A DNA stretch of 64,000 nt from Streptomyces roseirectus (lineage in GTDB: Bacteria; Actinomycetota; Actinomycetes; Streptomycetales; Streptomycetaceae): NCBI RefSeq assembly GCF_014489635.1, contig NZ_CP060828.1, positions 5,326,501 to 5,390,500 on the forward strand, written 5' to 3'. Positions 1 to 64,000 of the stretch are shown in pieces; position 1 is the first letter of the stretch; the number at the start of each line of letters is the position of its first letter. Position numbers and translations under genes: made by a program. A model generated the notes under the pieces. It had not been told where the DNA came from and made no database searches. It was given only the letters and a program-made list of their open reading frames with translations.

Positions 1-614
1 GGGTCGACCCGGCCCACCTCGGGCGAGATCAGCGACCCGCCGTCGTTGCCGACCGCGCCGTACCGGTCGTACCCGAGCCGGCGCATCAGCTCGGCCCAGG
101 CGCGGGCCACCCGGTACCGGTCCCAGCCGCGTTCCCGGGTCGGCCCGGAGAAACCGAAGCCCGGCACCGACGGAATGACGAGGTGGAACGCGTCCGCCGG
201 GTCGCCGCCGTGCGCCCGCGGGTCGGTGAGCGGGCCGATCACGTCCAGCCACTCGACCACCGAGGTCGGCCAGCCGTGGGTCAGGACCAGCGGCGTCGCG
301 CCCGGCTCCGGCGACCGCACGTGCAGGAAGTGGACGTTCTGGCCGTCGATCTCCGTGGTGAACTGCGGGTACGCGTTCAGCTTCGCCTCCCAGGCCCGCC
401 AGTCGTAGCCGGTGCGCCACCGCTCGACCAGCTGTCTGACGTAGCCCACCGGGACGCCGTACTCCCAGCCGGGCGGCACCGGGCCGGCCGGCGCCGGCCC
501 GCCCGCGGGCAGTTCCTCCGCCCACCGGGTCCGCGCCAGCCGCTCCTGGAGGTCGTCGAGGTCGGCCTGGGGGACGTCGATCCGGAACGGGGTGATCGTG
601 CTGTCGTTCGTCAT
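1..614 (-). CDS. Epoxide hydrolase family protein, 3' part outside window
   Basis: An alpha/beta hydrolase of the EPHX1-like type, which hydrolyses epoxides to diols. The translation starts [16 protein letters not shown], continues with the N-terminal epoxide-hydrolase lid segment ([11 protein letters not shown], then [13 protein letters not shown]), and reaches [14 protein letters not shown], which carries the HGWP oxyanion-hole motif. The GNDGG stretch near the window edge looks like the nucleophile elbow with Asp. The C-terminal part lies before position 1, so the later catalytic residues cannot be seen. The gene diverges from the WYL regulator with 63 bp between starts, so that regulator is a plausible controller. 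Confidence 0.85.
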
Positions 615-677
615 GGCCGTCAGCGTAGGATCCCTTTAGGCAAGGTCCGTTCCTAATGAACCGGCAGACTCCGAAGC

Positions 678-1664
678 ATGTTGGAAACCTCGGCGCGGCT
701 GCTGCGCCTGCTCTCCCTGCTCCAGACGCCCCGCGAGTGGACCGGCTCCGAACTGGCCGAGCGGCTGGCGGTCAGCACCCGCACCGTCCGCAACGACGTG
801 GAACGCCTGCGGAACCTCGGCTACCCGGTGCACGGCACCCGGGGTTCGGTGGGCGGCTACCGGCTCGGCGCCGGCGCGGCGCTGCCGCCCCTGCTGCTCG
901 ACGACGAGGAGGCGGTCGCGGTGGCGATCGGGCTCCGCACCGCCGCCGGGGGCACCATCACCGGGGTCGAGGAGACCTCGCTGCGCGCGCTGACCAAGCT
1001 GGAACAGGTACTCCCGGCCCGCCTCCGGCGCCGCGTCGACGCCCTCAAGCAGTACGCCGTGGCGGTGCCCCGGGACGACCCGGGCCCACGGGTGGACGCC
1101 GACACGCTGAGCACCCTCGCCGCCGCCTGCCGGGACCACGAGCGCCTGCGCTTCGACTACCGCCGCCACGACGGCTCCGAGAGCCGGCGCGAGGTCGAAC
1201 CGTACCGGCTGGTCAACTGGGGACGCCGGTGGTACCTCGTCGGATTCGACGTCGCGCGGAGCGACTGGCGGACGTTCCGGGTGGACCGCCTCCACCCCCG
1301 CACCCCGACAGGCCCCCGATTCACCCCCCGCGACCTCCCCGAGGAAGCCGTCGACCAAGTACGCCGAGGCGTCTCCTCGGCCGCCTGGCGCTACCGGACC
1401 CAGGTCATCGTCCACGCACCGGCCGACCAACTCGCCGAGCGCATCACCCCCGCCATCGGCACCATCACGCCGGTCGACGCCACCCACTGCCTCCTGGACA
1501 CCGGCGCCGACAGCATCGAAGCCCTCGCCGTCCACCTCGGCCTGCTCGGCACCGACTTCACCGTGACCCACCCCGCCGAACTCGTCGCCCTCGTCCGCAC
1601 CCTCGCCGACCGCTACGACCGCGCCACCGAGCCCCGGCCGCCTCAGCAGCCGGGACCCGCGTGA
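678..1664 (+). CDS. YafY-type WYL-domain transcriptional regulator
   Basis: A 328-residue DNA-binding regulator. Residues about 1-60 form a DeoR-like winged helix (LLRLLSLLQTPREWTGSELAERL, then STRTVRNDVERLRNLGYPV). The middle and C-terminal parts are the WYL ligand-sensing domain: RLRFDYRRHDG, VEPYRLVNWGRRWYLVGFD, then a WCX-like tail. Length and architecture are normal for the family. It is divergent from the partial epoxide hydrolase across a 63-bp gap and probably regulates it; that link is inferred from position only. No ligand can be predicted. Confidence 0.88.
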   Translation: MLETSARLLRLLSLLQTPREWTGSELAERLAVSTRTVRNDVERLRNLGYPVHGTRGSVGGYRLGAGAALPPLLLDDEEAVAVAIGLRTAAGGTITGVEETSLRALTKLEQVLPARLRRRVDALKQYAVAVPRDDPGPRVDADTLSTLAAACRDHERLRFDYRRHDGSESRREVEPYRLVNWGRRWYLVGFDVARSDWRTFRVDRLHPRTPTGPRFTPRDLPEEAVDQVRRGVSSAAWRYRTQVIVHAPADQLAERITPAIGTITPVDATHCLLDTGADSIEALAVHLGLLGTDFTVTHPAELVALVRTLADRYDRATEPRPPQQPGPA

Positions 1665-1698
1665 ATCACCCTGCGCAGGCGATCGAGGACGCGCCGAC

Positions 1699-1773
1699 TC
1701 AGCGCTGGTGGTCGAGGAACACGCGGGCACGCTCGTCGAGTTCGGCCGCGACCCGTACGCCACGGGCCCGGCG
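1699..1773 (-). pseudogene. Remnant of a regulator gene tail
   Basis: About 75 bp, including the stop codon, encode ARGVRVAAELDERARVFLDHQR and match the last codons of the regulator at 2906-4276 (ARGVRIAAELDERARVFLDHHH). Nucleotide identity is strong from 1695 to 1773 against 2901 to 2979, in the same orientation. Upstream of it the frame is open but unlike the regulator, so only the tail survives. It is most simply the leftover of a tandem paralogue lost by deletion or replacement. Confidence 0.6.
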
Positions 1774-1874
1774 ACAGGCCACAGCCGCCCTGGACCACCG
1801 CCCGCAACGGCAGCACTCGGCCCCGAACACAACGGGCGGGGATTCCGAGAGCAACGCATCATGATCCACGGCAA

Positions 1875-2213
1875 TCACCCCGCGTCGGAAAACGCGTCCG
1901 CACCGAAGGGCCCACCTTCGTACGTGTACGGATAGTCCTCCCCCAAGGTCGCAAGCGCGGCGGCCCGCCGCCTCTCCCACTGCACCCGCAACTCCCACGC
2001 GGCCTCCACCTGAGCCTGCCGCTCGGCCTGACGCCGGAAGATCTCGGCAGCCTCGGCCTTGCTGGGGCTGGTCCACGGACGGGACCACGGGCTCTCGACC
2101 GGAACGGGGACCGGTACGGGCTCCGGGACACACTGCTTACGGCGCCTGCCCGTCGCGGGCAGGACGAGCGCGAGCAGGGTACGCAGGCATGCCGAGAGCC
2201 CTGATGGGGCCAC
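1875..2213 (-). CDS. Small Streptomyces hypothetical protein
   Basis: A 112-residue protein starting at GTG. It has a hydrophobic N-terminal stretch (TLLALVLPATG), a basic GRRRK patch, a Pro-Val repeat, and a charged helical segment (EAAEIFRRQAERQAQVEAAWELRVQWERRR). It ends in YPYTYEGGPFGADAF. Similar small proteins next to regulators are common in Streptomyces, but I know of no function. No clear ribosome binding site precedes the GTG (it follows an A-rich run), so the start is uncertain. It lies downstream of the NUDIX gene on the same strand. Confidence 0.5.
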   Translation of the reverse strand: MAPSGLSACLRTLLALVLPATGRRRKQCVPEPVPVPVPVESPWSRPWTSPSKAEAAEIFRRQAERQAQVEAAWELRVQWERRRAAALATLGEDYPYTYEGGPFGADAFSDAG

Positions 2214-2248
2214 TTTTTTGTTGTGCTGCGCACGCTACCGCCGAGATC

Positions 2249-2262
2249 CGCTTCGCGAAGCG
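2249..2262. terminator. Short perfect palindrome after the NUDIX gene
   Basis: The 14-bp palindrome CGCTTCGCGAAGCG sits between the NUDIX stop and the small gene. It can form a hairpin but has no following T-run, so a terminator role is only possible. Confidence 0.3.
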
Positions 2263-2318
2263 AAACTCTGTACGTCTGCCTGGGAGTTGGCTGATCCGCC
2301 CGCTGACCGGACGACTCG

Positions 2319-2762
2319 TCAGTGACTGCCGGGCTGCCATCCGTGCACGGAGAACGGTTCGCCCTTGAGGTGGTGGGCGATCCCGAGCGCGTTGTACGGG
2401 ACGGTGTTGCCGGGGAGTTGGTCGGGCCGGTGCCAGGACAGTCCCGCGCATTTGGCGGGTTCGGCGTTGTACGGTTCGCCGTCCCAGTGGGTGGCGGTGA
2501 AGAACCAGCCGATCCGCTGGTGACCTTCGGGGTTGAGGTAGTGCATGACGTGCACGGGGTGCAGGGCGGCGGGGTCGATGTGCACGCCGACTTCTTCGAG
2601 GGCTTCGCGTGCGGCGGCCTGGACGACGTTCTCGTCCTCGACCTTCCCGGAGGGCAGGTTGAGCATCCCGTCGGCGTACCCGGTGCCCTGGCGTTCGGCG
2701 AGGAGGATGCGCCCTTCTCGTTCCAGGATGACCATGACGTCGATGACGGGCTGGGCGGGCAT
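2319..2762 (-). CDS. NUDIX hydrolase
   Basis: A 147-residue NUDIX pyrophosphohydrolase. VMVILEREGRILLAERQGTGYADGMLNLPSG leads into the Nudix box GKVEDENVVQAAAREALEEV, followed by GV. The REALEEVG metal-binding core is intact. The spacing from the box glycine to REALEE is one residue shorter than the canonical GX5EX7REUXEEXGU, as if the usual Gly between D and E were deleted; I confirmed this on the nucleotide sequence. Substrate unknown. It lies 143 bp downstream of the TPR-type regulator on the same strand and may be co-transcribed with it, but its place in the peptide locus is unproven. Confidence 0.88.
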   Translation of the reverse strand: MPAQPVIDVMVILEREGRILLAERQGTGYADGMLNLPSGKVEDENVVQAAAREALEEVGVHIDPAALHPVHVMHYLNPEGHQRIGWFFTATHWDGEPYNAEPAKCAGLSWHRPDQLPGNTVPYNALGIAHHLKGEPFSVHGWQPGSH

Positions 2763-2905
2763 GGGGTCCCTTCCTGTTGGTGTGCGGGGCAGGAGGGACC
2801 CTAGTGGGCCGTGTCAGTCGGTTATGAGCCCCATCTCCTCAACGCGTTCGGCGGTCCAGCGGACACGTTCGGCGACGGTGAGTCCGAGGACGGGGGCGCT
2901 CCGAC

Positions 2906-4276
2906 TCAGTGGTGGTGGTCGAGGAACACGCGTGCGCGTTCGTCGAGTTCGGCCGCGATCCGTACGCCACGGGCCCGGTACGGGCGTAGGTCGGAGCGCA
3001 GGGAGCGGACGGCTTTGAGGGTGCGGGTGGACTTCACCCCGGCCATGGCGTCGATCGCGCGGCCCCAGGTGATGCACGCTTGCTCGACGCTCCCCTGTTG
3101 CGCCTGCTGCTCGGCCTGGGCGACCAGATCGAGGGCGATGATCCGCGCGTACGTCGTCCCAGGACGGCTCGCCGCCGCGGTGGCGTACTGCCGGGCGGCG
3201 TTCGGGCGGTCGCCGAGCGTCTCGAAGACCTTCGCCGTCCGGGAGTGGACGGTGGCCGCAGGCGGCCCCCACACCAGTGCCCAGAACGGCACCTCGTCCC
3301 CGGCCGCCAGCGCATTCTCGGCAAGTCGGACGTCGGCGAGGGCACGTCGGGTCTGGCCGGTCTTGGCGAGCGCGTGCGCGTGGGTGACGGCGAACAGTGC
3401 CTCGACCTGCTGGCCGACGCGGCCCTTGGCACGGTCCCAGCCCGTCTCGGCGAGGGCCAGGCAGTGCTCGGGCCGGTGCAGTTTCATGCCCTGCTGGGAC
3501 ATCGTGCGCATCACGAAACCGTCCTGCCCGGGAACGCCGGAGGCTCGCGCGAGGGCGAGCGACTGGAAGTAGTACCGCTGAGCTAGTCCTTGCTCCCCAC
3601 TGTCGTACGCCTTCCAGCCACACAGGTGGGCCGCTGCCGAGGCGACGGACAGTGCCTCGGCGCGGACTTCGTCGCTCGCGAACCGGCCCCGGCACAGGTG
3701 CGCGACGTCGGTGATGAGGTACTGCACGAACGCGGAGCGTCCGTGTTGTCCGCCATGGCGCTCGTCCATGTCCATGAAGAGCTTCACCATGTCGCGGACG
3801 GCGACGACGTCGGCGTGGCCGGCGACTCCTCCTCCGCTGACCGCACGGGTCCGGGCGGCGGCTTCCTGGACCGTCTGAAGTGGCATCGTCGCGGCGGCCA
3901 TGGAGTAGGCGGAGGCGGCCAGGAAACGGCGGCGGTTCACGTCGGCCTCCCCGAGTGCGGTGAGCGTTTCGATGGGATCGAAATCCAGCGTCAGCCCGAT
4001 GCTGTCATCTTCGCCACCGGTCGGGGAACCGAGTCCGAGGTCTTCGCGGGTGATCCGGCGGCCCAGACGGCGGGACAGCGCCTCGGCGAGGTAGCCGATG
4101 GTCGGAACGGCCGGGATCGCGCCGAGCGTCCAGTGATGGACAGCCGACTTGTTCGTCCCCAGACGCTGGCCGCTCTCCAACGCCACGGCCTTCACTGCGC
4201 GTGCGACGCCGTCGTACGGCAGCCCGGACTCCTCGATCAGCGCCTTGAGCTGATGGTTCGCAGTGCGCTGAGTCAT
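2906..4276 (-). CDS. Streptomyces TPR-type transcriptional regulator
   Basis: A 456-residue member of a Streptomyces regulator family. An N-terminal HTH-like segment (HQLKALIEESGLPYDGVARAVKAVALESGQRLGTNKSAVHHW) is followed by VNRRRFLAASAYSMAAATMPL, a stretch often mistaken for a Tat signal. A long helical TPR-like region with SLALARASGVPGQDGFVMRTMSQQGMKL follows, then the tail ELDERARVFLDHHH. I chose ATG 4276 over the longer frame to 4354 because GAGGGCAGGAC lies just upstream and the protein then begins MTQRTANHQL, which fits the HTH. A 6-bp-arm palindrome immediately upstream suggests autoregulation. It diverges from the precursor peptide gene. Confidence 0.75.
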   Translation of the reverse strand: MTQRTANHQLKALIEESGLPYDGVARAVKAVALESGQRLGTNKSAVHHWTLGAIPAVPTIGYLAEALSRRLGRRITREDLGLGSPTGGEDDSIGLTLDFDPIETLTALGEADVNRRRFLAASAYSMAAATMPLQTVQEAAARTRAVSGGGVAGHADVVAVRDMVKLFMDMDERHGGQHGRSAFVQYLITDVAHLCRGRFASDEVRAEALSVASAAAHLCGWKAYDSGEQGLAQRYYFQSLALARASGVPGQDGFVMRTMSQQGMKLHRPEHCLALAETGWDRAKGRVGQQVEALFAVTHAHALAKTGQTRRALADVRLAENALAAGDEVPFWALVWGPPAATVHSRTAKVFETLGDRPNAARQYATAAASRPGTTYARIIALDLVAQAEQQAQQGSVEQACITWGRAIDAMAGVKSTRTLKAVRSLRSDLRPYRARGVRIAAELDERARVFLDHHH

Positions 4277-4289
4277 GGCGTCCTGCCCT

Positions 4290-4306
4290 CGTATACCCGA
4301 TATACG
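4290..4306. promoter_or_regulatory. Inverted repeat, candidate regulator operator
   Basis: CGTATA and TATACG, separated by 5 bp, form a perfect inverted repeat 14 bp ahead of the regulator start. It faces the divergent precursor gene 110 bp away. This AT-rich block stands out in GC-rich DNA and could also contain -10 elements. Confidence 0.45.
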
Positions 4307-4415
4307 GCTCCACGCGCTCGACACAGTACCCGCCAACCCCCTTGCCCTGTTCACTGATTGACGAAGCCCGATGACGTTCCGTCAGCGGGTTCGGTCGCCA
4401 AGGAAGGAGTTCGCC

Positions 4416-4544
4416 ATGAAGGACCAGACGCGTCCGTGGGAGTCCGTGTTCGCCGGACCGGAGATCACCGCCGCGCCGGGTGACACCGCCCGCTACGACG
4501 ACAAGGCCGCCGAGACCTCGGACCAGGGCCGCTTCGAGGACTGA
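4416..4544 (+). CDS. Putative lasso-like RiPP precursor peptide
   Basis: A 42-residue ORF starting MKDQTRPWESVFAG and ending SDQGRFED. AAGGAAGGAG lies just before the ATG. It faces away from the regulator and precedes the macrolactam cyclase and ABC exporter genes. Residues 12-17 (FAGPEI) fit the aromatic-xx-Pro-x-aliphatic motif of lasso leader peptides. A possible core begins at Gly22 (GDTARYDDKAAET), which would close a ring on Asp28 or Asp29 with Lys30 just after it, a layout reminiscent of albusnodin. A canonical leader threonine at -2 is missing, so the core boundary is a guess; a core starting at Ala25 with Glu33 as acceptor is an alternative. No separate RRE or leader protease gene is nearby. 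Confidence 0.55.
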   Translation: MKDQTRPWESVFAGPEITAAPGDTARYDDKAAETSDQGRFED

Positions 4545-4580
4545 GCCACAGCACCGCACATAAGGCACCACCAGAGTCAC

Positions 4581-4617
4581 CGGGGCCCGCGTCTGGCCGA
4601 GAGCCGCGCGGGCCCCG
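4581..4617 (+). terminator. Strong hairpin between precursor and cyclase genes
   Basis: A perfect 11-bp GC stem, CGGGGCCCGCG (4581-4591) with CGCGGGCCCCG (4607-4617), has a 15-nt loop and no T-run. Its place 37 bp after the precursor stop and 32 bp before the cyclase start suits a partial terminator or mRNA 3' stabiliser, letting the peptide be made in excess over the enzyme. Confidence 0.6.
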
Positions 4618-4649
4618 TCGCATGTCCGACGAGAAAGGAGACCAGAAGG

Positions 4650-6227
4650 ATGTTGACGTTATCGGTGAACGTACGGACCGGTTCGGGGCCGTGGGTATGG
4701 CGAGGGGAGGAAGAGGGATGGGGTTGCGGTGCGGACCGTGTCCGGCCCCTGGACCACCCGGCACTGGAGGCGCGGGCGATCACCGACGGCACCCACACGC
4801 TGCTGGTCGTACGAGAGCGCGCCGTCGGCCGCCCCTCGCTGCTGCGATCGATCTCCCCGGCCCGGGTCGATGAGGCGGTGTACGGCCGCGCGCTGAAGGA
4901 GTGCCAGGACTGGCCGCTCCAGAGCATCTGGATCGAGGTCGGCCCGGACGGGCTCCGCCTGACGACGGGGCTCGGCGGGGTGTGCCCGCTGTACCTCGCC
5001 CACGACGCCGGGCGGCTGACGGGCTCGTGGCAGCTGATGGACCTGCGCGCCCACCTCGGCGCGAACTGGCTGGAGGAACGGGAGGTGATGCGGCTGCTGA
5101 CCGGCTTTCCCCGCTACGGGCACGACACACTGTTCACCACCGTCAAGCGACTGTCGGAACGCTCCACTGCCTACGCGGACGCCGAGAGCCTGCGCCTGGT
5201 GTATCCGTCGGCGGCAGAGCACGCCCAGCCCTCCCAACTCGCCGACCACATCGGTGAGTCCGAACTCGTCGCCGCCTTCGAGGCCCTGACGGACCACGTG
5301 TTCGCCAAGAGGCCCGTCGCGGCGGGGCAGACGGCGGCCCAACTGTCCGGGGGCATGGACTCCACCAACCTCGCCATCTCCCTCGCGCTGGCGCACCCGG
5401 GGGTGATCACCCCATGTGCGATGCTCATTGGGGGAGAGGCGGGACCCCAGCAGGAGGCGCGGCGCCGGGCGGTCATCGAGCGGACCGGGTTCGCCGCCGA
5501 CGTGACCGTGCGAGCTGCCGACCACCCGGTGCTCTCCCCCGGCGGACTACGACGCTCCCGGGCGCAGGAGATTAGCCCGCTGGACGAGCCGCATCTGGAG
5601 GCCGCCGACGCGCTCGCCCAGGCCCTGCGAGCCCGAGGCGTCCACACGGTGGCGGCCGGGTTCGGCGGTGACGAGATCGCCCGAACCCGCCGCGCTTCCG
5701 GCGAACCCCCTCGTACGCCTGTCGCACCGTCCTGGTGCGGCGAGCGGGTGTGCGACCTGCTGAGCGAGGTGGACAACGGGATCTCCCCGGCGACCGTGGC
5801 ACCGGAAACCGCGCTGATCGCCCTGGAGGTCGCCACCCCGCTCATGGCCCGGCGCGGACTGTGGACGGTCGCCCCGTTCACCGATGCGGACATGGTCCGC
5901 TTCGGACACCGCCTGCCCGTGGAATGGAAGAAGGACAAGCGTCTGCTGCACCGGCGGCTCGCTGCCCGCGCCCTGCCCGAGGACGTGGTGAACCCGCCGC
6001 TGCGGGAGAACTTCGGCCATCTGATGAACACCGCCGTCCACCGTCATGCGACCGAGCTGCTGCGTGGCTGGGGCAAAGACCTCCACCTCACTGAGCAGGG
6101 CTACCTCGATCCAGCCATGCTCGCCGAGACCATCGAGCGGGCCGCCGTCAGCCCCGAGGACGCTGCTCCGTACCGTACTGGCCTCTACCTCATCACTGCC
6201 GTCGAGTTGGCCCTGCGTGCGCTGTAG
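4650..6227 (+). CDS. Asparagine-synthetase-like macrolactam cyclase
   Basis: A 525-residue ATP-dependent amide-forming enzyme of the asparagine synthetase fold. The N-terminal half is glutaminase-like but has no N-terminal catalytic Cys. The C-terminal half starts with the ATP-pyrophosphatase loop LSGGMDSTN (about residues 231-239) and contains GFGGDEIAR and a PFTDADMVRFGHRLP segment typical of AsnB synthetase domains. Lasso cyclases share this layout and activate an Asp/Glu side chain for ring closure, and the protein resembles the group annotated as albusnodin/ikarugamycin macrolactam cyclases. AAAGGAG lies 9 bp before ATG. Codon 4 is TTA, implying bldA-dependent translation. The exporter gene follows after 75 bp. 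Confidence 0.8.
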   Translation: MLTLSVNVRTGSGPWVWRGEEEGWGCGADRVRPLDHPALEARAITDGTHTLLVVRERAVGRPSLLRSISPARVDEAVYGRALKECQDWPLQSIWIEVGPDGLRLTTGLGGVCPLYLAHDAGRLTGSWQLMDLRAHLGANWLEEREVMRLLTGFPRYGHDTLFTTVKRLSERSTAYADAESLRLVYPSAAEHAQPSQLADHIGESELVAAFEALTDHVFAKRPVAAGQTAAQLSGGMDSTNLAISLALAHPGVITPCAMLIGGEAGPQQEARRRAVIERTGFAADVTVRAADHPVLSPGGLRRSRAQEISPLDEPHLEAADALAQALRARGVHTVAAGFGGDEIARTRRASGEPPRTPVAPSWCGERVCDLLSEVDNGISPATVAPETALIALEVATPLMARRGLWTVAPFTDADMVRFGHRLPVEWKKDKRLLHRRLAARALPEDVVNPPLRENFGHLMNTAVHRHATELLRGWGKDLHLTEQGYLDPAMLAETIERAAVSPEDAAPYRTGLYLITAVELALRAL

Positions 6228-6302
6228 ACGCCTCCTCCACCGGCTGGGCGACTTCGGCGTAATCGGCCCCGTACGCCCCGCAGGTCCCGCAAGGATGGGC
6301 GG

Positions 6303-8183
6303 GTGACCGACTCCTCACCCGCCCCGAAAACTCCCGCCGCACCGGCGCAGCAGGTCGGTTACCGATCCGACCCGCACGCCGAGGACATCGCCAGTGCGAC
6401 CTGGTGGCGGATGGCCTCCCGCCTCCCGCGTACTCTCGGCGCCGCCGTACGGCTCGGCTGGGCAGCCGACCGGCCCGCGATGCTCTGGCTGGGCCTCACC
6501 CAACTCGTCGTAGCCGTCTCCGCCGCTGTCGCCCTTGCCGCGTTGCCCGGCGCGATGAACCACCTCTTCAGCGGTGGGGACGTCGCCGCGCGCGTGACGG
6601 CTGCGACTCCCGCGCTCGTCGTCGCCGCCGTGGCGAGTGCCGTACGGGCGGGGGCGGACGCGCTTGCGGTCTACGCAGCCGCTCGCCTCGCTCCCGAAGT
6701 CGCCACCGAGGCTGACCTCCAGATCCTCGCCGCCGCCCCGCAGGTCGAACTGGAGGCGTACGACCGGCCCGGGTTCACCGACCGCCTCCAGGCCGCAGGC
6801 AAAGGCGCTGAGGCCACCGAGGACCTGATCGGCGACGCGCAGGCCATGGTCTCCGCGCTCGCCCAACTCGTCGCCGCCGCATCGGTGCTGACGGTTCTGC
6901 ACCCGCTGCTCCTCCCGCTGCTTCTGCTGGCCGTGGTGCCGAAGGGCGCCGCAGCGGTGACCACCGCGCGCATCCAGCACCACGCGGACTTCCAGAACAT
7001 CTCCGACAATCACCTGCGTTACCTGCTGCGGTACTACTCCACCGACCGCCGTACCGCCGCCGAGGTCCGCGCCGCCACCATGTCCGGCTTCCTGATGACC
7101 TGGTACCGGGAGATCACCGACCGGATCAAGGCCACTCACCGGGAGGCGGCGCCGCGCGTGCTGCGGGTGACCCTGGTCGGCTCCGCCGTCAGCGGGCTCA
7201 TGCTCGCCGCCACGTGGGCCGCGCTCGGGTGGCTCGCCGCGACCGGACGGATGGACCTCGCGGTCGCCGCGACCGCTGTGGTGGCCGTACGGACGTCGAC
7301 CGGTGCGCTGACCTCGCTGGTGATGGCCGCCGCCCGCACCTTCCGTACCAGCCTCTACCTGGAGGACTGGCAGTCCTTCCTGCGTCACGCGAAGAGCCTG
7401 CGCGCCGAGCGTGGCAACGCGGTGATCCCGGACGAGGCGCCCGTCGAGATCGAGGCGAAGAACGTCACCTACGCCTACCCGGGCGCCGGGTCTCCGGCGG
7501 TGGACGACGTCAGCCTCACCCTGCGCCAGGGCGAACTCATCGCGCTGGTCGGCGAGAACGGCTCCGGGAAGACCACTCTCTCCCGCCTCCTCACCGGCCT
7601 GTACCTGCCCACCTCCGGCACGGTCACCTGGGACGGCACAGACCTCGCCGAGGCCGACCCGACAGGCGTCTGGTCGAAGGTCGGGCTCGTGCCGCAGGAC
7701 TACACCCGCTGGCCCATGGACCTGCGCGCCAACATCCACCTCGGCCAGCCCCGCAGTGACGACGACACCTCGCTGCTCCAGGCCGCGCATGCGGCCGGCG
7801 CGGACGGTGTCATCGACAAGGCTCCGTACGGGCTCGACACCCTGGTCGCCGGCTCCAATTGGGGCGGCACCGACCTGTCCGGCGGACAGTGGCAGCGCAT
7901 CGCGGTCGCCCGCGCGTTCTATCGGGACGCCGCCATGCTGATGCTCGACGAGCCGACGTCCGCGATGGACCCGAGGGCCGAGCACCTGGTGATCCGCCGC
8001 TTCAAGGAACTCGCCGCAGGCAAGGCCGCCGTGTTCGTGACGCACAACCTGGAGAACGCCCGCATCGCGGACCGCGTCGTCGTCCTCGACCACGGCCGGA
8101 TCGTCGAGACGGGGACCTTCGAATCCCTCCTCGAAGCGGCGGGCCTGTTCGCCGAGCTCTACAAACTCGCGCAAGACCGGTGA
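6303..8183 (+). CDS. ABC exporter, fused membrane and ATPase domains
   Basis: A 626-residue half-transporter. The N-terminal half has several hydrophobic membrane segments (for example LWLGLTQLVVAVSAAVALAAL and VLHPLLLPLLLLAVV). The C-terminal ATPase has Walker A GENGSGKTT (about residue 417), Q-loop VPQD, signature LSGGQWQR (about residue 525), Walker B MLMLDEPTS and an H-loop THN. No N-terminal C39 peptidase is present, so it would export but not cleave a leader. In lasso and related clusters such a protein exports the product and gives immunity. It starts GTG, follows the cyclase by 75 bp, and is probably in the same operon. Confidence 0.88.
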   Translation: MTDSSPAPKTPAAPAQQVGYRSDPHAEDIASATWWRMASRLPRTLGAAVRLGWAADRPAMLWLGLTQLVVAVSAAVALAALPGAMNHLFSGGDVAARVTAATPALVVAAVASAVRAGADALAVYAAARLAPEVATEADLQILAAAPQVELEAYDRPGFTDRLQAAGKGAEATEDLIGDAQAMVSALAQLVAAASVLTVLHPLLLPLLLLAVVPKGAAAVTTARIQHHADFQNISDNHLRYLLRYYSTDRRTAAEVRAATMSGFLMTWYREITDRIKATHREAAPRVLRVTLVGSAVSGLMLAATWAALGWLAATGRMDLAVAATAVVAVRTSTGALTSLVMAAARTFRTSLYLEDWQSFLRHAKSLRAERGNAVIPDEAPVEIEAKNVTYAYPGAGSPAVDDVSLTLRQGELIALVGENGSGKTTLSRLLTGLYLPTSGTVTWDGTDLAEADPTGVWSKVGLVPQDYTRWPMDLRANIHLGQPRSDDDTSLLQAAHAAGADGVIDKAPYGLDTLVAGSNWGGTDLSGGQWQRIAVARAFYRDAAMLMLDEPTSAMDPRAEHLVIRRFKELAAGKAAVFVTHNLENARIADRVVVLDHGRIVETGTFESLLEAAGLFAELYKLAQDR

Positions 8184-8283
8184 AGACCGCCGCCCAGGTG
8201 AGGCCGGCTCCGGCTTCCCCATGCGCCGGCGTCGTCGAGGGCGGTCACGCTCGGGGCGGCGGTGTCGTGGTCCTCGAAGCGCG

Positions 8284-8315
8284 ACGGCCCTCCATCACCG
8301 GTGATGGAGGGCCGT
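8284..8315. terminator. Bidirectional terminator, 32-bp perfect palindrome
   Basis: Two 16-bp arms meet at a central CCGG (ACGGCCCTCCATCACC and its complement) between the convergent ABC exporter and GntR genes. A TTGTT stretch follows on the plus strand. Confidence 0.8.
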
Positions 8316-8330
8316 ACGTTGTTCTCGCTC

Positions 8331-9077
8331 TCACGAAGCGTCCGGCGCCGCCTCCACGCTGTACTCGTAGCCGATGGCCAGCCGGTAGGGCAGGCACCAT
8401 TCGCCGTACTCGATGACTCCTTCGTCGTCCCAGAGGCGGTGGACGCCGGCGAGGATGGGGGAGCCGACGCGGAGTCCGAGGAAGCCTGCTTCGCGTGCGT
8501 CGGCGTCCCGGCCGTGGATGTCGTCGCGTCCTGCTGTCACCTGCCTGCCGGTCGCCTGCTGGATCTTCAGGAGCAGTCCGGGGGAGGAGGTCCGTGAGGT
8601 GGACAGCAACTCGGGTACGGCGGCGGCGAAGTGGGCCGGGTGCCAGGTGACGAAGAGGCCGGTGCGCTGCTGGCCCCGGCCGGTGTGCCACTGGCGGCGG
8701 ACGACCTGGTCGCCGTCGTCGAGGTCGAAGATCTCGGCGACGTACTGGGGCGGTTTGATCAGCTCGGCGGTCGTGACGATCATCGTCTCGCCCTCGGCGA
8801 GCACCGAGCCGGTGCGCAGGACGCGGGTGATGCGGTCGTAGCCGGAGGGGGCGACCTCGGGGGCGTTGGCGACGAAGGTTCCCCGTCGCGAGGTGGTGAT
8901 GTAGCCCTCGACCTGGAGCTGATCGAGGGAACGGCCGAGGGTGGCGACGGACACACCCTCACTCTTGGCGAGTTCCCGCACGGGCGGGAGTTTCTCGCCT
9001 TCCTTGAGGGCGCCGTCGAGGATGCGGCGGCGGATGCGTTCCGCGACTTGCATGTAGGGGTGATTGGCGTCCGGCAT
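8331..9077 (-). CDS. GntR-family regulator with UTRA domain
   Basis: A 248-residue regulator. The N-terminal GntR winged helix (YMQVAERIRRRILDGALKEGEKLPPVRELA, then VSVATLGRSLDQLQVEGYI) is followed by a UTRA ligand domain with ETMIVTTAELIKPP, VVRRQWHTGRGQQRTGLFVTWHP and GVIEYGEWCLPYRLAIGYEY. I prefer ATG 9077 over the frame start at 9107 because GGGAGG lies 4 bp ahead of it. It is convergent with the peptide exporter, and nothing proves that it controls that locus. Confidence 0.85.
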   Translation of the reverse strand: MPDANHPYMQVAERIRRRILDGALKEGEKLPPVRELAKSEGVSVATLGRSLDQLQVEGYITTSRRGTFVANAPEVAPSGYDRITRVLRTGSVLAEGETMIVTTAELIKPPQYVAEIFDLDDGDQVVRRQWHTGRGQQRTGLFVTWHPAHFAAAVPELLSTSRTSSPGLLLKIQQATGRQVTAGRDDIHGRDADAREAGFLGLRVGSPILAGVHRLWDDEGVIEYGEWCLPYRLAIGYEYSVEAAPDAS

Positions 9078-9257
9078 GGCGCCTCCCGTGGTGGTGTCCC
9101 AGGTCACGTTACTTTCTGTCCTAGAGCATGCATCGAACCCCCGCGACGGGCGAACGTCCGGGGGTGTGGCCGACGCTGGTTGGGAGCGCCAACATGCATG
9201 ACCTTGGCCGCTGGGTGTGTTGAGGCCCGGTCCCGTCCTCGCGGAAGGGGTGGCCTG

Positions 9258-9521
9258 ATGGGCGCGCAGAGGTCGGCCCCAGAGGGTGCGGGGGAGGGTG
9301 CGGCGGTGGCCGTGCGCCTCGGGGACGTGGTGCGGGACACCGGCAGGGGCAAGGTCGGTGAGGTGATGGGGTTCATCGGCCCGTACGTGCAGGTGCGTCC
9401 GGTCGGGGGCGGCATCGAGTGGGACGCGCGCCCGGAGCTGCTGCGGCCGGTGTCGGCGGCGGAGGCGTTGAGCGCGAACGTGTCGGTGGCCAACGCGCGG
9501 TCGAGGGGAGAGCGGCTGTGA
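9258..9521 (+). CDS. Small conserved Streptomyces protein, paralogue of 36684-36905
   Basis: An 87-residue protein with the segment VRDTGRGKVGEVMGFIGPY then VQVRPVGGGIEWDARPELL. This closely parallels the gene at 36684-36905 (LDTRSNRIGEVMDHLNGHL, LQLRPIGGGLEWDC), so the window holds two members of one family. Function unknown; both sit next to regulatory or signalling genes. The ATG follows GGAAGGGGTGG. The stop overlaps the next start in a GTGA junction, so the two genes are translationally coupled. Confidence 0.7.
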   Translation: MGAQRSAPEGAGEGAAVAVRLGDVVRDTGRGKVGEVMGFIGPYVQVRPVGGGIEWDARPELLRPVSAAEALSANVSVANARSRGERL

Positions 9522-10282
9522 ACGGCTTCGATTCCCTTCCGGTCGATGTGGAGACGATGCGCGCGACGGCGGCGCGGGTGCTCGCGGATGACACCGGGTT
9601 GCCGACCGCCGATGAGCTGGAAACCCTGGTCCTGATGTACCGGGGGCATCTGATGGTGCTGATCCCGGAGATCGGGCGGGTTGCGCTCGGGCGTCCCGAG
9701 GGCGATGCCGACGTGGTGGCCGCGTGGGCCGGTGTGGGAGAGGCGCGGAGGCGGCTCGACGCGGTGGGGGACGGTGGGTTTCCCCGCGAGGTGGCGCACG
9801 CGCGGCGGCTGGCCCGGTCGGTCGTCTGCCTCCTCGGGCACCTGGAAAACCTGTGCGGTCGCCGTGAAGCGTTCGCCGCCCATCACTACCCCACCACCCA
9901 ACTCGCCGCTTCCCGCGCCCGAACCGACTGCCGCAAGTTCCTCCTCGCCTGCGGCATCCCCGTGGACGACGACTTCGCCGAAGAACTCACCCTGGTGGTC
10001 GACGAGTTGATCACCAACGCTGTCACCCACGGCCGAGTCCCCGGCACCACGGGCCGTCAGGTCCGCCTGACGATCGCCCACACCGACGGCGTCTTCCGCG
10101 TCGAGGTCCGCGACACGCAGAGCGACAAGATGCCGCAGCTCAAGAAGGCCGGCGTCGAGGACGGCGGGGGACGGGGCCTCGCCCTCGTGGACGCGTTGGT
10201 CAGCACCTGGGGCGTCGTCAGCGAGGTGATCGGCAAGACCGTGTGGGCCGAGAAGGCGATTCCGGCGCAGAAGCCCACCTGA
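9518..10282 (+). CDS. DUF6415-like / HATPase fusion protein
   Basis: A 254-residue protein starting GTG inside the previous stop codon. Residues about 1-110 look like the DUF6415 family linked with natural product loci (ETMRATAARVLADD, ELETLVLMYRGHLMVLIPEI). Residues about 125-250 are an anti-sigma-type histidine-kinase-like ATPase with N-box ELTLVVDELITNAVTH and G-box GGGRGLALVDAL. The two parts are in one uninterrupted frame; in many Streptomyces I expect them as separate genes. It probably acts as a serine kinase or anti-sigma-like switch protein. The target is unknown. Confidence 0.72.
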   Translation: MNGFDSLPVDVETMRATAARVLADDTGLPTADELETLVLMYRGHLMVLIPEIGRVALGRPEGDADVVAAWAGVGEARRRLDAVGDGGFPREVAHARRLARSVVCLLGHLENLCGRREAFAAHHYPTTQLAASRARTDCRKFLLACGIPVDDDFAEELTLVVDELITNAVTHGRVPGTTGRQVRLTIAHTDGVFRVEVRDTQSDKMPQLKKAGVEDGGGRGLALVDALVSTWGVVSEVIGKTVWAEKAIPAQKPT

Positions 10283-10556
10283 CAGCAACGGAGTTGCACC
10301 TGTGAGACACCTCGTCCGCCGCCTGTTGGCCCGGCTGCCCTACCCGCGAAGCCCTCGCTCTCGCCCTGCCTCCTACATCCACGACCCGTACGTCACCCCT
10401 TTCCCGTCCCTGGCCACTCCGCGCTGTGGCCCCACCCCTCCCCTGAACCAGCCCCTCCGGACACCCCCACCCGAACGGCGCCCTGAACGACAAGCGGGCC
10501 CCGGCCGCCTCAGCAGCCAGAGCCCGCCCGATCACCTACCCGGGTTCAACCGGACC

Positions 10557-11132
10557 TCAGACGTTGACCCCGAAGTCCTGGGCGATGCCCGCGAGGCCGG
10601 ACGCGTAACCCTGGCCGACCGCGCGGAACTTCCACTCCGCGCCGTTGCGGTAGAGCTCGCCGAAGACCATGGCGGTCTCGGTGGCCGCGTCCTCGGAGAG
10701 GTCGTAGCGGGCGATCTCGGCGCCGCCGGCCTGGTTGAGGATGCGGATGTACGCGTTGCGGACCTGGCCGAAGTTCTGCGAGCGGTTCTCGGCGTCGTAG
10801 ATCGAGACCGGGAAGACGATCTTGTCGACGTCGGCCGGGAGGGCCGCGAGGTTGACGTTGATCTGCTCGTCGTCGCCCTCGCCCTCGCCGGTGCGGTTGT
10901 CGCCGGTGTGGACGATCGTGTTGTCCGGGGTCTGCTTGTTGTTGAAGAAGACGAAGTGGGCGTCGGAGTAGACCTTGCCCGCCGGGTTGACCGCGATCGC
11001 GGAGGCGTCGAGGTCGAAGTCCGTGCCGGTGGTCGTACGGACGTCCCAGCCGAGGCCCACGGTGACGGCGGTCAGGCCCGGAGCCTCCTTGGTGAGCGAG
11101 ACGTTGCCACCCTTGGACAGGCTTACAGCCAT
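10557..11132 (-). CDS. terD: TerD-family tellurium resistance / calcium-binding protein
   Basis: A 191-residue TerD protein starting [20 protein letters not shown]. It contains the calcium-binding [18 protein letters not shown] motif and the [13 protein letters not shown] loop of the family. TerD-type proteins bind Ca2+ and link to tellurite or stress resistance; in Streptomyces they also affect growth and development. It appears monocistronic. Downstream, GCGGGC and GCCCGC near 10497-10534 could pair as a weak terminator. Confidence 0.93.
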
Positions 11133-11297
11133 GGTTGGGAGTCCTTCCCTGTTGTGTACGTCGTGTCGTGCCGTATGGCGTGAACCTACAGCTACCCCTT
11201 GAACGCCCCAAGGTGCCGCGAAGGTTCCCGCCCCCTTTACTTTCTTTACCTCTAAAATCGGGTGACTCCGCACGCCTCCCGCCCCACCATGGAACAC

Positions 11298-11723
11298 ATG
11301 TCCGGTCCCTATGTCGTCAGAGGCTCCGTCTCCCTCCCGGAGGCCGAGCTGACGTGGCGTTTCTCGCGGTCGTCCGGGCCGGGCGGGCAGCATGTCAACA
11401 CCAGCGACACCCAGGTGGAGCTGCGGTTCGACCTCGCGCGCACGGAGTCCCTGCCGGCCGTGTGGAAACAGCGCGCGCTCGAACGCCTCGCCCCCCGCCT
11501 CGTCGACGGCGTGCTCGTCGTCCGCGCCTCCGAGCACCGTTCGCAGTGGCGCAACCGCGAAGCCGCCGCCGTCCGCCTCGCCTCCCTCCTCGCGGAGGCG
11601 ACCGCCCCACCGCCCAAGCCCCGCCGCGCCACCCGCGTCCCCCGCGGCATCAACGAACGCCGCCTGCGCGAGAAGAAGGCCCGCGCGGAGACGAAGCGCG
11701 GCAGAACGGGCCGCGACTGGTGA
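11298..11723 (+). CDS. arfB: ArfB-type peptidyl-tRNA hydrolase, ribosome rescue factor
   Basis: A 141-residue release-factor-like protein. The GGQ motif, which hydrolyses peptidyl-tRNA, is at residues 29-31 ([21 protein letters not shown]). The tail is basic ([25 protein letters not shown]), as in ArfB/YaeJ, whose tail enters the empty mRNA channel of stalled ribosomes. No stop-codon-recognition domain is present. Two close ATGs (11289, 11298) are possible; I use the second, which gives a family-like N-terminus. Confidence 0.9.
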
Positions 11724-11750
11724 CGCCGCCGACGGCGTGACTCTGGGGTA

Positions 11751-12218
11751 TTACTTCAACTCCAGCACCCCCACCACCTCGTCCTCCCCCACCATCTCCC
11801 CGTTCTTCCGGAACCCCAGCCCCAGATAGAACCCCTCGGGCCCGTGCTCCCCGAGATGCCAGGTGACGTGGAACTCGGACGTCCCCCGCCGCCGCAACTC
11901 CTCCGCCACGGCCTGGACGGCGAACCGCCCGTACCCCTTGCCCTGTTCGTCCGCGGCGATGTTCAGCCGCCACAGCCCCGAGCGCCGCAGCGACCCCCCG
12001 TCGTCGTGCCAGTCGACGTCGAGGAACGCCATCAGGAACCCGACGACCCGCTCCCCGTCGACGATGACCCGGGGCCAGGCGACGCCGGGATGCACGTACG
12101 CCTCCGCGAGCGACGTCGCCACGGGTGTGACGGCGTACTCCTGCTCCGGCCGGACGGCGACTGCGATCGCGTCCGCGAAGTTGGCCGGTGTGATCTCTTC
12201 AAGTCGAGGCATGGACAT
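11751..12218 (-). CDS. GNAT N-acetyltransferase
   Basis: A 155-residue GNAT acyltransferase. The acetyl-CoA-binding segment reads LWRLNIAADEQGKGYGRFAVQAV, with the Q/R-x-x-G-x-G/A motif as QGKGYG, followed by LGEHGPEGFYLGLGFRKNGE. The fold resembles spermine/spermidine-type acetyltransferases, but the substrate cannot be read from sequence. It is convergent with the rescue factor gene, 27 bp apart. A start at 12212 is equally possible. Confidence 0.85.
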   Translation of the reverse strand: MSMPRLEEITPANFADAIAVAVRPEQEYAVTPVATSLAEAYVHPGVAWPRVIVDGERVVGFLMAFLDVDWHDDGGSLRRSGLWRLNIAADEQGKGYGRFAVQAVAEELRRRGTSEFHVTWHLGEHGPEGFYLGLGFRKNGEMVGEDEVVGVLELK

Positions 12219-12288
12219 GCCCGCACCCTAAACACGCGGGCCCCCTGAAATCCCCCGTATTTCCCCGCACCCCCTGCCCCGCACCCCC

Positions 12289-12807
12289 TCACCCCAACTG
12301 CCGGTACCGCCCCCGGAAGTACATCAACGGCCCACCCTCCGCACTCGGCAGCGAAGCCGCCAGCACCCGCCCGATCACCAGCGTGTGGTCCCCGGCGACG
12401 ACCCGCTGCTCGGTCCGGCACTCGAGGTTCGCCAGCGCCCCGCCCACCAGCGGCGCCTCGGTGAACCCCCCGCGCCGGTAGGGGATGTCCTCGAACAGCA
12501 GCCGGTCGCTCAGCCGCCCCTTCATCGCGAACCGCCCGGCGATGTGCCGCTGGCTCTCGGAGAGGACGGAGACGCCCCACAGGGGCTGCTCGTCGAGGAG
12601 GTCGTCCATGCGGGAGCCCGCGCGGAGGCTGATGAGGACGAGGGGCGGGTCGAGGGAGACGGACATGAACGCGGTGGCGGTCATGCCGACGTCCTCGGCG
12701 GGCGGCGCGGTGGGGTCCCCGGGGTCGAGGGAGGGCTCCTGCGCGGTGACCAGCACCACTCCGCCGGCCAGCCGGGCCATCGCGGCCCGGAATTCGTCGT
12801 TGCTCAC
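12289..12807 (-). CDS. Flavin reductase family protein
   Basis: A 172-residue flavin reductase-like FMN-binding protein. ARLAGGVVLVTAQ, then GMTATAFMSVSLDPPLVLISLR and a central WGVSVLSESQRHIAGRFA match the family, and it ends ADHTL-like GDHTLVIGRVLAA and PLMYFRGRYRQLG. Such proteins supply reduced flavin to monooxygenases. I use GTG 12807 because the longer frame runs through non-family sequence. It has no obvious monooxygenase partner next to it. Confidence 0.88.
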   Translation of the reverse strand: MSNDEFRAAMARLAGGVVLVTAQEPSLDPGDPTAPPAEDVGMTATAFMSVSLDPPLVLISLRAGSRMDDLLDEQPLWGVSVLSESQRHIAGRFAMKGRLSDRLLFEDIPYRRGGFTEAPLVGGALANLECRTEQRVVAGDHTLVIGRVLAASLPSAEGGPLMYFRGRYRQLG

Positions 12808-13094
12808 CCCCTCAGCATGCCCGGCGGGCGAGAGGGCGGGGGGCGGGAGAATGTTCGGCACGCTCGGCACGCTAGTGTCCGCCCGCCCCGCCCCACATCG
12901 GACCTGCGCCCGATACGGGTCGTACGACCGGGTCCTACGACCGTCCGGGAACCCCGGCGCCGCGCGATCCGTCCACGTACAGTAAGCGCTGTCCAAACGC
13001 TCGGTAACCCCGCCGGACCACTCTGAAAATTGCAGAAACCCTGCCCAATTGTTCATGTTTTGATGTGACTTGAGTCACAAGAGAAGATAATTGT

Positions 13095-13107
13095 TGACCC
13101 TGTGTAC
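13095..13107. promoter_or_regulatory. BldD box upstream of the diguanylate cyclase gene
   Basis: TGACCCTGTGTAC matches the BldD consensus TNACNC(A/T)GNGTNA at every fixed base except the last. It lies 94 bp before the GGDEF gene start. In S. coelicolor the orthologous cdgB is a known BldD target. Confidence 0.7.
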
Positions 13108-13200
13108 CGAGTGGGCAGCGCACTGTGATTCAGTGGCAGTGAAATGGTACGCCGATGAACAACCCTTGATTCGCTGCGAAGTCTCGGGGGGAGGGCGAGC

Positions 13201-14862
13201 ATGGAGACCGAGTCGGAACCCTATGTCCGCCTCGCGTCCCTGCGGCAACTGCACCAGGCGATGGCCGACATGAACACGGCCCGCAGCCTGGCTGACACCT
13301 TGCAGACGGTCGCGGACGGAGTCGTGAACGCCCTCGGCTACGAGCTGGCGTGCGTCAACCTCGTACGGAACGACGGCGACCTGGTCGTCGCCGCGTTCGC
13401 GGGCAACCCCGCCGCGGAGGCGCTGATCACCGGCCGCGTCGGCTCCCGGGAGTCTTGGGAACGGCGCCTGGCGATGGGCCAGAAGTGGGGCGACCTGGTC
13501 TTCATCCCGCACAACGAGGGCTGGGTACTGGATGACGACGACGTACCCCAGTGGTACACCGACGGCCCCCCGCCCCGCTTCGAGGACGAGTGGCACCCCT
13601 CGGACCGCCTCTTCGCCCCCATGTACACCCCGGCATCCCCCGGAGGTACCTGTGGAGAACTCATCGGCGTCCTGTCGGTGGACCGCCCGCGCAACGGACG
13701 GCTGCCCGGCGCCTGGGGCCGCGAAGCCCTTCAGATGTACGCCTTCCAGGCGGCCATAGCGGTCAGCAACGCCCGCCTGCGCTCCAACATCCAGCGCGCG
13801 CTGGTCCGCCTGGAACGCGAGCAGCAGGCCCTGCGCGCGAGCGAGGAGTCCTTCCGCGCGGCTTTCGAGTTCGCCCCCTCGGGCATGGCCATCGCCGAGA
13901 TGGGCGGCGAGCAGCACGGCCGAATACTGCGGACCAACGACGCCCTGTGCCGCCTGCTGGGCCGTCCCGCCTCCGCGATGCGCCGCTACGCCTTCTCGGA
14001 CCTGGTCCACCCGGAGGACATCGGTACCCTCCTGCGTACCTCCGCGGAGGGAGGCCGCGCGGAGGTACGCCTCTGCCGCCGGGACGGCACCTACCTCTGG
14101 GTCTCACTCCGTAACTCCGTGGTGGCGGACGCCGCCGACGGGCCCCGCTTCCTCCTCACCCACATCGAGGACATAGAGGACCGCAAGCGCCGCGAGCTCC
14201 AGCTCGCCCACCGCGCCTCCCACGACTCCCTGACGGGCCTGCCCAACTCCGCCGAACTGCGCGCCCGCCTCTCCGCGCGCCTGTGCCGCCGTCCGCAGTC
14301 CACCCACCCGGCCGCCGTCGACGCGATGGACCACACGTACGGCCCCGGCGCCCACGACGCCAACGGCCACGGCTTCGACTTCCACCCGGTGCGCACCGCC
14401 CCGTACGACGGGTACGACCACGTCCACGTCGTCGCCCCCGAGGAGAGCGCCCGCGACGACGGGACGAAGGGCCTCGCCGTCCTCTTCTGCGACCTCGACG
14501 GCTTCAAGTCGATCAACGACCGGTTCGGGCACAACGCGGGCGACGCGGTCCTCATCGAGGTCGCCCGGCGCCTCGGCAACGCCGTCCGCGACGGCGACAC
14601 GGTCGCGCGGCTCGGCGGCGACGAGTTCGTGATCCTCGCCGACGGCCTCGGCCGCGCCGACGCCACCGACCTCGCCGTCCGGCTGCGCAACGAGATCATC
14701 CAGCCGATCCGCGCCGAGGACCGGGCCGTCCGGGTCGGCGCCAGTTTCGGCATCGGATGGGCACAGTGCGGCATGACGGCGGACGAGGTGTTGAAGTCCG
14801 CTGACGAGCGGATGTACGTCGAGAAACGATCTCGTCCCAAACAGCACCGGCGCGCGGGCTGA
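13201..14862 (+). CDS. cdgB: GAF-PAS-GGDEF diguanylate cyclase, CdgB-like
   Basis: A 553-residue cytoplasmic protein. A GAF-like domain spans roughly residues 20-200 and a PAS/PAC domain roughly 215-335 (FRAAFEFAPSGMAIAEMG ... HIEDIEDRKRRE). The GGDEF domain starts at HRASHDSLTGLPN. The active site reads RLGGDEF (GGDEF at about 472-476), and the RxxD inhibitory site (RDGD) lies five residues before it, so a working, product-inhibited c-di-GMP synthase is expected. Domain order and the BldD box match S. coelicolor CdgB, which affects development. An insertion of about 60 residues between PNSAELRARL and LAVLFCDLDGF is low-complexity and His-rich. Confidence 0.9.
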   Translation: METESEPYVRLASLRQLHQAMADMNTARSLADTLQTVADGVVNALGYELACVNLVRNDGDLVVAAFAGNPAAEALITGRVGSRESWERRLAMGQKWGDLVFIPHNEGWVLDDDDVPQWYTDGPPPRFEDEWHPSDRLFAPMYTPASPGGTCGELIGVLSVDRPRNGRLPGAWGREALQMYAFQAAIAVSNARLRSNIQRALVRLEREQQALRASEESFRAAFEFAPSGMAIAEMGGEQHGRILRTNDALCRLLGRPASAMRRYAFSDLVHPEDIGTLLRTSAEGGRAEVRLCRRDGTYLWVSLRNSVVADAADGPRFLLTHIEDIEDRKRRELQLAHRASHDSLTGLPNSAELRARLSARLCRRPQSTHPAAVDAMDHTYGPGAHDANGHGFDFHPVRTAPYDGYDHVHVVAPEESARDDGTKGLAVLFCDLDGFKSINDRFGHNAGDAVLIEVARRLGNAVRDGDTVARLGGDEFVILADGLGRADATDLAVRLRNEIIQPIRAEDRAVRVGASFGIGWAQCGMTADEVLKSADERMYVEKRSRPKQHRRAG

Positions 14863-14980
14863 GCCGCAGGTCAGCGGGTTCGAGGGGCCGGAGTCACCCG
14901 TTCGGCCCCGGCGGAGCGGGTAGGCTCGCTCTTCTCACCACCTTTGTAGACGGCCCCGCACCTGTTGAGGAGTTCGAGGG

Positions 14981-15943
14981 ATGACGCCCGGCAACAACGG
15001 CGCGAGCACGCCGGAGGACGACGATCCGTTCGGCTACCTCTACGAGGACGGACAGGCCCGGGGAGCGCAGCCGCCGTCCGGGGGCTACGGCTACCCGAAC
15101 TCGGTGAACCGCGTCCGCGCGGTCGGCGACCGCCGCCCGGCGGGCCAGCAGCAGACGGCCGCGTACGGCCAGCCGCCCCAGCAGTACGGCCAGCCGCAGT
15201 ACGGCGCCCCCCAGCAGCAGACGGCCCCCTACGGCCAGGTCCCCCAGCAGCAGGGCGCCTACGGCCCGCCCCCGGGCGCCCCGCAGCAGCCCTCGCGCTC
15301 CGGCAACCGGGGCGGCGGCGGCCGTGGCCCCAACACCAAGGGCCTCCTCATCGGCGCCGTCGCCGTCGTCGTGGCGGTCGTCGTCGGCATCGTCGTCGCG
15401 GTGTCCCTCGGCGACAAGAAGGACGACGAGGCGGGCGGCGGCACGACGCCCACCCCGCAGGCGTCCACCTCACAGAGCGCTTCGCCCAGCGACTCCGGCA
15501 ACAGCCCGTCGGCCCAGAGTGAGCTGCCCCCGCCGACCGACGCGAAGGCGATGAAGCTGGAGGGCGGCGCGACCACCGCGTCGGACATAAAGGGCTCGAA
15601 GTCGGGGACGTACGTCACGGGCCTCAACGCCCAGGGCGCCTCGGTCACGTGGACGGTCAACGGCATCCCGGCGGACGGGACTTACACCGTCTTCGCCATC
15701 TTCAACGTGATCGGCGAGAAGCAGGAGATGACCCTCTCGATCAACGGCAAGCCCTTCGGCAGCAAGATGAACTTCAGCGACTTCACCGGCGCCAAGGACC
15801 CCGCCCAGGCATGGGCCGAGACCTACGCCTGGCCGACGCTGACCAAGGGCACCAACACCATCTCCATCTCCTGCCAGCAGGGCGACAAGTGCAACGTCCT
15901 GCTCGACCAACTGGAGCTGAAGAAGGGCGCCGTGAAGGACTAG
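14981..15943 (+). CDS. Membrane-anchored protein with carbohydrate-binding-like domain
   Basis: A 320-residue protein. It has a long Gln/Pro/Gly/Tyr-rich cytoplasmic N-terminus with YGQPPQQYGQPQYGAPQQQ-type repeats, one membrane span (LLIGAVAVVVAVVVGIVVAV, about residues 122-141), and a Ser/Thr/Pro linker. The extracellular beta-sandwich (GSKSGTYVTGL, ASVTWTVNG, GTNTISISCQQ, VLLDQLELKK) resembles CBM6/CBM35 modules. It probably binds a glycan or cell-wall component at the surface. It follows cdgB by 118 bp on the same strand and overlaps the convergent kinase gene by 4 bp. Confidence 0.75.
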   Translation: MTPGNNGASTPEDDDPFGYLYEDGQARGAQPPSGGYGYPNSVNRVRAVGDRRPAGQQQTAAYGQPPQQYGQPQYGAPQQQTAPYGQVPQQQGAYGPPPGAPQQPSRSGNRGGGGRGPNTKGLLIGAVAVVVAVVVGIVVAVSLGDKKDDEAGGGTTPTPQASTSQSASPSDSGNSPSAQSELPPPTDAKAMKLEGGATTASDIKGSKSGTYVTGLNAQGASVTWTVNGIPADGTYTVFAIFNVIGEKQEMTLSINGKPFGSKMNFSDFTGAKDPAQAWAETYAWPTLTKGTNTISISCQQGDKCNVLLDQLELKKGAVKD

Positions 15944-16869
15944 GCCGCGTTGACCTCTCCCCGGACGACGACCCGGCCCACCCACTCCTCGTAGGCCCCC
16001 CGGTCGAACTCCCCGGCCCCCGGCGCGAGGACGGTCGCCATCGACAGGGCGAGGGCGCGGGACAGCCGCTCGGGCCAAGGGAGTTGGTGGGTGAGGCCCG
16101 AGAGGAGGCCGGCGGTGGTGGAGTCGCCGGCGCCGGTGGGGTTGCCGTGGAGGCGGGTGGGCGGGGTGGCGCGCCAGCGGCCTTCCGGGGTGAGGGCGAG
16201 CAGGCCCTCGGGCCCGAGGGAGGCGATGATCGAGCGGGCGCCGCGCCTGCGGGCGTCCCGGACGGCCGTCAACGGGTCGTGGGAGCCGGTGAGTTCGGCG
16301 AGTTCGTCGACGTTCGGCGTGATCAGGTCGGGGCGGGCCGCGACCCCCCGGCGCAGGGGTTCACCGCTCGTGTCGAGCAGGACGGGGACACCCGCCGCGC
16401 GCGCCGCCCGCACCAGCCCCGCGTACGCGCCGACCGGCACGCCCTGCGGGAGGCTGCCGCACAGGGCCACCGCCGAGGCGGAGGCGAGGAGCCCGTCGTA
16501 CACCTCCAGGAACGCGTTCCACTCCGCCGGTGTGACGACCGGGCCCGGTTCGTTGAGCTGAGTCGTGTCACCGGTGCGGGTGTCGACGACGGCGACGGTC
16601 CTGCGCGTGGTCCCCGAGATCGGGACCAGCGCGTCGACGACCCCCGGAACCCTGGTGAGTTGGTCCTGGACGACCTTCCCCGTCACGCCGCCCGCGAAGC
16701 CCGTCGCCGTCACCTCGTGGCCGAGGGCGGCGAGGACGCGGGCGACGTTCAGGCCCTTGCCACCCGGTCGTTCGAGGACGTCCGTGACGCGGTGGGTGGT
16801 GTGCGGGCGCAGTCCGCTCACCCGGTAGGTGATGTCGAGAGCGGTGTTGAGCGTGACCGTGAGGATCAC
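15940..16869 (-). CDS. 1-phosphofructokinase / hexose kinase, PfkB family
   Basis: A 309-residue PfkB sugar kinase starting GTG. It shows VTLNTALDITYRV, the sugar-binding PGGKGLNVARVLAALG motif, and the C-terminal NPTGAGDSTTAGLLSGL motif with the catalytic Asp. Phosphofructokinase or tagatose-6-phosphate kinase activity fits the family; the exact sugar is not certain. It is upstream-adjacent to nagA in the reverse direction with 110 bp between, so it may serve the same amino-sugar catabolic block. Confidence 0.85.
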   Translation of the reverse strand: MILTVTLNTALDITYRVSGLRPHTTHRVTDVLERPGGKGLNVARVLAALGHEVTATGFAGGVTGKVVQDQLTRVPGVVDALVPISGTTRRTVAVVDTRTGDTTQLNEPGPVVTPAEWNAFLEVYDGLLASASAVALCGSLPQGVPVGAYAGLVRAARAAGVPVLLDTSGEPLRRGVAARPDLITPNVDELAELTGSHDPLTAVRDARRRGARSIIASLGPEGLLALTPEGRWRATPPTRLHGNPTGAGDSTTAGLLSGLTHQLPWPERLSRALALSMATVLAPGAGEFDRGAYEEWVGRVVVRGEVNAA

Positions 16870-16978
16870 CTGCCTCGACCTCCCCCTTCGTCGGCGCTCC
16901 TGACGTGCTTCCAAAGGTCAGATCATGCCAAAGAGACGGGGCCCCGCCCAGCCCGCGGGTGAGTGACAGCCGCTCGGC

Positions 16979-18121
16979 TCACGCCAGTTGGAGGGGTTTT
17001 ACCCAACTGCCCTGCCTCATCACGCCCTTGAGGTCGAAGTTCTGGTCCAGGACGAGGACGTCCGCGAACTTGCCGGGCTCCAGGGAACCGATCTCGTCCC
17101 AACGGCCCAGCAGGCGGGCCGGGTTGACGCACAGCGCCTGGACGGCGTCCTCGACCGTGATGCCGTCGACGGTCACCGCCCGCTTGAACGCGCGGTCCAG
17201 CGTCAGCGTCGAGCCCGCGATCGCGCCGCCCTCCGTCAACCGTGCGACGCCGCCTGCGACGTCGACCTCCAGCGGGCCCAGCAGGTATCGGCCGTCGCCG
17301 ATGCCGGCCGCGTCCATCGCGTCCGTGATGAACGCGACGCGCTCCGCGCCGGCCAGCCGGAACGCCAACTCCAGTGCCGCCGGGTGGAGATGGGTGCCGT
17401 CGTTGATCAACTCGACGGTCACGCGGGGGTCTTCGAGGAGCGCGGCGACCGGTCCCGGCGCTCGGTGGCCCAGCGGGGGCATCGCGTTGAACAGGTGCGT
17501 CGCCACCGTCGCGCCCGCCTCGATCGCCTCCCTCGTCTGCTCGTACGTCGCGTCCGTGTGGCCGATCGCGGCGATCACCCCGTGCTCGACGAGGAGCCTC
17601 ACCGAGTCGATGCCGCCCGGGAGTTCGGTGGCCAGGGTGACCATCCTGGCCTGCCCGCGCGCCGCGTCGATCAGCTTCCGGACGTCCGCCGGGTCCGGAT
17701 GCCGCAGCAGCGCCTCGGAGTGGGCGCCCTTGCGGCACGGCGAGATGAACGGGCCCTCGAAGTGGATGCCGGCGATCTCCCCGTCCTCGGCGAACTCGCT
17801 GAGTACGCCCGCCTGTCGGGTGAGGACGTCCATGTCGTCCGTCACCGTCGAGGCGACGAGGGTCGTCGTGCCGTGGGTGCGGTGCGTGTGCAGCGCCTTG
17901 CGCACGGCCTCGGGGCCGCCGGAGAACGAGGCTCCGCCTCCGCCGTGGTTGTGCAGGTCGACGAAGCCGGGGATGAGGTAGTGGCCGGTGAGGTCGAGGC
18001 GCCGGGCGTCCGGCGGGGGAGCGGCGGTGATGCGCGCGCCGTGCACGGCGAGGTCCTGAACGCCGGTTCCCGAGGGGAGGACCACCTGTGCGCCGGTGAG
18101 GACCGTCGACTCTGCTGCCAT
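16979..18121 (-). CDS. nagA: N-acetylglucosamine-6-phosphate deacetylase
   Basis: A 380-residue amidohydrolase that converts GlcNAc-6-phosphate to glucosamine-6-phosphate. Visible are GFVDLHNHGGGGASF (metal site), GIHFEGPFISP, AIGHTDATYEQ, THLFNAMPPL and the catalytic FITDAMDAAG. Its ATG overlaps the stop of the ROK kinase gene in an ATGA junction, so kinase and deacetylase are translated as a coupled pair. The DasR-type sites ahead of the kinase gene should control both genes by GlcN-6-phosphate-dependent derepression. Confidence 0.95.
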   Translation of the reverse strand: MAAESTVLTGAQVVLPSGTGVQDLAVHGARITAAPPPDARRLDLTGHYLIPGFVDLHNHGGGGASFSGGPEAVRKALHTHRTHGTTTLVASTVTDDMDVLTRQAGVLSEFAEDGEIAGIHFEGPFISPCRKGAHSEALLRHPDPADVRKLIDAARGQARMVTLATELPGGIDSVRLLVEHGVIAAIGHTDATYEQTREAIEAGATVATHLFNAMPPLGHRAPGPVAALLEDPRVTVELINDGTHLHPAALELAFRLAGAERVAFITDAMDAAGIGDGRYLLGPLEVDVAGGVARLTEGGAIAGSTLTLDRAFKRAVTVDGITVEDAVQALCVNPARLLGRWDEIGSLEPGKFADVLVLDQNFDLKGVMRQGSWVKPLQLA

Positions 18122-19056
18122 CACGGCGTTTCCTCCATGCCGTCCGTCTTCCTCAGAAGATCCCATGCCATCAGGCCCGCTCCCAGGCAGCCTGCCGTGT
18201 CGCCCAGGGCCGCCGGGGTGATCTTGGGCAGGTGTTGGAACGTCACCCGCCGGCTGACAGCCTCGCGCAGGGGGGTGAAGAGGGTGTCGCCCGCTTCCGC
18301 GAGGCCGCCGCCGATCACGATCGTCGCGGGGTCCAGGAGGGTGATCGCGGTCATGAGGCCGTCGGCCAGCGCGGTGATCGCCCGGTGCCAGACCTCCCGG
18401 GCCCGCTCGTCGCCCGCGTCCACCGCCTTCGCGCAGTCGGCGGCGTCGCCGCCCCCGGACACCCGCGCCCAGGCTTCGGAGACGGCCGCCGCCGAGGCGT
18501 ACCGCTCCAGGCAGCCGTGTTGGCCGCAGGGGCAGGGGAGGCCGTCGGGGCGGACGACGACGTGGCCGATCTCGCCGGCGGAGCCGTGGGCGCCGGGCTC
18601 GATGCCGGCGGGGGTGCCGAGCGCGCCGGCGATACCGGTGCCGAGGGCGAGGAAGAGGAAGCGGGGGGTGTCGCGGGCGGCGCCGAGCCGCCCTTCCGCG
18701 AGGCCGCCCGTGCGGACGTCGTGCCCGAGCGCGGCCGGCGCGCCGACACGGTCCGCGAGCAGCGCCCGCAGGGGAGCGTCGCGCCAGCCGAGGTTCGCGG
18801 CGTAGACGGCGACCCCGTGGGGTTCGTCGATGATGCCGGGGACGGCGAGACCGGCGGCCAGCGCGGGCCCGCCGAGGTGCTGGACGCCGTACGCGCGCAG
18901 GTCGTCCGCGAAACCGAGGATCCCCTCGATCACCGCCTCGGGCCCCCGCTCGCGCGCCGTGGGCCTGCGATCGCGGTGCAGCAGCGCGCCGTCCGCGCCG
19001 ACGAGGGCGCCCTTCATCGCGGTGCCGCCCACGTCGAGGGCGATGACATGTCTCAC
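18121..19056 (-). CDS. nagK: ROK-family sugar kinase, probable GlcNAc kinase
   Basis: A 311-residue ROK kinase starting GTG. It has the phosphate-binding ALDVGGTAMKGALV at the N-terminus, GTGIAGAL, the EIGHVVV motif, and a zinc signature CPCGQHGCLE. Given coupling to nagA, its likely job is phosphorylation of GlcNAc to GlcNAc-6-phosphate, as proposed for the Streptomyces nagKA operon. The double dre-like operator lies 27-60 bp upstream of its start. Confidence 0.9.
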   Translation of the reverse strand: MRHVIALDVGGTAMKGALVGADGALLHRDRRPTARERGPEAVIEGILGFADDLRAYGVQHLGGPALAAGLAVPGIIDEPHGVAVYAANLGWRDAPLRALLADRVGAPAALGHDVRTGGLAEGRLGAARDTPRFLFLALGTGIAGALGTPAGIEPGAHGSAGEIGHVVVRPDGLPCPCGQHGCLERYASAAAVSEAWARVSGGGDAADCAKAVDAGDERAREVWHRAITALADGLMTAITLLDPATIVIGGGLAEAGDTLFTPLREAVSRRVTFQHLPKITPAALGDTAGCLGAGLMAWDLLRKTDGMEETP

Positions 19057-19082
19057 GGTGACAGTGTGGCCGAGGACCCGGA

Positions 19083-19116
19083 AGAGGTCTAGTCCACTCA
19101 GGTGGTGTAGACCTTG
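19083..19116. promoter_or_regulatory. Two DasR (dre) operators, divergent nagK / lipoprotein promoter
   Basis: Site 1, AGAGGTCTAGTCCACT (19083-19098), matches the dre consensus (A/G/C)TGGTCTAGACCA(G/C)T at 14 of 16 positions. Site 2 (19101-19116) matches 11 of 16. Together GGTCTAGTCCAC and GTGGTGTAGACC form a near-perfect 12-bp inverted repeat with a 4-bp spacer (2 mismatches). DasR is the GntR regulator of GlcNAc use in Streptomyces. Confidence 0.75.
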
Positions 19117-19138
19117 ATCCGACTATCGGACAACTTGC

Positions 19139-20422
19139 ATGGAGTGGACACCGGTGACACACAGGGGCTGGGTCGGGGCTGTGGCCGCGTTGGGCTTGAC
19201 GGTGACGGTCGGAGGGTGCGGCGTCCTCGGCGGCGACTCGGATCACGTCACCCTCAGACTCGTCGCCGCGGACTACGGCGACAGCGCGGCCAACAGCTCC
19301 AAGGTGTACTGGGCGAACCTCGTCAAGGCGTACGAGAAGGAGCACCCCGACGTCGACGTCCAGGTCAGCGTGTACTCCTGGAACGACGTCGACCGCGAGG
19401 TCAAGGAGATGGTCGACGCCGGGGACGCGCCCGACATGGCCCAGATCGGCTCCTACGCCGACTACGCCGCCAAGGGACTCCTCTACCAGGCCAGCGACCT
19501 GCTCTCCATCTCCACGCAGGCCGACTTCGTCTCCCAGCTCGCGAACGCGGGCAAGGTGCGCGGGCAGCAGTACGGGATGCCCTTCGCCGCGTCCACCCGT
19601 CTCCTCTTCTACAACAAGGCGCTCTTCTCGTCCGCCGGGATCGCCGAGGCGCCCACCACCTGGGACGAACTCGCCGCCGACGCCGCCAAGTTGAAGCGGG
19701 CCGGGGTCGACTACCCGTACGCGCTGCCCCTCGGGCCCGAGGAGGCGCAGGCCGAGACGATGCAGTGGATGCTCAGCGGCGGCGGGGGGTACACCTCGAC
19801 GGCCGGGACCTACAGCCTCGACTCCACCGAGAACGTCCACACCTTCACCTGGCTCAAGGACGAACTCGTCGACAAGGGGCTGACGGGGCCCGTCGCGCCC
19901 GGCAAGCTCAACCGGGCGCAGGCGTTCTCCGCGTTCGCCGCCGGCGACGTCGGCATGCTCATCGGGCACCCCTCGCTCATGAAGGCCGCCCGCGACAAGG
20001 GCGTCTCCTACGGGATGGTCCCCATGCCGTCCAAGGGGGGTGCCCGGACGCTCACGATGGGTGTCGCCGACTGGATGACGGCCTTCCGCCGGCACGGGCA
20101 CCGGGACGAGATCGGCCGCTTCCTAGACTTCGTCTACGACCGGGACAACGTGCTCACCTTCTCCCGCACGTACGACCTGCTGCCGGTGACCTCCTCCGCG
20201 TCCCAGGTCATGTCCACGGCCGCCGAGGACCGCGAGCTGGAACCGTTCCTCGCGCAGCTGCCGCTCTCCGAGCTGTATCCCGTGGGGCGGACGTCCTGGG
20301 CGAGTGTCGCGGCGACGGTCAAACAGGGCATCGGTGCAGCGGTGGCCTCCGGCGGAAACCCCGCCACGGTCCTGCGGAAGCTGGAAACCGACGCCATGTC
20401 CGCCGACAACGCCGCGTCCTGA
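19139..20422 (+). CDS. Extracellular sugar-binding lipoprotein
   Basis: A 427-residue solute-binding protein of the sugar ABC class. A signal peptide ends in the lipobox VGGCG, with the lipid-modified Cys near residue 27. The mature part has LRLVAADYGD, a PDMAQIGSYADYAA segment and YGMPFAASTRLLFYNKALF, all typical of family 1 binding proteins. No permease or ATPase genes are adjacent, so it must pair with a transporter elsewhere. The shared dre operators suggest an amino-sugar or chito-oligosaccharide ligand; that is inference. The downstream stretch FSRTYDLLPVTSSASQVM is intact. Confidence 0.88.
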   Translation: MEWTPVTHRGWVGAVAALGLTVTVGGCGVLGGDSDHVTLRLVAADYGDSAANSSKVYWANLVKAYEKEHPDVDVQVSVYSWNDVDREVKEMVDAGDAPDMAQIGSYADYAAKGLLYQASDLLSISTQADFVSQLANAGKVRGQQYGMPFAASTRLLFYNKALFSSAGIAEAPTTWDELAADAAKLKRAGVDYPYALPLGPEEAQAETMQWMLSGGGGYTSTAGTYSLDSTENVHTFTWLKDELVDKGLTGPVAPGKLNRAQAFSAFAAGDVGMLIGHPSLMKAARDKGVSYGMVPMPSKGGARTLTMGVADWMTAFRRHGHRDEIGRFLDFVYDRDNVLTFSRTYDLLPVTSSASQVMSTAAEDRELEPFLAQLPLSELYPVGRTSWASVAATVKQGIGAAVASGGNPATVLRKLETDAMSADNAAS

Positions 20423-20443
20423 CCGCCCGCTACCCTCCCCCTC

Positions 20444-20677
20444 ATGCCGGACAACCCCCTCACCCCCCGCGAACTCGACATCCTCGCCCTCGAACGCCGC
20501 CCCTTCCCCGGCCCCGGCGCCAAAGAACGCGCCATCCGAGAAGAACTCGGCCTGTCCCCCGTCCACTACTACCAACTCCTCAACGCCCTCCTCGACGACA
20601 CGCGTGCGCTGGCGGAAGACCCGGTGACGATCAACCGCCTCCGCCGGGTCCGGGAGAGCCGACGGGAGGAGCGGTAG
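20444..20677 (+). CDS. DUF3263 protein
   Basis: A 77-residue small actinobacterial protein. LTPRELDILALERRPFPGPGAKERAIREELG followed by YYQLLNALLDD is the DUF3263 signature, an HTH-like fold seen across mycobacteria and Streptomyces. It probably binds DNA, but no function is established. It follows the lipoprotein gene by 21 bp and may be co-transcribed. Confidence 0.85.
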   Translation: MPDNPLTPRELDILALERRPFPGPGAKERAIREELGLSPVHYYQLLNALLDDTRALAEDPVTINRLRRVRESRREER

Positions 20678-20719
20678 GGGGTGGGGGGTTCGGCAGGTAT
20701 CCGGTCCGCAGGCCGGTGG

Positions 20720-21090
20720 GGGCTGATCGCGCAGTTCCCCGCGCCCCTGAAAAGACGACACCGAACCCGGCATGGAAAGCGAAACGGAGTTCTCCGGACG
20801 CAGCCTTGGGAGGCGCGGTGCCGGTAAGGGGCGCGGGGCTGTACCGATCTGCGGCTCCGCTGCGGGGCGCGACCAGCCATGACGGTGCCGCACCCGCAGT
20901 CTTTTAGGGGCGCGGGGCTGTACCGATCTGCGGCTCCGCCGCGGGGCGCGACCAGCCACGACGGCGCCGCACCCGTAGTCCTTTAGGGGCGCGGGGAACT
21001 GCGCGAACGGCCCCCACGCGCCCGCGCTCGCCGACGAACCCCAGGCACCTCCCACGAATCGCGCCCCACCCACCCCCGCGCACGACCCTC
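20720..21090. repeat. Dispersed Streptomyces intergenic repeat cluster
   Basis: This 426-bp gene-free gap holds two near-identical tandem units of about 80 bp (roughly 20826-20906 and 20907-20984), each with GGGGCGCGGGGCTGTACCGA, GCGGCTCCGC and GGGGCGCGACCAGCCA. A third part contains GGGGCGCGGGGAACTGCGCG (from about 20988), and its reverse complement occurs at about 20733-20753, so a long hairpin is possible. A further copy with the same flank (GCCGACGAACCCCAGGCACC) lies upstream of groEL2. Confidence 0.75.
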
Positions 21091-21103
21091 TATCGTCAAC
21101 TCC

Positions 21104-21910
21104 ATGGGTACCCACCTCACCCCCACAGCCCGGACCGCCCTGGACGCCATCCGTACGCACCCGTCCCGCTCCCTCCTCGCCTTCGACTTCGACGGCACGC
21201 TCGCACCCATCGTGGAGAACCCGGAGAACTCACGCCCGTACCCGGGAGCCGTGGACGCGCTGAAGGTGCTGGCGGATCGCGGCGCGAGGATCGCCGTGAT
21301 CACGGGCCGGCCGGCCGAAGTGGCCGTGAAGTACGGGGAGTTCGAGGACGTCACGGGGATGACGGTGCTGGGGCATTACGGTGCCGAACGCTGGGACCAG
21401 GGAACGGGGCAGATCACCGCCCCGCCCCCACCCCCCGCCTTGGACGACGTCCGCCGAGAACTCCCCGGCGTCCTGGGCGAAGCCGACGCGTGGGTGGAGG
21501 AGAAGGGGAGGGCGGTAGCGGTACACACGCGGCGCGCGAAGAACCCACAGGCCCTCTGGGAAGCCCTGAACCCCCCGATCACCGACCTCGCCACCCGCCA
21601 CGGCCTGATCGTCGAACCGGGCCGACTGGTCCTGGAGATCCGCCCGGCGGGCATGGACAAGGGCGCGGCCCTGACAACCCTGGCCGAGGAGACCGGAGCC
21701 GAGGCGATCCTCTACGCGGGCGACGACCTGGGCGACATCCCCGCCTTCGACGCCGTCACGACCCTCCGCGAGACCACAGGCACCCCCGGCCTCCTCATCT
21801 GCAGCGGCAGCAAGGAGGTCACGGCCCTCACGACCCGCGCGGACCTGACCGTAGACGGCCCCGCCGGCGTCGTCCGACTCCTGAATCAGCTGGTCAACGA
21901 GTTGAGCTGA
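21104..21910 (+). CDS. otsB: Trehalose-6-phosphate phosphatase
   Basis: A 268-residue HAD-type phosphatase that dephosphorylates trehalose-6-phosphate. Motif I is AFDFDGTLAPIVENP, with VITGRP (motif II), the lysine region, and YAGDDLGDIPAF (motif IV). It is convergent with otsA and overlaps it by 25 bp at the 3' ends, unlike the usual otsBA operon. Expression of the two steps would therefore be separately controlled. Confidence 0.93.
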   Translation: MGTHLTPTARTALDAIRTHPSRSLLAFDFDGTLAPIVENPENSRPYPGAVDALKVLADRGARIAVITGRPAEVAVKYGEFEDVTGMTVLGHYGAERWDQGTGQITAPPPPPALDDVRRELPGVLGEADAWVEEKGRAVAVHTRRAKNPQALWEALNPPITDLATRHGLIVEPGRLVLEIRPAGMDKGAALTTLAEETGAEAILYAGDDLGDIPAFDAVTTLRETTGTPGLLICSGSKEVTALTTRADLTVDGPAGVVRLLNQLVNELS

Positions 21911-21911
21911 T
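21885..21911. terminator. Hairpin in the otsB/otsA overlap
   Basis: ATCAGCT and AGCTGAT, with inner TCAA/TTGA pairing, form an imperfect stem across both stop codons. It could terminate transcription from both sides, though it lacks a T-run. Confidence 0.4.
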
Positions 21912-23259
21912 CCAGGAACCACTGGGTCGGCGGGAGCGCGGTGGCCGCCGCCGCGAGGCGCTTCGTGCGTTCGGCCCGTTCCTCGCGGGGCATGGAGAGC
22001 GCTTCGTGGAGGGCGTCGGCGGTCTCCAGGACGTCGTACGGGTTGACGGTGATCGCGTCGTCCCGCAGCTCCCCGTACGCCCCCGCCTCCCGCGAGAGCA
22101 CCAGCGCGCAGCCGTCGTCGGAGACGACCGGGACCTCCTTGGCGACGAGGTTCATGCCGTCGCGGATGGGGTTGACGAGGGCGACGTCGGCGAGGCGGTA
22201 CGCCGCGAGGGAGCGGGCGAAGTCGTCCTTGAGATGGAGGAGTACGGGGGTCCACGTGGCCGTGCCGTACACGGAGTTGATCTCGTCGGCGACGCGCTGG
22301 ACCTCGTCCATGTAATCCCGGTACACCTTGAGGTCCTGCCGGGAGGGATACGCGAAGGCCACGTGGACGACGCGGTCGTGCCACTCGGGGCGCGTGTCGA
22401 GCAGGTGCCGGTACGCCAGGAGTCCCCGGACGATGTTCTTCGACAGCTCCGTGCGGTCGACCCGGACGATCGTGAGGCGGCCGTCCCCGATCTCCTCCCG
22501 GAGTGAGGCGATCCGGTCGCGGACGTCGGGCTGGTCGGCGCGGTCACGCAGGAAGTCGGCGTCGGCCCCTAGGGGATGGATGCCGATACCCGTAGTACCC
22601 GTGCCGTCGGGACAGCAGGCGGTGAAGGCGTCGGCCCAGCGCTGCGTGAGGAAACCGAGGCGGTCGGCGGCGAGCAGGCTGGTCAGGAGCTGCGTGCGGA
22701 TGTCGTTCGGGAGCAGCGCGAAGTAGTCCGGCGGAGCCCACGGCGTGTGCGAGAAGTGCCCGATCCTCAGGTCGGGACGCAACGCCCGCAGCATCCCCGG
22801 GACCAGGCACAGGTGGTAATCCTGGACGAGTACCGCGGCCCCCTCCGCCGCCCCCTCCGCCAGCGCCTCCGCGAACGCCCGGTTGTACGCCTCGTACGAC
22901 GCCCACTGCCGCCGGAACTCCCCGTCGAACACGGGCTCCAACGGCGTCTGGTACAGCATGTGATGAACGAACCAGAGCACGGAGTTCGCGATGCCGTTGT
23001 ACGCGTCCGCGTGCACGTCGGCCGGAATGTCCAGCATCCGCGTCCCCGGCTCACCGACCCCGCGCCGCACGGCCTCCCGGTCCCCGTCCGACAACGCGCT
23101 GCACACCCACAGCGCCCCCGCGTCCGCGTCGATCGCCGAGAGCCCCGATACGACACCGCCCCCACCCCGCTTGGCGACCAGCGAGCCGTCCTCCCCCACC
23201 GAGTACGAGACGGGCCCCCGGTTGGAGGCAACCAGCACACGCGAAGCACCAAACGTCAT
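21886..23259 (-). CDS. otsA: Trehalose-6-phosphate synthase
   Basis: A 457-residue GT20 glycosyltransferase that makes trehalose-6-phosphate from UDP/GDP-glucose and glucose-6-phosphate. Visible are LVASNRGPVSY, the VLVQDYHLCLVPGMLR and IGHFSHTPWAPPD motifs, RVDRTELSKNIVRGL, and the C-terminal NPIRDGMNLVAKE nucleotide-binding motif. I take ATG 23259 (MTFGASRVLVASNRGP) rather than the start six codons earlier. It runs towards otsB and overlaps it. Trehalose is a spore and osmotic protectant in Streptomyces. Confidence 0.94.
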   Translation of the reverse strand: MTFGASRVLVASNRGPVSYSVGEDGSLVAKRGGGGVVSGLSAIDADAGALWVCSALSDGDREAVRRGVGEPGTRMLDIPADVHADAYNGIANSVLWFVHHMLYQTPLEPVFDGEFRRQWASYEAYNRAFAEALAEGAAEGAAVLVQDYHLCLVPGMLRALRPDLRIGHFSHTPWAPPDYFALLPNDIRTQLLTSLLAADRLGFLTQRWADAFTACCPDGTGTTGIGIHPLGADADFLRDRADQPDVRDRIASLREEIGDGRLTIVRVDRTELSKNIVRGLLAYRHLLDTRPEWHDRVVHVAFAYPSRQDLKVYRDYMDEVQRVADEINSVYGTATWTPVLLHLKDDFARSLAAYRLADVALVNPIRDGMNLVAKEVPVVSDDGCALVLSREAGAYGELRDDAITVNPYDVLETADALHEALSMPREERAERTKRLAAAATALPPTQWFLDQLNSLTS

Positions 23260-23632
23260 ACGCCTGAACCTAGCCACCCACCGCCCTGCTCAAACGTTCG
23301 GTCGCGGGGCGGGAGACGTCGTATACAGCGGCCTCGGGCGGGCCGGGACCGGGGTCAGGATCGGGGACGAGGCCAGGGGGAGTGGAGGTGGGCGGGACAC
23401 TGACCCGCCCGCGCGGAGCGCTGCCGGCGTTCCGTGACGGCATCGGCCTCCCGTCAGCCCGCCAGCCTGTGCGGGCCGCTGACACGCTGCTCCTCTTGTG
23501 GGGCGTCGCCAGGCCGTGTGCCCGAGGGGTGCCGTCGTGCCCCCTCCTGCGGGGCGCCATCCGCCCGCAGCTCAGCCGGTTACCCCACCCGCCCGCGGTC
23601 CAGCCACCCACGCCACCCACGCCACCCGCCGA
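23260..23632. other. Gap between otsA and gpgS, no gene recognised
   Basis: This 373-bp stretch holds the otsA promoter region and the 3' flank of gpgS. ORFs in it on both strands are low-complexity Pro/Arg-rich translations without family resemblance. A GAGGGG/CCCCTC pairing near 23526-23547 is a weak hairpin candidate. Confidence 0.4.
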
Positions 23633-24625
23633 TCACGCCACCTTCCGCCGCGCGTACTCCGCCACCTCCACCATCGGTGGCCGCTCCTCCGTGTCGACGG
23701 AGTACGTACGTGCCTCGAACCCGGTGTCGCCGCGTTCGAACTGGGTCAGGGAAGGGCGGATCAAGTGGCCTCGGGCGAGGCGGAGTTGGGCGGTGCGGTA
23801 GATCGCGGCGGACATGCGACCGAGGGCCTGCCCGTCCTGGTGGCGGTGTTTGCGGACGCCGATGTCGACCTGGGCGAGCGCGTCGAGGCCGACGAGGTGG
23901 AGGGCGTCGACGAGCATGCCGAGTTCGACGCCGTACCCGACGGGGAACGGCAGTTGTTCGAGGAGACTGCGCCGGGCCGCGTACTCACCGCCCAACGGCT
24001 GCACGAACCCGGCGAGTTGGGGCCAGTGCATGTTCAGCAGGGGCCGCGCCATCAGCTCGGTGACCCGGCCCCCCTGCCCGGCGGCCCCCGCGAGGGGCCG
24101 GTCGTACATGCCCTTGACGAGATCGACGTCCGGATCGGTCAGCAGCGGCCCGACGATCCCGGAGACGAAGTCGGAGGAGAAGTCGCGCAGGTCGGCGTCG
24201 ACGAAGCAGACGATGTCGCCGGAGGTGACGAGGAGGGACCGCCACAGCACCTCGCCCTTGCCGGGGACGGCGGGCAGGCGCGGCAGGATCGCGTCCCGGT
24301 GGACGACCCGCGCCCCGGCGGACGCGGCGACCGCCGCCGTCCGGTCCGTGGACCCGGAGTCGACGACGACCAGCTCGTCGACGAGCGGCACCTGACGCAT
24401 CAGGTCGTGCCGGATGACGGCGACGATGTCACCGACGGTCGCCTCCTCGTTCAGCGCCGGCAGGACCACGGAGACGGTCCGCCCCGAGGCCCGTTTCGCG
24501 GCCATGATCCGGTGCAGGGGGCGATCGGTCACCGACCAGGAGCGGGTGGCCAGCCAGCGCTCGACTTCTTCCAGCACAGTCAGCGGCTCCTCACTGTCAC
24601 GGTCACACTGCCCAGTGTGATCCAT
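23633..24625 (-). CDS. gpgS: Glucosyl-3-phosphoglycerate synthase
   Basis: A 330-residue GT-A glycosyltransferase of the GpgS/GT81 type. It transfers glucose to 3-phosphoglycerate, the first step to glucosylglycerate or methylglucose lipopolysaccharides. Matches to mycobacterial GpgS are clear: RTVSVVLPALNEEATV, DELVVVDSGSTDRTA, RVVHRDAILP, VPGKGEVLWRSL, VCFVDADLRDF (DxD-type site), GGRVTELMARPLL and YGVELGMLVDALHLVGLDAL. The start may instead be GTG 24577 (LEEVERWLATRSWSV), because an 8-bp-arm palindrome sits within the first codons of the longer form. Confidence 0.9.
   Translation of the reverse strand: MDHTGQCDRDSEEPLTVLEEVERWLATRSWSVTDRPLHRIMAAKRASGRTVSVVLPALNEEATVGDIVAVIRHDLMRQVPLVDELVVVDSGSTDRTAAVAASAGARVVHRDAILPRLPAVPGKGEVLWRSLLVTSGDIVCFVDADLRDFSSDFVSGIVGPLLTDPDVDLVKGMYDRPLAGAAGQGGRVTELMARPLLNMHWPQLAGFVQPLGGEYAARRSLLEQLPFPVGYGVELGMLVDALHLVGLDALAQVDIGVRKHRHQDGQALGRMSAAIYRTAQLRLARGHLIRPSLTQFERGDTGFEARTYSVDTEERPPMVEVAEYARRKVA
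24603..24620. promoter_or_regulatory. Perfect 8-bp-arm palindrome at the gpgS 5' end
   Basis: TCACACTG and CAGTGTGA, separated by CC, look like a dimeric-regulator operator. It overlaps codons 2-8 if gpgS starts at 24625, and is upstream of the gene if it starts at GTG 24577. Confidence 0.45.
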
Positions 24626-24744
24626 CTCGCGGTTCGGACGACTATCTCAACTGTCGTGGCCTTCGGTTACAGTCTTGAACAACGCTGGTGACCATCGCAT
24701 GTCGAGGGTCTCCCGCCGACCACCGCGTTCATAACTTCATACCG

Positions 24745-24888
24745 CTCATCCAGAGGGGCAGAGGGATACGGCCCGATGAAGCCCCGGCAACCCTCCAGCC
24801 GGTCTCGTGCGTGATCACGCCGCGAGGCTCCCGGCTAGGGAAGGTGCCAAATCCGTCTCACGGCGAGATGCGTCGTGAGGAAGATGAG
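24745..24888 (+). ncRNA. SAM-I (S-box) riboswitch
   Basis: The leader of the threonine-synthase-like gene carries S-box hallmarks in order: P1 strand CTCATC, GAGGGGCAGAGGGAT, GGCCCGATGAAGCCCCGG followed by CAACC, a long variable P3, AGGGAAGGTGCCAAATCCG (P4 region), and the closing GATGAG (24883-24888). P1 pairs CTCATC with GATGAG. The 3' strand runs directly into AGGAGAAAGGG, so SAM binding probably masks the ribosome binding site; attenuation of transcription is also possible. SAM as ligand implies feedback from methionine metabolism. Confidence 0.88.
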
Positions 24889-24907
24889 GAGAAAGGGCCT
24901 CGCCTCC

Positions 24908-26227
24908 ATGGCTGTGCAGACCATCGCGACCAGCAACGACACCGCTGACAACGCCGCCGAGAACGCCGCTGACACCCCCGTCGACCTCGGTCCCGCCCAA
25001 GCGCTGAGCTGCCGCGAGTGCGGCCACCGCGTCCCCCTCGGCCCCTCCTTCGCCTGCGAGGAGTGCTTCGGCCCCCTGGAGATCGCGTACGACTTCACCT
25101 CGTACGACACCGAGGAACTGCGCGCCCGCATCGAGTCCGGCCCCGCGAACATCTGGCGCTACGCCCCCCTCCTCCCCGTCCCGGCCGACGTCGCCGAGAA
25201 GCCGAACATCAACCCCGGCTGGACGAAACTCGTCAAGGCGGACAACCTCGCGGCCGCCCTCGGCGTCTCCCCGGGCAAGCTGTTCATCAAGGACGACTCC
25301 GGCAACCCCACCCACTCCTTCAAGGACCGCGTCGTCGCCCAGGCGCTGGAGGCGGCGCGCGCGTTCGGGTTCACCACCCTCTCCTGCTCCTCGACCGGCA
25401 ACCTCGCCGGTGCCGTCGGCGCCGCCGCCGCCCGCGCGGGCCTGCGCTCGTGCGTGTTCATCCCGCACGACCTGGAGCAGGGCAAGGTCGTCATGGCCGC
25501 CGTGTACGGGGGCGAGCTGGTCGGCATCGAGGGCAACTACGACGACGTCAACCGCTTCTGCTCCGAGCTGATCGGCGACGCGGCGGGGGAGGGCTGGGGC
25601 TTCGTCAACGTCAACCTGCGGCCGTACTACGCCGAGGGGTCCAAGACGCTGGCGTACGAGATCTGCGAGCAGCTGGGCTGGGAGCTGCCCGACCAGATCG
25701 TCGTCCCGATCGCCTCCGGATCGCAGCTCACGAAGATCGACAAGGGGCTCCAGGAGCTGATCAAGCTGGGGCTCGTCGCGGACAAGCCGTACAAGATCTT
25801 CGGGGCGCAGGCGGAGGGGTGCAGCCCGGTGTCCGTCGCGTACAAGGCGGGGCACGACGTCGTACGGCCGCAGAAGCCGGACACCATCGCCAAGTCGCTG
25901 GCCATCGGGAACCCCGCGGACGGGCCGTACGTGCTCGACATCGCGCGGCGGACCGGGGGTGCGGTGGAGGACGTGACCGACGAGCAGATCGTCGACGCGA
26001 TCAAGCTGCTCGCGCGGACGGAGGGGATCTTCGCGGAGACGGCGGGCGGGGTGACCGTCGGGGTCACGCGCAAGCTGATCGAGGCCGGGGTGCTGGATCC
26101 GTCCCTGACGACGGTCGTGCTGAACACCGGTGACGGCCTCAAGACGCTCGACGCGGTGGCCGGCACCGGCCTCACCGCGACCATCCGTCCGACCCTGGAC
26201 TCCTTCCGAGAGGCTGGCCTCGCATGA
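24908..26227 (+). CDS. metM: Threonine-synthase-like PLP enzyme, probable MetM
   Basis: A 439-residue PLP enzyme of the threonine synthase family. It has a zinc-knuckle N-terminus (CRECG ... CEECF, Cys35/38/50/53) and the PLP lysine in NPTHSFKDRV (Lys139), then SCSSTGNLAGAVGAAAARAGL and IASGSQLTKI. A SAM riboswitch in the leader and a sulfur-carrier gene overlapping its stop (ATGA) argue for methionine, not threonine, biosynthesis. Streptomyces MetM is reported to convert O-phosphohomoserine to homocysteine using the thiocarboxylated carrier MetO, and this gene pair has that arrangement. A plain threonine synthase remains possible. ATG 24908 is chosen for the SD AGAAAGGG 10 bp upstream. Confidence 0.82.
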   Translation: MAVQTIATSNDTADNAAENAADTPVDLGPAQALSCRECGHRVPLGPSFACEECFGPLEIAYDFTSYDTEELRARIESGPANIWRYAPLLPVPADVAEKPNINPGWTKLVKADNLAAALGVSPGKLFIKDDSGNPTHSFKDRVVAQALEAARAFGFTTLSCSSTGNLAGAVGAAAARAGLRSCVFIPHDLEQGKVVMAAVYGGELVGIEGNYDDVNRFCSELIGDAAGEGWGFVNVNLRPYYAEGSKTLAYEICEQLGWELPDQIVVPIASGSQLTKIDKGLQELIKLGLVADKPYKIFGAQAEGCSPVSVAYKAGHDVVRPQKPDTIAKSLAIGNPADGPYVLDIARRTGGAVEDVTDEQIVDAIKLLARTEGIFAETAGGVTVGVTRKLIEAGVLDPSLTTVVLNTGDGLKTLDAVAGTGLTATIRPTLDSFREAGLA

Positions 26228-26499
26228 GCGTCACTGTTCGTATCCCGACCATCCTCCGCACCTACACGGGCGGGCAGGCCGAGGTGAGCGCCGAGGGCGG
26301 GACCCTCGGGGAGGTCATCGCGGACCTGGAGAAGAACCACACGGGGATCTCGGCGCGGGTCCTGGACGACCAGGGGAAGCTGCGGCGGTTCGTCAACGTG
26401 TACGTCAACGACGACGACGTGCGGTTCGAGCAGGGGCTCGACACGGCGACCCCGGACGGCGCGGGCGTCTCGATCATCCCGGCGGTCGCGGGCGGCTGA
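26224..26499 (+). CDS. metO: Sulfur-carrier protein of ThiS/MoaD fold, probable MetO
   Basis: A 91-residue ubiquitin-like carrier ending in Gly-Gly (PAVAGG), the terminus that is adenylated and thiocarboxylated. The fold signature is SVTVRIPTILRTYTGGQAEV, FVNVYVNDDDVRFEQGLDT and GAGVSIIPAVAGG. It overlaps the metM stop by 4 bp, so the two are translationally coupled under one riboswitch. In this setting it would deliver sulfur to homocysteine synthesis; CysO-type cysteine synthesis is the main alternative. Confidence 0.85.
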   Translation: MSVTVRIPTILRTYTGGQAEVSAEGGTLGEVIADLEKNHTGISARVLDDQGKLRRFVNVYVNDDDVRFEQGLDTATPDGAGVSIIPAVAGG

Positions 26500-26548
26500 G
26501 CCTTACCTCCAGTAACCCTCAGTAAGGTAAATTACCCACTGTTCATCG

Positions 26549-26584
26549 AATTGCCCCCTCCGCTCGGAAGCGGAGGGGGCAATT
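26549..26584 (+). terminator. Strong terminator after metM-metO
   Basis: A perfect 16-bp stem (AATTGCCCCCTCCGCT with its complement) closes on a CGGA tetraloop and is followed by a T-containing stretch. The rest of the 440-bp gap to the cold shock gene is relatively AT-rich and presumably holds its promoter and a long leader; no gene was recognised there. Confidence 0.9.
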
Positions 26585-26939
26585 CTGTGTGATTGAACGC
26601 GGTAGGGTTGGGGAACCCGCTTCCGCTTCTCCTGTCGGCGGCCCTTGATTTCTGCCTTACACCCGACAAGAAGTAGCCAAAGTGTGCGCCTCTTGCGTGG
26701 CATTTACGGCATTTGTCCGGCCCGACTTGCCCTGAATTCTGGTGAATTCTCGCCACATTCCGGATCGTGTGCGTCCAGAATTCTCGTCCGATTGACCTGT
26801 TGCAGACGGCAGTTGGACAGATACATTCAGCCGCGGTCGACGCGTTCCGGCGCACGCCCCCAATCGACTGGGGGGTGAGGTCTGACCCGGATCCACGAAG
26901 TGTGGATCTGCGCAAGGGCCAGTAATAGGGGAGTTAGGC

Positions 26940-27143
26940 ATGGCTCAGGGCACCGTCAAGTGGTTCAACGCGGAGAAGGGGTACGGCTTCATCGCGGTCG
27001 ACGGTGGTGCGGACGTATTCGTCCACTACAGCGCCATTCAGATGGACGGCTACCGCACCCTCGAAGAGGGCCAGCGCGTCGAGTTCGAGATCTCACAGGG
27101 CCAGAAAGGCCCACAGGCCGATATGGTCCGCGTCACCGCCTGA
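26940..27143 (+). CDS. CspA-type cold shock protein
   Basis: A 67-residue single OB-fold protein. RNP1 is KGYGFIAV and RNP2 is DVFVHYSAI, preceded by the typical [14 protein letters not shown]. It binds single-stranded nucleic acids as an RNA chaperone. In S. coelicolor a cold shock gene of this type also lies just before groEL2. A long non-coding leader (about 350 bp from the metO terminator) suggests post-transcriptional control, as in other csp genes. Confidence 0.96.
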
Positions 27144-27160
27144 ACGAACATTCCACCAGG

Positions 27161-27192
27161 AGACCCGCATCTGTCCAGGGTGCGGGTCTTTT
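27161..27192 (+). terminator. Intrinsic terminator of the cold shock gene
   Basis: AGACCCGCA (27161-27169) pairs with TGCGGGTCT (27181-27189) across an 11-nt loop and runs into TTTT, a rare canonical rho-independent form for this genome. Confidence 0.9.
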
Positions 27193-27199
27193 GGCATGT

Positions 27200-27395
27200 G
27201 CCGCCGCCGCACCCGAAGTCTGTTAGGGACGCGGGGCTGTACCGATCAGCGGCTCCGCCGCAGGGCGCGACCAGCCACAACGGCGCCGCACCCGTAGTCC
27301 TTCAGGGGCGCGGGGAACTGCGCGAACGGCCACGACGCACCCGCACCCGCCGACGAACCCCAGGCACCCCCACGATCCGCGCCCCACCCCCCTCC
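27200..27395. repeat. Second copy of the dispersed repeat
   Basis: About 170 bp matches 20880-21075 closely: GGCTGTACCGATC, GCGGCTCCGCCGCAGGGCGC, CGCACCCGTAGTCCTT, GGGGCGCGGGGAACTGCGCG and the flank GCCGACGAACCCCAGGCACC. The two copies lie about 6.3 kb apart and both precede strongly expressed genes in the same orientation. Confidence 0.75.
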
Positions 27396-27419
27396 AGGAC
27401 CTGATCCCACCCATACGGC

Positions 27420-29234
<1,815 letters not shown>

Positions 29235-29276
29235 TCCTCTGCTCGCGCAAGAGCGGAAGATCGGCAGGACAACGCA

Positions 29277-29308
29277 GAGGGCGGTACCCCAACTGGGGTG
29301 CCGCCCTC
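29277..29308. terminator. Bidirectional terminator after groEL2
   Basis: GAGGGCGGTACCCC (29277-29290) pairs with GGGGTGCCGCCCTC (29295-29308), with one G-T mismatch and a 4-nt loop, between convergent groEL2 and the ECF-linked gene. Confidence 0.85.
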
Positions 29309-29314
29309 GGGCGT

Positions 29315-29812
29315 TCAGCTTTTGTCGGGCACGCAGGGCACGAACTTCCCGTCGTCCTCCCGCACCCAGACGACATACGGCGCGACGCCCTCGCTCTTCA
29401 GCGTCACCTTCCACGCCAGGTACTTCCGGACGGCCTTGTCGGGCCCGGTCGTGTTCTCGACCCACTCCGGCATCGGATCCCCGGGATCGTCCGCGCACGT
29501 CCCGCTCGCGACGTCGACGGCCATCCCGCCCCGCCTGATCTCCTCCGGCACGGACACCAGCCGCAGCGCGACCTCCTCTCCCCCCGCCTCCTTCACGGAC
29601 AGCGTCACACTGCCGTCCGAGTTCTTCTCGACGGCGTACGCGGCGGAGTCGGACGACGTCGGCAGCACCGCCCATCCCACGGCGACGGCCGCGCAGACCG
29701 CCCCCGCGAGCAGCCCCCGCCGCACCACCCGACGCCGGACCGGCACACGAGCGACGTCCCGCAGGACGGCGTCCCTCTTCAGCTCGTCGAGCAACCTCTC
29801 CTCGAAGCTCAT
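29315..29812 (-). CDS. Single-span membrane protein paired with ECF sigma, possible anti-sigma
   Basis: A 165-residue protein: a short cytoplasmic N-terminus (MSFEERLLDELKRDAVLRDVARVPVRRRVVRRG), a membrane span (LLAGAVCAAVAVGWAVLP, about residues 34-51), and a roughly 110-residue extracellular part with two Cys. Its ATG overlaps the sigma factor stop (ATGA), the usual coupling of an ECF sigma with its regulator. No zinc-binding anti-sigma motif is visible, so the anti-sigma role is inferred from context. Confidence 0.7.
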   Translation of the reverse strand: MSFEERLLDELKRDAVLRDVARVPVRRRVVRRGLLAGAVCAAVAVGWAVLPTSSDSAAYAVEKNSDGSVTLSVKEAGGEEVALRLVSVPEEIRRGGMAVDVASGTCADDPGDPMPEWVENTTGPDKAVRKYLAWKVTLKSEGVAPYVVWVREDDGKFVPCVPDKS

Positions 29813-30387
29813 GCCCCACCTCCCACGGTCCGCACTTCGGCCTGTTCCACGACGATGTCGTCCCCGCGCAGCGTCTTGCGCGCCCGGTGCAGCCGCACCC
29901 GCGCCGTGACCTGCCGTATCCCCAACGCGGCGGCGGCCTCCCCGACGCTCAGCTGATCGACGGCGACCAACTCCATGACGGCCCGCTCCCCCTCGGGCAG
30001 CCCGGCGAGCACTTCCAGCGCCCGCCGCCCCGGCCTCTCCGCGTCCAACTGGTCCTCCAGCCGCGCGATGTCGTCCGCGTCCAGCAGCCGCCGCCCCGAC
30101 ACCCGCCGCACCCGCTCGGCCTCCCGGGCGACGCGCCGGTACTCGGACGAGACGACATTCCGAGCGATCCCATACAGCCAGGCGGTCTCACTCCCCAACC
30201 GAGCCCGATACGTATGCCCCGAATCCAGCACGGCCAGAAACACCTCGGCCACCAGATCCGCCACGGTGTGCGGATCATCAACCCGCCGAGCCACGAACCG
30301 GGTCACAGCCCCCACATGCCGCCGATAGAACCCCTCCAACACCTCCGGATCACTGAGCCCACCCCGTCTCGTTCCCGTCCCACCCAC
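29809..30387 (-). CDS. ECF-type RNA polymerase sigma factor
   Basis: A 192-residue ECF sigma factor. Region 2 reads FYRRHVGAVTRFVARRVDDPHTVADLVAEVFLAVL ... TAWLYGIARNVVSSEYRR, and region 4 reads LPEGERAVMELVAVDQLSVGEAAAALGIRQVTARVRLHRARKTLR. The GTG at 30387 follows AAGGAGGCGCCT, an excellent ribosome binding site, and it sets the start inside a much longer open frame that belongs to other genes. It is coupled to the downstream membrane protein gene. Confidence 0.9.
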   Translation of the reverse strand: MGGTGTRRGGLSDPEVLEGFYRRHVGAVTRFVARRVDDPHTVADLVAEVFLAVLDSGHTYRARLGSETAWLYGIARNVVSSEYRRVAREAERVRRVSGRRLLDADDIARLEDQLDAERPGRRALEVLAGLPEGERAVMELVAVDQLSVGEAAAALGIRQVTARVRLHRARKTLRGDDIVVEQAEVRTVGGGA

Positions 30388-30419
30388 AGGCGCCTCCTTC
30401 AAGTCGGGCGGTACGTCTG

Positions 30420-30905
30420 TTAGTTGGCGGGGAGGGGCGGGAGCGTTACAACTCCTGCTCCGGAGCCGAGAGGAACCCGGATGCCTGCTTCCCAGGGAAC
30501 GGAACGGACCTGCTGGTAACGGCCGTTGAGGGGTTCGCTGTGCACGGTGGACGAGGCGCTGTTCCGGTCGACGAGGAGGTAGACGGGAATTCCGGCCTCC
30601 GCGTACCCGAACGGCTTGTCGAGGCGGGCGCGTTGGTTGGTGTGGTGGTCGCGAGAGGTGATCTCCAGGGCCAGCAGTACGCCGCTGGGGTCGGCCCAGT
30701 CGCCCTGCCCGGCGAAGTGCCCGGACGGTGCGAGGACCCCGTCCGGGACGTAACGCCCCTCGCCGTCGGCCTCTGTCCTGAGGCCGACCCCGGGGCAGAG
30801 GTCGTGACCGGGGCACAGGGCCAGGAACCGGCGCGGCAGCCACATGCGGAGGCAGGCGTGCGTGCCGTCCCCGAAGGCCCTGATCTCCAGCTCGCCCTTG
30901 TTCAT
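30420..30905 (-). CDS. Uma2-family putative endonuclease-fold protein, short N-terminus
   Basis: A 161-residue protein of the Uma2 (PF05685) PD-(D/E)XK-like fold. Recognisable are YVPDGVLAP, GVLLALEITSRDHHTNQRARLDKPFGYAEAGIPVYLLVDR and the C-terminal beta segment. The usual N-terminal 20-30 residues with the EL(I/V)xGE motif appear missing or reduced to GELEIRAFG, so the catalytic set may be incomplete. ATG 30905 overlaps the stop of the upstream HTH gene (ATGA). Uma2 genes are abundant in Streptomyces without assigned roles. Confidence 0.7.
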   Translation of the reverse strand: MNKGELEIRAFGDGTHACLRMWLPRRFLALCPGHDLCPGVGLRTEADGEGRYVPDGVLAPSGHFAGQGDWADPSGVLLALEITSRDHHTNQRARLDKPFGYAEAGIPVYLLVDRNSASSTVHSEPLNGRYQQVRSVPWEAGIRVPLGSGAGVVTLPPLPAN

Positions 30906-31746
30906 GCCTTTGCCCGATGCGACGCCATCGCCTTGCGGATCGCGTTCGCGCGGGCGTGGATCTTGTGGGCGTGCGGGGATCCTGCGGGCGTCGGAGGCAC
31001 GTCCCCGCACGCCCGGCACATGCCCCCGGGCAACGCCTCAGGTGCCCCCGGCGCCCCACACTCCGAGCACTCCAGCATCCGCAGGGGAGCGACCGGTGTG
31101 ACCGGAATCGGTGGGAGTTTGTCGGTGAGGCGGCGTTGGAGGAGGGCGGCGGGGGAGTGGATGGGGGAGGGGAGGCCGGCGGTGAGGGTGGTGCGGATGG
31201 TTTCCTCTCCGGCGCCGCGGGCGAACCACTCGTCCACCAGCGGAGCGAGACGGGCGCACTCGGCGGCGGAGAGGGACAGCGAGGGCGTGGCACGGCCCAG
31301 CGCGGCGAGGAGGATGACGGCGCGGGAACGGGTGGGCGGCGAGGGCTCCTCACCCGGCACATCCCCCCCCGCGTGAACGCGGCCCACCACTCGTCCCCCC
31401 GCGCGGCCCGGCTGAACCACGTCCGAGTGACCCAGTGCTCGGTCCCGCACTCGGAGACGACCCGCTCCCGTCCCCGCCTCAAGTGCCCGGCGATCTGGAT
31501 CCGGTTGAGCGAGGTCCGCAGCGCGCACTGCCCGTACGGCGTCGTCTTGGCCAGCGTCTTGACGGACATGTCCGCCCCGTCGGGAAGCCGGTCGATGTAC
31601 GCGGCGATGGCGGCATCACGGGGATGCAGATGCCCGAAATCCACGCCCTCGCCCCGGCGTTGGCCAGGAGCGGTCCGCTTCCCGTAACCCGGCTTGGCCA
31701 TGGGGTGCGCGGGCAGGACGGGGGTACTACAGTTGGCCTCAGCCAT
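30902..31746 (-). pseudogene. HTH-domain protein, frameshifted at a G8 tract
   Basis: The N-terminal part in one frame (MAEANCSTPVLPAHPMAKPGYGKRTAPGQ ... DAAIAAYIDRLPDGADMSVKTLAKTTPYGQCALRTSLNRIQIAGHLRRG ... WWAAFTRG) is a winged-helix protein of a common Streptomyces family. The rest (DVPGEEPSPPTRSRAVILLAALGR ... ECSECGAPGAPEALPGGMCRACG, zinc-ribbon-like) continues in another frame. The switch is at eight C's on the plus strand (31363-31370). Nine or six G's on the coding strand would restore one reading frame of about 280 residues. It may be a true pseudogene, a slippage switch or a sequencing error. Confidence 0.75.
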
Positions 31747-31788
31747 GGGAGAGCCCTTCGTGCTAGGAATGGGCAGCTCCGGTGGTCA

Positions 31789-31824
31789 GACCCCCGCAGA
31801 TGTTGTGAGCATCTGACGGGGGTC
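31789..31824. promoter_or_regulatory. Stable hairpin in the 5' leader of the HTH gene
   Basis: GACCCCCGCAGATG (31789-31802) pairs with CATCTG plus CGGGGGTC (31810-31824) with one bulged A and a 7-nt loop, 43 bp upstream of the HTH gene start on the minus strand. It could be an attenuator or operator. The rest of the 320-bp gap to 32066 shows no gene; a smaller GGCGGGT/ACCCGCC hairpin lies near 31956-31973. Confidence 0.45.
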
Positions 31825-32066
31825 GAAGCGTTCCGGAGCTTGTTAAGTGTGACAACCGCCGCTGTTTCTGCGCGTTTCCGCAGCGATGGGAGCACCGTAG
31901 AGCCAACTGACGTTCCGTCGCAACCTGAACGCGAAAAGTCAACTGGCGGGGTGGGAGGGCGGGTTGAGACCCGCCACCCATTCAAAAAAAGACAGCTCAA
32001 CCCTCGAAGCTCAAACGTCAGGTTCACGTACTGAACAGGGAGACGCCCGCGACGACGCCGTGGGAA

Positions 32067-32699
32067 GTGGCCGTGGCGCAGGCCGAGGTGACGGGGCTGC
32101 TGATCCGTTACACGCAGGCGCCGATCGTGAGGAAGGCAAGGGTCCGTGGCGTTCTGCCGGGGCCCGACGGCACGGCGGTGGTGCGTGTCGCGGTCGGTGG
32201 GCGGAAGACGGTCGCCGGTGGTCTGCACGCCGTCTACGAGATGCCGCTCTTCCGGCAGGACGAGACGCTGGGCCCGTGGGAGGTCGTCAGCTGGGTCCGG
32301 CACGAGGCGGGCGGGGTGCGGATCTACTCCTCCAGCCAGGTGGACGACGTCCTCGGCGCCCCGCTGATCCGGCTCTCCGGAGACGTGCCGTCCGGCAAGG
32401 AACGGCTGGAGGACCGAGCGCACACGCTGCTGACCGCGCTGAGCTGTCCGGCGCCGGGGTACGAGGAGCGGGAGAGCGCCGAGTCGCTGCTCGTCGGCTT
32501 TCTGTATCTGGGCGAGGCGCGGATGCGGTTGTACGTACGTCATCAGGACGATCAGGGGGTGATCGCCTGCGACGTGCGGCTCGCGCAGGCGGGACCGGCC
32601 GTGATCGCGGAGGTGTTCTCCCGGTCGCGGGAGCGGGAGTTGTGGGAAGCGCCGGGGGAGGACCCGCACTGCCGGGCGACGGTGGACCTGACGCACTGA
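32067..32699 (+). CDS. Hypothetical protein
   Basis: A 210-residue protein I do not recognise. It starts GTG (MAVAQAEVTGLLIRYTQ), has mixed alpha/beta character, and contains AVYEMPLFRQDETLGPWEVVSWVRHEAGGVRIYSS, ESLLVGFLYLGEARMRLYVRH and VIAEVFSRSRERELWE. There is no signal peptide, membrane span or repeat. Codon bias is normal for the genome, and a terminator follows the stop directly, so it is likely a real single gene. The exact start is uncertain because no strong ribosome binding site is visible. Confidence 0.6.
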   Translation: MAVAQAEVTGLLIRYTQAPIVRKARVRGVLPGPDGTAVVRVAVGGRKTVAGGLHAVYEMPLFRQDETLGPWEVVSWVRHEAGGVRIYSSSQVDDVLGAPLIRLSGDVPSGKERLEDRAHTLLTALSCPAPGYEERESAESLLVGFLYLGEARMRLYVRHQDDQGVIACDVRLAQAGPAVIAEVFSRSRERELWEAPGEDPHCRATVDLTH

Positions 32700-32703
32700 C
32701 GGA

Positions 32704-32728
32704 GGGGGCCGGGGTGTTCCCGGCCCCC
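32704..32728. terminator. Bidirectional GC-rich terminator
   Basis: GGGGGCCGGG pairs with CCCGGCCCCC across a 5-nt loop, between the convergent hypothetical and SGNH hydrolase genes. Confidence 0.8.
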
Positions 32729-32741
32729 CGAGGCTCAAGCG

Positions 32742-33785
32742 TCAGCGTTCGAGCAACGCGATCCGGATGGCGCGCTCGACGTGGTTGGCGGTGTTGGCGT
32801 ACCCGTCCCCGTTCGGGTGGACCAGCGTCACGCGCTTGCCGATGAGGCCGCAGTGCAGCTTCGCGGCGGGCAGCGACGCGGGCCAGTACTCGGCGGCGTC
32901 CCCGCAGATCCCCTCGACCCACTTCTCGTCGGCGGGCTGGCAGGCGTCGTGGCCGACGCTGGAGGAGTAGACGTCGACGTAGCGGTCACCGAAGAAGTCC
33001 GTGACGGTCTGGATCGTCTGGTTGAGCCTCTTGAGGACGTCCTCGCGGAGCCAGTCGACGTCGGCGTGGGTGGTCAGGCCGAGTTCGGTGGGGAGGAGGC
33101 GGTTGCACTCGCTGCCGTCCTCCGGCAGGACGGCCGGGTAACCGACGGTGATGATCTTGGCGTTGGGGGCGGCGGTGTGCACCTGCGCCAGCATCTCGAT
33201 GTACTCGCCCTGGACCCGGGCGAGCTTGTCCTGGATGCTCTCCTCCCCCTCCGGGGGGTTGGTGTAGTACTCGCGGCAGGACCCGTTGCGGGCCCCCTCC
33301 TCGACGCACTTGGCGAGGATGTCCCCGAACGGCAGGCTGTTCCCGCCGACGCCGATGGTGACGACGTCGGTGTCGGCGTCGAGGTTGGCCCGCTTGACCT
33401 GCGTGTCGACCTCGGCCCACCCGCCCTCGGGCGGCTGCACGGGGCTGATCGGCGTCTGCTTGGTCTCGCCGATGTTCTTGATGGTGGCGTTGCCGCAGCT
33501 GACGTTGGTCAGGTGGACGGCCTTGCCGGGCGGGAACTCCTCCAACTCCCGCTCGACCAGCCCGGGATACGCCCCGGATGTCCGATCGCACCCGTCCCGC
33601 GCCGGATCCCCCAGCGCGGGCAGCGGGTCCCCGACGAACCCGCCGGCGGTGTACGAGTCGCCGAGCGCGGCCCACTCGTACTGGTCGGCGGCGTTGGCCG
33701 CCCCCGAGGGCAGCAGCGCGGCAGCGGTGAGCGCCAGTCCCACGGCCAACACCCGGGCGTGCGGCCTGAACACAGAACGTCGCAT
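32742..33785 (-). CDS. Secreted SGNH/GDSL hydrolase
   Basis: A 347-residue secreted esterase/lipase-like protein. A signal peptide (MRRSVFRPHARVLAVGLALTAAALLPSGAANA) is followed by block I WAALGDSYTAGG with the catalytic Ser, then GNSLPFGD (block III Gly/Asn region), and near the C-terminus LVHPNGDGYANTANHV, with Asp-x-x-His replaced by an NxxxH-like arrangement (HPNGDGY). Six or more Cys suggest disulfides, as in Streptomyces SGNH lipases. Substrate unknown. Confidence 0.88.
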   Translation of the reverse strand: MRRSVFRPHARVLAVGLALTAAALLPSGAANAADQYEWAALGDSYTAGGFVGDPLPALGDPARDGCDRTSGAYPGLVERELEEFPPGKAVHLTNVSCGNATIKNIGETKQTPISPVQPPEGGWAEVDTQVKRANLDADTDVVTIGVGGNSLPFGDILAKCVEEGARNGSCREYYTNPPEGEESIQDKLARVQGEYIEMLAQVHTAAPNAKIITVGYPAVLPEDGSECNRLLPTELGLTTHADVDWLREDVLKRLNQTIQTVTDFFGDRYVDVYSSSVGHDACQPADEKWVEGICGDAAEYWPASLPAAKLHCGLIGKRVTLVHPNGDGYANTANHVERAIRIALLER

Positions 33786-33920
33786 GGATTCTCCAGACGT
33801 GACGAAGACGGGCGGAACTCGCCCACCAAGATCGTCCAGTCCGCGAGCACCCTCTCCGAATGAATCGGACGAATGCCCCTCGAATGAGCGAATTGGTCAG
33901 ATCGTCATCCGGTAGAACTT

Positions 33921-33955
33921 CGACCCCGCACACTGGAGTTGGGTGTGCGGGGTCG
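33921..33955. terminator. Terminator between small membrane gene and SGNH hydrolase
   Basis: CGACCCCGCACAC pairs perfectly with GTGTGCGGGGTCG across 9 nt, 18 bp after the end of the small membrane protein gene on the minus strand. Confidence 0.8.
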
Positions 33956-33972
33956 TGAAGAGGGGTGCTGGA

Positions 33973-34248
33973 TCAGCGGTGTTGAGTGTTCCGCCGGGCC
34001 AGGAACTCGGCGGCCGCACCGACCAGAAGCGCCAGACTCAGCCCCAGCACACCGGCGTTGATGATCGAGGGCCCCTGGGCCCAGGCCCAGCCGCAGCCGA
34101 CCGCGAAGGCGACGGCCACGGCGATCCGACCGGGTGTCCCGCTGACCGGAAGCAGCGAACGCCGCCCCGCCGCCCGGCGCCGGTACTTGAGCATGACGAT
34201 CACGACGGCGACCAGCACCAGGATGGCCGGCCCTCCAAAGGCGTCCAT
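33973..34248 (-). CDS. Small membrane protein
   Basis: A 91-residue protein with two to three predicted membrane helices: AILVLVAVVIVMLKY, RIAVAVAFAVGCGWAW and NAGVLGLSLALLVGAAAEFL, with an Arg-rich loop between the first two (KYRRRAAGRRS). I recognise no family. It lies 36 bp after the secreted protein gene on the same strand and ends before a strong terminator, so the two probably form one transcript. Confidence 0.65.
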   Translation of the reverse strand: MDAFGGPAILVLVAVVIVMLKYRRRAAGRRSLLPVSGTPGRIAVAVAFAVGCGWAWAQGPSIINAGVLGLSLALLVGAAAEFLARRNTQHR

Positions 34249-34284
34249 CGCCCTACCTTTCTGTACGTCCGTGGCACACCGGAC

Positions 34285-35196
34285 CTACTTGCAGTATCCG
34301 CCCTTGTATTCGTACGGCAGGAAGGTCGGCACCTTCACCTCGACGCACTTGCCGTCGGAGTCCGCGTTCCAGGCCACCCGGGAGATGTTGGCCGAGTTGA
34401 CGACGCCGTACACGTCGAACGGCGGCGGAGCGGCGGCGAAGAGGACTGCCACGAAGCCGGCGTTGGCGGCGAGGTGGGAGGTCTCCTTCTTGTTGAAGTA
34501 CACCGTGCCGCTGATGATCCCCCAGGTCCACTTGGGGTCGGCGACGACCGGGTAGGCGGTGGAGGGCCCCGGGGCGACGGTCTGCGTGACGGTGTCGCCG
34601 ACCACCTCGTACGACGTCGGCACGGCGACGCCGTTCGCGTCCTTCGCCCACGGGGTCTCCAGGCCGCCGAGGATCTTGCCGGTGGAGTCGAAGACGACGA
34701 GGCCGCCCTCGGCGGTCGTCCGCGCGCTCGCCCCGTCCGGCAGCGTCAGCCTGAACGACTGCTGCCGGGGCGCGTCCGCGTTCTCCAGCGTGAACAGGGC
34801 GCGGAAGCCGCCGTCCGTGGTGGCCTGTGCGGCGGTCGTGACGGCGGTTTCGTGGCCCGCGAAGACGGTTGTGCCGCTTGTGCTGGACGCGTCTTTCGTG
34901 CCGGGGCCGGGGCCGGGGCCGGTCGCCGGGAGGGTGAGCGCGATCGTGTCGCCGCTCTTCGTCGCGGTGATGGGCTGGTCGGCGCGGGTGGGGAGGGTGA
35001 CTTGGGCGCCGTCCGCGCTCAACGTGCCGGAACCCTTGAGGAGTTCCTGTGCCCCCGTGGCCTTCTCGATCGTCGCCGCCGCTGTGGTGCCGGTGTCCGT
35101 CACCGGGTCGGCCATCGCGCCCGGCGCCACGAGCATGGTCAGTGCTGCGGTGCCGGTCGCGATGACGGCGTTGCGGATCGCCGAACAGGCGTTCAC
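34285..35196 (-). CDS. Secreted hypothetical protein
   Basis: A 303-residue predicted exported protein. The likely start is GTG 35196 (NACSAIRNAVIATGTAALTMLVAPGAMADPVT), which gives a signal peptide cleaved after AMA; the longer upstream frame is low-complexity Ser/Pro sequence. The mature protein has a long Thr/Ala/Gly-rich stalk, then YPVVADPKWTWGIISGTVYFNKKET and a C-terminal domain ending KVPTFLPYEYKGGYCK, with two Cys. No catalytic signature seen. It may share a transcript with the small membrane protein gene. Confidence 0.65.
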   Translation of the reverse strand: MNACSAIRNAVIATGTAALTMLVAPGAMADPVTDTGTTAAATIEKATGAQELLKGSGTLSADGAQVTLPTRADQPITATKSGDTIALTLPATGPGPGPGTKDASSTSGTTVFAGHETAVTTAAQATTDGGFRALFTLENADAPRQQSFRLTLPDGASARTTAEGGLVVFDSTGKILGGLETPWAKDANGVAVPTSYEVVGDTVTQTVAPGPSTAYPVVADPKWTWGIISGTVYFNKKETSHLAANAGFVAVLFAAAPPPFDVYGVVNSANISRVAWNADSDGKCVEVKVPTFLPYEYKGGYCK

Positions 35197-35305
35197 AAGA
35201 TCGGTACTTGGGGGTGTGGGGGAGTGTGCGGGTTCTCGCCGCCCGCAACCCTTGTCTTGAACCGGCCACTTGACCGAAAAATATCCGCCCTGGAGCGGTT
35301 GGGGG

Positions 35306-35512
35306 TTACGCCTGCTTGAGATCGTCGATGAAGGCGGCCCAGGTCTCGGTGGGGAAGAGGAGATGGGGGCCGTGGGGGTGCTTGGAGTCGCGGACGGGGG
35401 TGATGGTGGGGTGGCCGTCGGAGACTTCGAGGCAGTTACCCCCGCTGCCACCGCTGTAGCTGGACCTGTACCAGGTGGCGCTGTCCAGGTCGTACTCAGT
35501 GCTGTTCCTCAT
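35306..35512 (-). CDS. DUF397 protein
   Basis: A 68-residue DUF397 protein. ATWYRSSYSGGSGGNCLEVSDG, then VRDSKHPHGPHLLFPTETWAAFIDDLK is the full signature. DUF397 proteins pair with DUF5753 XRE regulators, likely as antitoxin- or anti-activator-like partners. It overlaps the XRE gene end by 17 bp, so the two are translationally coupled. Confidence 0.93.
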   Translation of the reverse strand: MRNSTEYDLDSATWYRSSYSGGSGGNCLEVSDGHPTITPVRDSKHPHGPHLLFPTETWAAFIDDLKQA

Positions 35513-36335
35513 GCGCGTAATCCTCTGCCACCGACTCGATCAGAGCCAATGAATCTTGCGGAGAGAGTGCGCTTGCGGAGAGAAGGCTGAACAGCATGGC
35601 GTGTTGGTTGACCTTGGCCGGGTCGTCCAACAGCCTGCCCATGCCGGGGGCTTCGGCGAAGGAGAGCGGCGGAGCGTCCTCGAACGCCATGAGTTTCAGG
35701 GAGCCCTCCATTGAAGGGTGCGCCCCGACGGAGAACGGCAGGATCTGCAGGATGATCCTGTGCTCCTGGGCCAACTTCGCGACGTGGAACAGGTTCTCTG
35801 CCATCACCGCAGGGCCGCCGACCGGCCGTCGAAGCACAGCCTCGTCCAGAATCACCCACAACACCGGGGTTGTTGGATTGTCGAGGATCTGAGCCCGCTC
35901 CAGCCTGAGGGCCACGTCCTCTTCGATCGAGGCGTCGGACGCCAGCGGGTTGTACGCGCGGAACACCGCCTTCGCGTATGCCTCGGTCTGCAACAGGCCG
36001 GGGATGAGTGTGGGCGAGTACTCCCTGATCTCCGTCGCCTCGGCCTCCGCCTCCACCGCCTCCGCGAAGTGGTCCGGATACTTGGACTTGGCCATCGACT
36101 TCGTCGTCCGCGTGAAGAAGTCGCCCGTCCCCAACGCGTCATCCAGTTGGGGGCCGAACTCCGGGCGGATACGCCGAATCCCGGCCTCCATCTGCCCCAC
36201 GTACGACCCGCTCACGAACAGAATCGCGCCCAACGCGGTCTGACTCAGCCCATTCCGCTCGCGCGCGTGCTTCAACTCCTCCCCCACCAGCGCGCGGGAC
36301 GAAGTAGAAGGGTCGAGGTCCTTACGTTTGGCCAT
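35496..36335 (-). CDS. XRE-family regulator with DUF5753 domain
   Basis: A 279-residue regulator. The XRE HTH (GEELKHARERNGLSQTALGAILFVSGSYVGQMEAG) is followed by the DUF5753 sensor domain (REYSPTLIPGLLQTEAYAKAVFRA, LDEAVLRRPVGGPAVMAENLFHV, ILPFSVGAHPSMEGSLKLMAFED). This is the Scr1-like architecture paired with DUF397 in Streptomyces. It diverges from the two small genes at 36454 and 36684, which it may regulate. Confidence 0.92.
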   Translation of the reverse strand: MAKRKDLDPSTSSRALVGEELKHARERNGLSQTALGAILFVSGSYVGQMEAGIRRIRPEFGPQLDDALGTGDFFTRTTKSMAKSKYPDHFAEAVEAEAEATEIREYSPTLIPGLLQTEAYAKAVFRAYNPLASDASIEEDVALRLERAQILDNPTTPVLWVILDEAVLRRPVGGPAVMAENLFHVAKLAQEHRIILQILPFSVGAHPSMEGSLKLMAFEDAPPLSFAEAPGMGRLLDDPAKVNQHAMLFSLLSASALSPQDSLALIESVAEDYAHEEQH

Positions 36336-36453
36336 AGCCTGACTCCCTTTCCAGCAGCCGGAGTTGTACGCGCGCTGTCCCTAGCCAGGCTAGAAGAGGG
36401 GCCGCCACGCTGTGTGGTGAACGGAAACACCCAGCGTGTAGAGGATGTGCGCA

Positions 36454-36687
36454 ATGAAGGAGCTGACCCCGGGCGAGGAGCCCACCCCGACCATCGACGA
36501 GGCGCTGACGAGGCTGAGGGACGCCCTCGCGGACGTGGGCATCACGCTCCCCTCCCTCCGCGTCGACCAGACCTCGGCCACCCACAGCGACCCCCGGTTC
36601 CACCTCCTCGACCTGGGCCGCTGCAACGTGGACGTCGCGACCAGCCTGACCGCCGCCCTGACCCGAGCGGGAGCCACGCCGGCATGA
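36454..36687 (+). CDS. Small conserved Streptomyces protein next to XRE regulator
   Basis: A 77-residue protein with EEPTPTIDEALTRLRDALADVGITLPSLRVD and LLDLGRCNVDVATSLTAALTRAG. Such small acidic proteins recur next to DUF397/XRE sets in Streptomyces; function unknown. ATG 36454 is preferred over 36445 because GAGG then lies 9 bp upstream instead of touching the start. Its stop overlaps the next ATG (ATGA). Confidence 0.7.
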   Translation: MKELTPGEEPTPTIDEALTRLRDALADVGITLPSLRVDQTSATHSDPRFHLLDLGRCNVDVATSLTAALTRAGATPA

Positions 36688-36905
36688 CGAAGATCGGCAC
36701 GTACGTCCTGGACACGAGGTCGAACCGCATCGGCGAGGTCATGGACCACCTCAACGGCCACCTCCAGCTCCGCCCCATCGGCGGCGGCCTGGAATGGGAC
36801 TGCCACCCCACGGACACCCAACTCCCCACCCCCGAAGCCCTGTTGCGGGAACGAGTCCGCTCCCGCAACAGGACGACGAAAGTCCGCGAACGACTGAACC
36901 CGTAG
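36684..36905 (+). CDS. Small conserved Streptomyces protein, paralogue of 9258-9521
   Basis: A 73-residue protein with IGTYVLDTRSNRIGEVMDHL, LQLRPIGGGLEWDCH and a basic C-terminus (RERVRSRNRTTKVRERL). The first 45 residues align well with the gene at 9258-9521. The fold is probably a small beta barrel, judged from the hydrophobic alternation. It is translationally coupled to the preceding small gene. Confidence 0.7.
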   Translation: MTKIGTYVLDTRSNRIGEVMDHLNGHLQLRPIGGGLEWDCHPTDTQLPTPEALLRERVRSRNRTTKVRERLNP

Positions 36906-36910
36906 TACCC

Positions 36911-37606
36911 CTAGTCCCCGTAGTACTCGTAATGCGACCCCACCGCCGCCTGCCCGGTGTAATTCGCCCCCGCCTCCGCATCCGCCCCCACATACCGGAA
37001 CGGCAGCACGACCTCCCGCCCACCCCTAAGGGTCAGCCGATGCGAGGCGTACGAGAACCCGGCGGCCCTGAGAGCCCTCAGGGTCGTACGGGTCGTACAC
37101 GCCCCGTCGGTCCCATGGACCCCGCGTATCGACGCGGGGTCGAAGTGCCCGACGAACACCCCCCCCGGCGCGAGCCAGGAGGCGATCCGCGTGAGCAACC
37201 CGAGCTGATCCCCGACGTAGTGCAGCCCGTGAACGCAGGTGATGAGGTCGTACGCACGCGTGGGCGCGAACGCGAAGACCGACCCCACGACCTCCTCCAT
37301 CTGCGGCGGCAGCGGACGAGGCACCAGGGGCCCCACGAGATCGACGGCCGTGAGCCGCGCGGCGACCGGCAACCGCTCCGCCGCCTGGCGCATCGCCAGC
37401 CCCTCCCCGCTGCACAGATCGAGCCAGGCGGGCGCGGCCCCGTCCAGCGAGTTCTCCGCGTCCAGCGCGTCCAGCGGAGAGAACCCCAGCTCACGGGCGT
37501 AACTGTTGACACCGTCGAGCCCCCGCTCACGGTTCATCGTGTTGTTCGCGACAACGGACGTGCGCTCCAGCGCCGCGGCGGTCGTAAGCAAGGTGTCAGG
37601 GATCAC
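36911..37606 (-). CDS. SAM-dependent class I methyltransferase
   Basis: A 231-residue methyltransferase starting GTG. Motif I is AWLDLCSGEGLAMRQAAERL, motif II/III is LTAVDLVGPLVPRPLPPQM, and DLITCVHGLHYVGDQLGLLTRIASWLAPGG marks the post-motif region. Substrate unknown. It is convergent with the small genes (5 bp apart) and divergent from the OYE gene across a 119-bp gap holding two perfect palindromes. Confidence 0.85.
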   Translation of the reverse strand: MIPDTLLTTAAALERTSVVANNTMNRERGLDGVNSYARELGFSPLDALDAENSLDGAAPAWLDLCSGEGLAMRQAAERLPVAARLTAVDLVGPLVPRPLPPQMEEVVGSVFAFAPTRAYDLITCVHGLHYVGDQLGLLTRIASWLAPGGVFVGHFDPASIRGVHGTDGACTTRTTLRALRAAGFSYASHRLTLRGGREVVLPFRYVGADAEAGANYTGQAAVGSHYEYYGD

Positions 37607-37637
37607 AGCTCATTCTCCCCGCCCCCGGAAATGGCAC

Positions 37638-37677
37638 GGACCGCGGTCCGGTTGCACTGACCACGCATGCGCATGCG
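37638..37677. promoter_or_regulatory. Two palindromes in the methyltransferase/OYE divergent promoter
   Basis: GGACCGCGGTCC (37638-37649) and CGCATGCGCATGCG (37664-37677) are both perfect palindromes in the 119-bp gap. Either could bind a TetR- or MarR-type regulator; none is encoded next to them. Confidence 0.4.
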
Positions 37678-37725
37678 CGTGCACATACCCATCGGTCAAT
37701 CGACGACTTCACAGGGAGCCCGTCC

Positions 37726-38841
37726 GTGACAGCCAGCCCCACCCGCGCGTCCGAGATCCTGTCCCGACCGGTCACGATCAACGGCCTGACCGTCCCGAAC
37801 CGCATCGTGATGGCGCCGATGACCCGCATGCACTCCCCGGAGGGCATCCCGGGCGAGGACGTCGTCTCGTACTACGCGCGCCGCGCGGCGGCGGGAGTCG
37901 GCCTGATCGTCACGGAGGGCACGTACGTCGGCCACGACTCCGCGGGCGAGAGCGACCGCGTCCCCCGTTTCCACGGCGAGGACCAGCTCGCGGGCTGGGC
38001 GAAGGTCGCGGACGCGGTCCACGCCGCCGGCGGCACGATCGTCCCGCAGCTCTGGCACATCGGCATGGTCCGCAAGCCCGGCCAGCCCCCCTACGCGGGC
38101 GCGCCCGCGGTGGGCCCCTCCGGCATCCGCCTCGACGGCACCGCCGACGGCCACACGATGACCCAGCGCGACCTGGACGACGTCATCGGCGCGTTCGCGC
38201 AGAGCGCGGCGGCGGCCGAGCGGACCGGCTTCGACGGCATCGAACTGCACGGCGCCCACGGCTACCTCCTCGACCAGTTCCTGTGGGGCACCACCAACCG
38301 GCGCACGGACGCGTACGGGGGCGACGCGGTCGCCCGGACGAAGTTCGCCGCCGAGATCGTGGCCGCCGTGCGCGAGACGGTGTCCCCGGAGTTCCCGGTG
38401 ATCTTCCGCTTCTCGCAGTGGAAGTCCGAGAACTACGACGCGCGCCTCGCCGAGACGCCGGAGGAGCTGGAGGCGATCCTCACGCCGCTCGCCGCTGCCG
38501 GGGTCGACGCCTTCCACGCGTCCACGCGCCGGTACTGGCTCCCCGAGTTCGACGGCGCCGACCTCAACCTCGCCGGCTGGACCAAGAAGCTCACCGGCAA
38601 GCCCACCATCACCGTCGGCTCCGTCGGCCTCGACGGCGACTTCATCCACGGGTTCGCGGGCCAGGGTTCCGAGGTCAAGTCCCTCGACAACCTCCTCGAC
38701 CGCTTCGAGCGCGACGAGTTCGACCTCGTCGCCGTCGGCCGCGCCCTCCTCCAGGACCCCGAGTGGGCCGCGAAGGTCCTCGACGGCCGCTTCGACGAGC
38801 TGAAGCCGTTCGACGCGGCCTCGCTGCGGACGCTGAGCTGA
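37726..38841 (+). CDS. Old Yellow Enzyme family NADH:flavin oxidoreductase
   Basis: A 371-residue FMN-dependent ene-reductase. The barrel begins NGLTVPNRIVMAPMTRMHS. VPQLWHIGMV gives the FMN/substrate region, and GFDGIELHGAHGYLLDQFLWGTTNRRTDAYGG contains the substrate-anion-binding HGAHGY and FMN-phosphate motifs. FDLVAVGRALLQDPEW closes the barrel. Length fits the OYE class. It starts GTG. Probable substrates are electrophilic alkenes, but the physiological one is unknown. Confidence 0.92.
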   Translation: MTASPTRASEILSRPVTINGLTVPNRIVMAPMTRMHSPEGIPGEDVVSYYARRAAAGVGLIVTEGTYVGHDSAGESDRVPRFHGEDQLAGWAKVADAVHAAGGTIVPQLWHIGMVRKPGQPPYAGAPAVGPSGIRLDGTADGHTMTQRDLDDVIGAFAQSAAAAERTGFDGIELHGAHGYLLDQFLWGTTNRRTDAYGGDAVARTKFAAEIVAAVRETVSPEFPVIFRFSQWKSENYDARLAETPEELEAILTPLAAAGVDAFHASTRRYWLPEFDGADLNLAGWTKKLTGKPTITVGSVGLDGDFIHGFAGQGSEVKSLDNLLDRFERDEFDLVAVGRALLQDPEWAAKVLDGRFDELKPFDAASLRTLS

Positions 38842-38984
38842 GGACGCCGAGCTGAGGCCGCCCCCTCTCCTTCGTCACCCACACGAGTGAACTCTGGCTG
38901 GATCGACGGCTCGCTGGAACCCTTGTTCGAGGCGAGCCGTTGGGCAGGTCAGCGGCGAACGGTGGGCGACGAGAGGAGCGAGGG

Positions 38985-40508
38985 ATGGCGGCGGAAGAGC
39001 GCGGGACGGTCGTCCGTACGGCGGCCGGAGCGGTCCGGGGCAGGCGCGAAGAGGGGCTGACGGTGTTCAGGGGCATCCCCTTCGCCGCGCCCCCGGTGGG
39101 CGAGGCCCGCTTCCAGGCCCCCAGACCCCCGGCCGCGTGGGACGGCGTGCGGGACGCGTACGAGTTCGGCCCCCCACCCCCGCAGGAGGCCGGCCTCCAG
39201 GGCCGCCGGGGCGAACCCGCGACGGGCGACGACTGGCTGACGGCGAACGTGTGGACGCCGGACCCGACCCCCGAGACCCCCCGCCCGGTCATGGTCTGGA
39301 TCTACGGCGGCGCCTACAAGGTGGGCCACGCGGGCAGCCCCGGCTACGACGCCCAGCACCTCTCCCGCGCGGGCGACGTCGTGGTCGTCACCTTCAACTA
39401 CCGCCTCGGCATCGAGGGCTTCCTGCACATCGAGGGCGCCCCCGCCAACCGCGGCATCCTCGACCAGCTCGCCGCCCTGGAGTGGGTCCGCGCCAACATC
39501 GCGGAGTTCGGCGGCGACCCCGGCAACGTCACGGTGTTCGGCGAGTCCGCGGGCGCCGGCTGCGTGGCCGCGCTCCTCGCGATGCCCTCGGCCCGGGGCC
39601 TCTTCCACCGGGCGATCGCCCAGAGCGTCCCCGGCACCTACTTCTCCGCCGCGCTGGCCGGCGACATCGCGGCGGTCGTCGCGGCGGAGGCGGGCACCCG
39701 CCCCACCGCCACCGACCTCGCGGCCATCGACCCCCGCGCCCTCACCGAGGCCGGCGAGGCGCTGATGGCCAAGATGCCGACGCACGTGCCCCGCTGGGGC
39801 CGGGCCGCCGCCACGTCGACGCTGTACTCGCCCGTCGTGGACGGCGAGATCCTGCCCACCACACCCTGGCGCGCGGTCGCGGCGGGCGCGGCTCGGGACG
39901 TCGACCTGCTCGTGGGCCACAACTCGCAGGAGTTCCGCCTGTTCACCGTCCTCGGGAACCTCCTGGGCCGGATCACCGAGGAGCAGGCGACCGCCGTCCT
40001 GCGCCTGCACGCGCCCGGCGGTGAGGCGGGCGAGCGCGCGTACCGCGAGGCGTTCCCGGACGCCACCGCGCAGGACCTCTTCGAACGCGTCCAGTCCGAC
40101 TGGCTCTTCGCGATGCCGACCCACCGCCTGGCCCACGCCCACCTCTCGGCCGGCGGCCGCGCCCACCTCTACGAACTCGACTGGACCCCGCCGGGCCTGG
40201 ACGGCGCCCTGCGCGGCTGCCACGGCCTCGACATCCCCCTCCTCTTCGGCACCTACTTCGCCGACCTCGCCAACCTCCTCTTCCCCGACGGCGAGGTCCC
40301 CCCGGACGCCCTGGAACTGACCGCCCGCTTCCAGCACGCCTGGTCCTCCTTCGCCCGCACCGGCGACCCCGGCTGGCCCGCGTACGACCAGGACCGCGCG
40401 CTCACCCAGATCCTCGCCACGACCTCGGAGGTCAGGCCCTACCCGGAGGAGACGGCACGGCGGCTGTGGGAGACGTACGAGTGGGAGGAGCTGCCGTTGC
40501 TCCCCTGA
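38985..40508 (+). CDS. Carboxylesterase type B
   Basis: A 507-residue alpha/beta hydrolase. EEGLTVFRGIPFAAPPVGEARF is the family N-terminus. VTVFGESAGAGCVAALLAMPSA holds the nucleophile Ser in GESAG. The Glu is likely in GHNSQEFRLF and the catalytic His in RGCHGLDIPLLFG. ATG 38985 follows GAGAGGAG by 6 bp. It follows the OYE gene by 143 bp on the same strand. No signal peptide, so it is intracellular. Confidence 0.9.
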   Translation: MAAEERGTVVRTAAGAVRGRREEGLTVFRGIPFAAPPVGEARFQAPRPPAAWDGVRDAYEFGPPPPQEAGLQGRRGEPATGDDWLTANVWTPDPTPETPRPVMVWIYGGAYKVGHAGSPGYDAQHLSRAGDVVVVTFNYRLGIEGFLHIEGAPANRGILDQLAALEWVRANIAEFGGDPGNVTVFGESAGAGCVAALLAMPSARGLFHRAIAQSVPGTYFSAALAGDIAAVVAAEAGTRPTATDLAAIDPRALTEAGEALMAKMPTHVPRWGRAAATSTLYSPVVDGEILPTTPWRAVAAGAARDVDLLVGHNSQEFRLFTVLGNLLGRITEEQATAVLRLHAPGGEAGERAYREAFPDATAQDLFERVQSDWLFAMPTHRLAHAHLSAGGRAHLYELDWTPPGLDGALRGCHGLDIPLLFGTYFADLANLLFPDGEVPPDALELTARFQHAWSSFARTGDPGWPAYDQDRALTQILATTSEVRPYPEETARRLWETYEWEELPLLP

Positions 40509-40705
40509 GACGGCCCCGCGCGGCGAGCTGTCGGCGGCGGGGCGGAGACGAGCGCCCGGGGTGCGGGGGCGGCGACACCCCGCCCGCCTCGCCGGGGTGA
40601 GGGAGTGGTGGGCGGGGCGTCGCGACGGCGCGGGCCGCACGGCCGACCGGCCAGGCGACCGGGCGCCGAGCAGCCCGCGCCGCCCGGCGGAACACCGTCC
40701 CGCCC

Positions 40706-41239
40706 TCACCTCACCGCCTTCGCGATGGCCCGCGCGCACTCCAGGGACTCGGCCCGGCTCGTGTCCACCTCGACGTCGTACCGCACCCCCGCGTGCACGA
40801 CCTCCGCCTGCGCCGCGGCCATCCCCGGCACCCGGTCCCCCCGGGCGATCTCCCGCCCGGCGGCGACCTCGGGATCGCACCGCACGCCCACCCACAACAC
40901 GTCCAGCCCGGCGAGCACGGCGTCCCAGCGCCGCTGCCCGTCGGCCCTGCCGAGCAGCACGTCGTCGATGATCAGCCGCCCGCCGGACCGGGCCATCGCC
41001 GCGATCCCCTGCGTCCAGGCGGCCTCGGCGGCCTTGAAGTCCGGCCCGACGGAGATGCCGCCGTCCGGCAGGAACAGGATCCCGTCCTCGGAGTTCCGCA
41101 GCCGCCGGGGCAGCGCCTCGACGAACGAGTCCACCCCGAACGCCATCCACGCCCCGGGAAGGATCTCCTGAAGACACCGGACGATCCCGGACTTCCCGGA
41201 ACTCGACCCACCGTTGAGCACCACAACCTGAGTAGTCAC
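40706..41239 (-). CDS. Chloramphenicol-phosphotransferase-like P-loop kinase
   Basis: A 177-residue P-loop kinase of the CPT family, starting GTG ([24 protein letters not shown], Walker A GGSSSGKS). It continues [24 protein letters not shown] and a [24 protein letters not shown] segment typical of CPT. The family phosphorylates small hydroxyl compounds, including chloramphenicol in S. venezuelae, but homologues away from that cluster have unknown targets. Resistance should not be assumed. Confidence 0.82.
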
Positions 41240-41374
41240 GGCGCAACAGTAGGAACGACGACCGCGCCCCGGACAGCGCTTTTCCGCACCGGGGACCACA
41301 CCCACCCGCACCCCCCTACCCTGGAGGCAGCCCGCCTCCGCATCGGACCACCCGCCCCGGCAGAAACCACCACC

Positions 41375-41950
41375 ATGAACCACGCCCAGCTCACCGCCCT
41401 AGGCAGAGCCCTCCGCCTCCTGGGCGAACACGGCGAGAACCTGACCACGGACACCCCCGACGCCAAGCTCCACGAGGTGAAGGCGGACATCCAGCGAGCC
41501 CTGGACCTCCTGGACGACAGCGTGACCACGGCCGCCCCCGTGACCCGCTGCGCGGAACACCCCCAGGGCCCGGTGGACACCTCGGCCCCGGACCTCTGCC
41601 TGCTGTGCGAGACCCGCCGCCGCACGGCCCGCAGAGCGGAGCTGAACGGCCCGTCCGCGCCGGTCCAGCTCCCGTCCGCCGCGAGCAGGTACGGCGTGCG
41701 GGAGGACCGCCCGCAGCCCCAGCAGCGCTGGCTCCCGGAACTGTGGAACGGCCAGGAGTGGCAACTGTGCGGCACCCCCCGCAGGGACCGCAGGGAGGCG
41801 GAGGCGTACCTCGCGGCCGAGCGCAGGTCTCCGCGCCCGGCGATGGCCTACCGCCTGGTCCACGAGTTCACCGACTACGAGGTACTACGGGTATGGGGTA
41901 CCCCGGTGAAGGTCGACATCGAGCCCTTGAACAACAACCTCAACCTCTAG
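41375..41950 (+). CDS. Hypothetical protein with Cys/His cluster
   Basis: A 191-residue protein of unknown function. The N-terminus is helical ([20 protein letters not shown] ... [17 protein letters not shown]), followed by [24 protein letters not shown], a possible zinc site, and a C-terminal domain ([39 protein letters not shown]). The segment coding near 41881-41902 contains a copy of the GGTACTACGGG motif found across this window. Confidence 0.6.
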
Positions 41951-42020
41951 TACCCGTAAGCCTTCAGGACCAGCCGGCCCCTAGGACCCGTCAGCCCCTG
42001 GTACCCGTCATCGGCGCCGC

Positions 42021-42734
42021 TCAGAAATCGTCCGCGCCGTTGCGCAGCTCGGGCGTCCAGTACCCGGTGAGCGCCTTCGCCGGGTCGACGGCGATCCCGT
42101 CGCTGCCGGGCGCGGCGACGCTGATGACGGTGTCGTCGTTCTCCAGCGTCACGGAGAACGCCGAGACGGGCTCGTTGTCCTCGTCGACGCCCCCGTCCGA
42201 CAGCTTCACCGCGGCGTACGCCGGCGCACCCGCCGTGAGCACGACCGGGCTGGCCGGCTTGCTCTTGGCGACGGCCGGGACGTCCTGCTTGTGGCTCTCA
42301 AGGAACTGGATGTGCGGGAAGCCCAGCAGCCGGCAGGAGTGCCGCGAGGTGTTCCGCGCGGTGAGCACGATGTGGGTGTAGGGCGGCCCGTCCTGCTTCG
42401 CGGCGGTGACGGACAGGTCGCCCGAGGTGCAGGCCGGGGTGGACGCGGTGGCCTGCTTGCCGGCGGAACCGGTCGAACCGGAGACCCCGGCCCCGCCCGC
42501 CGGCCCCTTCCCCGGCGAGGACACCGACCCGGAGGAACCGCTGCCGCCCGCGCCGGCCCCGTCCGCCTTCTGGGCGTCGGCGACCGGGGAGGCCGCCGCG
42601 ACCGTCGCGGCCACGGTCGCCCCGGCGTTCGGCTCGGACCTCGTGCCCGTGCCGCTCTGGCAGGCGGTGAGGGACAGAACGAGGGCCGTGCCCGCGGCGG
42701 TGAGGAGAGCGGTGCGGTGACGTGCGGTGTTCAT
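42021..42734 (-). CDS. DUF4232 lipoprotein
   Basis: A 237-residue secreted lipoprotein. The signal peptide ends in the lipobox LTAC (Cys25). A long Gly/Ser/Ala-rich linker follows, then a C-terminal beta domain with SRHSCRLLGFPHIQFLES and VVLTAGAPAYAAVKL, which matches DUF4232. Function unknown; such proteins sit on the outer face of the membrane. Confidence 0.82.
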   Translation of the reverse strand: MNTARHRTALLTAAGTALVLSLTACQSGTGTRSEPNAGATVAATVAAASPVADAQKADGAGAGGSGSSGSVSSPGKGPAGGAGVSGSTGSAGKQATASTPACTSGDLSVTAAKQDGPPYTHIVLTARNTSRHSCRLLGFPHIQFLESHKQDVPAVAKSKPASPVVLTAGAPAYAAVKLSDGGVDEDNEPVSAFSVTLENDDTVISVAAPGSDGIAVDPAKALTGYWTPELRNGADDF

Positions 42735-42851
42735 CGGGAACTTCCTTGTCGAAAAGGGAGCGGTGAGCGGTGACAGAGCGAGAGGGAGCGGGGCATCCCG
42801 CGTCCGCCTTCAGTCGATCACCGGCGCTCCCCGCGTCCCAGGCGGTTTCCC

Positions 42852-42883
42852 CGGCAGAAGTACGGTCCGTCATACTTCTGCCG
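42852..42883. promoter_or_regulatory. Inverted repeat before the NB-ARC regulator
   Basis: CGGCAGAAGTA (42852-42862) and TACTTCTGCCG (42873-42883) are perfect 11-bp arms around a 10-bp spacer, 44 bp ahead of the regulator start and in the divergent gap with the DUF4232 gene. It is a strong candidate operator for autoregulation. Confidence 0.6.
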
Positions 42884-42926
42884 TAGGCCCGCAGTCGTAC
42901 GGGTCGGACGAACGGGGATCTCGACG

Positions 42927-45344
42927 GTGTGTGACAGCACGCCCGCCACCTGCGATTTCGGGCAGCGGTTGCGCCGTCTGAGGAGCGACGCCGGGCTGAG
43001 CCAGGAGGCGCTGGCCCACGCGGCGGGGGTGAGCGTCCGAGCGCTGGCGGACATGGAGCGGGGTCGTACCCGAGGACCACAGCGCCGTACCGTCCAGGCG
43101 CTGTCCGAGGCGCTGGGGCTGACCGACGACGCGGCGGCGGAACTGGAGAAGGCCGCCGCGGAGGGCCGTCCGCGTCCCCGGGCCGACCTCGGGCCCGCCG
43201 CTCCCACCGCCCTCGCCCTGCCGCGTGACATCCAGGACTTCACCGCGCGCGGCCCGGCCCTCGCCCGGCTGCTGGACCTGGCGCGCGACACCGGTCCGGA
43301 CCGGCCGGCCGTCAGCGTGATCGCCGGACAGCCCGGCCTCGGCAAGACCGCGTTCGCGGTGCACGCCGCGCACCGCCTCGCCCCGCACTTCCCTGACGGA
43401 CGGTTCGCCCTCGACCTGCACGGCATGGACCCCGAGCCGACGACACCCCGGGACGCGCTGGCCCGGCTGCTGGGCGCGATGGGAGTCGCCGACGCCTCGA
43501 TCCCGGCCGGCACCGACGACCGCGCCGGCCTGTGGCGGTCCCTGGCCGCCGAGCGCCGGATCCTCCTGCTCCTCGACAACGCCGTCGACGAGGCTCAGGT
43601 CAACCCCCTCATACCTGGGAGGGGTCCGTCCCTGACCCTCGTCACCAGCCGCCAGGCCCTGGCGGGGCTGGAGTCCGTGCACCGCACCGACCTGGCCCTG
43701 CTGCGCCGCGAGGAGGCCGTGGAACTGCTGACCCGGATCATCGGACCGGAACGGGTGGCGGCGGAGGCGCAGGCCGCGCGGGACCTCGCCGACCTGTGCG
43801 GGCACCTGCCGCTGGCCGTCCGCATCGCCGGGCAGCGGCTGCTGAGCCGGCCGCACGAACGCCTGGGCAAGCTCGTGGCCCGGCTCGCCGCCGAGGGCCG
43901 CCGGCTGGACGGACTCCAGGCCGGGAGCCTGCGCATCCGGGCCGCCTTCGCCCTGTCCTACCGTCAACTGCCGCCGGATTCACGGAAGTTCCTGCGCCGT
44001 GCCGCGCTGGCCGCCGGAGCGGACTTCAGCCCCGAGACCGGCGCACTGCTGTCTGGACTCTCCTACGACGACGCCGTCGCCCGCGCCGAGGAACTGACCG
44101 ACGCCGGTCTCCTCCAGAGCGACGCCACCACCGAGCGCTACCGCTTCCACGACCTGCTCAGGCTCTACGCCGCCGAACAGGCCGACGCCGAGGACGGCCC
44201 CGCCGCCCGCGACACCGCCCTCGACCGCACGGAACACTGGATGCTCCGCCGCGCCACCGCCGCCGCGCTGTACTTCGACGTCGAGCATGAGCAGGGGGCC
44301 AGGACGGGGGCGGGGGGTGCCGTGGTCGAGGAGGGCGTTCCGGGCAACGAAGGCGCGTCGTCCCCGTACGACTTCCGAGCTACGCCCGACGCCCCGGCCC
44401 TCACTCTCGACCCCGACCCGGACGGAGCCCCCGCCGACCAGGAGGAGGCGCGGGTCTGGCTGGAGGCCGAGCGGGCGCAGTGGCTGGCCGCGCTGCGCCG
44501 GGCCCACGAGAACGGCCGGTACCGGCAGGTGCTGGACGCGGCGAGGGCGATGCACTGGTTCTCCGACCGCAACCAGCACTGGGAGCAGTGGGTGGAGGTG
44601 TTCCGGCGGTCCGCCGACTCCGCCCGCCGACTGGGCAGCAGGCAGGAGGAGGCGGTCCACCTCAACTACCTCGCCTGGGCCTACAACCTGTGCGTCCACG
44701 ACCCCCAGGCCGCCCTGATCGCCGCCGACTCCGCGCTCGCGGCGGCCCGCGACTGCGCGGACGGCCTCCAGGAGGGCTGGGCCCTCGGCTACGGCGCGGG
44801 CGCGCTCCACCGGCTGGGGCGGATGGACGAGGCGTTCGGCCGGCTGCGCGAGGCGGCCCGGTGTCTCGCCGCACAGGAATCCCCGCAGGCCAGGCTGGCC
44901 GAGCTGACGATCCTCAACAGCCTGGGCACGCTGCTGCGCCACACCGGCCGGGTGGAAGAGGCCCTGGAGACCCACCGCCGCAGCGAGCGGATCTGCCGGG
45001 CGGGCGTTCCGGGGCGGACGGAGGTGATCGCCCTGTACCACGCGGTCTCCCGCCAGGGCATCGGCAACGACCTCGCGGCGCTGGAACGCTGGTCCGAGGC
45101 CGAGAAGCCGCTCCGACAGGCCCTCGCCGCGTTCGAGTCGGCCCGCATGACGGCCTGGGCCGAACCGACCCGCCTAGACCTGGGCCACGTCCTCGCCGCC
45201 CTGGGCCACCCCGACGCCCACGACACCTTCCGCGCGGCCCGCGACGGCCTCGCCGACCTGAGAAACCCCCGCCAGTCCGAGGCGGCGAAGGCACTCGCGG
45301 AGTTCGCCCGGACTACGGAGGGGACGGCCGGGGTGGGGAAGTAG
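42927..45344 (+). CDS. XRE-NB-ARC-TPR regulator (STAND ATPase)
   Basis: An 805-residue signalling regulator. The N-terminal XRE HTH (FGQRLRRLRSDAGLSQEALAHAAGVSVRALADMERGRTR) is followed by an NB-ARC module with P-loop AGQPGLGKTAFAVHAA (about residue 134), Walker B RRILLLLDNAVDE, the GLPL-like GHLPLAVRIAGQRLL and a winged-helix. A C-terminal TPR-like region runs from about residue 500. This STAND architecture occurs in Streptomyces regulators near secondary metabolism, and also in some phage-sensing proteins. No cluster is adjacent, so its target is unknown. It starts GTG behind a perfect inverted repeat. Confidence 0.88.
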   Translation: MCDSTPATCDFGQRLRRLRSDAGLSQEALAHAAGVSVRALADMERGRTRGPQRRTVQALSEALGLTDDAAAELEKAAAEGRPRPRADLGPAAPTALALPRDIQDFTARGPALARLLDLARDTGPDRPAVSVIAGQPGLGKTAFAVHAAHRLAPHFPDGRFALDLHGMDPEPTTPRDALARLLGAMGVADASIPAGTDDRAGLWRSLAAERRILLLLDNAVDEAQVNPLIPGRGPSLTLVTSRQALAGLESVHRTDLALLRREEAVELLTRIIGPERVAAEAQAARDLADLCGHLPLAVRIAGQRLLSRPHERLGKLVARLAAEGRRLDGLQAGSLRIRAAFALSYRQLPPDSRKFLRRAALAAGADFSPETGALLSGLSYDDAVARAEELTDAGLLQSDATTERYRFHDLLRLYAAEQADAEDGPAARDTALDRTEHWMLRRATAAALYFDVEHEQGARTGAGGAVVEEGVPGNEGASSPYDFRATPDAPALTLDPDPDGAPADQEEARVWLEAERAQWLAALRRAHENGRYRQVLDAARAMHWFSDRNQHWEQWVEVFRRSADSARRLGSRQEEAVHLNYLAWAYNLCVHDPQAALIAADSALAAARDCADGLQEGWALGYGAGALHRLGRMDEAFGRLREAARCLAAQESPQARLAELTILNSLGTLLRHTGRVEEALETHRRSERICRAGVPGRTEVIALYHAVSRQGIGNDLAALERWSEAEKPLRQALAAFESARMTAWAEPTRLDLGHVLAALGHPDAHDTFRAARDGLADLRNPRQSEAAKALAEFARTTEGTAGVGK

Positions 45345-45359
45345 CGGTCGGGAGGGGCC

Positions 45360-45473
45360 GGTATTACGGGTACTACGGGGAGCGGCTGGTATTACGGGTA
45401 TTACGGGGGAAGAGCGGGGGCTGCGGGGTCTACGGGTACTACGGGTTGTCCCCGGTACTACGGGTACTACGGG
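45360..45473. repeat. TACTACGGG repeat cluster at the 3' end of murQ
   Basis: At least six units of TA(C/T)TACGGG lie in 114 bp, including GGTACTACGGGTACTACGGG (45454-45473) and GTATTACGGGTACTACGGGG near 45361. The last units are within the murQ coding end and write its C-terminal residues. Related single copies occur throughout the window. Confidence 0.75.
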
Positions 45474-46398
45474 CCCCGCGGACGACATCGAGTGCCCTCC
45501 GCAGATGCCCCCCGCACTCCTCCAGCACCCGCCCCGCGGTCACCGCGTCCACCCCGCCCAGCAGGACGAGCACCGCGTTCTTCACCTCACCCCCGGTGGC
45601 GGTGAGCGCGACCTCGACGGCGGCCTCCTCCGCCCCCGTGGCCAGCGCGACGATCCGCCGCGACCGGGCCCGCAGCTTCTCGTTGGAGGCCCGCACGTCG
45701 ACCATGAGGTTCCCGTACGTCTTGCCCAGCCGGATCATCGTGATCGTGGAGATCATGTTGAGTACGAGCTTCTGCGCGGTCCCCGCCTTGAGCCGCGTGG
45801 ACCCGGTGAGCAGTTCACCCCCGACGACGACCTCGATCCGGTGGTCGGCCGCGTCCCCCAGCGCGCTCCCCGGATTGCAGGCGAGCCCCACGGTCAGCGC
45901 CCCCAGACTCCGCGCGTACTCCACCCCGCCTACCGCGTAAGGGGTACGCCCCGAGGCCGACACCCCCACGACCGTGTCGTCACCCCTGAGGGACAGCCCC
46001 CGTAGATCCCGTACAGCCAGCTCCCGCGAGTCCTCGGCGCCCTCGACGGAGTCGACCAGCGCCCCGACCCCGCCGGCGATGAGCCCGACCACCTGTCCCG
46101 GCGCCGTGTTGAAGGTGGGCGGACACTCGGACGCGTCCAGCACCCCCAGCCGCCCGGCGGTCCCGGCCCCCAGGTAGATCAGCCGCCCCCCGCGCTCCAT
46201 CCGCCGGGAAATGTCGTCGATGGCGGCGGAAATCGCGGGCAATTGAGAAGTGATGGCGGCGGGAACAAGGGAATCCTCGCGATTCATGAGCCGCGCGATA
46301 TCGAGTGTGGACATCTCGTCGATCCCGGCGAGATCGGCCCGAAAGGATTCGGTGGGCAGCGCGGAAAGCTGCCCGAGAAGGTCAGAGGAGGAGGACAT
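45439..46398 (-). CDS. murQ: N-acetylmuramic acid 6-phosphate etherase
   Basis: A 319-residue SIS-domain etherase that splits MurNAc-6-phosphate into GlcNAc-6-phosphate and lactate in cell-wall recycling. GGRLIYLGAGTAGRLGVLDASECPPTFN is the phospho-sugar site, followed by VVGVSASGRTPYAVGGVEYAR and LLTGSTRLKAGTAQKLVLNMISTITMIRLGKTYGNLMVDV. The last residues (GARSTRSTGDNP) are encoded by the TACTACGGG repeat and look like a non-conserved extension. The product GlcNAc-6-phosphate feeds NagA, encoded at 16979-18121. Confidence 0.95.
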   Translation of the reverse strand: MSSSSDLLGQLSALPTESFRADLAGIDEMSTLDIARLMNREDSLVPAAITSQLPAISAAIDDISRRMERGGRLIYLGAGTAGRLGVLDASECPPTFNTAPGQVVGLIAGGVGALVDSVEGAEDSRELAVRDLRGLSLRGDDTVVGVSASGRTPYAVGGVEYARSLGALTVGLACNPGSALGDAADHRIEVVVGGELLTGSTRLKAGTAQKLVLNMISTITMIRLGKTYGNLMVDVRASNEKLRARSRRIVALATGAEEAAVEVALTATGGEVKNAVLVLLGGVDAVTAGRVLEECGGHLRRALDVVRGARSTRSTGDNP

Positions 46399-46450
46399 GG
46401 AAAAGCAGCTCTTTCAATCAGGGAGTTACCGGGAGATCACCCCCTACGGT

Positions 46451-47335
46451 CTACCGGTGCCGATGGGCCAACGCCTCGTAGGACGCCGCCAACGCCGGAG
46501 CCGCCGCCTCGTAATTCCGCTGGGCGACCCCCACGAACAGACAGTCCACGACCAGTAACTGCCCGGTCCGCGACGCCATGGCCGCGGGCCGCAGCTCGCT
46601 TTCCCGGGCGGAGGACGTGGTCAGCACATGGTCCGCGTACTGGGTGACGGCGCCGTCCGCCCGCCCGGTGATCGCGACGGTCGTGGCCCCCCGCTCGAAA
46701 GCGACCCGAAGGGGCTCGATCACATCTCCCGTCGACCCGGAATGCGTAATGGCGACGGCGACGTCCCCGCCCCGCAATTGCACGGCATTGGTCACGGCGA
46801 GATGCGGATCGCTGTGCGCGTGCGCGACGAGCCCGATCCGCAGCAGTTTCTGCACGAGATCCTGCGCGACCAGCCCGGAGGCCCCGACCCCGTAGACGTC
46901 GATCCGCCGGGCGGAAGCCGCCGCGGACACCGCCGCGCCGAGCTGAACCGTGTCGAGCCCCGCCGCGGTGTCGGCGAGCGTCTGCCGCTCCGCCTGCGCG
47001 AGCTTGCTGACGACGTCCCCGATCGGGTCGTCGACCGCGATGTCGGTGGTCAGCACGGGCGCCCGCCCGGACTGCTGGTGCGCGGCGAGCCCGGCCAGCG
47101 CGAGCCGCAGGTCCCGGTAACCGGGGTAGCCCAGTACCCGAGCGGTACGGACGACGGTCGCCTCGCTCGTGCCGGTGCGCTCCGCGAGCCCGGTCACCGT
47201 GAGCGCGGCGCACCCCGCCGGATCGCGCGCGACGGCTTCGGCGACGCGCTGCATGGACCGGGTCATGGAGGGAGAGAGCGTGCGCACCTTGGCCGCGAGG
47301 GCGCCGCCGAAAATTTCCTTCACGTCACGGGTCAC
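46451..47335 (-). CDS. murR: MurR/RpiR-family regulator
   Basis: A 294-residue regulator. The N-terminal RpiR HTH (SPSMTRSMQRVAEAVARDPAGCAALTVTGLAERTGTSEATVVRTARVLG) is followed by a SIS domain (RRIDVYGVGASGLVAQDLVQKLLRIG, VAVAITHSGSTGDVIEPL) that binds a phospho-sugar. It lies 52 bp upstream of murQ on the same strand, so MurNAc-6-phosphate sensing is likely. It starts GTG. Confidence 0.9.
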   Translation of the reverse strand: MTRDVKEIFGGALAAKVRTLSPSMTRSMQRVAEAVARDPAGCAALTVTGLAERTGTSEATVVRTARVLGYPGYRDLRLALAGLAAHQQSGRAPVLTTDIAVDDPIGDVVSKLAQAERQTLADTAAGLDTVQLGAAVSAAASARRIDVYGVGASGLVAQDLVQKLLRIGLVAHAHSDPHLAVTNAVQLRGGDVAVAITHSGSTGDVIEPLRVAFERGATTVAITGRADGAVTQYADHVLTTSSARESELRPAAMASRTGQLLVVDCLFVGVAQRNYEAAAPALAASYEALAHRHR

Positions 47336-47391
47336 GCTCTGAAAGATATTTTCGTTTCGGCGGGCCGGTCAAGAGTGCGCACAATGAAGAC

Positions 47392-47790
47392 ATGAGCACC
47401 GATCCCGTACACCCCGTAAGCCTTCTGGAGCAGTCCCTGCACCGGGCCCGCGCGCTCGTCCTCGCCGACCTGGTGGCGGGCGAGGTCGCCGAGGCGGACG
47501 TGGTGTCGCTGGTCGAGGAGTCCGTCGTCCAGCGCCGCTGGTGGGTGGAGCAGTGGCCCGACGGCGCCCCGTACGTCGCCGGGCTGGTCGCGCAGGACGT
47601 GCAGGACGCCCTCCTGGAGCGGTACGGCCGCTGGCCCCTGTGCCCGGTCTGCGGCTCCGGCGACCCGCACGCCCTGGAGGTCGAGCCGGAGCTGGGCCCC
47701 GACCCGCACTGGGTCTGCCACAAGGCGGGCGTCAAGGTCGCCTCGGTCGGCTCCCTCGGCGCCGCGCACGGCGGGCCCGCGTCCTCATGA
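47392..47790 (+). CDS. Hypothetical protein with zinc-ribbon-like motif
   Basis: A 132-residue protein. A helical N-terminus (SLLEQSLHRARALVLADLVAGEVAEADVVSLVEESV) precedes CPVCGSGDPHALEVEPELGPDPHWVCH, a plausible C-x2-C ... C-x-H metal site. Its stop overlaps the DUF4031 gene start (ATGA), so the two form a coupled pair. It diverges from murR by 56 bp. Function unknown. Confidence 0.7.
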   Translation: MSTDPVHPVSLLEQSLHRARALVLADLVAGEVAEADVVSLVEESVVQRRWWVEQWPDGAPYVAGLVAQDVQDALLERYGRWPLCPVCGSGDPHALEVEPELGPDPHWVCHKAGVKVASVGSLGAAHGGPASS

Positions 47791-48062
47791 CCGTCTACAT
47801 CGACCCGCCGGCCTGGCCGGGCCACGGTCACCTCTGGTCCCACCTCGTCAGCGACGTCTCCTACGACGAACTCCACCTGTTCGCCGAGGAGTTGGGAATC
47901 CCTCCGCGCGCCTTCGAACGCGACCACTACGACATCCCGGCACACAGATACGCCGAGGTGGTCGCCGCCGGTGCCGTCGAGGTCAGCAGCCGCGAGGTCG
48001 TCCGCCTCCTGCACGGAGCGGGCCTGCGCCGACGCAAGTCGAGCACCCCTCAGAGCCGGTAG
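47787..48062 (+). CDS. DUF4031 protein
   Basis: A 91-residue protein with VYIDPPAWPGHGHLWSHLVSDVSYDELHLFAEELGIPPRAFERDHYDIPAHRYAEVVAAGA, the DUF4031 signature. Its function is not established. It is translationally coupled to the upstream gene and overlaps the convergent fusion gene by 13 bp. Confidence 0.85.
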   Translation: MTVYIDPPAWPGHGHLWSHLVSDVSYDELHLFAEELGIPPRAFERDHYDIPAHRYAEVVAAGAVEVSSREVVRLLHGAGLRRRKSSTPQSR

Positions 48063-49138
48063 CGCCGCAGCTCGTAGGCGTCCCCCTCCACGTCCTGCCC
48101 GACCGACACGAACCCGGCCCGCTCCAACACCCCTTTGGACGCCAGGTTGTTCGGCGCGACGACCGCGAACACGCTGTCCACATCACCCTGTTCACGCCCG
48201 AGCGCCCACGCGCCCACGGCCCGCACCGCCTCCGTCGCGAACCCGTTCCCGCGCGCCTCGGGCACGACGTCGTAACCGATCTCCGTCCGCCCCTCCCCGT
48301 CCGGCGCCGCGTGGAACCCGAGGCTGCCGATGGCCAGCCCGTCCGCCCGCCGCACCAGCACGAACAGCCCGAACTCCGCGCGCAGGACGCCCTTTTCGTA
48401 CGAGGAGAACACCAGCCCGGCGGCCTCGCGGGTGCCGTCGAGCGGCCCGTCCCCGAGCCAGGCGAACCCGCCGTCGCCACCCGCGCACAACTCGGCGAGG
48501 ACGGCCGGGGTGGCCGACTCCAGGGTCAGGCGCTCGGTGGGCAGCACGAGGCTGTTGTGCCAGCGCCACGACGTCACCGGCGCCCGGCCCGGCAACTCCC
48601 CGCGCCCCGTCGCCCACAGCAGCGTCTCCCAGGGATCGAGCCCCGGCCGCACCTCGGGAAAGATCCGCTGCAACGTGAACTCGGCCAGTTCCGGGGCAGG
48701 TTGATGGACGACGCCGAGCCCGCGCGCGATGTCGTGCGTGTGCAGCAGCACCTCGGCGATCCCCATCGCCGCGAACCCCTGCCGGTTCGCCGCGAGGAAC
48801 GGCGCCGGATGGAACGCCCGTACACGCGGCGGCGTGGTCCGCACGGCCGCCGCGAGCAGCGCCCCGGCCGTCTCGATCACCTCCACCACACCGGAGTTGG
48901 TGGCCTCCGGGTCGATCCGGAGTTCGAACGGCAGGTACGTGTCGCGCGCCCGCCCCGCCAACTGCCCGGCGTAGCCCAGGAGATCACCCGCGATGTGCTC
49001 GGCGGTCGCCCGGCAGCTCCACTCCAGACCCGCCGCCCGCGTACCGGCCCAGTCCAGCCCGGCGAGCGACCGCAGCAGCGCGGCACTCCCCGCGACGGCC
49101 GCCTCCAGCTGGTCCGCGCCCGAAAGACTTCTCTGCAT
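48050..49138 (-). CDS. DinB-type / GNAT acetyltransferase fusion
   Basis: A 362-residue two-domain protein. Residues about 1-180 resemble the mycothiol-dependent maleylpyruvate isomerase/DinB fold (SLAGLDWAGTRAAGLEWSCRATAEHIAGDLLGYAGQLA ... GIAEVLLHTHDIARGLG, with potential metal-binding His residues). Residues about 200-362 are a GNAT domain (GSLGFHAAPDGEGRTEIGYDVVPEARGNGFATEAVRAVGAWAL ... VLERAGFVSVGQ). The acceptor is unknown. Fusion of the two domains in one chain suggests a modifying enzyme with mycothiol-linked chemistry, but that is inference. Confidence 0.8.
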   Translation of the reverse strand: MQRSLSGADQLEAAVAGSAALLRSLAGLDWAGTRAAGLEWSCRATAEHIAGDLLGYAGQLAGRARDTYLPFELRIDPEATNSGVVEVIETAGALLAAAVRTTPPRVRAFHPAPFLAANRQGFAAMGIAEVLLHTHDIARGLGVVHQPAPELAEFTLQRIFPEVRPGLDPWETLLWATGRGELPGRAPVTSWRWHNSLVLPTERLTLESATPAVLAELCAGGDGGFAWLGDGPLDGTREAAGLVFSSYEKGVLRAEFGLFVLVRRADGLAIGSLGFHAAPDGEGRTEIGYDVVPEARGNGFATEAVRAVGAWALGREQGDVDSVFAVVAPNNLASKGVLERAGFVSVGQDVEGDAYELRRYRL

Positions 49139-49165
49139 GACGTGAGGGTAGGGCCGGTCAGCAGC

Positions 49166-49813
49166 TCAGCCGGTCAGCAGCTCCAGTTCGGCGGCGATGT
49201 TGCGCCGGGCGTCCGCCTCCCACCGCTCCCGCCCGTACGCGGTCCTGAACAGCCGTGGCATGCCGAGCAGTTGGCCCAGGACGTCCGCCCGCCCGGCCCG
49301 GAACGCGTCCTCGGGGACGAACCCGTACTCCTCCCGCACGGCGGCCGTGTACGCCGCGTACGTGTCCGGCGGCGAGGCGAGGACCGCGAGGTCGGCGTCG
49401 CACAGCACCTCGCCGTTGCGGTCCCCGGCGGCCGGGTCGTGGCCCTGCGTGAGCCGCACCAGCCGCGCGACCTCCGCCACGCCCCGCTCCGGCACCCCCG
49501 CCTCGGTCAGCGCCCGCTCCGCGAGCCGCGCCGAGCGCTCCTCGTTCGTCGACCGTTCGGGCAGGTAGACGGCGTCGTGGAACCAGGCCGCGAGCCGCAC
49601 CAGGTGGGGCTCCTCGGCGTAGCTCTCCAGTAGGTCGACGCGGTCCAGTACCGCCGTCAGGTGCGTGAGGGTGTGATACCTGCGATGGGGTTCCCGCCAG
49701 CGCCTGATCAGCTCCTCGGCGTAACGCTCGGGTGCGATGGCGCAGGAGTCGTCGGCCCGTGCGGAGAGCAGGGCGGGGAGCCAGCGGGCGCGTAGGGCGT
49801 CGAGATCGGCCAT
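49166..49813 (-). CDS. HD-domain metal-dependent phosphohydrolase
   Basis: A 215-residue HD-superfamily protein. RRWREPHRRYHTLTHLTAVLDRVDLL and LAAWFHDAVYLPERSTNEERSARLA carry the H...HD metal ligands, and VARLVRLTQGHDP and LCDADLAVLA continue the family pattern. Substrate unknown. ATG 49813 (MADLDALRARWLPALL) is chosen over ATG 49843. Confidence 0.88.
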   Translation of the reverse strand: MADLDALRARWLPALLSARADDSCAIAPERYAEELIRRWREPHRRYHTLTHLTAVLDRVDLLESYAEEPHLVRLAAWFHDAVYLPERSTNEERSARLAERALTEAGVPERGVAEVARLVRLTQGHDPAAGDRNGEVLCDADLAVLASPPDTYAAYTAAVREEYGFVPEDAFRAGRADVLGQLLGMPRLFRTAYGRERWEADARRNIAAELELLTG

Positions 49814-49863
49814 GCGCCCATTCTCCCGGCGCGAGAGCGGCACCCGGTCCTACGTTGGGTCGT

Positions 49864-50535
49864 ATGACTACTACTTCGGAGCTACCCCGTGACCCCGAAC
49901 TCCCCGGCCGCCTCCTGGCGACCGAGCGCGACGCCCTCATACCCCTCCTGCGCTCCCGCCCCGACGCCGACTTCGCGATCCCGACCACGGGTTGCCCGGG
50001 ATGGTCCGTACGGGACGTCCTCGCCCACTGTTCCGCCGCCCTCATCCGCGTGGTGGAGACCCGGTTCGAGAGGGGCGTGTTCTCCCCCGAGTCCAACGAC
50101 CGCGACATCGCCGACCGCGCCGACTGGCCCACCGCGCGGATCGTCGACGAGCTGGAACGCGGCATGACCGAGGCGGGCCCGGTGATCGCCGCCTGGGACG
50201 GCCGTCTCGACCTCATCGCCCTCGGCGAGTGGATCCACGCAGGCGACGTCCGCGAGGTGTGGCACGAACCCGGCGCCTACGCCGGCGCCGGCCTCCCCGC
50301 CGCCCTGTCCCTCCTCACCTGGCACACCCAGCAGCGCGCCCACACCCACCTCCACGCCGACCTCGACGACACCGAAGCCCCCGTCACCCTCGGCCTCCCC
50401 GACGGCGCCCACCCGCCGGCCCGCTACCTCGGCCCCGCCGCCACCCTCGTCCGCCTCTACTCCGGCCGTCCGGTCGACGAGACGTCGTACGAACTGGTCG
50501 GCGTGGGGGAGCGGGAACTGAACCTGTTCGGGTGA
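49864..50535 (+). CDS. Maleylpyruvate-isomerase-family mycothiol-dependent enzyme
   Basis: A 223-residue DinB/MDMPI-like protein. The N-terminus TERDALIPLLRSRPDADFAIPTTGCPGWSVRDVLAHCSAALIRVVE provides the first metal ligand (His), and GEWIHAGDVREVWHEPG and LLTWHTQQRAHTHLHADL the others. It is typical of actinobacteria and assumes mycothiol as a cofactor; the true substrate is unknown. Confidence 0.82.
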   Translation: MTTTSELPRDPELPGRLLATERDALIPLLRSRPDADFAIPTTGCPGWSVRDVLAHCSAALIRVVETRFERGVFSPESNDRDIADRADWPTARIVDELERGMTEAGPVIAAWDGRLDLIALGEWIHAGDVREVWHEPGAYAGAGLPAALSLLTWHTQQRAHTHLHADLDDTEAPVTLGLPDGAHPPARYLGPAATLVRLYSGRPVDETSYELVGVGERELNLFG

Positions 50536-50554
50536 CGCGGACGGCGTCCCCCTT

Positions 50555-50592
50555 GAGAGCTACCTCTCCCGACGCGAGAGCTACCTCTTCCG
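50555..50592. repeat. Tandem 17-bp direct repeat upstream of cutC
   Basis: GAGAGCTACCTCTCCCG (50555-50571) is repeated at 50576-50592 with one change (CTCT to CTTC), a 21-bp period equal to two helical turns. Each unit holds a short inverted repeat (GAGAG, CTCTC). It looks like paired binding sites for a regulator. Confidence 0.55.
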
Positions 50593-50603
50593 GCGTACCC
50601 TGA

Positions 50604-50619
50604 ATGGACTAGACCTGTA
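50604..50619. promoter_or_regulatory. DasR-like (dre) site upstream of cutC
   Basis: AATGGACTAGACCTGT matches the 16-bp dre consensus at 13 positions, 30 bp before the cutC start. It would link CutC to GlcNAc signalling through DasR. Confidence 0.5.
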
Positions 50620-50648
50620 GAGGGACCCGTCGGCGAAAGGCACCCGTA

Positions 50649-51326
50649 ATGACCACGCGCCCGCTTCTGGAGGTGATCGCCCTCACCCCCGAGGACGCGG
50701 TCGCGGCACAGTCGGGCGGCGCGGACCGGATCGAGCTGGTCACCGACATGGCGGCGGACGGCCTGACCCCGCCCCTGCCGGTGTACGAGGCGGTCCGCGC
50801 GGCCGTGGACATCGACATCCGCGTCATGCTCCGGCACACGGACGGCTTCGCCGCCGGCGACCTCGCCCGACTCCTGCGCACCGCACGGGAGTTCAGGGAC
50901 GCCGGCGCCGACCAGTTCGTCCTCGGCTTCCTCGACGCCGACGGCGCCCCCGACGTCCCCGTGATCCGGCGCCTCGCCGCCGAACTGGACGGCTGCCGCT
51001 GGACCTTCCACCGCGCGATCGACCACGCCGCCGACCGCACCGCCCTCCGCGAGACCCTGACCGGCACCCCCGGCCTGGACACCTACCTCACGGCCGGCTC
51101 GGCGGCCGGCGTGTCCGAGGGCCTGACGACACTCCTCGCCGAGGCGGGCCACCACGAGGAACGCCTTCTGGCCGGCGGCGGGTTGACCCTCGCCCACGTA
51201 CCACCCCTGCGCACGGCCGGAGTCGACGCCTTCCACATCGGCAGCGCGGCCCGCCCCGACGGCTGGACCACACCGGTGTCCCCGGACGCGGTCAGAACCT
51301 GGCGCAGAGCGATCGACGCCACCTGA
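50649..51326 (+). CDS. cutC: CutC-family TIM-barrel protein
   Basis: A 225-residue CutC homologue. LLEVIALTPEDAVAAQSGGADRIELVTDMAADGLTPP is the classic N-terminus, RVMLRHTDGF replaces the common MIRPR segment, and WTFHRAIDHAADR, GLDTYLTAGS and AFHIGSAARP follow. CutC was first linked to copper homeostasis, but a catalytic role is unsettled. A dre-like site and tandem repeats lie in its promoter, hinting at an amino-sugar role. Confidence 0.9.
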   Translation: MTTRPLLEVIALTPEDAVAAQSGGADRIELVTDMAADGLTPPLPVYEAVRAAVDIDIRVMLRHTDGFAAGDLARLLRTAREFRDAGADQFVLGFLDADGAPDVPVIRRLAAELDGCRWTFHRAIDHAADRTALRETLTGTPGLDTYLTAGSAAGVSEGLTTLLAEAGHHEERLLAGGGLTLAHVPPLRTAGVDAFHIGSAARPDGWTTPVSPDAVRTWRRAIDAT

Positions 51327-51343
51327 CAGCGGGGCACACCCAA

Positions 51344-53389
51344 CTACCGGATCTGCTCCGGCAGTTCACCCCCGTGCACCACAACGAGCCCCGAAACGGC
51401 ACGAGTCAGCGCGACGTACAGCCGCCTCAGCCCCGTCCGCTCGTCCGGCTCGCCGTCCACCACGGCCCGTGGCTCGTCCAGGACGACGTAGTCGTACTCA
51501 AGGCCCTTCGCCAACGAGGCCGGAACCAGGGTGAGTCGGGTCTCGGCCGTGGTCTCCTGGCCGGGATCGAGGAAGGAGATCCCGGCCGCCTCCAGGGCCT
51601 CGGCGAGCACGGGGATCCGGGCGTCGGCGGCGATCAGCCCGATCGACCCCTCCCGGCCCAGCAACTCCCGGCAGGCGTCCACGACTTGCCCCACCTCGGA
51701 GACGTCGCGCAGCTCGAAGAAGCCGGGGTTCTCACGCACCGAGGCGACGGGCGTGAGGCCGGGCGCGATGTGCGGCAGCAGCCGCGACGCGTACGTGATG
51801 ACGTCCGTCGGCACACGGAACCCGGCGGTCAACTCCTCGACCACCGCCTCGGGTTTGCCGAGATGCCCCAGCGCCTCCTCCCAACTCCGCGTCGCCCAGG
51901 GGGTGGTGCCCTGCGCGAGGTCACCGAGGACGGTCGCGGAACCGGTCGTGCAGCGCCGGCCCACCGCCCGGTACTGCATCGGTGAGAGGTCCTGCGCCTC
52001 GTCGAGGACGACGTGCCCGAGGGAGTGCGTGCGCTCGACGACGTCCGTGGCCTCGTCGATCAACACCGCGTCCGCGGCAGACCACTTGGCCGACTTCACG
52101 GACCGTGCGGGCTTGGTCCACAGGATCGTCTTCTGCTCGTCCTCGGTGAGGACACCCGCCGCGTGCTCGGCAAGGAACTCCGGCTCGCTGAGCAGCCGCA
52201 GCACGAGCTTCGCCGGATCGACGGCGGGCCAGATCGCCTTGACGGCCGCCTTCACCGCGCTGTTGCGGGCGACCTGGTCCTGCACCCGGTCGTCCGGCGC
52301 CTCCCCGGCCCGCTCCATCTGCACCAGCACCGCGTGCGCGATCCGCTGCGGCAGGGCCTCTCGCGCCGCGCCGTACCGGATGTCGCGGTCCAGCAACTCC
52401 CGCACGATGTCTTCGAGTTCGTACGCCGGCACCCGCCACCGCCGGGCCCCGCGCACCACGACCACCGGCTCGGCCGGCGGCGTGACGTGCGCGTACACGG
52501 CCCGCCGCAGCACCTCGGCCATCCGGGCGTCGCCCTTGACGACGGCGGCGTCCGCGTCGTCCGTGCCGCGCACCTCGACGTGCGCGACGAGGTCGTCCAC
52601 CGTCGCCTGACGCACCGCCAACTCACCGAGAGCGGGCAGGACTTGCTCGATGTAACGCAGGAACGACCTGTTCGGCCCGATGACCAGCGTCCCGGTCCGC
52701 GCGAGCCGTTCCCGGTGCGCGTACAGCAGATACGCGACCCGGTGCAGACCGACGGCGGTCTTCCCGGTCCCCGGCCCGCCCTGCACGCACACACTCCCCT
52801 GGAGGCCGCTGCGCACGATCTCGTCCTGCTCGGGCTGGATGGTCGCGACGATGTCGCGCATCGGACCGACACGCGGGCGCTCGATCTCCTGCTGGAGCAG
52901 CTTGCTGGTGCGCGCCGCCTCCGCCGGGTCGGACAGGTGCTCGTCCTCGTACGCGGTGAGGTCGCCGCCGGTGTACCCGAACCTGCGCCGCAGCCCGACG
53001 TCCATCGGGTCCTTCTTGGACGCCCGGTAGAAGGGCTGCGAGACCGGCGCGCGCCAGTCGATGACCATGGGGTCGCCGTCGCCGTCGTGCACATGCCGAC
53101 GTCCGATGTAGAAGCGCTCCCCGCCCGCGCCCTCGGCCTGGTCGGCGCCGGGCGCGTGCAGGTAGTCGAGCCGGCCGAAGAACAGCGGGGTGTCGCTCAG
53201 GTCGGCGAGCGCCTTGATCCGCTCCTCGATCTGCCGGGTCAGTACCTCGGCGTTGACCCAGTTGGCGGTCACGTCCTTGATGTCCAGCGCCTGCACGTCC
53301 TCCCGCATCGCCCGCAGCGCGGAACGGGAGGCGGTGAGGTGCGAGCGCTCTTTGGACAGGGGGTCGTCGGCGGACACGGGCGTGGACAA
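51344..53389 (-). CDS. HelD-family RNA polymerase-associated ATPase
   Basis: A roughly 681-residue UvrD-like ATPase of the HelD class. It has Walker A QGGPGTGKTAVGLHRVAYLLY, an SF1-type DEAQDLSP Walker B (HVVLDEAQDLSPMQYRAVGRR), LGDLAQGTTPWA and a C-terminal RLTLVPASLAKGLEYDYVVLDEP ... RRLYVALTRAV. The N-terminal coiled-coil arm is KERSHLTASRSALRAMREDVQALD. HelD proteins free stalled RNA polymerase, and one Streptomyces member (HelR) protects against rifampicin. I put the start at TTG 53389, 7 bp after GGAGG; the longer frame to 53494 is non-conserved. Confidence 0.88.
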   Translation of the reverse strand: MSTPVSADDPLSKERSHLTASRSALRAMREDVQALDIKDVTANWVNAEVLTRQIEERIKALADLSDTPLFFGRLDYLHAPGADQAEGAGGERFYIGRRHVHDGDGDPMVIDWRAPVSQPFYRASKKDPMDVGLRRRFGYTGGDLTAYEDEHLSDPAEAARTSKLLQQEIERPRVGPMRDIVATIQPEQDEIVRSGLQGSVCVQGGPGTGKTAVGLHRVAYLLYAHRERLARTGTLVIGPNRSFLRYIEQVLPALGELAVRQATVDDLVAHVEVRGTDDADAAVVKGDARMAEVLRRAVYAHVTPPAEPVVVVRGARRWRVPAYELEDIVRELLDRDIRYGAAREALPQRIAHAVLVQMERAGEAPDDRVQDQVARNSAVKAAVKAIWPAVDPAKLVLRLLSEPEFLAEHAAGVLTEDEQKTILWTKPARSVKSAKWSAADAVLIDEATDVVERTHSLGHVVLDEAQDLSPMQYRAVGRRCTTGSATVLGDLAQGTTPWATRSWEEALGHLGKPEAVVEELTAGFRVPTDVITYASRLLPHIAPGLTPVASVRENPGFFELRDVSEVGQVVDACRELLGREGSIGLIAADARIPVLAEALEAAGISFLDPGQETTAETRLTLVPASLAKGLEYDYVVLDEPRAVVDGEPDERTGLRRLYVALTRAVSGLVVVHGGELPEQIR

Positions 53390-53594
53390 GGGGGTGCCTC
53401 CGGGCGTGCGCGAGCTGCGGGTGGACGCGGCTGGGGGGTACGGCTGGGGGTGCGACTCAGGGAAGCCGACCGGTTTCCGACCGGCCGACGGCACTCCGGC
53501 GAGGGAGGCGGCAAGAGCGGAGATTCTAGACCGGCGCCGGGGGAGGAGGCCAACGGATTTACGACCCCCGGCGTAGTCCCTTACCCCTTGAGTA

Positions 53595-54569
53595 CTACCC
53601 CTTGAGTGCTTTCAGCGAGTTCAGCAGCGCCGCGCCCCGCTCGGCGTCGTCCACGCTCACCGCGAAGTCACGCCCCCTGGTGCGGACGACCAGACACTCG
53701 CCGGAGCGCAGCATCACTGTCGTCCCGTGCTCTTTGATCCGGTAGCCCCAGCCGCCCGCCTGGGCGGGAGTGCGCAGCTCCACCCGCGCCGACTCGATGT
53801 CCGCGACGGACCAGCGCCGGGCGGGCCAGCCGAGCGGGCCGAGGGTGACCCGCAGCCCGCTCTCACCGACGCGGACCTGGACGGACGCGAGCGTGAGGAA
53901 CAGCAGCGAGGCGACCCCGAACGCGACCGCCAGGGCTGTTCCCAGAACCGGACCCGTCATACCTCCGAGGGATGCCGCGGCGGCCGCGAGCGCGACGAAC
54001 CCGAGGACTGCCGCGGCCACCTGGAACGCCGTACTGGAGACCCGCGAGAACCACGCCACCCGCTGCCCCGCGGGAATCTCCATGACCGGCCCGCTCCCCG
54101 CCGCCGGCATCGCCCCCGTACGACGTGAGAGCCACACCAGCCCACCCACCACGAGAGCCAGCACGACGACCGCGACCACCCACCCGTCCGTCGAACCGGC
54201 CCGGTGCCAGTCGTCGACGTCCAGATTCGCCCGGACGACGGCGGCCTGCGCGCCGACCAGCCCGAGCCCCACCGCCGGCAGCCCGGCCCTGACCCCGACC
54301 CACGCACCCGAACCGGCGCCCGCGCGCCGGACGACGAGCAGCGCGACCACGCTGACCACCACCCAGATCACGGCGGGAAACACGGCTACGGCCCACAACG
54401 GCATCGACCCGTCGGCCTCCCCGCTCCCGTTCCAGTGCGTGGCCACCCGCTCGGGCAGCCGCCCCCGCGCCGCCACCGGCAGTCCGACCAGCAGCGCGAG
54501 CACCCCGGCACACGCCGCGACCACGCCCCACCGGCCCCCGCGCCCGTTCCCGGCCTGTCGTCCGTTCAT
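53595..54569 (-). CDS. DUF1648 membrane protein
   Basis: A 324-residue integral membrane protein with about eight hydrophobic spans. The DUF1648 motif LPERVATHWNGSGEADGSMP lies between the first two spans. The C-terminal 90 residues form a soluble domain that resembles a bacterial PH-type fold (VRVGESGLRVTLGPLGWPARRWSVADIESARV, ECLVVRTRGRDFAVSV). Its start overlaps the GntR gene stop (ATGA), a common GntR/DUF1648 operon. Probably membrane homeostasis under GntR control. Confidence 0.85.
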   Translation of the reverse strand: MNGRQAGNGRGGRWGVVAACAGVLALLVGLPVAARGRLPERVATHWNGSGEADGSMPLWAVAVFPAVIWVVVSVVALLVVRRAGAGSGAWVGVRAGLPAVGLGLVGAQAAVVRANLDVDDWHRAGSTDGWVVAVVVLALVVGGLVWLSRRTGAMPAAGSGPVMEIPAGQRVAWFSRVSSTAFQVAAAVLGFVALAAAAASLGGMTGPVLGTALAVAFGVASLLFLTLASVQVRVGESGLRVTLGPLGWPARRWSVADIESARVELRTPAQAGGWGYRIKEHGTTVMLRSGECLVVRTRGRDFAVSVDDAERGAALLNSLKALKG

Positions 54570-54913
54570 GGCATCCCCCTGATCATCTCGATGAGGTCGT
54601 CCCTGCCGTATCCGAGCCGGGCCGCGTCGGAGACCAGCTCCCGCACCCGCCCGACCAGCTCGGCCCGCCGGCCCGCGCCCGAGGCGACGGTCACTCCCCG
54701 CCCCCGCCGGAACTCCAGCACTCCTTCGTCCCGTAGTCTCCGTAGTCCTCTGAGGACGGTGTTCACATTCACCCCCAGGCTCTCCGAGATCTCCCGGGCC
54801 GCCGGCAACCGCTCGCCCGGCCCGCACTCGCCTTCGGCGATGGCCCGCCGGATGGCGCCCGCCACCTGCTCATGCAGCGGCCGGCTGTCTGTGACGTCCA
54901 GTTTCAACAGCAT
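54566..54913 (-). CDS. GntR-family YtrA-type regulator
   Basis: A 115-residue GntR regulator without an effector domain. RPLHEQVAGAIRRAIAEGECGPGERLPAAREISESLGVNVNTVLRGLRRLRDEGVLEFRRGRGVTV is the winged helix; a short C-terminal helical tail ends LIEMIRGMP. YtrA-type regulators control adjacent transporter or membrane genes. The perfect palindrome at 54912-54936 overlaps its own start codon and is a strong autoregulatory operator candidate. Confidence 0.92.
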   Translation of the reverse strand: MLLKLDVTDSRPLHEQVAGAIRRAIAEGECGPGERLPAAREISESLGVNVNTVLRGLRRLRDEGVLEFRRGRGVTVASGAGRRAELVGRVRELVSDAARLGYGRDDLIEMIRGMP

Positions 54914-54936
54914 GGTGCTAATGAAGCTAGCACCAT
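54912..54936. promoter_or_regulatory. Operator palindrome overlapping the gntR start
   Basis: ATGGTGCTA (54912-54920) and TAGCACCAT (54928-54936) are perfect 9-bp arms around 7 bp, with the gntR ATG (54911-54913) partly inside one arm. YtrA-type regulators typically bind such operators; the overlap would let the protein block initiation as well as RNA polymerase. Confidence 0.65.
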
Positions 54937-55102
54937 TATCTTCCGATGGGTATGCCGAGGCAGGGGGGAAGCAGGAGGAACCCTGAGACCGTCCCCTAGT
55001 ACCCCTGGGGAATCCCCTACCTCTGGAGTCGTAGGAAACGGGCGGGAAAGTTGGCTCTGTGGACCGATGCCCGCTTTATGTCCCGGATCGCACTATGGAG
55101 AC

Positions 55103-55291
55103 ATGAGCGCAGCGACCTTCACACCAGCCCAGGCCGCCGGTCGCCCGTCAGGCGCGACCCCGTTGACCGGTTCGCACAGACACCGACTCGGCGACACCGT
55201 CCGCGCGATACGCGTGTTCGCCGGTGCCGCCTTCGACGTGATGATCCTCGGTGAGTACGGCGAGGAAGCGGGCGTCCGCCGCCGCAGATGA
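55103..55291 (+). CDS. Small conserved Streptomyces protein
   Basis: A 62-residue protein with MSAATFTPAQAAGRPSGATPLTGSHRHRLGDTVRAIRVFAGAAFDVMILGEYGEEAGVRRRR. GGAG lies only 2 bp ahead of the ATG, so the start is not firm. I have seen similar small proteins next to XPB helicase genes in Streptomyces, but no function is known. It ends 42 bp before the helicase stop (convergent). Confidence 0.6.
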   Translation: MSAATFTPAQAAGRPSGATPLTGSHRHRLGDTVRAIRVFAGAAFDVMILGEYGEEAGVRRRR

Positions 55292-55333
55292 GCCGGCGCC
55301 GGGTACGGACCGGCGCCGGGGCGGGGGCGGGCC

Positions 55334-56986
55334 TCAGCTCGCGCCGGGCTCCGCCAGCAGATCGTCCGCGTCGACGATCCGGTACGCGTACCCCTGCTCC
55401 GCCAGGAACCGCTGCCGGTGCGCGGCGAAGTCCTGGTCGATGGTGTCCCGGGCGACGACGGAGTAGAAGTGCGCCTGATGGCCGTCCGCCTTCGGCCGCA
55501 GCACCCGCCCGAGCCGCTGAGCCTCCTCCTGCCGGGAGCCGAACGTCCCGGAGACCTGGATGGCGACGGTCGCCTCGGGCAGGTCGATGGAGAAGTTCGC
55601 CACCTTGGAGACGACGAGCACGCTGATCTCGCCCTCCCGGAACGCGTCGAACAGTTTCTCCCGCTGGGCGTTCGAGGTCTCCCCCTTGATCACCGGCGCC
55701 CCGAGATGCTCCCCCAACTCGTCGAGCTGGTCGATGTACTGCCCGATGACGAGGATCTGCTGCCCGGCGAACCGCCGCACGATCGCCTCGGTCACCTTCC
55801 GCTTCGTCGCCGTCGTCGCACAGAACCGGTACTTCTCCTCGGCCTCGGCGGTCGCGTACGCGAGCCGTTCGGAGTCGGTGAGGTTGACCCGGACCTCGAC
55901 GCAGTCGGCGGGCGCGATGTACCCCTGCGCCTCGATCTCCTTCCACGGCGCGTCGAACCGCTTCGGCCCGATCAGCGAGAACACGTCGGACTCCCGCCCG
56001 TCCTCGCGCACCAACGTCGCCGTCAGCCCGAGCCGCCGCCGCGCCTGGAGGTCCGCCGTGAACTTGAACACCGGCGCCGGCAGCAGGTGCACCTCGTCGT
56101 AGACGATCAGCCCCCAGTCCCGCGAGTCGAAGAGTTCGAGGTGCGGGTAGATCCCCTTCCGCTTCGTCGTCAGCACCTGGTACGTCGCGATGGTGACCGG
56201 CCGGATCTCCTTGCGCGTCCCGCTGTACTCGCCGATCTCGTCCTCGGTCAGCGACGTCCGCTTCACCAGCTCGTGCTTCCACTGCCGCGCGGAGACCGTG
56301 TTGGTGACCAGGATCAGCGTCGTCGACTTCGCCTGGGCCATCGCCCCGGCCCCCACCAGCGTCTTCCCGGCGCCGCACGGCAGGACGACGACCCCGCTGC
56401 CCCCGTGCCAGAAGTTCTCCACGGCCTGCTTCTGGTACGGCCGCAGCGCCCATCCGTCCTCGGCGAGCCCGATCGGATGCGCCTCCCCGTCGACGTACCC
56501 GGCAAGGTCCTCCGCCGGCCACCCCAGCTTCAGCAGCGTCTGCTTGATCTGCCCCCGCTCCGACGGGTGCACGACGACGGTGTCCGGGTCGATCCGCGCC
56601 CCCACCAGCGGCGCGATCCGCTTCGAGCGCAGCACCTCTTCGAGCACCGGCCGGTCGGTCGTCGTCAGCACCAGCCCGTGCGCCGGATGCTTGCTCAGCG
56701 TCAGCCGCCCGTACCGGTCCATCGTCTCGGCGATGTCGACGAGCAGCGCGTGCGGCACCGGATATCGGCTGAACTGCACCAACGCGTCCACGACCTGCTC
56801 GGCGTCATGCCCCGCCGCCCGCGCGTTCCACAGCCCCAGCGGCGTCACCCGGTACGTGTGGATGTGCTCCGGCGCCCGCTCCAGCTCCGCGAACGGCGCG
56901 ATCACCCGACGACACGCGTCGGCCTGCTCATGATCGACCTCAAGCAGCAGCGTCTTGTCGGACTGGACGATCAGGGGTCCGTTCAC
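55334..56986 (-). CDS. Bacterial XPB DNA repair helicase
   Basis: A 550-residue SF2 helicase. It has the N-terminal XPB DRD-like region, Walker A LPCGAGKTLVGAG (about residue 201-213), the DEVH box VYDEVHLLPAP, motif III LTATLVREDG, RED-motif-like KRFDAPWKEIE, and helicase C motifs VLVVSKVANFSIDLPEATVAIQVSG and RQEEAQRLGRVLRPK. Bacterial XPB unwinds DNA 3' to 5' and occurs widely in actinobacteria. It lies 106 bp downstream of the large helicase-associated gene on the same strand. Confidence 0.94.
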   Translation of the reverse strand: MNGPLIVQSDKTLLLEVDHEQADACRRVIAPFAELERAPEHIHTYRVTPLGLWNARAAGHDAEQVVDALVQFSRYPVPHALLVDIAETMDRYGRLTLSKHPAHGLVLTTTDRPVLEEVLRSKRIAPLVGARIDPDTVVVHPSERGQIKQTLLKLGWPAEDLAGYVDGEAHPIGLAEDGWALRPYQKQAVENFWHGGSGVVVLPCGAGKTLVGAGAMAQAKSTTLILVTNTVSARQWKHELVKRTSLTEDEIGEYSGTRKEIRPVTIATYQVLTTKRKGIYPHLELFDSRDWGLIVYDEVHLLPAPVFKFTADLQARRRLGLTATLVREDGRESDVFSLIGPKRFDAPWKEIEAQGYIAPADCVEVRVNLTDSERLAYATAEAEEKYRFCATTATKRKVTEAIVRRFAGQQILVIGQYIDQLDELGEHLGAPVIKGETSNAQREKLFDAFREGEISVLVVSKVANFSIDLPEATVAIQVSGTFGSRQEEAQRLGRVLRPKADGHQAHFYSVVARDTIDQDFAAHRQRFLAEQGYAYRIVDADDLLAEPGAS

Positions 56987-57092
56987 AGGTGCACGTCCTC
57001 TCCGCCGGGAGCCTCGACGGAGGCCGGGGCAAACGTCCAGTGTGCCTCATCCGGAGCCGATCACGCCGGGCGTACGGAGGGCTACCGGAGAG

Positions 57093-59750
57093 CTATTCCT
57101 CCGCCAGCTCCGCCACCCCCGTGATCCGGTGCAGGGGGTACGTGCGGATCTCGTCCGCCGTGTGGTCGTAGGCCGTGACGAAGCCGCCCTCGACGCGGAG
57201 GGGGGCGATGACGCGCTGGGAGGCGGCGCCGTCGGCGTTGACGTAGCCGATCCACAGGGGCTCGCTGGTGAGGACGGCGGCCTGGACGGTGGCAAGGGTG
57301 TCGGCGGCGGTCGTACGGGGGAGTTCGCCGGGGGTATTACGGGACGTCTCGGGGGCGGGCTTGCGCGGGGTCGTCGAGGCCAGGTCGCCCGCCCTGATCG
57401 CGCGGACCGCCGCCGTCAGGAGGGTCGCGTCCGGGACGGGGGGACCGTCCGGGACTGGCTCCGGAGGGGTACGGGGCGGAGTGCGGTGCGCGTCGGCGCG
57501 GTGGATCAGGACGTCGCCGTCGGGGGACTCGGCCGCCGGGGCGTAGCCCATCGTGCGCAGGACGTCGAGGAGGGACGCCGGGTCGGCCTGCGCCGCGAGG
57601 ACCGTCGGGGCGAGGCGCCGCAGCCGCAGCGGCCCCGACCGCTTGTCCGCCAGGATCTCGTTCAGCAGCGCGTCGTCGTCGCAGCGGACGTACGCCGACG
57701 CCGCGCCCACCCGGAGGTGGCCATGCCTGCGGGCCACGTCGTCGATCAGGTACGACAGGGGCTGCGGGACCGGCGTCCGCGAGTGCGCCGCCAGGAAAGC
57801 GTGCAGGTCGGACGCCGTACGCCCGGCGTCGAGCGCGCGGCGCACCGAGGCCGGGGTGAACCGGTACACCGTCGCCCCGCCCTTCGACTCGACGTCCGCC
57901 AGCACGTCCAGCGTGTCCGCGAGCGGCCGCTTCAGTGGGCCGGGCGCGACCGCCGTCAGGTCCGCCTGGAGCAGTACGTGGTCCAGGGGCTCGGGCAGGA
58001 GCGGGGTGAGGAGCCGGGCGGCAGCGGCGGTCGCCACGGCCTGCTCCGCCGGGGGTAGGGGTACTACGGGTCGCGGGGCGGGGTGGTGATGGTGCACCGG
58101 CAGCTTGTCGCCCGCGCCGGACGCGCCGGACGGGTCCTGGACGCCGGGTCCGCCGGAGGCGGGTGTCCCGTCGCCCGTACTTCCTGTGGCCGGGGTTCCC
58201 GCTCCCGTACCCCCTGAGGGGTAGCCCGCAGGTACTGCTCCCGGCACCCCCAGCGCTCCCGGCGCCCCCAGCAGGGCCCGCCCCTGCCCCGACAGCGCCC
58301 CCCTACCCGTAATACCCAAGGACTCCGCCTCGGCCAGCGTCCACTGCGCGAGCCGCGTCCGCAGATCGCCCTCACCCCGCTCGGACGACCGCTCAGACCC
58401 GCGATCGGCCCCGCGCAACGGCCGCTCCCAACGCAGCCGGGCCAGTAGCGACTCAGAGGTAGGGGACGTCCCCTCCGGGAGGCCGGCCAGCAGCCCCAGC
58501 ACCCGCCGCCGTACCTCCGGCGCCGCCGACCGGTCCAGCCCGGGACCGAGCGCCGAGAGCGTCCGGTCCTTCGCGTCCCGCCCGCCCACCACACCGGGCG
58601 TCCGCGTCGCCGTGAGCCACGCCTCAGCGAGCCGCGCCCACCGCTCCGCCGCCGGACGCTCCAGCCACTCGTCGTACTCGGGGGTCGCCGCGTACCGCTC
58701 GTCCGCCTCGCCGTCCGACGCCAACAGGCCGGCCGCATAGGCGAGTTCGACCCAGAACGCGGCCACCGGCTCCGACACGTCGAGCGCCACGGCGGTCCGC
58801 TTCAGGTCACGCACACTGAGCCCGCCGGCCCGTAGTACCGCAGGACCACCCTCGTCCCAGTCCTTCAGCAGCTCCTCGACCGTCGCGAGCGCCGTGTACG
58901 CCTGCCCGGCCGCCGTCGCGTCCACGACCTCCGGACTGTGAACTCCCGCCGCCTCCACGGCCGGTGGCCACGGCTCCACCACCCGGTGCGCCCGCCCGCC
59001 CCGCAGATGCAGCGCCACCTCACGGGGCAGGACGACCGTCCCCGGCGACGTCGGCAGCAGCAGCCCCCGGTCGAGCAGCCACCGCAGCCGGGGCGCCGGA
59101 TCCGCCGTGACCTGCCCGTACGGCGGCCCCCACACCAGCCGCTCCAGCACCTCGAGCGACTCCGCAGGCGCCTTCGCCAGCAGCGCCTTCAGCTTGCGAC
59201 GGCTGGAGAACAGCGCCGTGAGACCGGCCACCGCGCTCACCGAGTCGTGCGTCGACGGCAGCCCCGCCGCCGCCACGATCTCCTGCACCCGCCCCGGCGA
59301 CATCCCGGCCGTCGCCTCCTGGACGCTCGGCCCGAGACCCGTAGGGGACGGGTGCTGCGGCGAGGGGACCAGTAGCTCTCTGGCGGTACGCACCAGCCTC
59401 AGCCGGTCGTCGTCCCCCCATACCAGCGCCTGTTCACGCAGCGCCGCCACCGCGCCCGGCAGCGCCGCCGTCACCGCCGGGTCCTTCTCGTCCCCGGCCA
59501 TCAGACCCAGGAGCTCCCGGTACGACGCCGGGTCCCCCGCCACGGCCAGCGCCTCCGCCGTCTGGAGCGTGAACCGGTCCAGCCGCTCCAGGGCCCGTAC
59601 GACCGACGCGCGGGTCCCCGCTCTCGTCGCCAGCTGGGTCAGGTCGGTCGGCACCGGCGTGATGAGGTCCGGACGGCAGCGCAGCAGCGCGGCGAGGGAC
59701 CGGTCGTCGCGCGAGCGCAGCGCCTCGGCGAGGGAGCGGGGGGTGCTCAT
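57093..59750 (-). CDS. Large helicase-associated protein with WYL-like C-terminus
   Basis: An 885-residue actinobacterial protein often annotated as helicase-associated. It begins STPRSLAEALRSRDDRSLAALLRCRPDLITPVPTDLTQLATRAGTRASVVRAL with a helical DNA-binding layout and has no Walker motifs. A Pro/Gly-rich linker (about residues 490-560) precedes a C-terminal region with HLRVGAASAYVRCDDDALLNEIL, and a WYL-like tail PLWIGYVNADGAASQRVIAPLRVEGGFVTAYDH. Its place just upstream of XPB suggests a partner role, unproven. I take ATG 59750 rather than 59759. Confidence 0.8.
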   Translation of the reverse strand: MSTPRSLAEALRSRDDRSLAALLRCRPDLITPVPTDLTQLATRAGTRASVVRALERLDRFTLQTAEALAVAGDPASYRELLGLMAGDEKDPAVTAALPGAVAALREQALVWGDDDRLRLVRTARELLVPSPQHPSPTGLGPSVQEATAGMSPGRVQEIVAAAGLPSTHDSVSAVAGLTALFSSRRKLKALLAKAPAESLEVLERLVWGPPYGQVTADPAPRLRWLLDRGLLLPTSPGTVVLPREVALHLRGGRAHRVVEPWPPAVEAAGVHSPEVVDATAAGQAYTALATVEELLKDWDEGGPAVLRAGGLSVRDLKRTAVALDVSEPVAAFWVELAYAAGLLASDGEADERYAATPEYDEWLERPAAERWARLAEAWLTATRTPGVVGGRDAKDRTLSALGPGLDRSAAPEVRRRVLGLLAGLPEGTSPTSESLLARLRWERPLRGADRGSERSSERGEGDLRTRLAQWTLAEAESLGITGRGALSGQGRALLGAPGALGVPGAVPAGYPSGGTGAGTPATGSTGDGTPASGGPGVQDPSGASGAGDKLPVHHHHPAPRPVVPLPPAEQAVATAAAARLLTPLLPEPLDHVLLQADLTAVAPGPLKRPLADTLDVLADVESKGGATVYRFTPASVRRALDAGRTASDLHAFLAAHSRTPVPQPLSYLIDDVARRHGHLRVGAASAYVRCDDDALLNEILADKRSGPLRLRRLAPTVLAAQADPASLLDVLRTMGYAPAAESPDGDVLIHRADAHRTPPRTPPEPVPDGPPVPDATLLTAAVRAIRAGDLASTTPRKPAPETSRNTPGELPRTTAADTLATVQAAVLTSEPLWIGYVNADGAASQRVIAPLRVEGGFVTAYDHTADEIRTYPLHRITGVAELAEE

Positions 59751-59903
59751 CTGACCCACGGTAGCGGGTACGGCCGGGTGAGGGGTCCCCCGCGAGAGTT
59801 ACGCCACGCGAGCGAGGTGTGACTGAGCACTTCAGTTGGCCACTCTGTGCCTCGTAGGTGGCCGCGCGACGGACGACGCGGCCTGGGGGCCGACGATGCG
59901 CTG

Positions 59904-60701
59904 CTACTTCTTTCTGCGCTTGGACGGGTTCGCAGGCTCCGGAGTCGGGGTCCTGGATGTGGTGCGCAGCATGACTGTGTAGTTGCGGTGCTCGAAGAGC
60001 CGGTCGATCTCCGGGACGCTGGAGGAGCCCACACCGCAGCAGGCGTAATGGATGGTCAGCGGCGGGGCGTTGTCTTCCCGGTCTTGGCGCGCCGTGGCAA
60101 GTTCCTGCACTTTGTCCCGCAGCATGCCGCCTTCGACCGAGGTTGCGCCCTCGGCCAGATGCCTGGCTTCCAGCGGCATCAGCTTGTAGTTGATGACCTC
60201 CTCACCGGCGCGGAAGGTCTTGGGATAGCCGGTGGGCATGGGTTTGCGCTTGTTGGTGGGGCCGACCAGTTCGAGGTCGTCCGCCGTCGGCGGGGTGCCG
60301 GACTCGACGAGCTTGGCCACCTCGTTCTCCAGCCATGCACCGGGCGGCGCGTAGACGACCAGTTCGATGCCCTCGGGCACGGTGAAGGTGGCCTTGAGCG
60401 CGCGGCTGCGCGGGTTGTCGGGATTCTTGGGCAGGCGCTGGTTGTCTCCGAACCGCCCGTGCCCGCTGAGCACAGCCACGTCCGGGTCCTGGTCCTGGGA
60501 GGCGTCGTTCGGCATCCGTTGCACGGACACCGCCCGGCTGCCGAGCATCCGGCACACTGCGGCGTTGCCGACGGAGCGCTGAAGCCCCGTCAGGGCACCG
60601 GGCCCCTGTGGCACTGCGGGTGACGTGAACGTTGCGGGGGAGACCGGCCGCGGACTTCTGTGGGACCCGCGACGTTCCTGGGCCTCTTCATACGCGCGCA
60701 T
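59904..60701 (-). CDS. Orphan contractile-injection-type cargo with Stv-like domain
   Basis: A 265-residue protein. The N-terminus carries the LQR(S/A)xGNAAV tag of eCIS-associated proteins (GALTGLQRSVGNAAVCRMLGSRAVSVQRM, about residues 36-63). The C-terminal part has VAVLSGHGRFGD and FTVPEGIELVVYAPPGAWLENEVAKLVESG, then IHYACCGVG, the pattern of the putative adhesin Stv domain, with a possible Cys/His active site. No contractile injection sheath, tube or baseplate genes are in this window. ATG 60701 follows GGGAG by 7 bp. It may be loaded into a particle encoded elsewhere, or act alone. Confidence 0.72.
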   Translation of the reverse strand: MRAYEEAQERRGSHRSPRPVSPATFTSPAVPQGPGALTGLQRSVGNAAVCRMLGSRAVSVQRMPNDASQDQDPDVAVLSGHGRFGDNQRLPKNPDNPRSRALKATFTVPEGIELVVYAPPGAWLENEVAKLVESGTPPTADDLELVGPTNKRKPMPTGYPKTFRAGEEVINYKLMPLEARHLAEGATSVEGGMLRDKVQELATARQDREDNAPPLTIHYACCGVGSSSVPEIDRLFEHRNYTVMLRTTSRTPTPEPANPSKRRKK

Positions 60702-60849
60702 CAGGTCACTCCCATCAAGTACGAGATCCACGCGAAACACGGTGGCATGTCGATGTTAGGGAGTCGCGCGCGGTGACGCAGAGCGCCGGTGGGCACACTT
60801 TGGGGCAACGTGACTTCCCCCTGGGCCAGGTGTGACCGGTCATCTGGCG

Positions 60850-60907
60850 GAACGCTCAACCGGCCGGCTCGAATGCTCTACTGGCCAACTGAAATGCTCA
60901 GTCACAC
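60850..60907. repeat. 21-bp tandem units upstream of the HAAS gene
   Basis: GAACGCTCAACCGGCCGGCTC (60850-60870) and GAATGCTCTACTGGCCAACTG (60871-60891), followed by AAATGCTCAGTCACAC (60892-60907), share the (A)A(T/C)GCTC core and a TGGCCA/CCGGCC centre. The third unit is part of the right inverted repeat arm. Confidence 0.5.
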
Positions 60908-60999
60908 GAGGACGGCCCGCCGCCTCTCCCGTAAGCCCCCTACAACTCCAGATCTACTGGATCTACTGGACGAAGTCCCCCGCGCGGTAGCTTCTTCCC

Positions 61000-62055
61000 G
61001 TGGGGATCGAAAGCGACCAAGTCGTCTACGAGTACCTGAGCCGCGTCGGCGACGTGGCTCAGCAGCAGCAACTGGCGTCCTCAGCGCGGATGCGGCTCGT
61101 GTCGGAGCTGCGCAACGAGATCGACCAGCGCCGCGCGAAGGCCACGGTGGACAGCCCGGCGGCCGTCCGGAAGATCATCGCGAGACTGGGCAGCCCGGAC
61201 GACGTCGTCGCCGCGGCGGGGGGCCAGGGTGGGCCCGGGACACCGGCCGTCGCCGTACCCGTACAACCTTCGTACTCCCCGGGATCCCCCTCGGGGTCGG
61301 CGGGCCCCGCCGGGCCGACGTCACCCACAGCACCCACCACACCCGCCGGACCCGCTGCCCGTGCCGACGCCGACTCCGACGGCCCCGCCTTCCCCGCCCC
61401 CCGATCCGGCGACGACGACGCCTTGCCCGACTGGTGGCGGGGCGGACCCGTAGGTCTGGAGAGTGACCTCGACGAGGTCCCCGGCTTCGTCGGCGGCGTC
61501 GAGATCCCCGAACTCCTCAAGTCCCCGCGCGGCAGGACCCTGGAGAAGAAGACCGACGACGAGACCCCGGCCACGCCCCCGGCGGACGACCAGACCGACG
61601 CCACCGCCACAGCCCCCGGCAAGTCCGGCAAGGCCGAGAAGCCAGGCAAGACCGCCAAGGCCCGCAAGTCCGCCGACGCCGAACCCCGGCGCCGCCGCCT
61701 CGTCCCCCTTCCCTCCGGCCAGTGGAGCAACCCCCTCCTCCTGCTCGCCGCCGCCTCTCTCGTCGCGGGCGCGGTCCTCGGCAACCTCATCCCGCTGGGC
61801 GCCGGTTGGCTCATCGCTTACGTGTCCCGGCGGCTCAGCGTCCAGGAGAAGAAGACGGCCGTCTTCTGGATCCCCGGCTGCGCGGTCGGGGCCGGCCTGG
61901 TGTGGCTGTGGGGACGCAACGAGGGCCGCTGGGGCGATCCCATCGTCGCCGGGCACATGAACGACGCGGTCTCACAGACCTGGCCCTGGGTACTACGGGT
62001 CGCGGCCATCACGTCCGCTCTGTACCTGGTCTGGCGCTCGCAGCGGAACAAGTAG
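61000..62055 (+). CDS. HAAS-type membrane protein
   Basis: A 351-residue protein starting GTG. The N-terminus resembles the HAAS/DUF1700 domain (VVYEYLSRVGDVAQQQQLASSARMRLVSELRNEIDQRRAKATVDSPAAVRKIIARLGSPDDVVAAAGG), a short signalling helix bundle. A long Pro/Thr/Ala linker and a basic block (AKARKSADAEPRRRRLV) follow. Three or so spans at the C-terminus (SNPLLLLAAASLVAGAVLGNLI ... VLRVAAITSALYLVW). Probably a membrane-linked regulatory partner; function unknown. Confidence 0.7.
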   Translation: MGIESDQVVYEYLSRVGDVAQQQQLASSARMRLVSELRNEIDQRRAKATVDSPAAVRKIIARLGSPDDVVAAAGGQGGPGTPAVAVPVQPSYSPGSPSGSAGPAGPTSPTAPTTPAGPAARADADSDGPAFPAPRSGDDDALPDWWRGGPVGLESDLDEVPGFVGGVEIPELLKSPRGRTLEKKTDDETPATPPADDQTDATATAPGKSGKAEKPGKTAKARKSADAEPRRRRLVPLPSGQWSNPLLLLAAASLVAGAVLGNLIPLGAGWLIAYVSRRLSVQEKKTAVFWIPGCAVGAGLVWLWGRNEGRWGDPIVAGHMNDAVSQTWPWVLRVAAITSALYLVWRSQRNK

Positions 62056-62181
62056 CTCCACGGAGGGACGGGCAGCCGTACACCCCGAGCCGTAGGGGCC
62101 CCGGGCCGTAGGGGACATCCCCGAACGGCGTCCGGGGCATCCCCGATGCCGTCCGGTCCCCGGAACTGGTCAGCTCGACTC

Positions 62182-63414
62182 ATGGGAAAAACACGGCACT
62201 TACCTCGCACGGTCGTCGCCCTCACCACAGTCGTCCTCACCGCGGTCGGCGCGCTCGCCGCCACCGCCGCCCCCGCGCTCACCGCCCCCGCACTCTCCGC
62301 CCCGCCCCGCCCGTCCCCGGGGCCCCACGCCCCAACTCAGGCCGCCCTGAACGAGATCGCCGCCCAGGGCACCCCCGGAGTCATCGCCCAGGTGAAACAC
62401 CCCCGGGGCAGGTGGAACGGCCGAGCGGGCGTCGCCGACCTTGCGACCGGCCGACAGCGCGCCGTCCACGAGAGGTTCCGCGTCGCCAGCGTCACCAAGC
62501 CCTTCACCGCCACGGTGCTCCTCAAGCTCGAAGCCCGGCGGAAACTGTCCCTGGACGACAGCGTGGAGAAGTGGCTACCCGGGGTAGTACGCGGCAAGGA
62601 CTACCACCCCGAGCGCATCACCGTCCGCCACCTGCTCAACCACACGAGCGGGATCTACGACTACAACATGGACGACGGCTTCCGCGCCAAGTACTACGGG
62701 GACGAGTTCGACAAGAACCGCCACCACCGCTGGGCCCCGGGGGAGTTGGTGGCCATCGCCTTGGCGCACCCGGCCAACTTCCAGCCGGAGCAGGGCAGTC
62801 GCCCCGGCCGCCCCGGCAAGTGGGACTACTCCGACACCAATTACGTCCTCGCCGGAATGATCATCGAGAAGGTCACCGGCGGCACCTACCGCGAGGCGGT
62901 CGAAAACCTCGTCGTCAAACCGCTCAAGCTGCGCGGCACGAAAGTCCCCGGCACCTCACCCAAGCTGCCCCGGCCGCACGCGACCCACTACTCCACGCTC
63001 TTCGAGGACGGCCCGGACGCGAAGACGCGCGACGTCACCGAGTTCAGCCCCACGGTCGCCTTCTCGGCCGGAGAGATCATCTCGACCGTCGGCGACGTGA
63101 ACACCTTCATGTCCGCGCTCCTCGCCGGCGACCTGCTGCCCGCCGCCCAGCAACGGGCGCTGCTCGACGCCGTGGCCGTCGACGGCGACAAGGGCCACGG
63201 CGGTCCCGAGGACGTCTACGGCCTGGGCATCCGGCACTTCAAACTGAGGGACGGCTGCTGGGCCTGGGGTCACGGCGGCATGATCCCCGGCTCCGCGACC
63301 CGCACGGTGGCCACGGCGGACGGCCGCCACGTGCTGACCATGAACCGCAACGGCGACTGGGGCGACCAGCGGCTGGAGGACGCGCTCGTCGAGACCGAGT
63401 TCTGCGAGAGCTGA
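62182..63414 (+). CDS. Secreted beta-lactamase-fold serine hydrolase
   Basis: A 410-residue serine hydrolase (DD-peptidase / class C beta-lactamase fold). The signal peptide precedes a mature protein with the SxxK motif ASVTKPFTATVL (Ser nucleophile), YSDTNY in place of the usual YxN triad (Asp for Asn), and WGHGGMIPG as the HxG motif. FRVASVTKPF and LLNHTSGIYDYN are typical of Streptomyces D-alanyl-D-alanine carboxypeptidases (R61-like). ATG 62182 gives MGKTRHLPRTVVALTTVVLT, a good signal sequence. Cell-wall or antibiotic substrate not determined. Confidence 0.88.
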   Translation: MGKTRHLPRTVVALTTVVLTAVGALAATAAPALTAPALSAPPRPSPGPHAPTQAALNEIAAQGTPGVIAQVKHPRGRWNGRAGVADLATGRQRAVHERFRVASVTKPFTATVLLKLEARRKLSLDDSVEKWLPGVVRGKDYHPERITVRHLLNHTSGIYDYNMDDGFRAKYYGDEFDKNRHHRWAPGELVAIALAHPANFQPEQGSRPGRPGKWDYSDTNYVLAGMIIEKVTGGTYREAVENLVVKPLKLRGTKVPGTSPKLPRPHATHYSTLFEDGPDAKTRDVTEFSPTVAFSAGEIISTVGDVNTFMSALLAGDLLPAAQQRALLDAVAVDGDKGHGGPEDVYGLGIRHFKLRDGCWAWGHGGMIPGSATRTVATADGRHVLTMNRNGDWGDQRLEDALVETEFCES

Positions 63415-63514
63415 CGGGGTCCTGCGGAAGCTGACGGGCATAGGGGGAACGGCGACCCCTAGTACCCCTAATACTCCCGAGACGGTCACCGCCCCGGCTG
63501 GGACACTGATCGGC

Positions 63515-64000
63515 ATGACCTCTCCCGCGCACCCCGCCCCCGCGCACCCCGTAGTCGGCTTCGACCTCGACATGACCCTCATCGACTCCCGCCCCGGAAT
63601 CCGCGCGTGCTACGTGACTCTCGCCCAGCGGACCGGCGTGCACATAGACGCCGACCTGGTGGTCAGCCGGCTCGGCCCGCCTGTCGAGGACGAGATGGCC
63701 CACTGGTTCCCGGCCGAGGAGGTCGCGGAGATGGCGGCCCTCTATCGCAGGTTGTACCCCGAGTACGCCGTGAGAGGGACCCTCGCCCTGCCCGGAGCCC
63801 GCGAGGCGATCACGGCCGTCCACGCGGCGGGCGGCCGCGCCATCGTCGTCACCGCGAAGCACGAGCCCAACGCGAAGCTCCACATGGAACACCTGGGGCT
63901 TGACCCTGACGTCGTGGTCGGGGACCTGTGGGCCGAGCAGAAGGCGGAAGCGCTCAGGGAATACGGCGCCCACGTCTATGTCGGTGATCACGTAGGGGAC
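63515..64000 (+). CDS. HAD-family hydrolase, 3' part outside window
   Basis: The first 162 residues of a HAD phosphatase-like protein. Motif I is VVGFDLDMTLIDSRPGI, with Met in the place often held by Gly, motif II is AIVVTAKHE, and a late VGDHVGD suggests motif IV at the window edge. The cap region is small. Substrate unknown. Confidence 0.85.
   Translation, partial: MTSPAHPAPAHPVVGFDLDMTLIDSRPGIRACYVTLAQRTGVHIDADLVVSRLGPPVEDEMAHWFPAEEVAEMAALYRRLYPEYAVRGTLALPGAREAITAVHAAGGRAIVVTAKHEPNAKLHMEHLGLDPDVVVGDLWAEQKAEALREYGAHVYVGDHVGD

Follow-up and report, generated by a model that had tools for sequence, protein, structure and literature searches.

A compact Streptomyces peptide locus with a putative AsnB-fold macrolactam synthetase

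Gene content and surroundings of the locus

The window considered here, that is, the whole stretch of DNA that was analysed, spans 64,000 nt of the Streptomyces roseirectus genome (GCF_014489635.1, NZ_CP060828.1, 5,326,501-5,390,500, forward strand). Within it lie, all on one strand, a small peptide ORF, an ORF for an AsnB-fold protein, and an ABC transporter ORF (Table 1). The peptide ORF has a good ribosome binding site, aaggaaggag, ahead of its ATG. The AsnB-fold protein (PF00733, 44.1 bits, cut-off 21) begins with MLTLSV and thus is without the Cys2 of class II glutaminases, and the exporter gives an ABC_tran match of 104.1 bits. An initial annotation had described these three genes, including their common direction and the lack of an adjacent acetyltransferase gene, and on these points it stands; one GNAT ORF is found 3.6 kb past the exporter, beyond four unrelated genes.

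Table 1. Features of the locus and its vicinity, in window coordinates.
Feature	Position	Strand	Basis
NsdA-family TPR regulator, divergent from precursor	2906..4276	-	NF053720 373.6 bits, cut-off 75
Precursor peptide gene, 42 aa with stop	4416..4544	+	ORF call; ATG at 4416, 42 codons, stop ends at 4544; 17 database homologues
Leader-like part W8-P21 (WESVFAGPEITAAP)	4437..4478	+	E9, F12 and P21 the same in all 19 window-type sequences
Lys30 codon, proposed nucleophile	4503..4505	+	kept in 19/19 window-type sequences
Asp36 codon, proposed carboxylate for enzyme activation	4521..4523	+	residue kept in 19/19 window-type sequences
G+C-rich stem-loop, spacer between precursor and cyclase genes	4580..4618	+	spacer folding z -2.3
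AsnB-fold enzyme, proposed macrolactam synthetase	4650..6227	+	525 aa, ATG start; no glutaminase Cys, ATP-pyrophosphatase loop intact
ABC exporter, 626 aa, GTG start	6303..8183	+	ORF call, ABC_tran match
GNAT ORF	11751-12218	opposite to exporter	PF00583 31.7 bits

A defence system was considered as well and was set aside: the exporter's match to mad3 (93.6 bits), like its other matches, comes from the ATPase part, as is usual for ABC proteins, and PADLOC gave no match for the enzyme or the regulator. An Rfam scan returned nothing but a SAM riboswitch, located elsewhere. Spacers with z < -2 occur in 36 of the 58 loci tested, i.e., 58 of 72 loci scanned with 60 shuffles per locus, and the stem-loop possibly is a partial terminator giving precursor excess.

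Of 63 loci of this type, 24 have a member of the NsdA-type gene cluster in their flanks, and in 21 it lies immediately upstream in divergent orientation; the NsdA-type TPR protein may be a regulator of the locus or a sensor of the peptide. A GNAT-like gene comes after that of the enzyme in 34 of the 63, and PCMT-like genes (cluster 8) are present in 7, at inconsistent positions. Acetyltransferase, methyltransferase or exporter neighbours, as seen in different subgroups, may hint at bioactive, self-toxic products. As for occurrence, the locus was found in 1 of 398 genomes of a phylum sample, solely the source genome, and in 13 of 394 of a class sample, the source genome counted.

A lysine-aspartate pair in the precursors

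Seventeen further database proteins resemble the window peptide, at 67-100% identity, and pN is less than pS in all 15 pairs among six close relatives, though these are small numbers. By such comparison of sequences, conservation of the peptide ORF is in excess of chance. The leader-like part W8-P21 presumably serves in enzyme recognition. The initial annotation had pointed to a lasso leader motif, aromatic-xx-P-x-aliphatic, and the window peptide does carry this, as FAGPEI; across the family the motif is not conserved, being seen in 15 of 55 actinobacterial and in none of 17 proteobacterial precursors. A looser leader pattern, [LVIMA]F, is found in 55 of 55, but is permissive enough to match L079 by chance. 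The alignment of 72 precursors on which family counts are based had its register set by hand for L005, L032, L045, and L074.

What is retained instead is a pair of residues towards the C-terminus. With the 30 C-terminal residues of each upstream ORF segment taken and every residue pair at spacings of 1-12 counted, i.e., free of any motif, K-6-D tops all others, occurring in 50 of 52 non-redundant loci on the coding strand versus 1 of 52 on the reverse. This count drew on 68 loci of Actinomycetota and Pseudomonadota, reduced to the 52 by an 80% cut, with L008, L026, L060, L062, L077, L079, L082, L083, L085, and L087-L090 excluded beforehand and L121 a later addition. The two misses are L075, in which K-x5-D is present but more than 30 residues from the ORF end, and L044, which has K-x6-D instead.

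Another scan, covering 78 loci, searched for the motif itself, as the pair count did not, and there a signature peptide adjoins the enzyme in 72, the control being 10 of 547 reverse-strand ORF segments. Missed were L008 and L026, whose enzyme is truncated or partial, L060 and L062, where just part of the enzyme was matched, L083, which has masked bases, and L044 again. The 78 include repeats, with L077 the same as L047 and L085 the same as L019, while L082 resembles L016 and L087 resembles L004; L088, L089, and L090 stand outside the 78, with no peptide found on the partial contigs of L088 and L089. In L079 the K/D tail is retained and the leader altered. Loci retrieved after the rule had been fixed also conform, these being L074-L076 (3 of 3), L121, and 12 of the 15 loci L077-L091, some of which repeat earlier loci and of which L083 is masked and L088 and L089 are partial. 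A peptide not conserved beside homologues of the enzyme, which the initial annotation had named as telling against its peptide locus, therefore is not what is seen. That is, as expected of a RiPP, an encoded precursor is conserved next to a candidate modifying enzyme.

The enzyme and the leader peptidase

The ATP-pyrophosphatase loop of the enzyme reads SGGMDS, and G234, G235, D237, and S238 are unchanged in 57 of 57 family rows. Position 452, which is Lys in AsnB and lasso rows, is R32/K12/P12/V1 in these 57 rows, and position 434, shared by AsnB and lasso rows, is R48/H5/W2/Q2, a partial change that speaks against the macrolactam synthetase reading set out below. For the AF2 model (mean pLDDT 91), beta-lactam synthetase is the best PDB match by Foldseek, and it also is the sole PDB sequence match at E <= 0.01. 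The two-domain fold and the ATP-pyrophosphatase loop thus are those of beta-lactam/carbapenam synthetases, though a shared fold says nothing on function, and no lasso cyclase is among the PDB matches listed, which is uninformative on kinship either way. Those synthetases too are without the glutaminase Cys and perform lactam chemistry, but they act on small-molecule substrates, whereas the neighbourhood of the window enzyme suggests that its substrate may be a peptide. Where beta-lactam synthetase has Tyr at residue 348, the family mostly has Leu, Phe, Ile, Thr or Val, with Phe in the window enzyme.

Profiles of known relatives score poorly: TIGR01536 (asparagine synthetase B) gives 28.9 bits versus a cut-off of 267.1, NF033535 gives 20.2 versus 525, and a six-frame lasso cyclase test gives 24.3 versus 300. 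The initial annotation had likened its proposed core to that of albusnodin, a likeness not supported on the enzyme side: NF033561, the albusnodin/ikarugamycin model, gives no match at E <= 1, and BLASTP against the genome's own albusnodin-type cyclase yields short pieces only. In a tree of 38 rows, including 6 albusnodin-type cyclases, triculamin, and 6 asparagine-synthetase paralogues from the source genome, the family forms a separate branch (support 100/99), apart both from those cyclases and from AsnB, such that a grouping with ordinary asparagine synthetases, named beforehand as damaging, did not materialize. For this tree 36 family rows were picked, 11 of which a motif filter then removed; McjC-type cyclases are absent from its rows, and triculamin and L005 have long branches. 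Judged by profiles and tree together, the enzyme is placed outside of both the lasso cyclases and the AsnB paralogues compared.

A passage of PMC8498205 has lasso clusters possessing a B or B2 leader peptidase 'in all cases'. A search of 81 loci, with flanks reaching 7 kb at most (1.5 kb in L077-L091), turned up no lasso B2 peptidase; it used a home-made profile whose seeds include flanking sequence and which gives its control, L073, 71.0 bits, and the two matches below E 0.01 in the loci are ABC ATPases. The absence of B2 from the locus, as initially annotated, thus extends to the relatives searched, many of which carry GNAT without B. Nor was PF13471 matched in 17 of the 52 genomes or records searched (11 genomes and 6 plasmid-only records, from a list of 53 loci), the genomes being drafts in which gaps are possible. 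Elsewhere in the source genome another cluster does include a B2-type peptidase, but the earlier suggestion that B proteins are borrowed from elsewhere in the genome fails as a general explanation because 11 whole locus-bearing genomes show no PF13471, draft gaps allowing. PF05402, searched over the source genome, gave no match, nor did it at the genome's own lasso cluster, where an RRE is expected.

That lasso cluster, separate from the locus, is found at ~3.684 Mb, with its own B protein and a cyclase whose best model is albusnodin/ikarugamycin (217.7 bits, cut-off 300). With albusnodin-type clusters generally (best model NF033561) the window locus has in common an AsnB-fold cyclase, a small precursor, an ABC exporter (55% identical, over 497 aa, to that of the genome's own cluster), and an NsdA-family regulator alongside, as well as, in many relatives, a GNAT-like gene. 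It differs in being without a B protein, in having its cyclase in another clade, in lacking a core starting at G after T-L, and in pairing Lys with Asp versus N-terminal Gly with Asp/Glu. The gene order A-C-B-T given for albusnodin-like lassos in a passage of PMC8498205 likewise is not matched, there being no B and no adjacent GNAT.

A proposed ring and its alternatives

The reading preferred here, with a probability of roughly 0.55, is that an AsnB-fold, ATP-dependent macrolactam synthetase links the Lys30 side chain to Asp36 within a compact RiPP-type locus. The enzyme would bind the 42-residue precursor via its N-terminal part, with the former glutaminase domain, its Cys lost, perhaps acting as the precursor-binding part. 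It would then adenylate the Asp36 side chain, and attack by the Lys30 side-chain amine would close K-x5-D into a 26-atom Lys-Asp isopeptide ring. This would be lasso ring size, i.e., 25 atoms if closed at Asp8 and 26 if closed at Glu8. With a side chain as nucleophile, leader removal prior to closure would be needless, which fits the absence of a leader peptidase. Unlinked proteases may then trim the product, the ABC transporter would export it, and the divergent NsdA-type TPR regulator may control the locus and perhaps sense the peptide. An invariant Lys, on the other hand, could serve instead in recognition or activity.

Graspetides of the microviridin type are made by ATP-grasp enzymes, and in this differ from a system with an AsnB-fold enzyme. 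They otherwise share with the ring proposed here a side-chain macrolactam, as described for ribosomal peptides in PMC13097080.

The main rival, which seems unlikely though deserving of attention, is lasso-like. An unlinked protease would cut before residue 29 (Asp29 here) and the new N-terminus would be joined to Asp36, forming an 8-residue ring as in triculamin, with the Lys, now at position 2, serving activity or self-resistance by acetylation. Triculamin and lariocidin both have an AsnB-fold cyclase, and triculamin, cyc(SKKSKPGD)GIRGKGVRG, has the spacing K2-x5-D8, its ring written as closed from residue 1 (in a table of PMC13192320; precursor read in L120). Proteobacterial tails, e.g., P-K-x-x-x-P-G-D, resemble that core, and lrc-like clusters are reported for Alpha- and Gammaproteobacteria in the lariocidin preprint (PMC11451635), where lariocidin is made with B1/B2. 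Lys acetylation confers self-resistance in triculamin and lariocidin (PMC13352647), so that in the 34 of 63 loci with a GNAT-like neighbour the retained Lys may likewise be acetylated. Residue 1 of such a ring, however, would be K in 35, P in 12, D in 6, R in 5, E in 4, T in 4, M in 3, I in 2, and H in 1 of 72 precursors, and this variation therefore marks no fixed N-terminus or cleavage site. There is, too, the absence of B2 from the 81 loci and from 11 whole genomes, though drafts are not proof. The triculamin genes (L120) also are arranged differently, with the core directly after Met (start inferred), a C-terminal follower, and a ~390-residue enzyme frame lacking the N-terminal domain, for which the family profile gives 21.5 bits, less than for the albusnodin-type cyclase (35.7); the window system has ~21 or more residues before Lys, its K/D pair near the C-terminus, and a 525-aa two-domain enzyme. 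As to the locus simply being that of triculamin, Streptomyces triculaminicus has both, with K-x5-D locus L022 and L120 ~0.6 Mb apart on one contig.

It is improbable that the enzyme alters Asp36 otherwise, by amidation, aspartimide formation, or linkage to a separate amine, with Lys30 a recognition residue. AS-like enzymes TsrC, ScdTA, and PesC (nitrilobacillin) do amidate or nitrilate C-termini of ribosomal peptides, with ~300 uncharacterised candidates remaining and no Lys-Asp pair described in the relevant part of PMC13060819, which also has free ammonia as usable by such enzymes. The window enzyme nevertheless is without a glutaminase Cys as ammonia source, and a spacing of six this strict suits a ring better than recognition. 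Decidedly less credible is that the small ORF encodes an unmodified signal or a regulatory leader, next to an enzyme acting on a small molecule, despite the sequence match to beta-lactam synthetase and the adjoining TPR regulator gene, since the K/D pair is kept along with the enzyme across phyla while most other residues change, and an attenuation leader would not need that pair. Least credible is the lasso originally envisaged, with a core from Gly22, a ring to Asp28/29, Lys30 behind the ring, and borrowed B proteins. The B2-type peptidase elsewhere in the genome could serve it, all 19 window-type peptides have an acidic residue 29, and 9 of them retain Gly22. In the other 10, however, position 22 holds Ser, Ala, Thr, Arg or Glu, although every one of them keeps Lys30 and Asp36; the residue ahead of Lys is acidic in just 10 of 72 family precursors and the lasso leader motif is present in just 15; and borrowing could not serve those 11 genomes without PF13471.

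Returning to the Lys-Asp ring, the open-access literature searched yielded no description of such a system. Chances are about even that this is a distinct RiPP class, spanning Actinomycetota and Pseudomonadota, in which a single AsnB-fold synthetase, with neither RRE nor prior leader removal, makes a lasso-sized Lys-Asp ring through which the tail could even pass, so that both ends of a lasso-like knot would be free. If true, then an asparagine-synthetase-fold enzyme would form a macrolactam at a lysine side chain, without the lasso leader peptidase and perhaps without an RRE, providing a two-gene test system as well as a natural comparison for nucleophile choice by AsnB-fold enzymes. K-x5-D would supply a strict genome-mining rule for loci to which lasso cyclase models give scores well below cut-off, the same K/D pattern recurring in bacteria as different as Actinomycetota and Pseudomonadota.

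Layout of the locus and of its relatives

Precursor ORF, AsnB-fold gene and ABC exporter gene were all found as the initial annotation had set them out (see the table), within DNA of about 70% G+C at 5.33 Mb on a genome which is a 9.95 Mb single contig. A G+C-rich stem-loop sits between the peptide and enzyme genes. In 36 of the 58 loci examined, this spacer has a more stable fold than its shuffled counterparts (z < -2), the window's value being -2.3. Partial terminators keeping the precursor in excess are common in RiPP loci, and the stem-loop may be one of these.

Features of the window (positions in nt)
Feature	Position	Remarks
Direct repeat, copy 1	1684-1771	88 nt, 90% identical, copies 1207 nt apart; 3' end of NsdA-type regulator, in two copies
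NUDIX ORF	2319-2762	PF00293, 59.3 bits; between the repeat copies
Direct repeat, copy 2	2891-2978	
NsdA-family TPR regulator	2906-4276	divergent
Precursor ORF	4416-4544	42 codons; Shine-Dalgarno-like aaggaaggag
AsnB-fold gene	4650-6227	
ABC exporter gene	6303-8183	
GntR-type regulator	8331-9107	facing the locus's other end
GNAT acetyltransferase ORF	11751-12218 (-)	PF00583, 31.7 bits; 3.6 kb past the exporter
SAM riboswitch	24743-24890 (+)	77.7 bits

Named database matches of the enzyme are mostly from Streptomyces. The enzyme is seen in 13 of 394 genomes of a sample of the class, S. roseirectus itself being counted, and in 1 of 398 from the phylum of Luteibacter, i.e., the centre genome only. 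Some loci are plasmid-borne, as on Streptomyces pFRL6 and two others, on rhizobial plasmids, and on a Xanthomonas plasmid. Two of the rhizobial plasmid loci (L005, L074) have acyl-homoserine-lactone synthase genes in their vicinity, a hint of quorum control.

Neighbours were identified by Pfam or NCBIfam on cluster representatives over 63 loci. Directly behind the enzyme stands a GNAT-like gene in 34, an identity resting on matches just above cut-off, and a SAM-dependent methyltransferase lies behind it in 5. In 8 loci the enzyme gene is followed, on the same strand, by an ABC exporter like that of the window, and the flanks of 13 contain a protein of that exporter's cluster at some position. 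NsdA-type TPR regulators occur in the flanks of 24 loci, divergent and directly upstream in 21 of these, and in three more loci that place is taken by a regulator that is weakly NsdA-like or related (L031 and L032, as called by NCBIfam, and L048, by clustering). A PCMT-like (isoaspartate methyltransferase) cluster is present at variable positions in 7 of the 63, for example at 9489-10613 of L016 (97.7 bits). The window's own GNAT ORF, separated from the exporter by GntR, DUF6415/HATPase, TerD and RF-1-domain genes, falls outside the GNAT cluster that adjoins relatives' enzymes.

A lysine and an aspartate in the precursors

Seventeen further window-type peptides are found in the database and, together with the window peptide and that of the related locus L003, give an alignment of 19 sequences. 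Invariant in these are M1, E9, F12, P21, K30, D36, Q37 and G38, with position 29 acidic in all 19. Gly22, which the initial annotation took to be joined to Asp28 or Asp29 as in a lasso peptide, is present in 9. Among distant relatives, the upstream small ORF has little in common beyond a Lys with an Asp six residues on (K-x5-D).

That spacing emerges as well from a count made independently of the motif, i.e., of every residue pair at spacings 1-12 within the C-terminal 30 residues of each upstream ORF segment, over 52 non-redundant loci. Lys-6-Asp is the top pair, present in 50 of 52 loci when the coding strand is read and in 1 of 52 for the opposite strand, with Gly-3-Asp next by difference (45 vs 10). 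Of the two misses, L044 (Dyella) has K-x6-D, and L075 possesses K-x5-D further from the ORF end. A motif-led scan finds a K-x5-D peptide in 72 of 78 loci, against 10 of 547 reverse-strand control segments. The residue preceding the Lys varies over these 72 precursors (K35, P12, D6, R5, E4, T4, M3, I2, H1). Loci fetched after the rule was set also conform: L074, L075 and L076, L121 from a viral-contig collection, and 12 of the 15 of L077-L091, which include some repeats of earlier loci and of which the other three are masked or partial. Upstream of L079 the K-x5-D tail is kept, with the leader part apparently deleted or altered. Luteimonas locus L045 has two different K-x5-D peptide ORFs upstream of a single enzyme.

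Possible ring closure, from a side chain or from an N-terminus

Lasso cyclases, as one passage of PMC13352647 has it, adenylate an Asp or Glu side chain, which the freed N-terminus then attacks. A profile search of 81 loci (1.04 Mb) found no lasso leader peptidase (B2), its two matches at E < 0.01 being ABC ATPases; the profile, of 21 frames with flanking sequence included, gives the B protein of the S. roseirectus genome 71.0 bits. PF13471 was likewise not found in 17 of the 52 genomes or records searched (11 genomes, 6 plasmid-only; 53 loci given as input). No leader peptidase is nearby, the would-be N-terminus is variable, and the constant feature is a Lys placed six residues ahead of an equally constant Asp. 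The most economical reading makes the Lys side chain the nucleophile, which would attack that Asp to form a side-chain ring. We put the probability of such a ring at roughly 0.55. Its computed size is 26 atoms, compared with 25 when a lasso ring joins the N-terminus to Asp8 and 26 when it joins Glu8, so a lasso-type AsnB-fold pocket could hold it.

A lasso-like ring closed from an N-terminal amine is, by comparison, rather unlikely, with triculamin the main argument for it. A table of PMC13192320 writes triculamin as cyc(SKKSKPGD)GIRGKGVRG. This peptide shares the K-x5-D spacing, yet closes its ring from residue 1; some likeness to it is also seen in proteobacterial members of the family. Lariocidin-like clusters are reported from Alpha- and Gammaproteobacteria in a preprint (PMC11451635), and possibly overlap with the family's proteobacterial loci. 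Unlike in the window family, however, the triculamin core in the S. triculaminicus genome (L120, about 11960-12118) directly follows a Met, probably the start although the reading frame extends 5' of it, and precedes a C-terminal follower; its N-terminus would thus need no leader peptidase. Counted from its first Met, the triculamin enzyme has a frame of about 390 residues; it lacks the N-terminal domain, and the family profile gives it 21.5 bits, vs 35.7 for the S. roseirectus albusnodin-type cyclase. S. triculaminicus also carries a separate K-x5-D locus (L022) on that same contig, about 0.6 Mb away. The window family and that of triculamin are therefore not one and the same, though N-terminal chemistry could still apply.

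Under the side-chain reading, the precursor would be recognized by the enzyme's N-terminal domain, the product trimmed by unlinked proteases and exported by the ABC transporter, and the locus controlled via the TPR protein. Computed monoisotopic masses are 4658.1255 for the full peptide and 4640.1149 following loss of 18.011 Da. Trypsin products of the linear peptide would include YDDK and AAETSDQGR, whereas a Lys30-Asp36 bond would give YDDKAAETSDQGR minus water, with [M+H]+ 1437.624; closure at the amine of Asp29 would lead to a product that is shortened.

S. roseirectus has in addition a separate albusnodin-type lasso cluster (L073; contig C1, 3.681-3.688 Mb), with two small ORFs ending, at putative cut sites, TL|GRQTFNDSDKSNYFEG and TL|GERENGAREADVAYYN. 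Its cyclase scores 217.7 bits with NF033561, below the cut-off of 300, and its B protein 55.8 bits with NF033537; an ABC exporter and an NsdA-family regulator are also contained.

Standing of the family

No description of the family came up in full-text searches of an open-access library. PMC13060819 puts at about 300 the AsnB-like candidates near RiPP genes that are still uncharacterised, and the window family may be part of that set. AsnB-fold enzymes with ribosomal peptides as substrates are of an already known kind, but there is a fair chance that the window family constitutes a class of its own.
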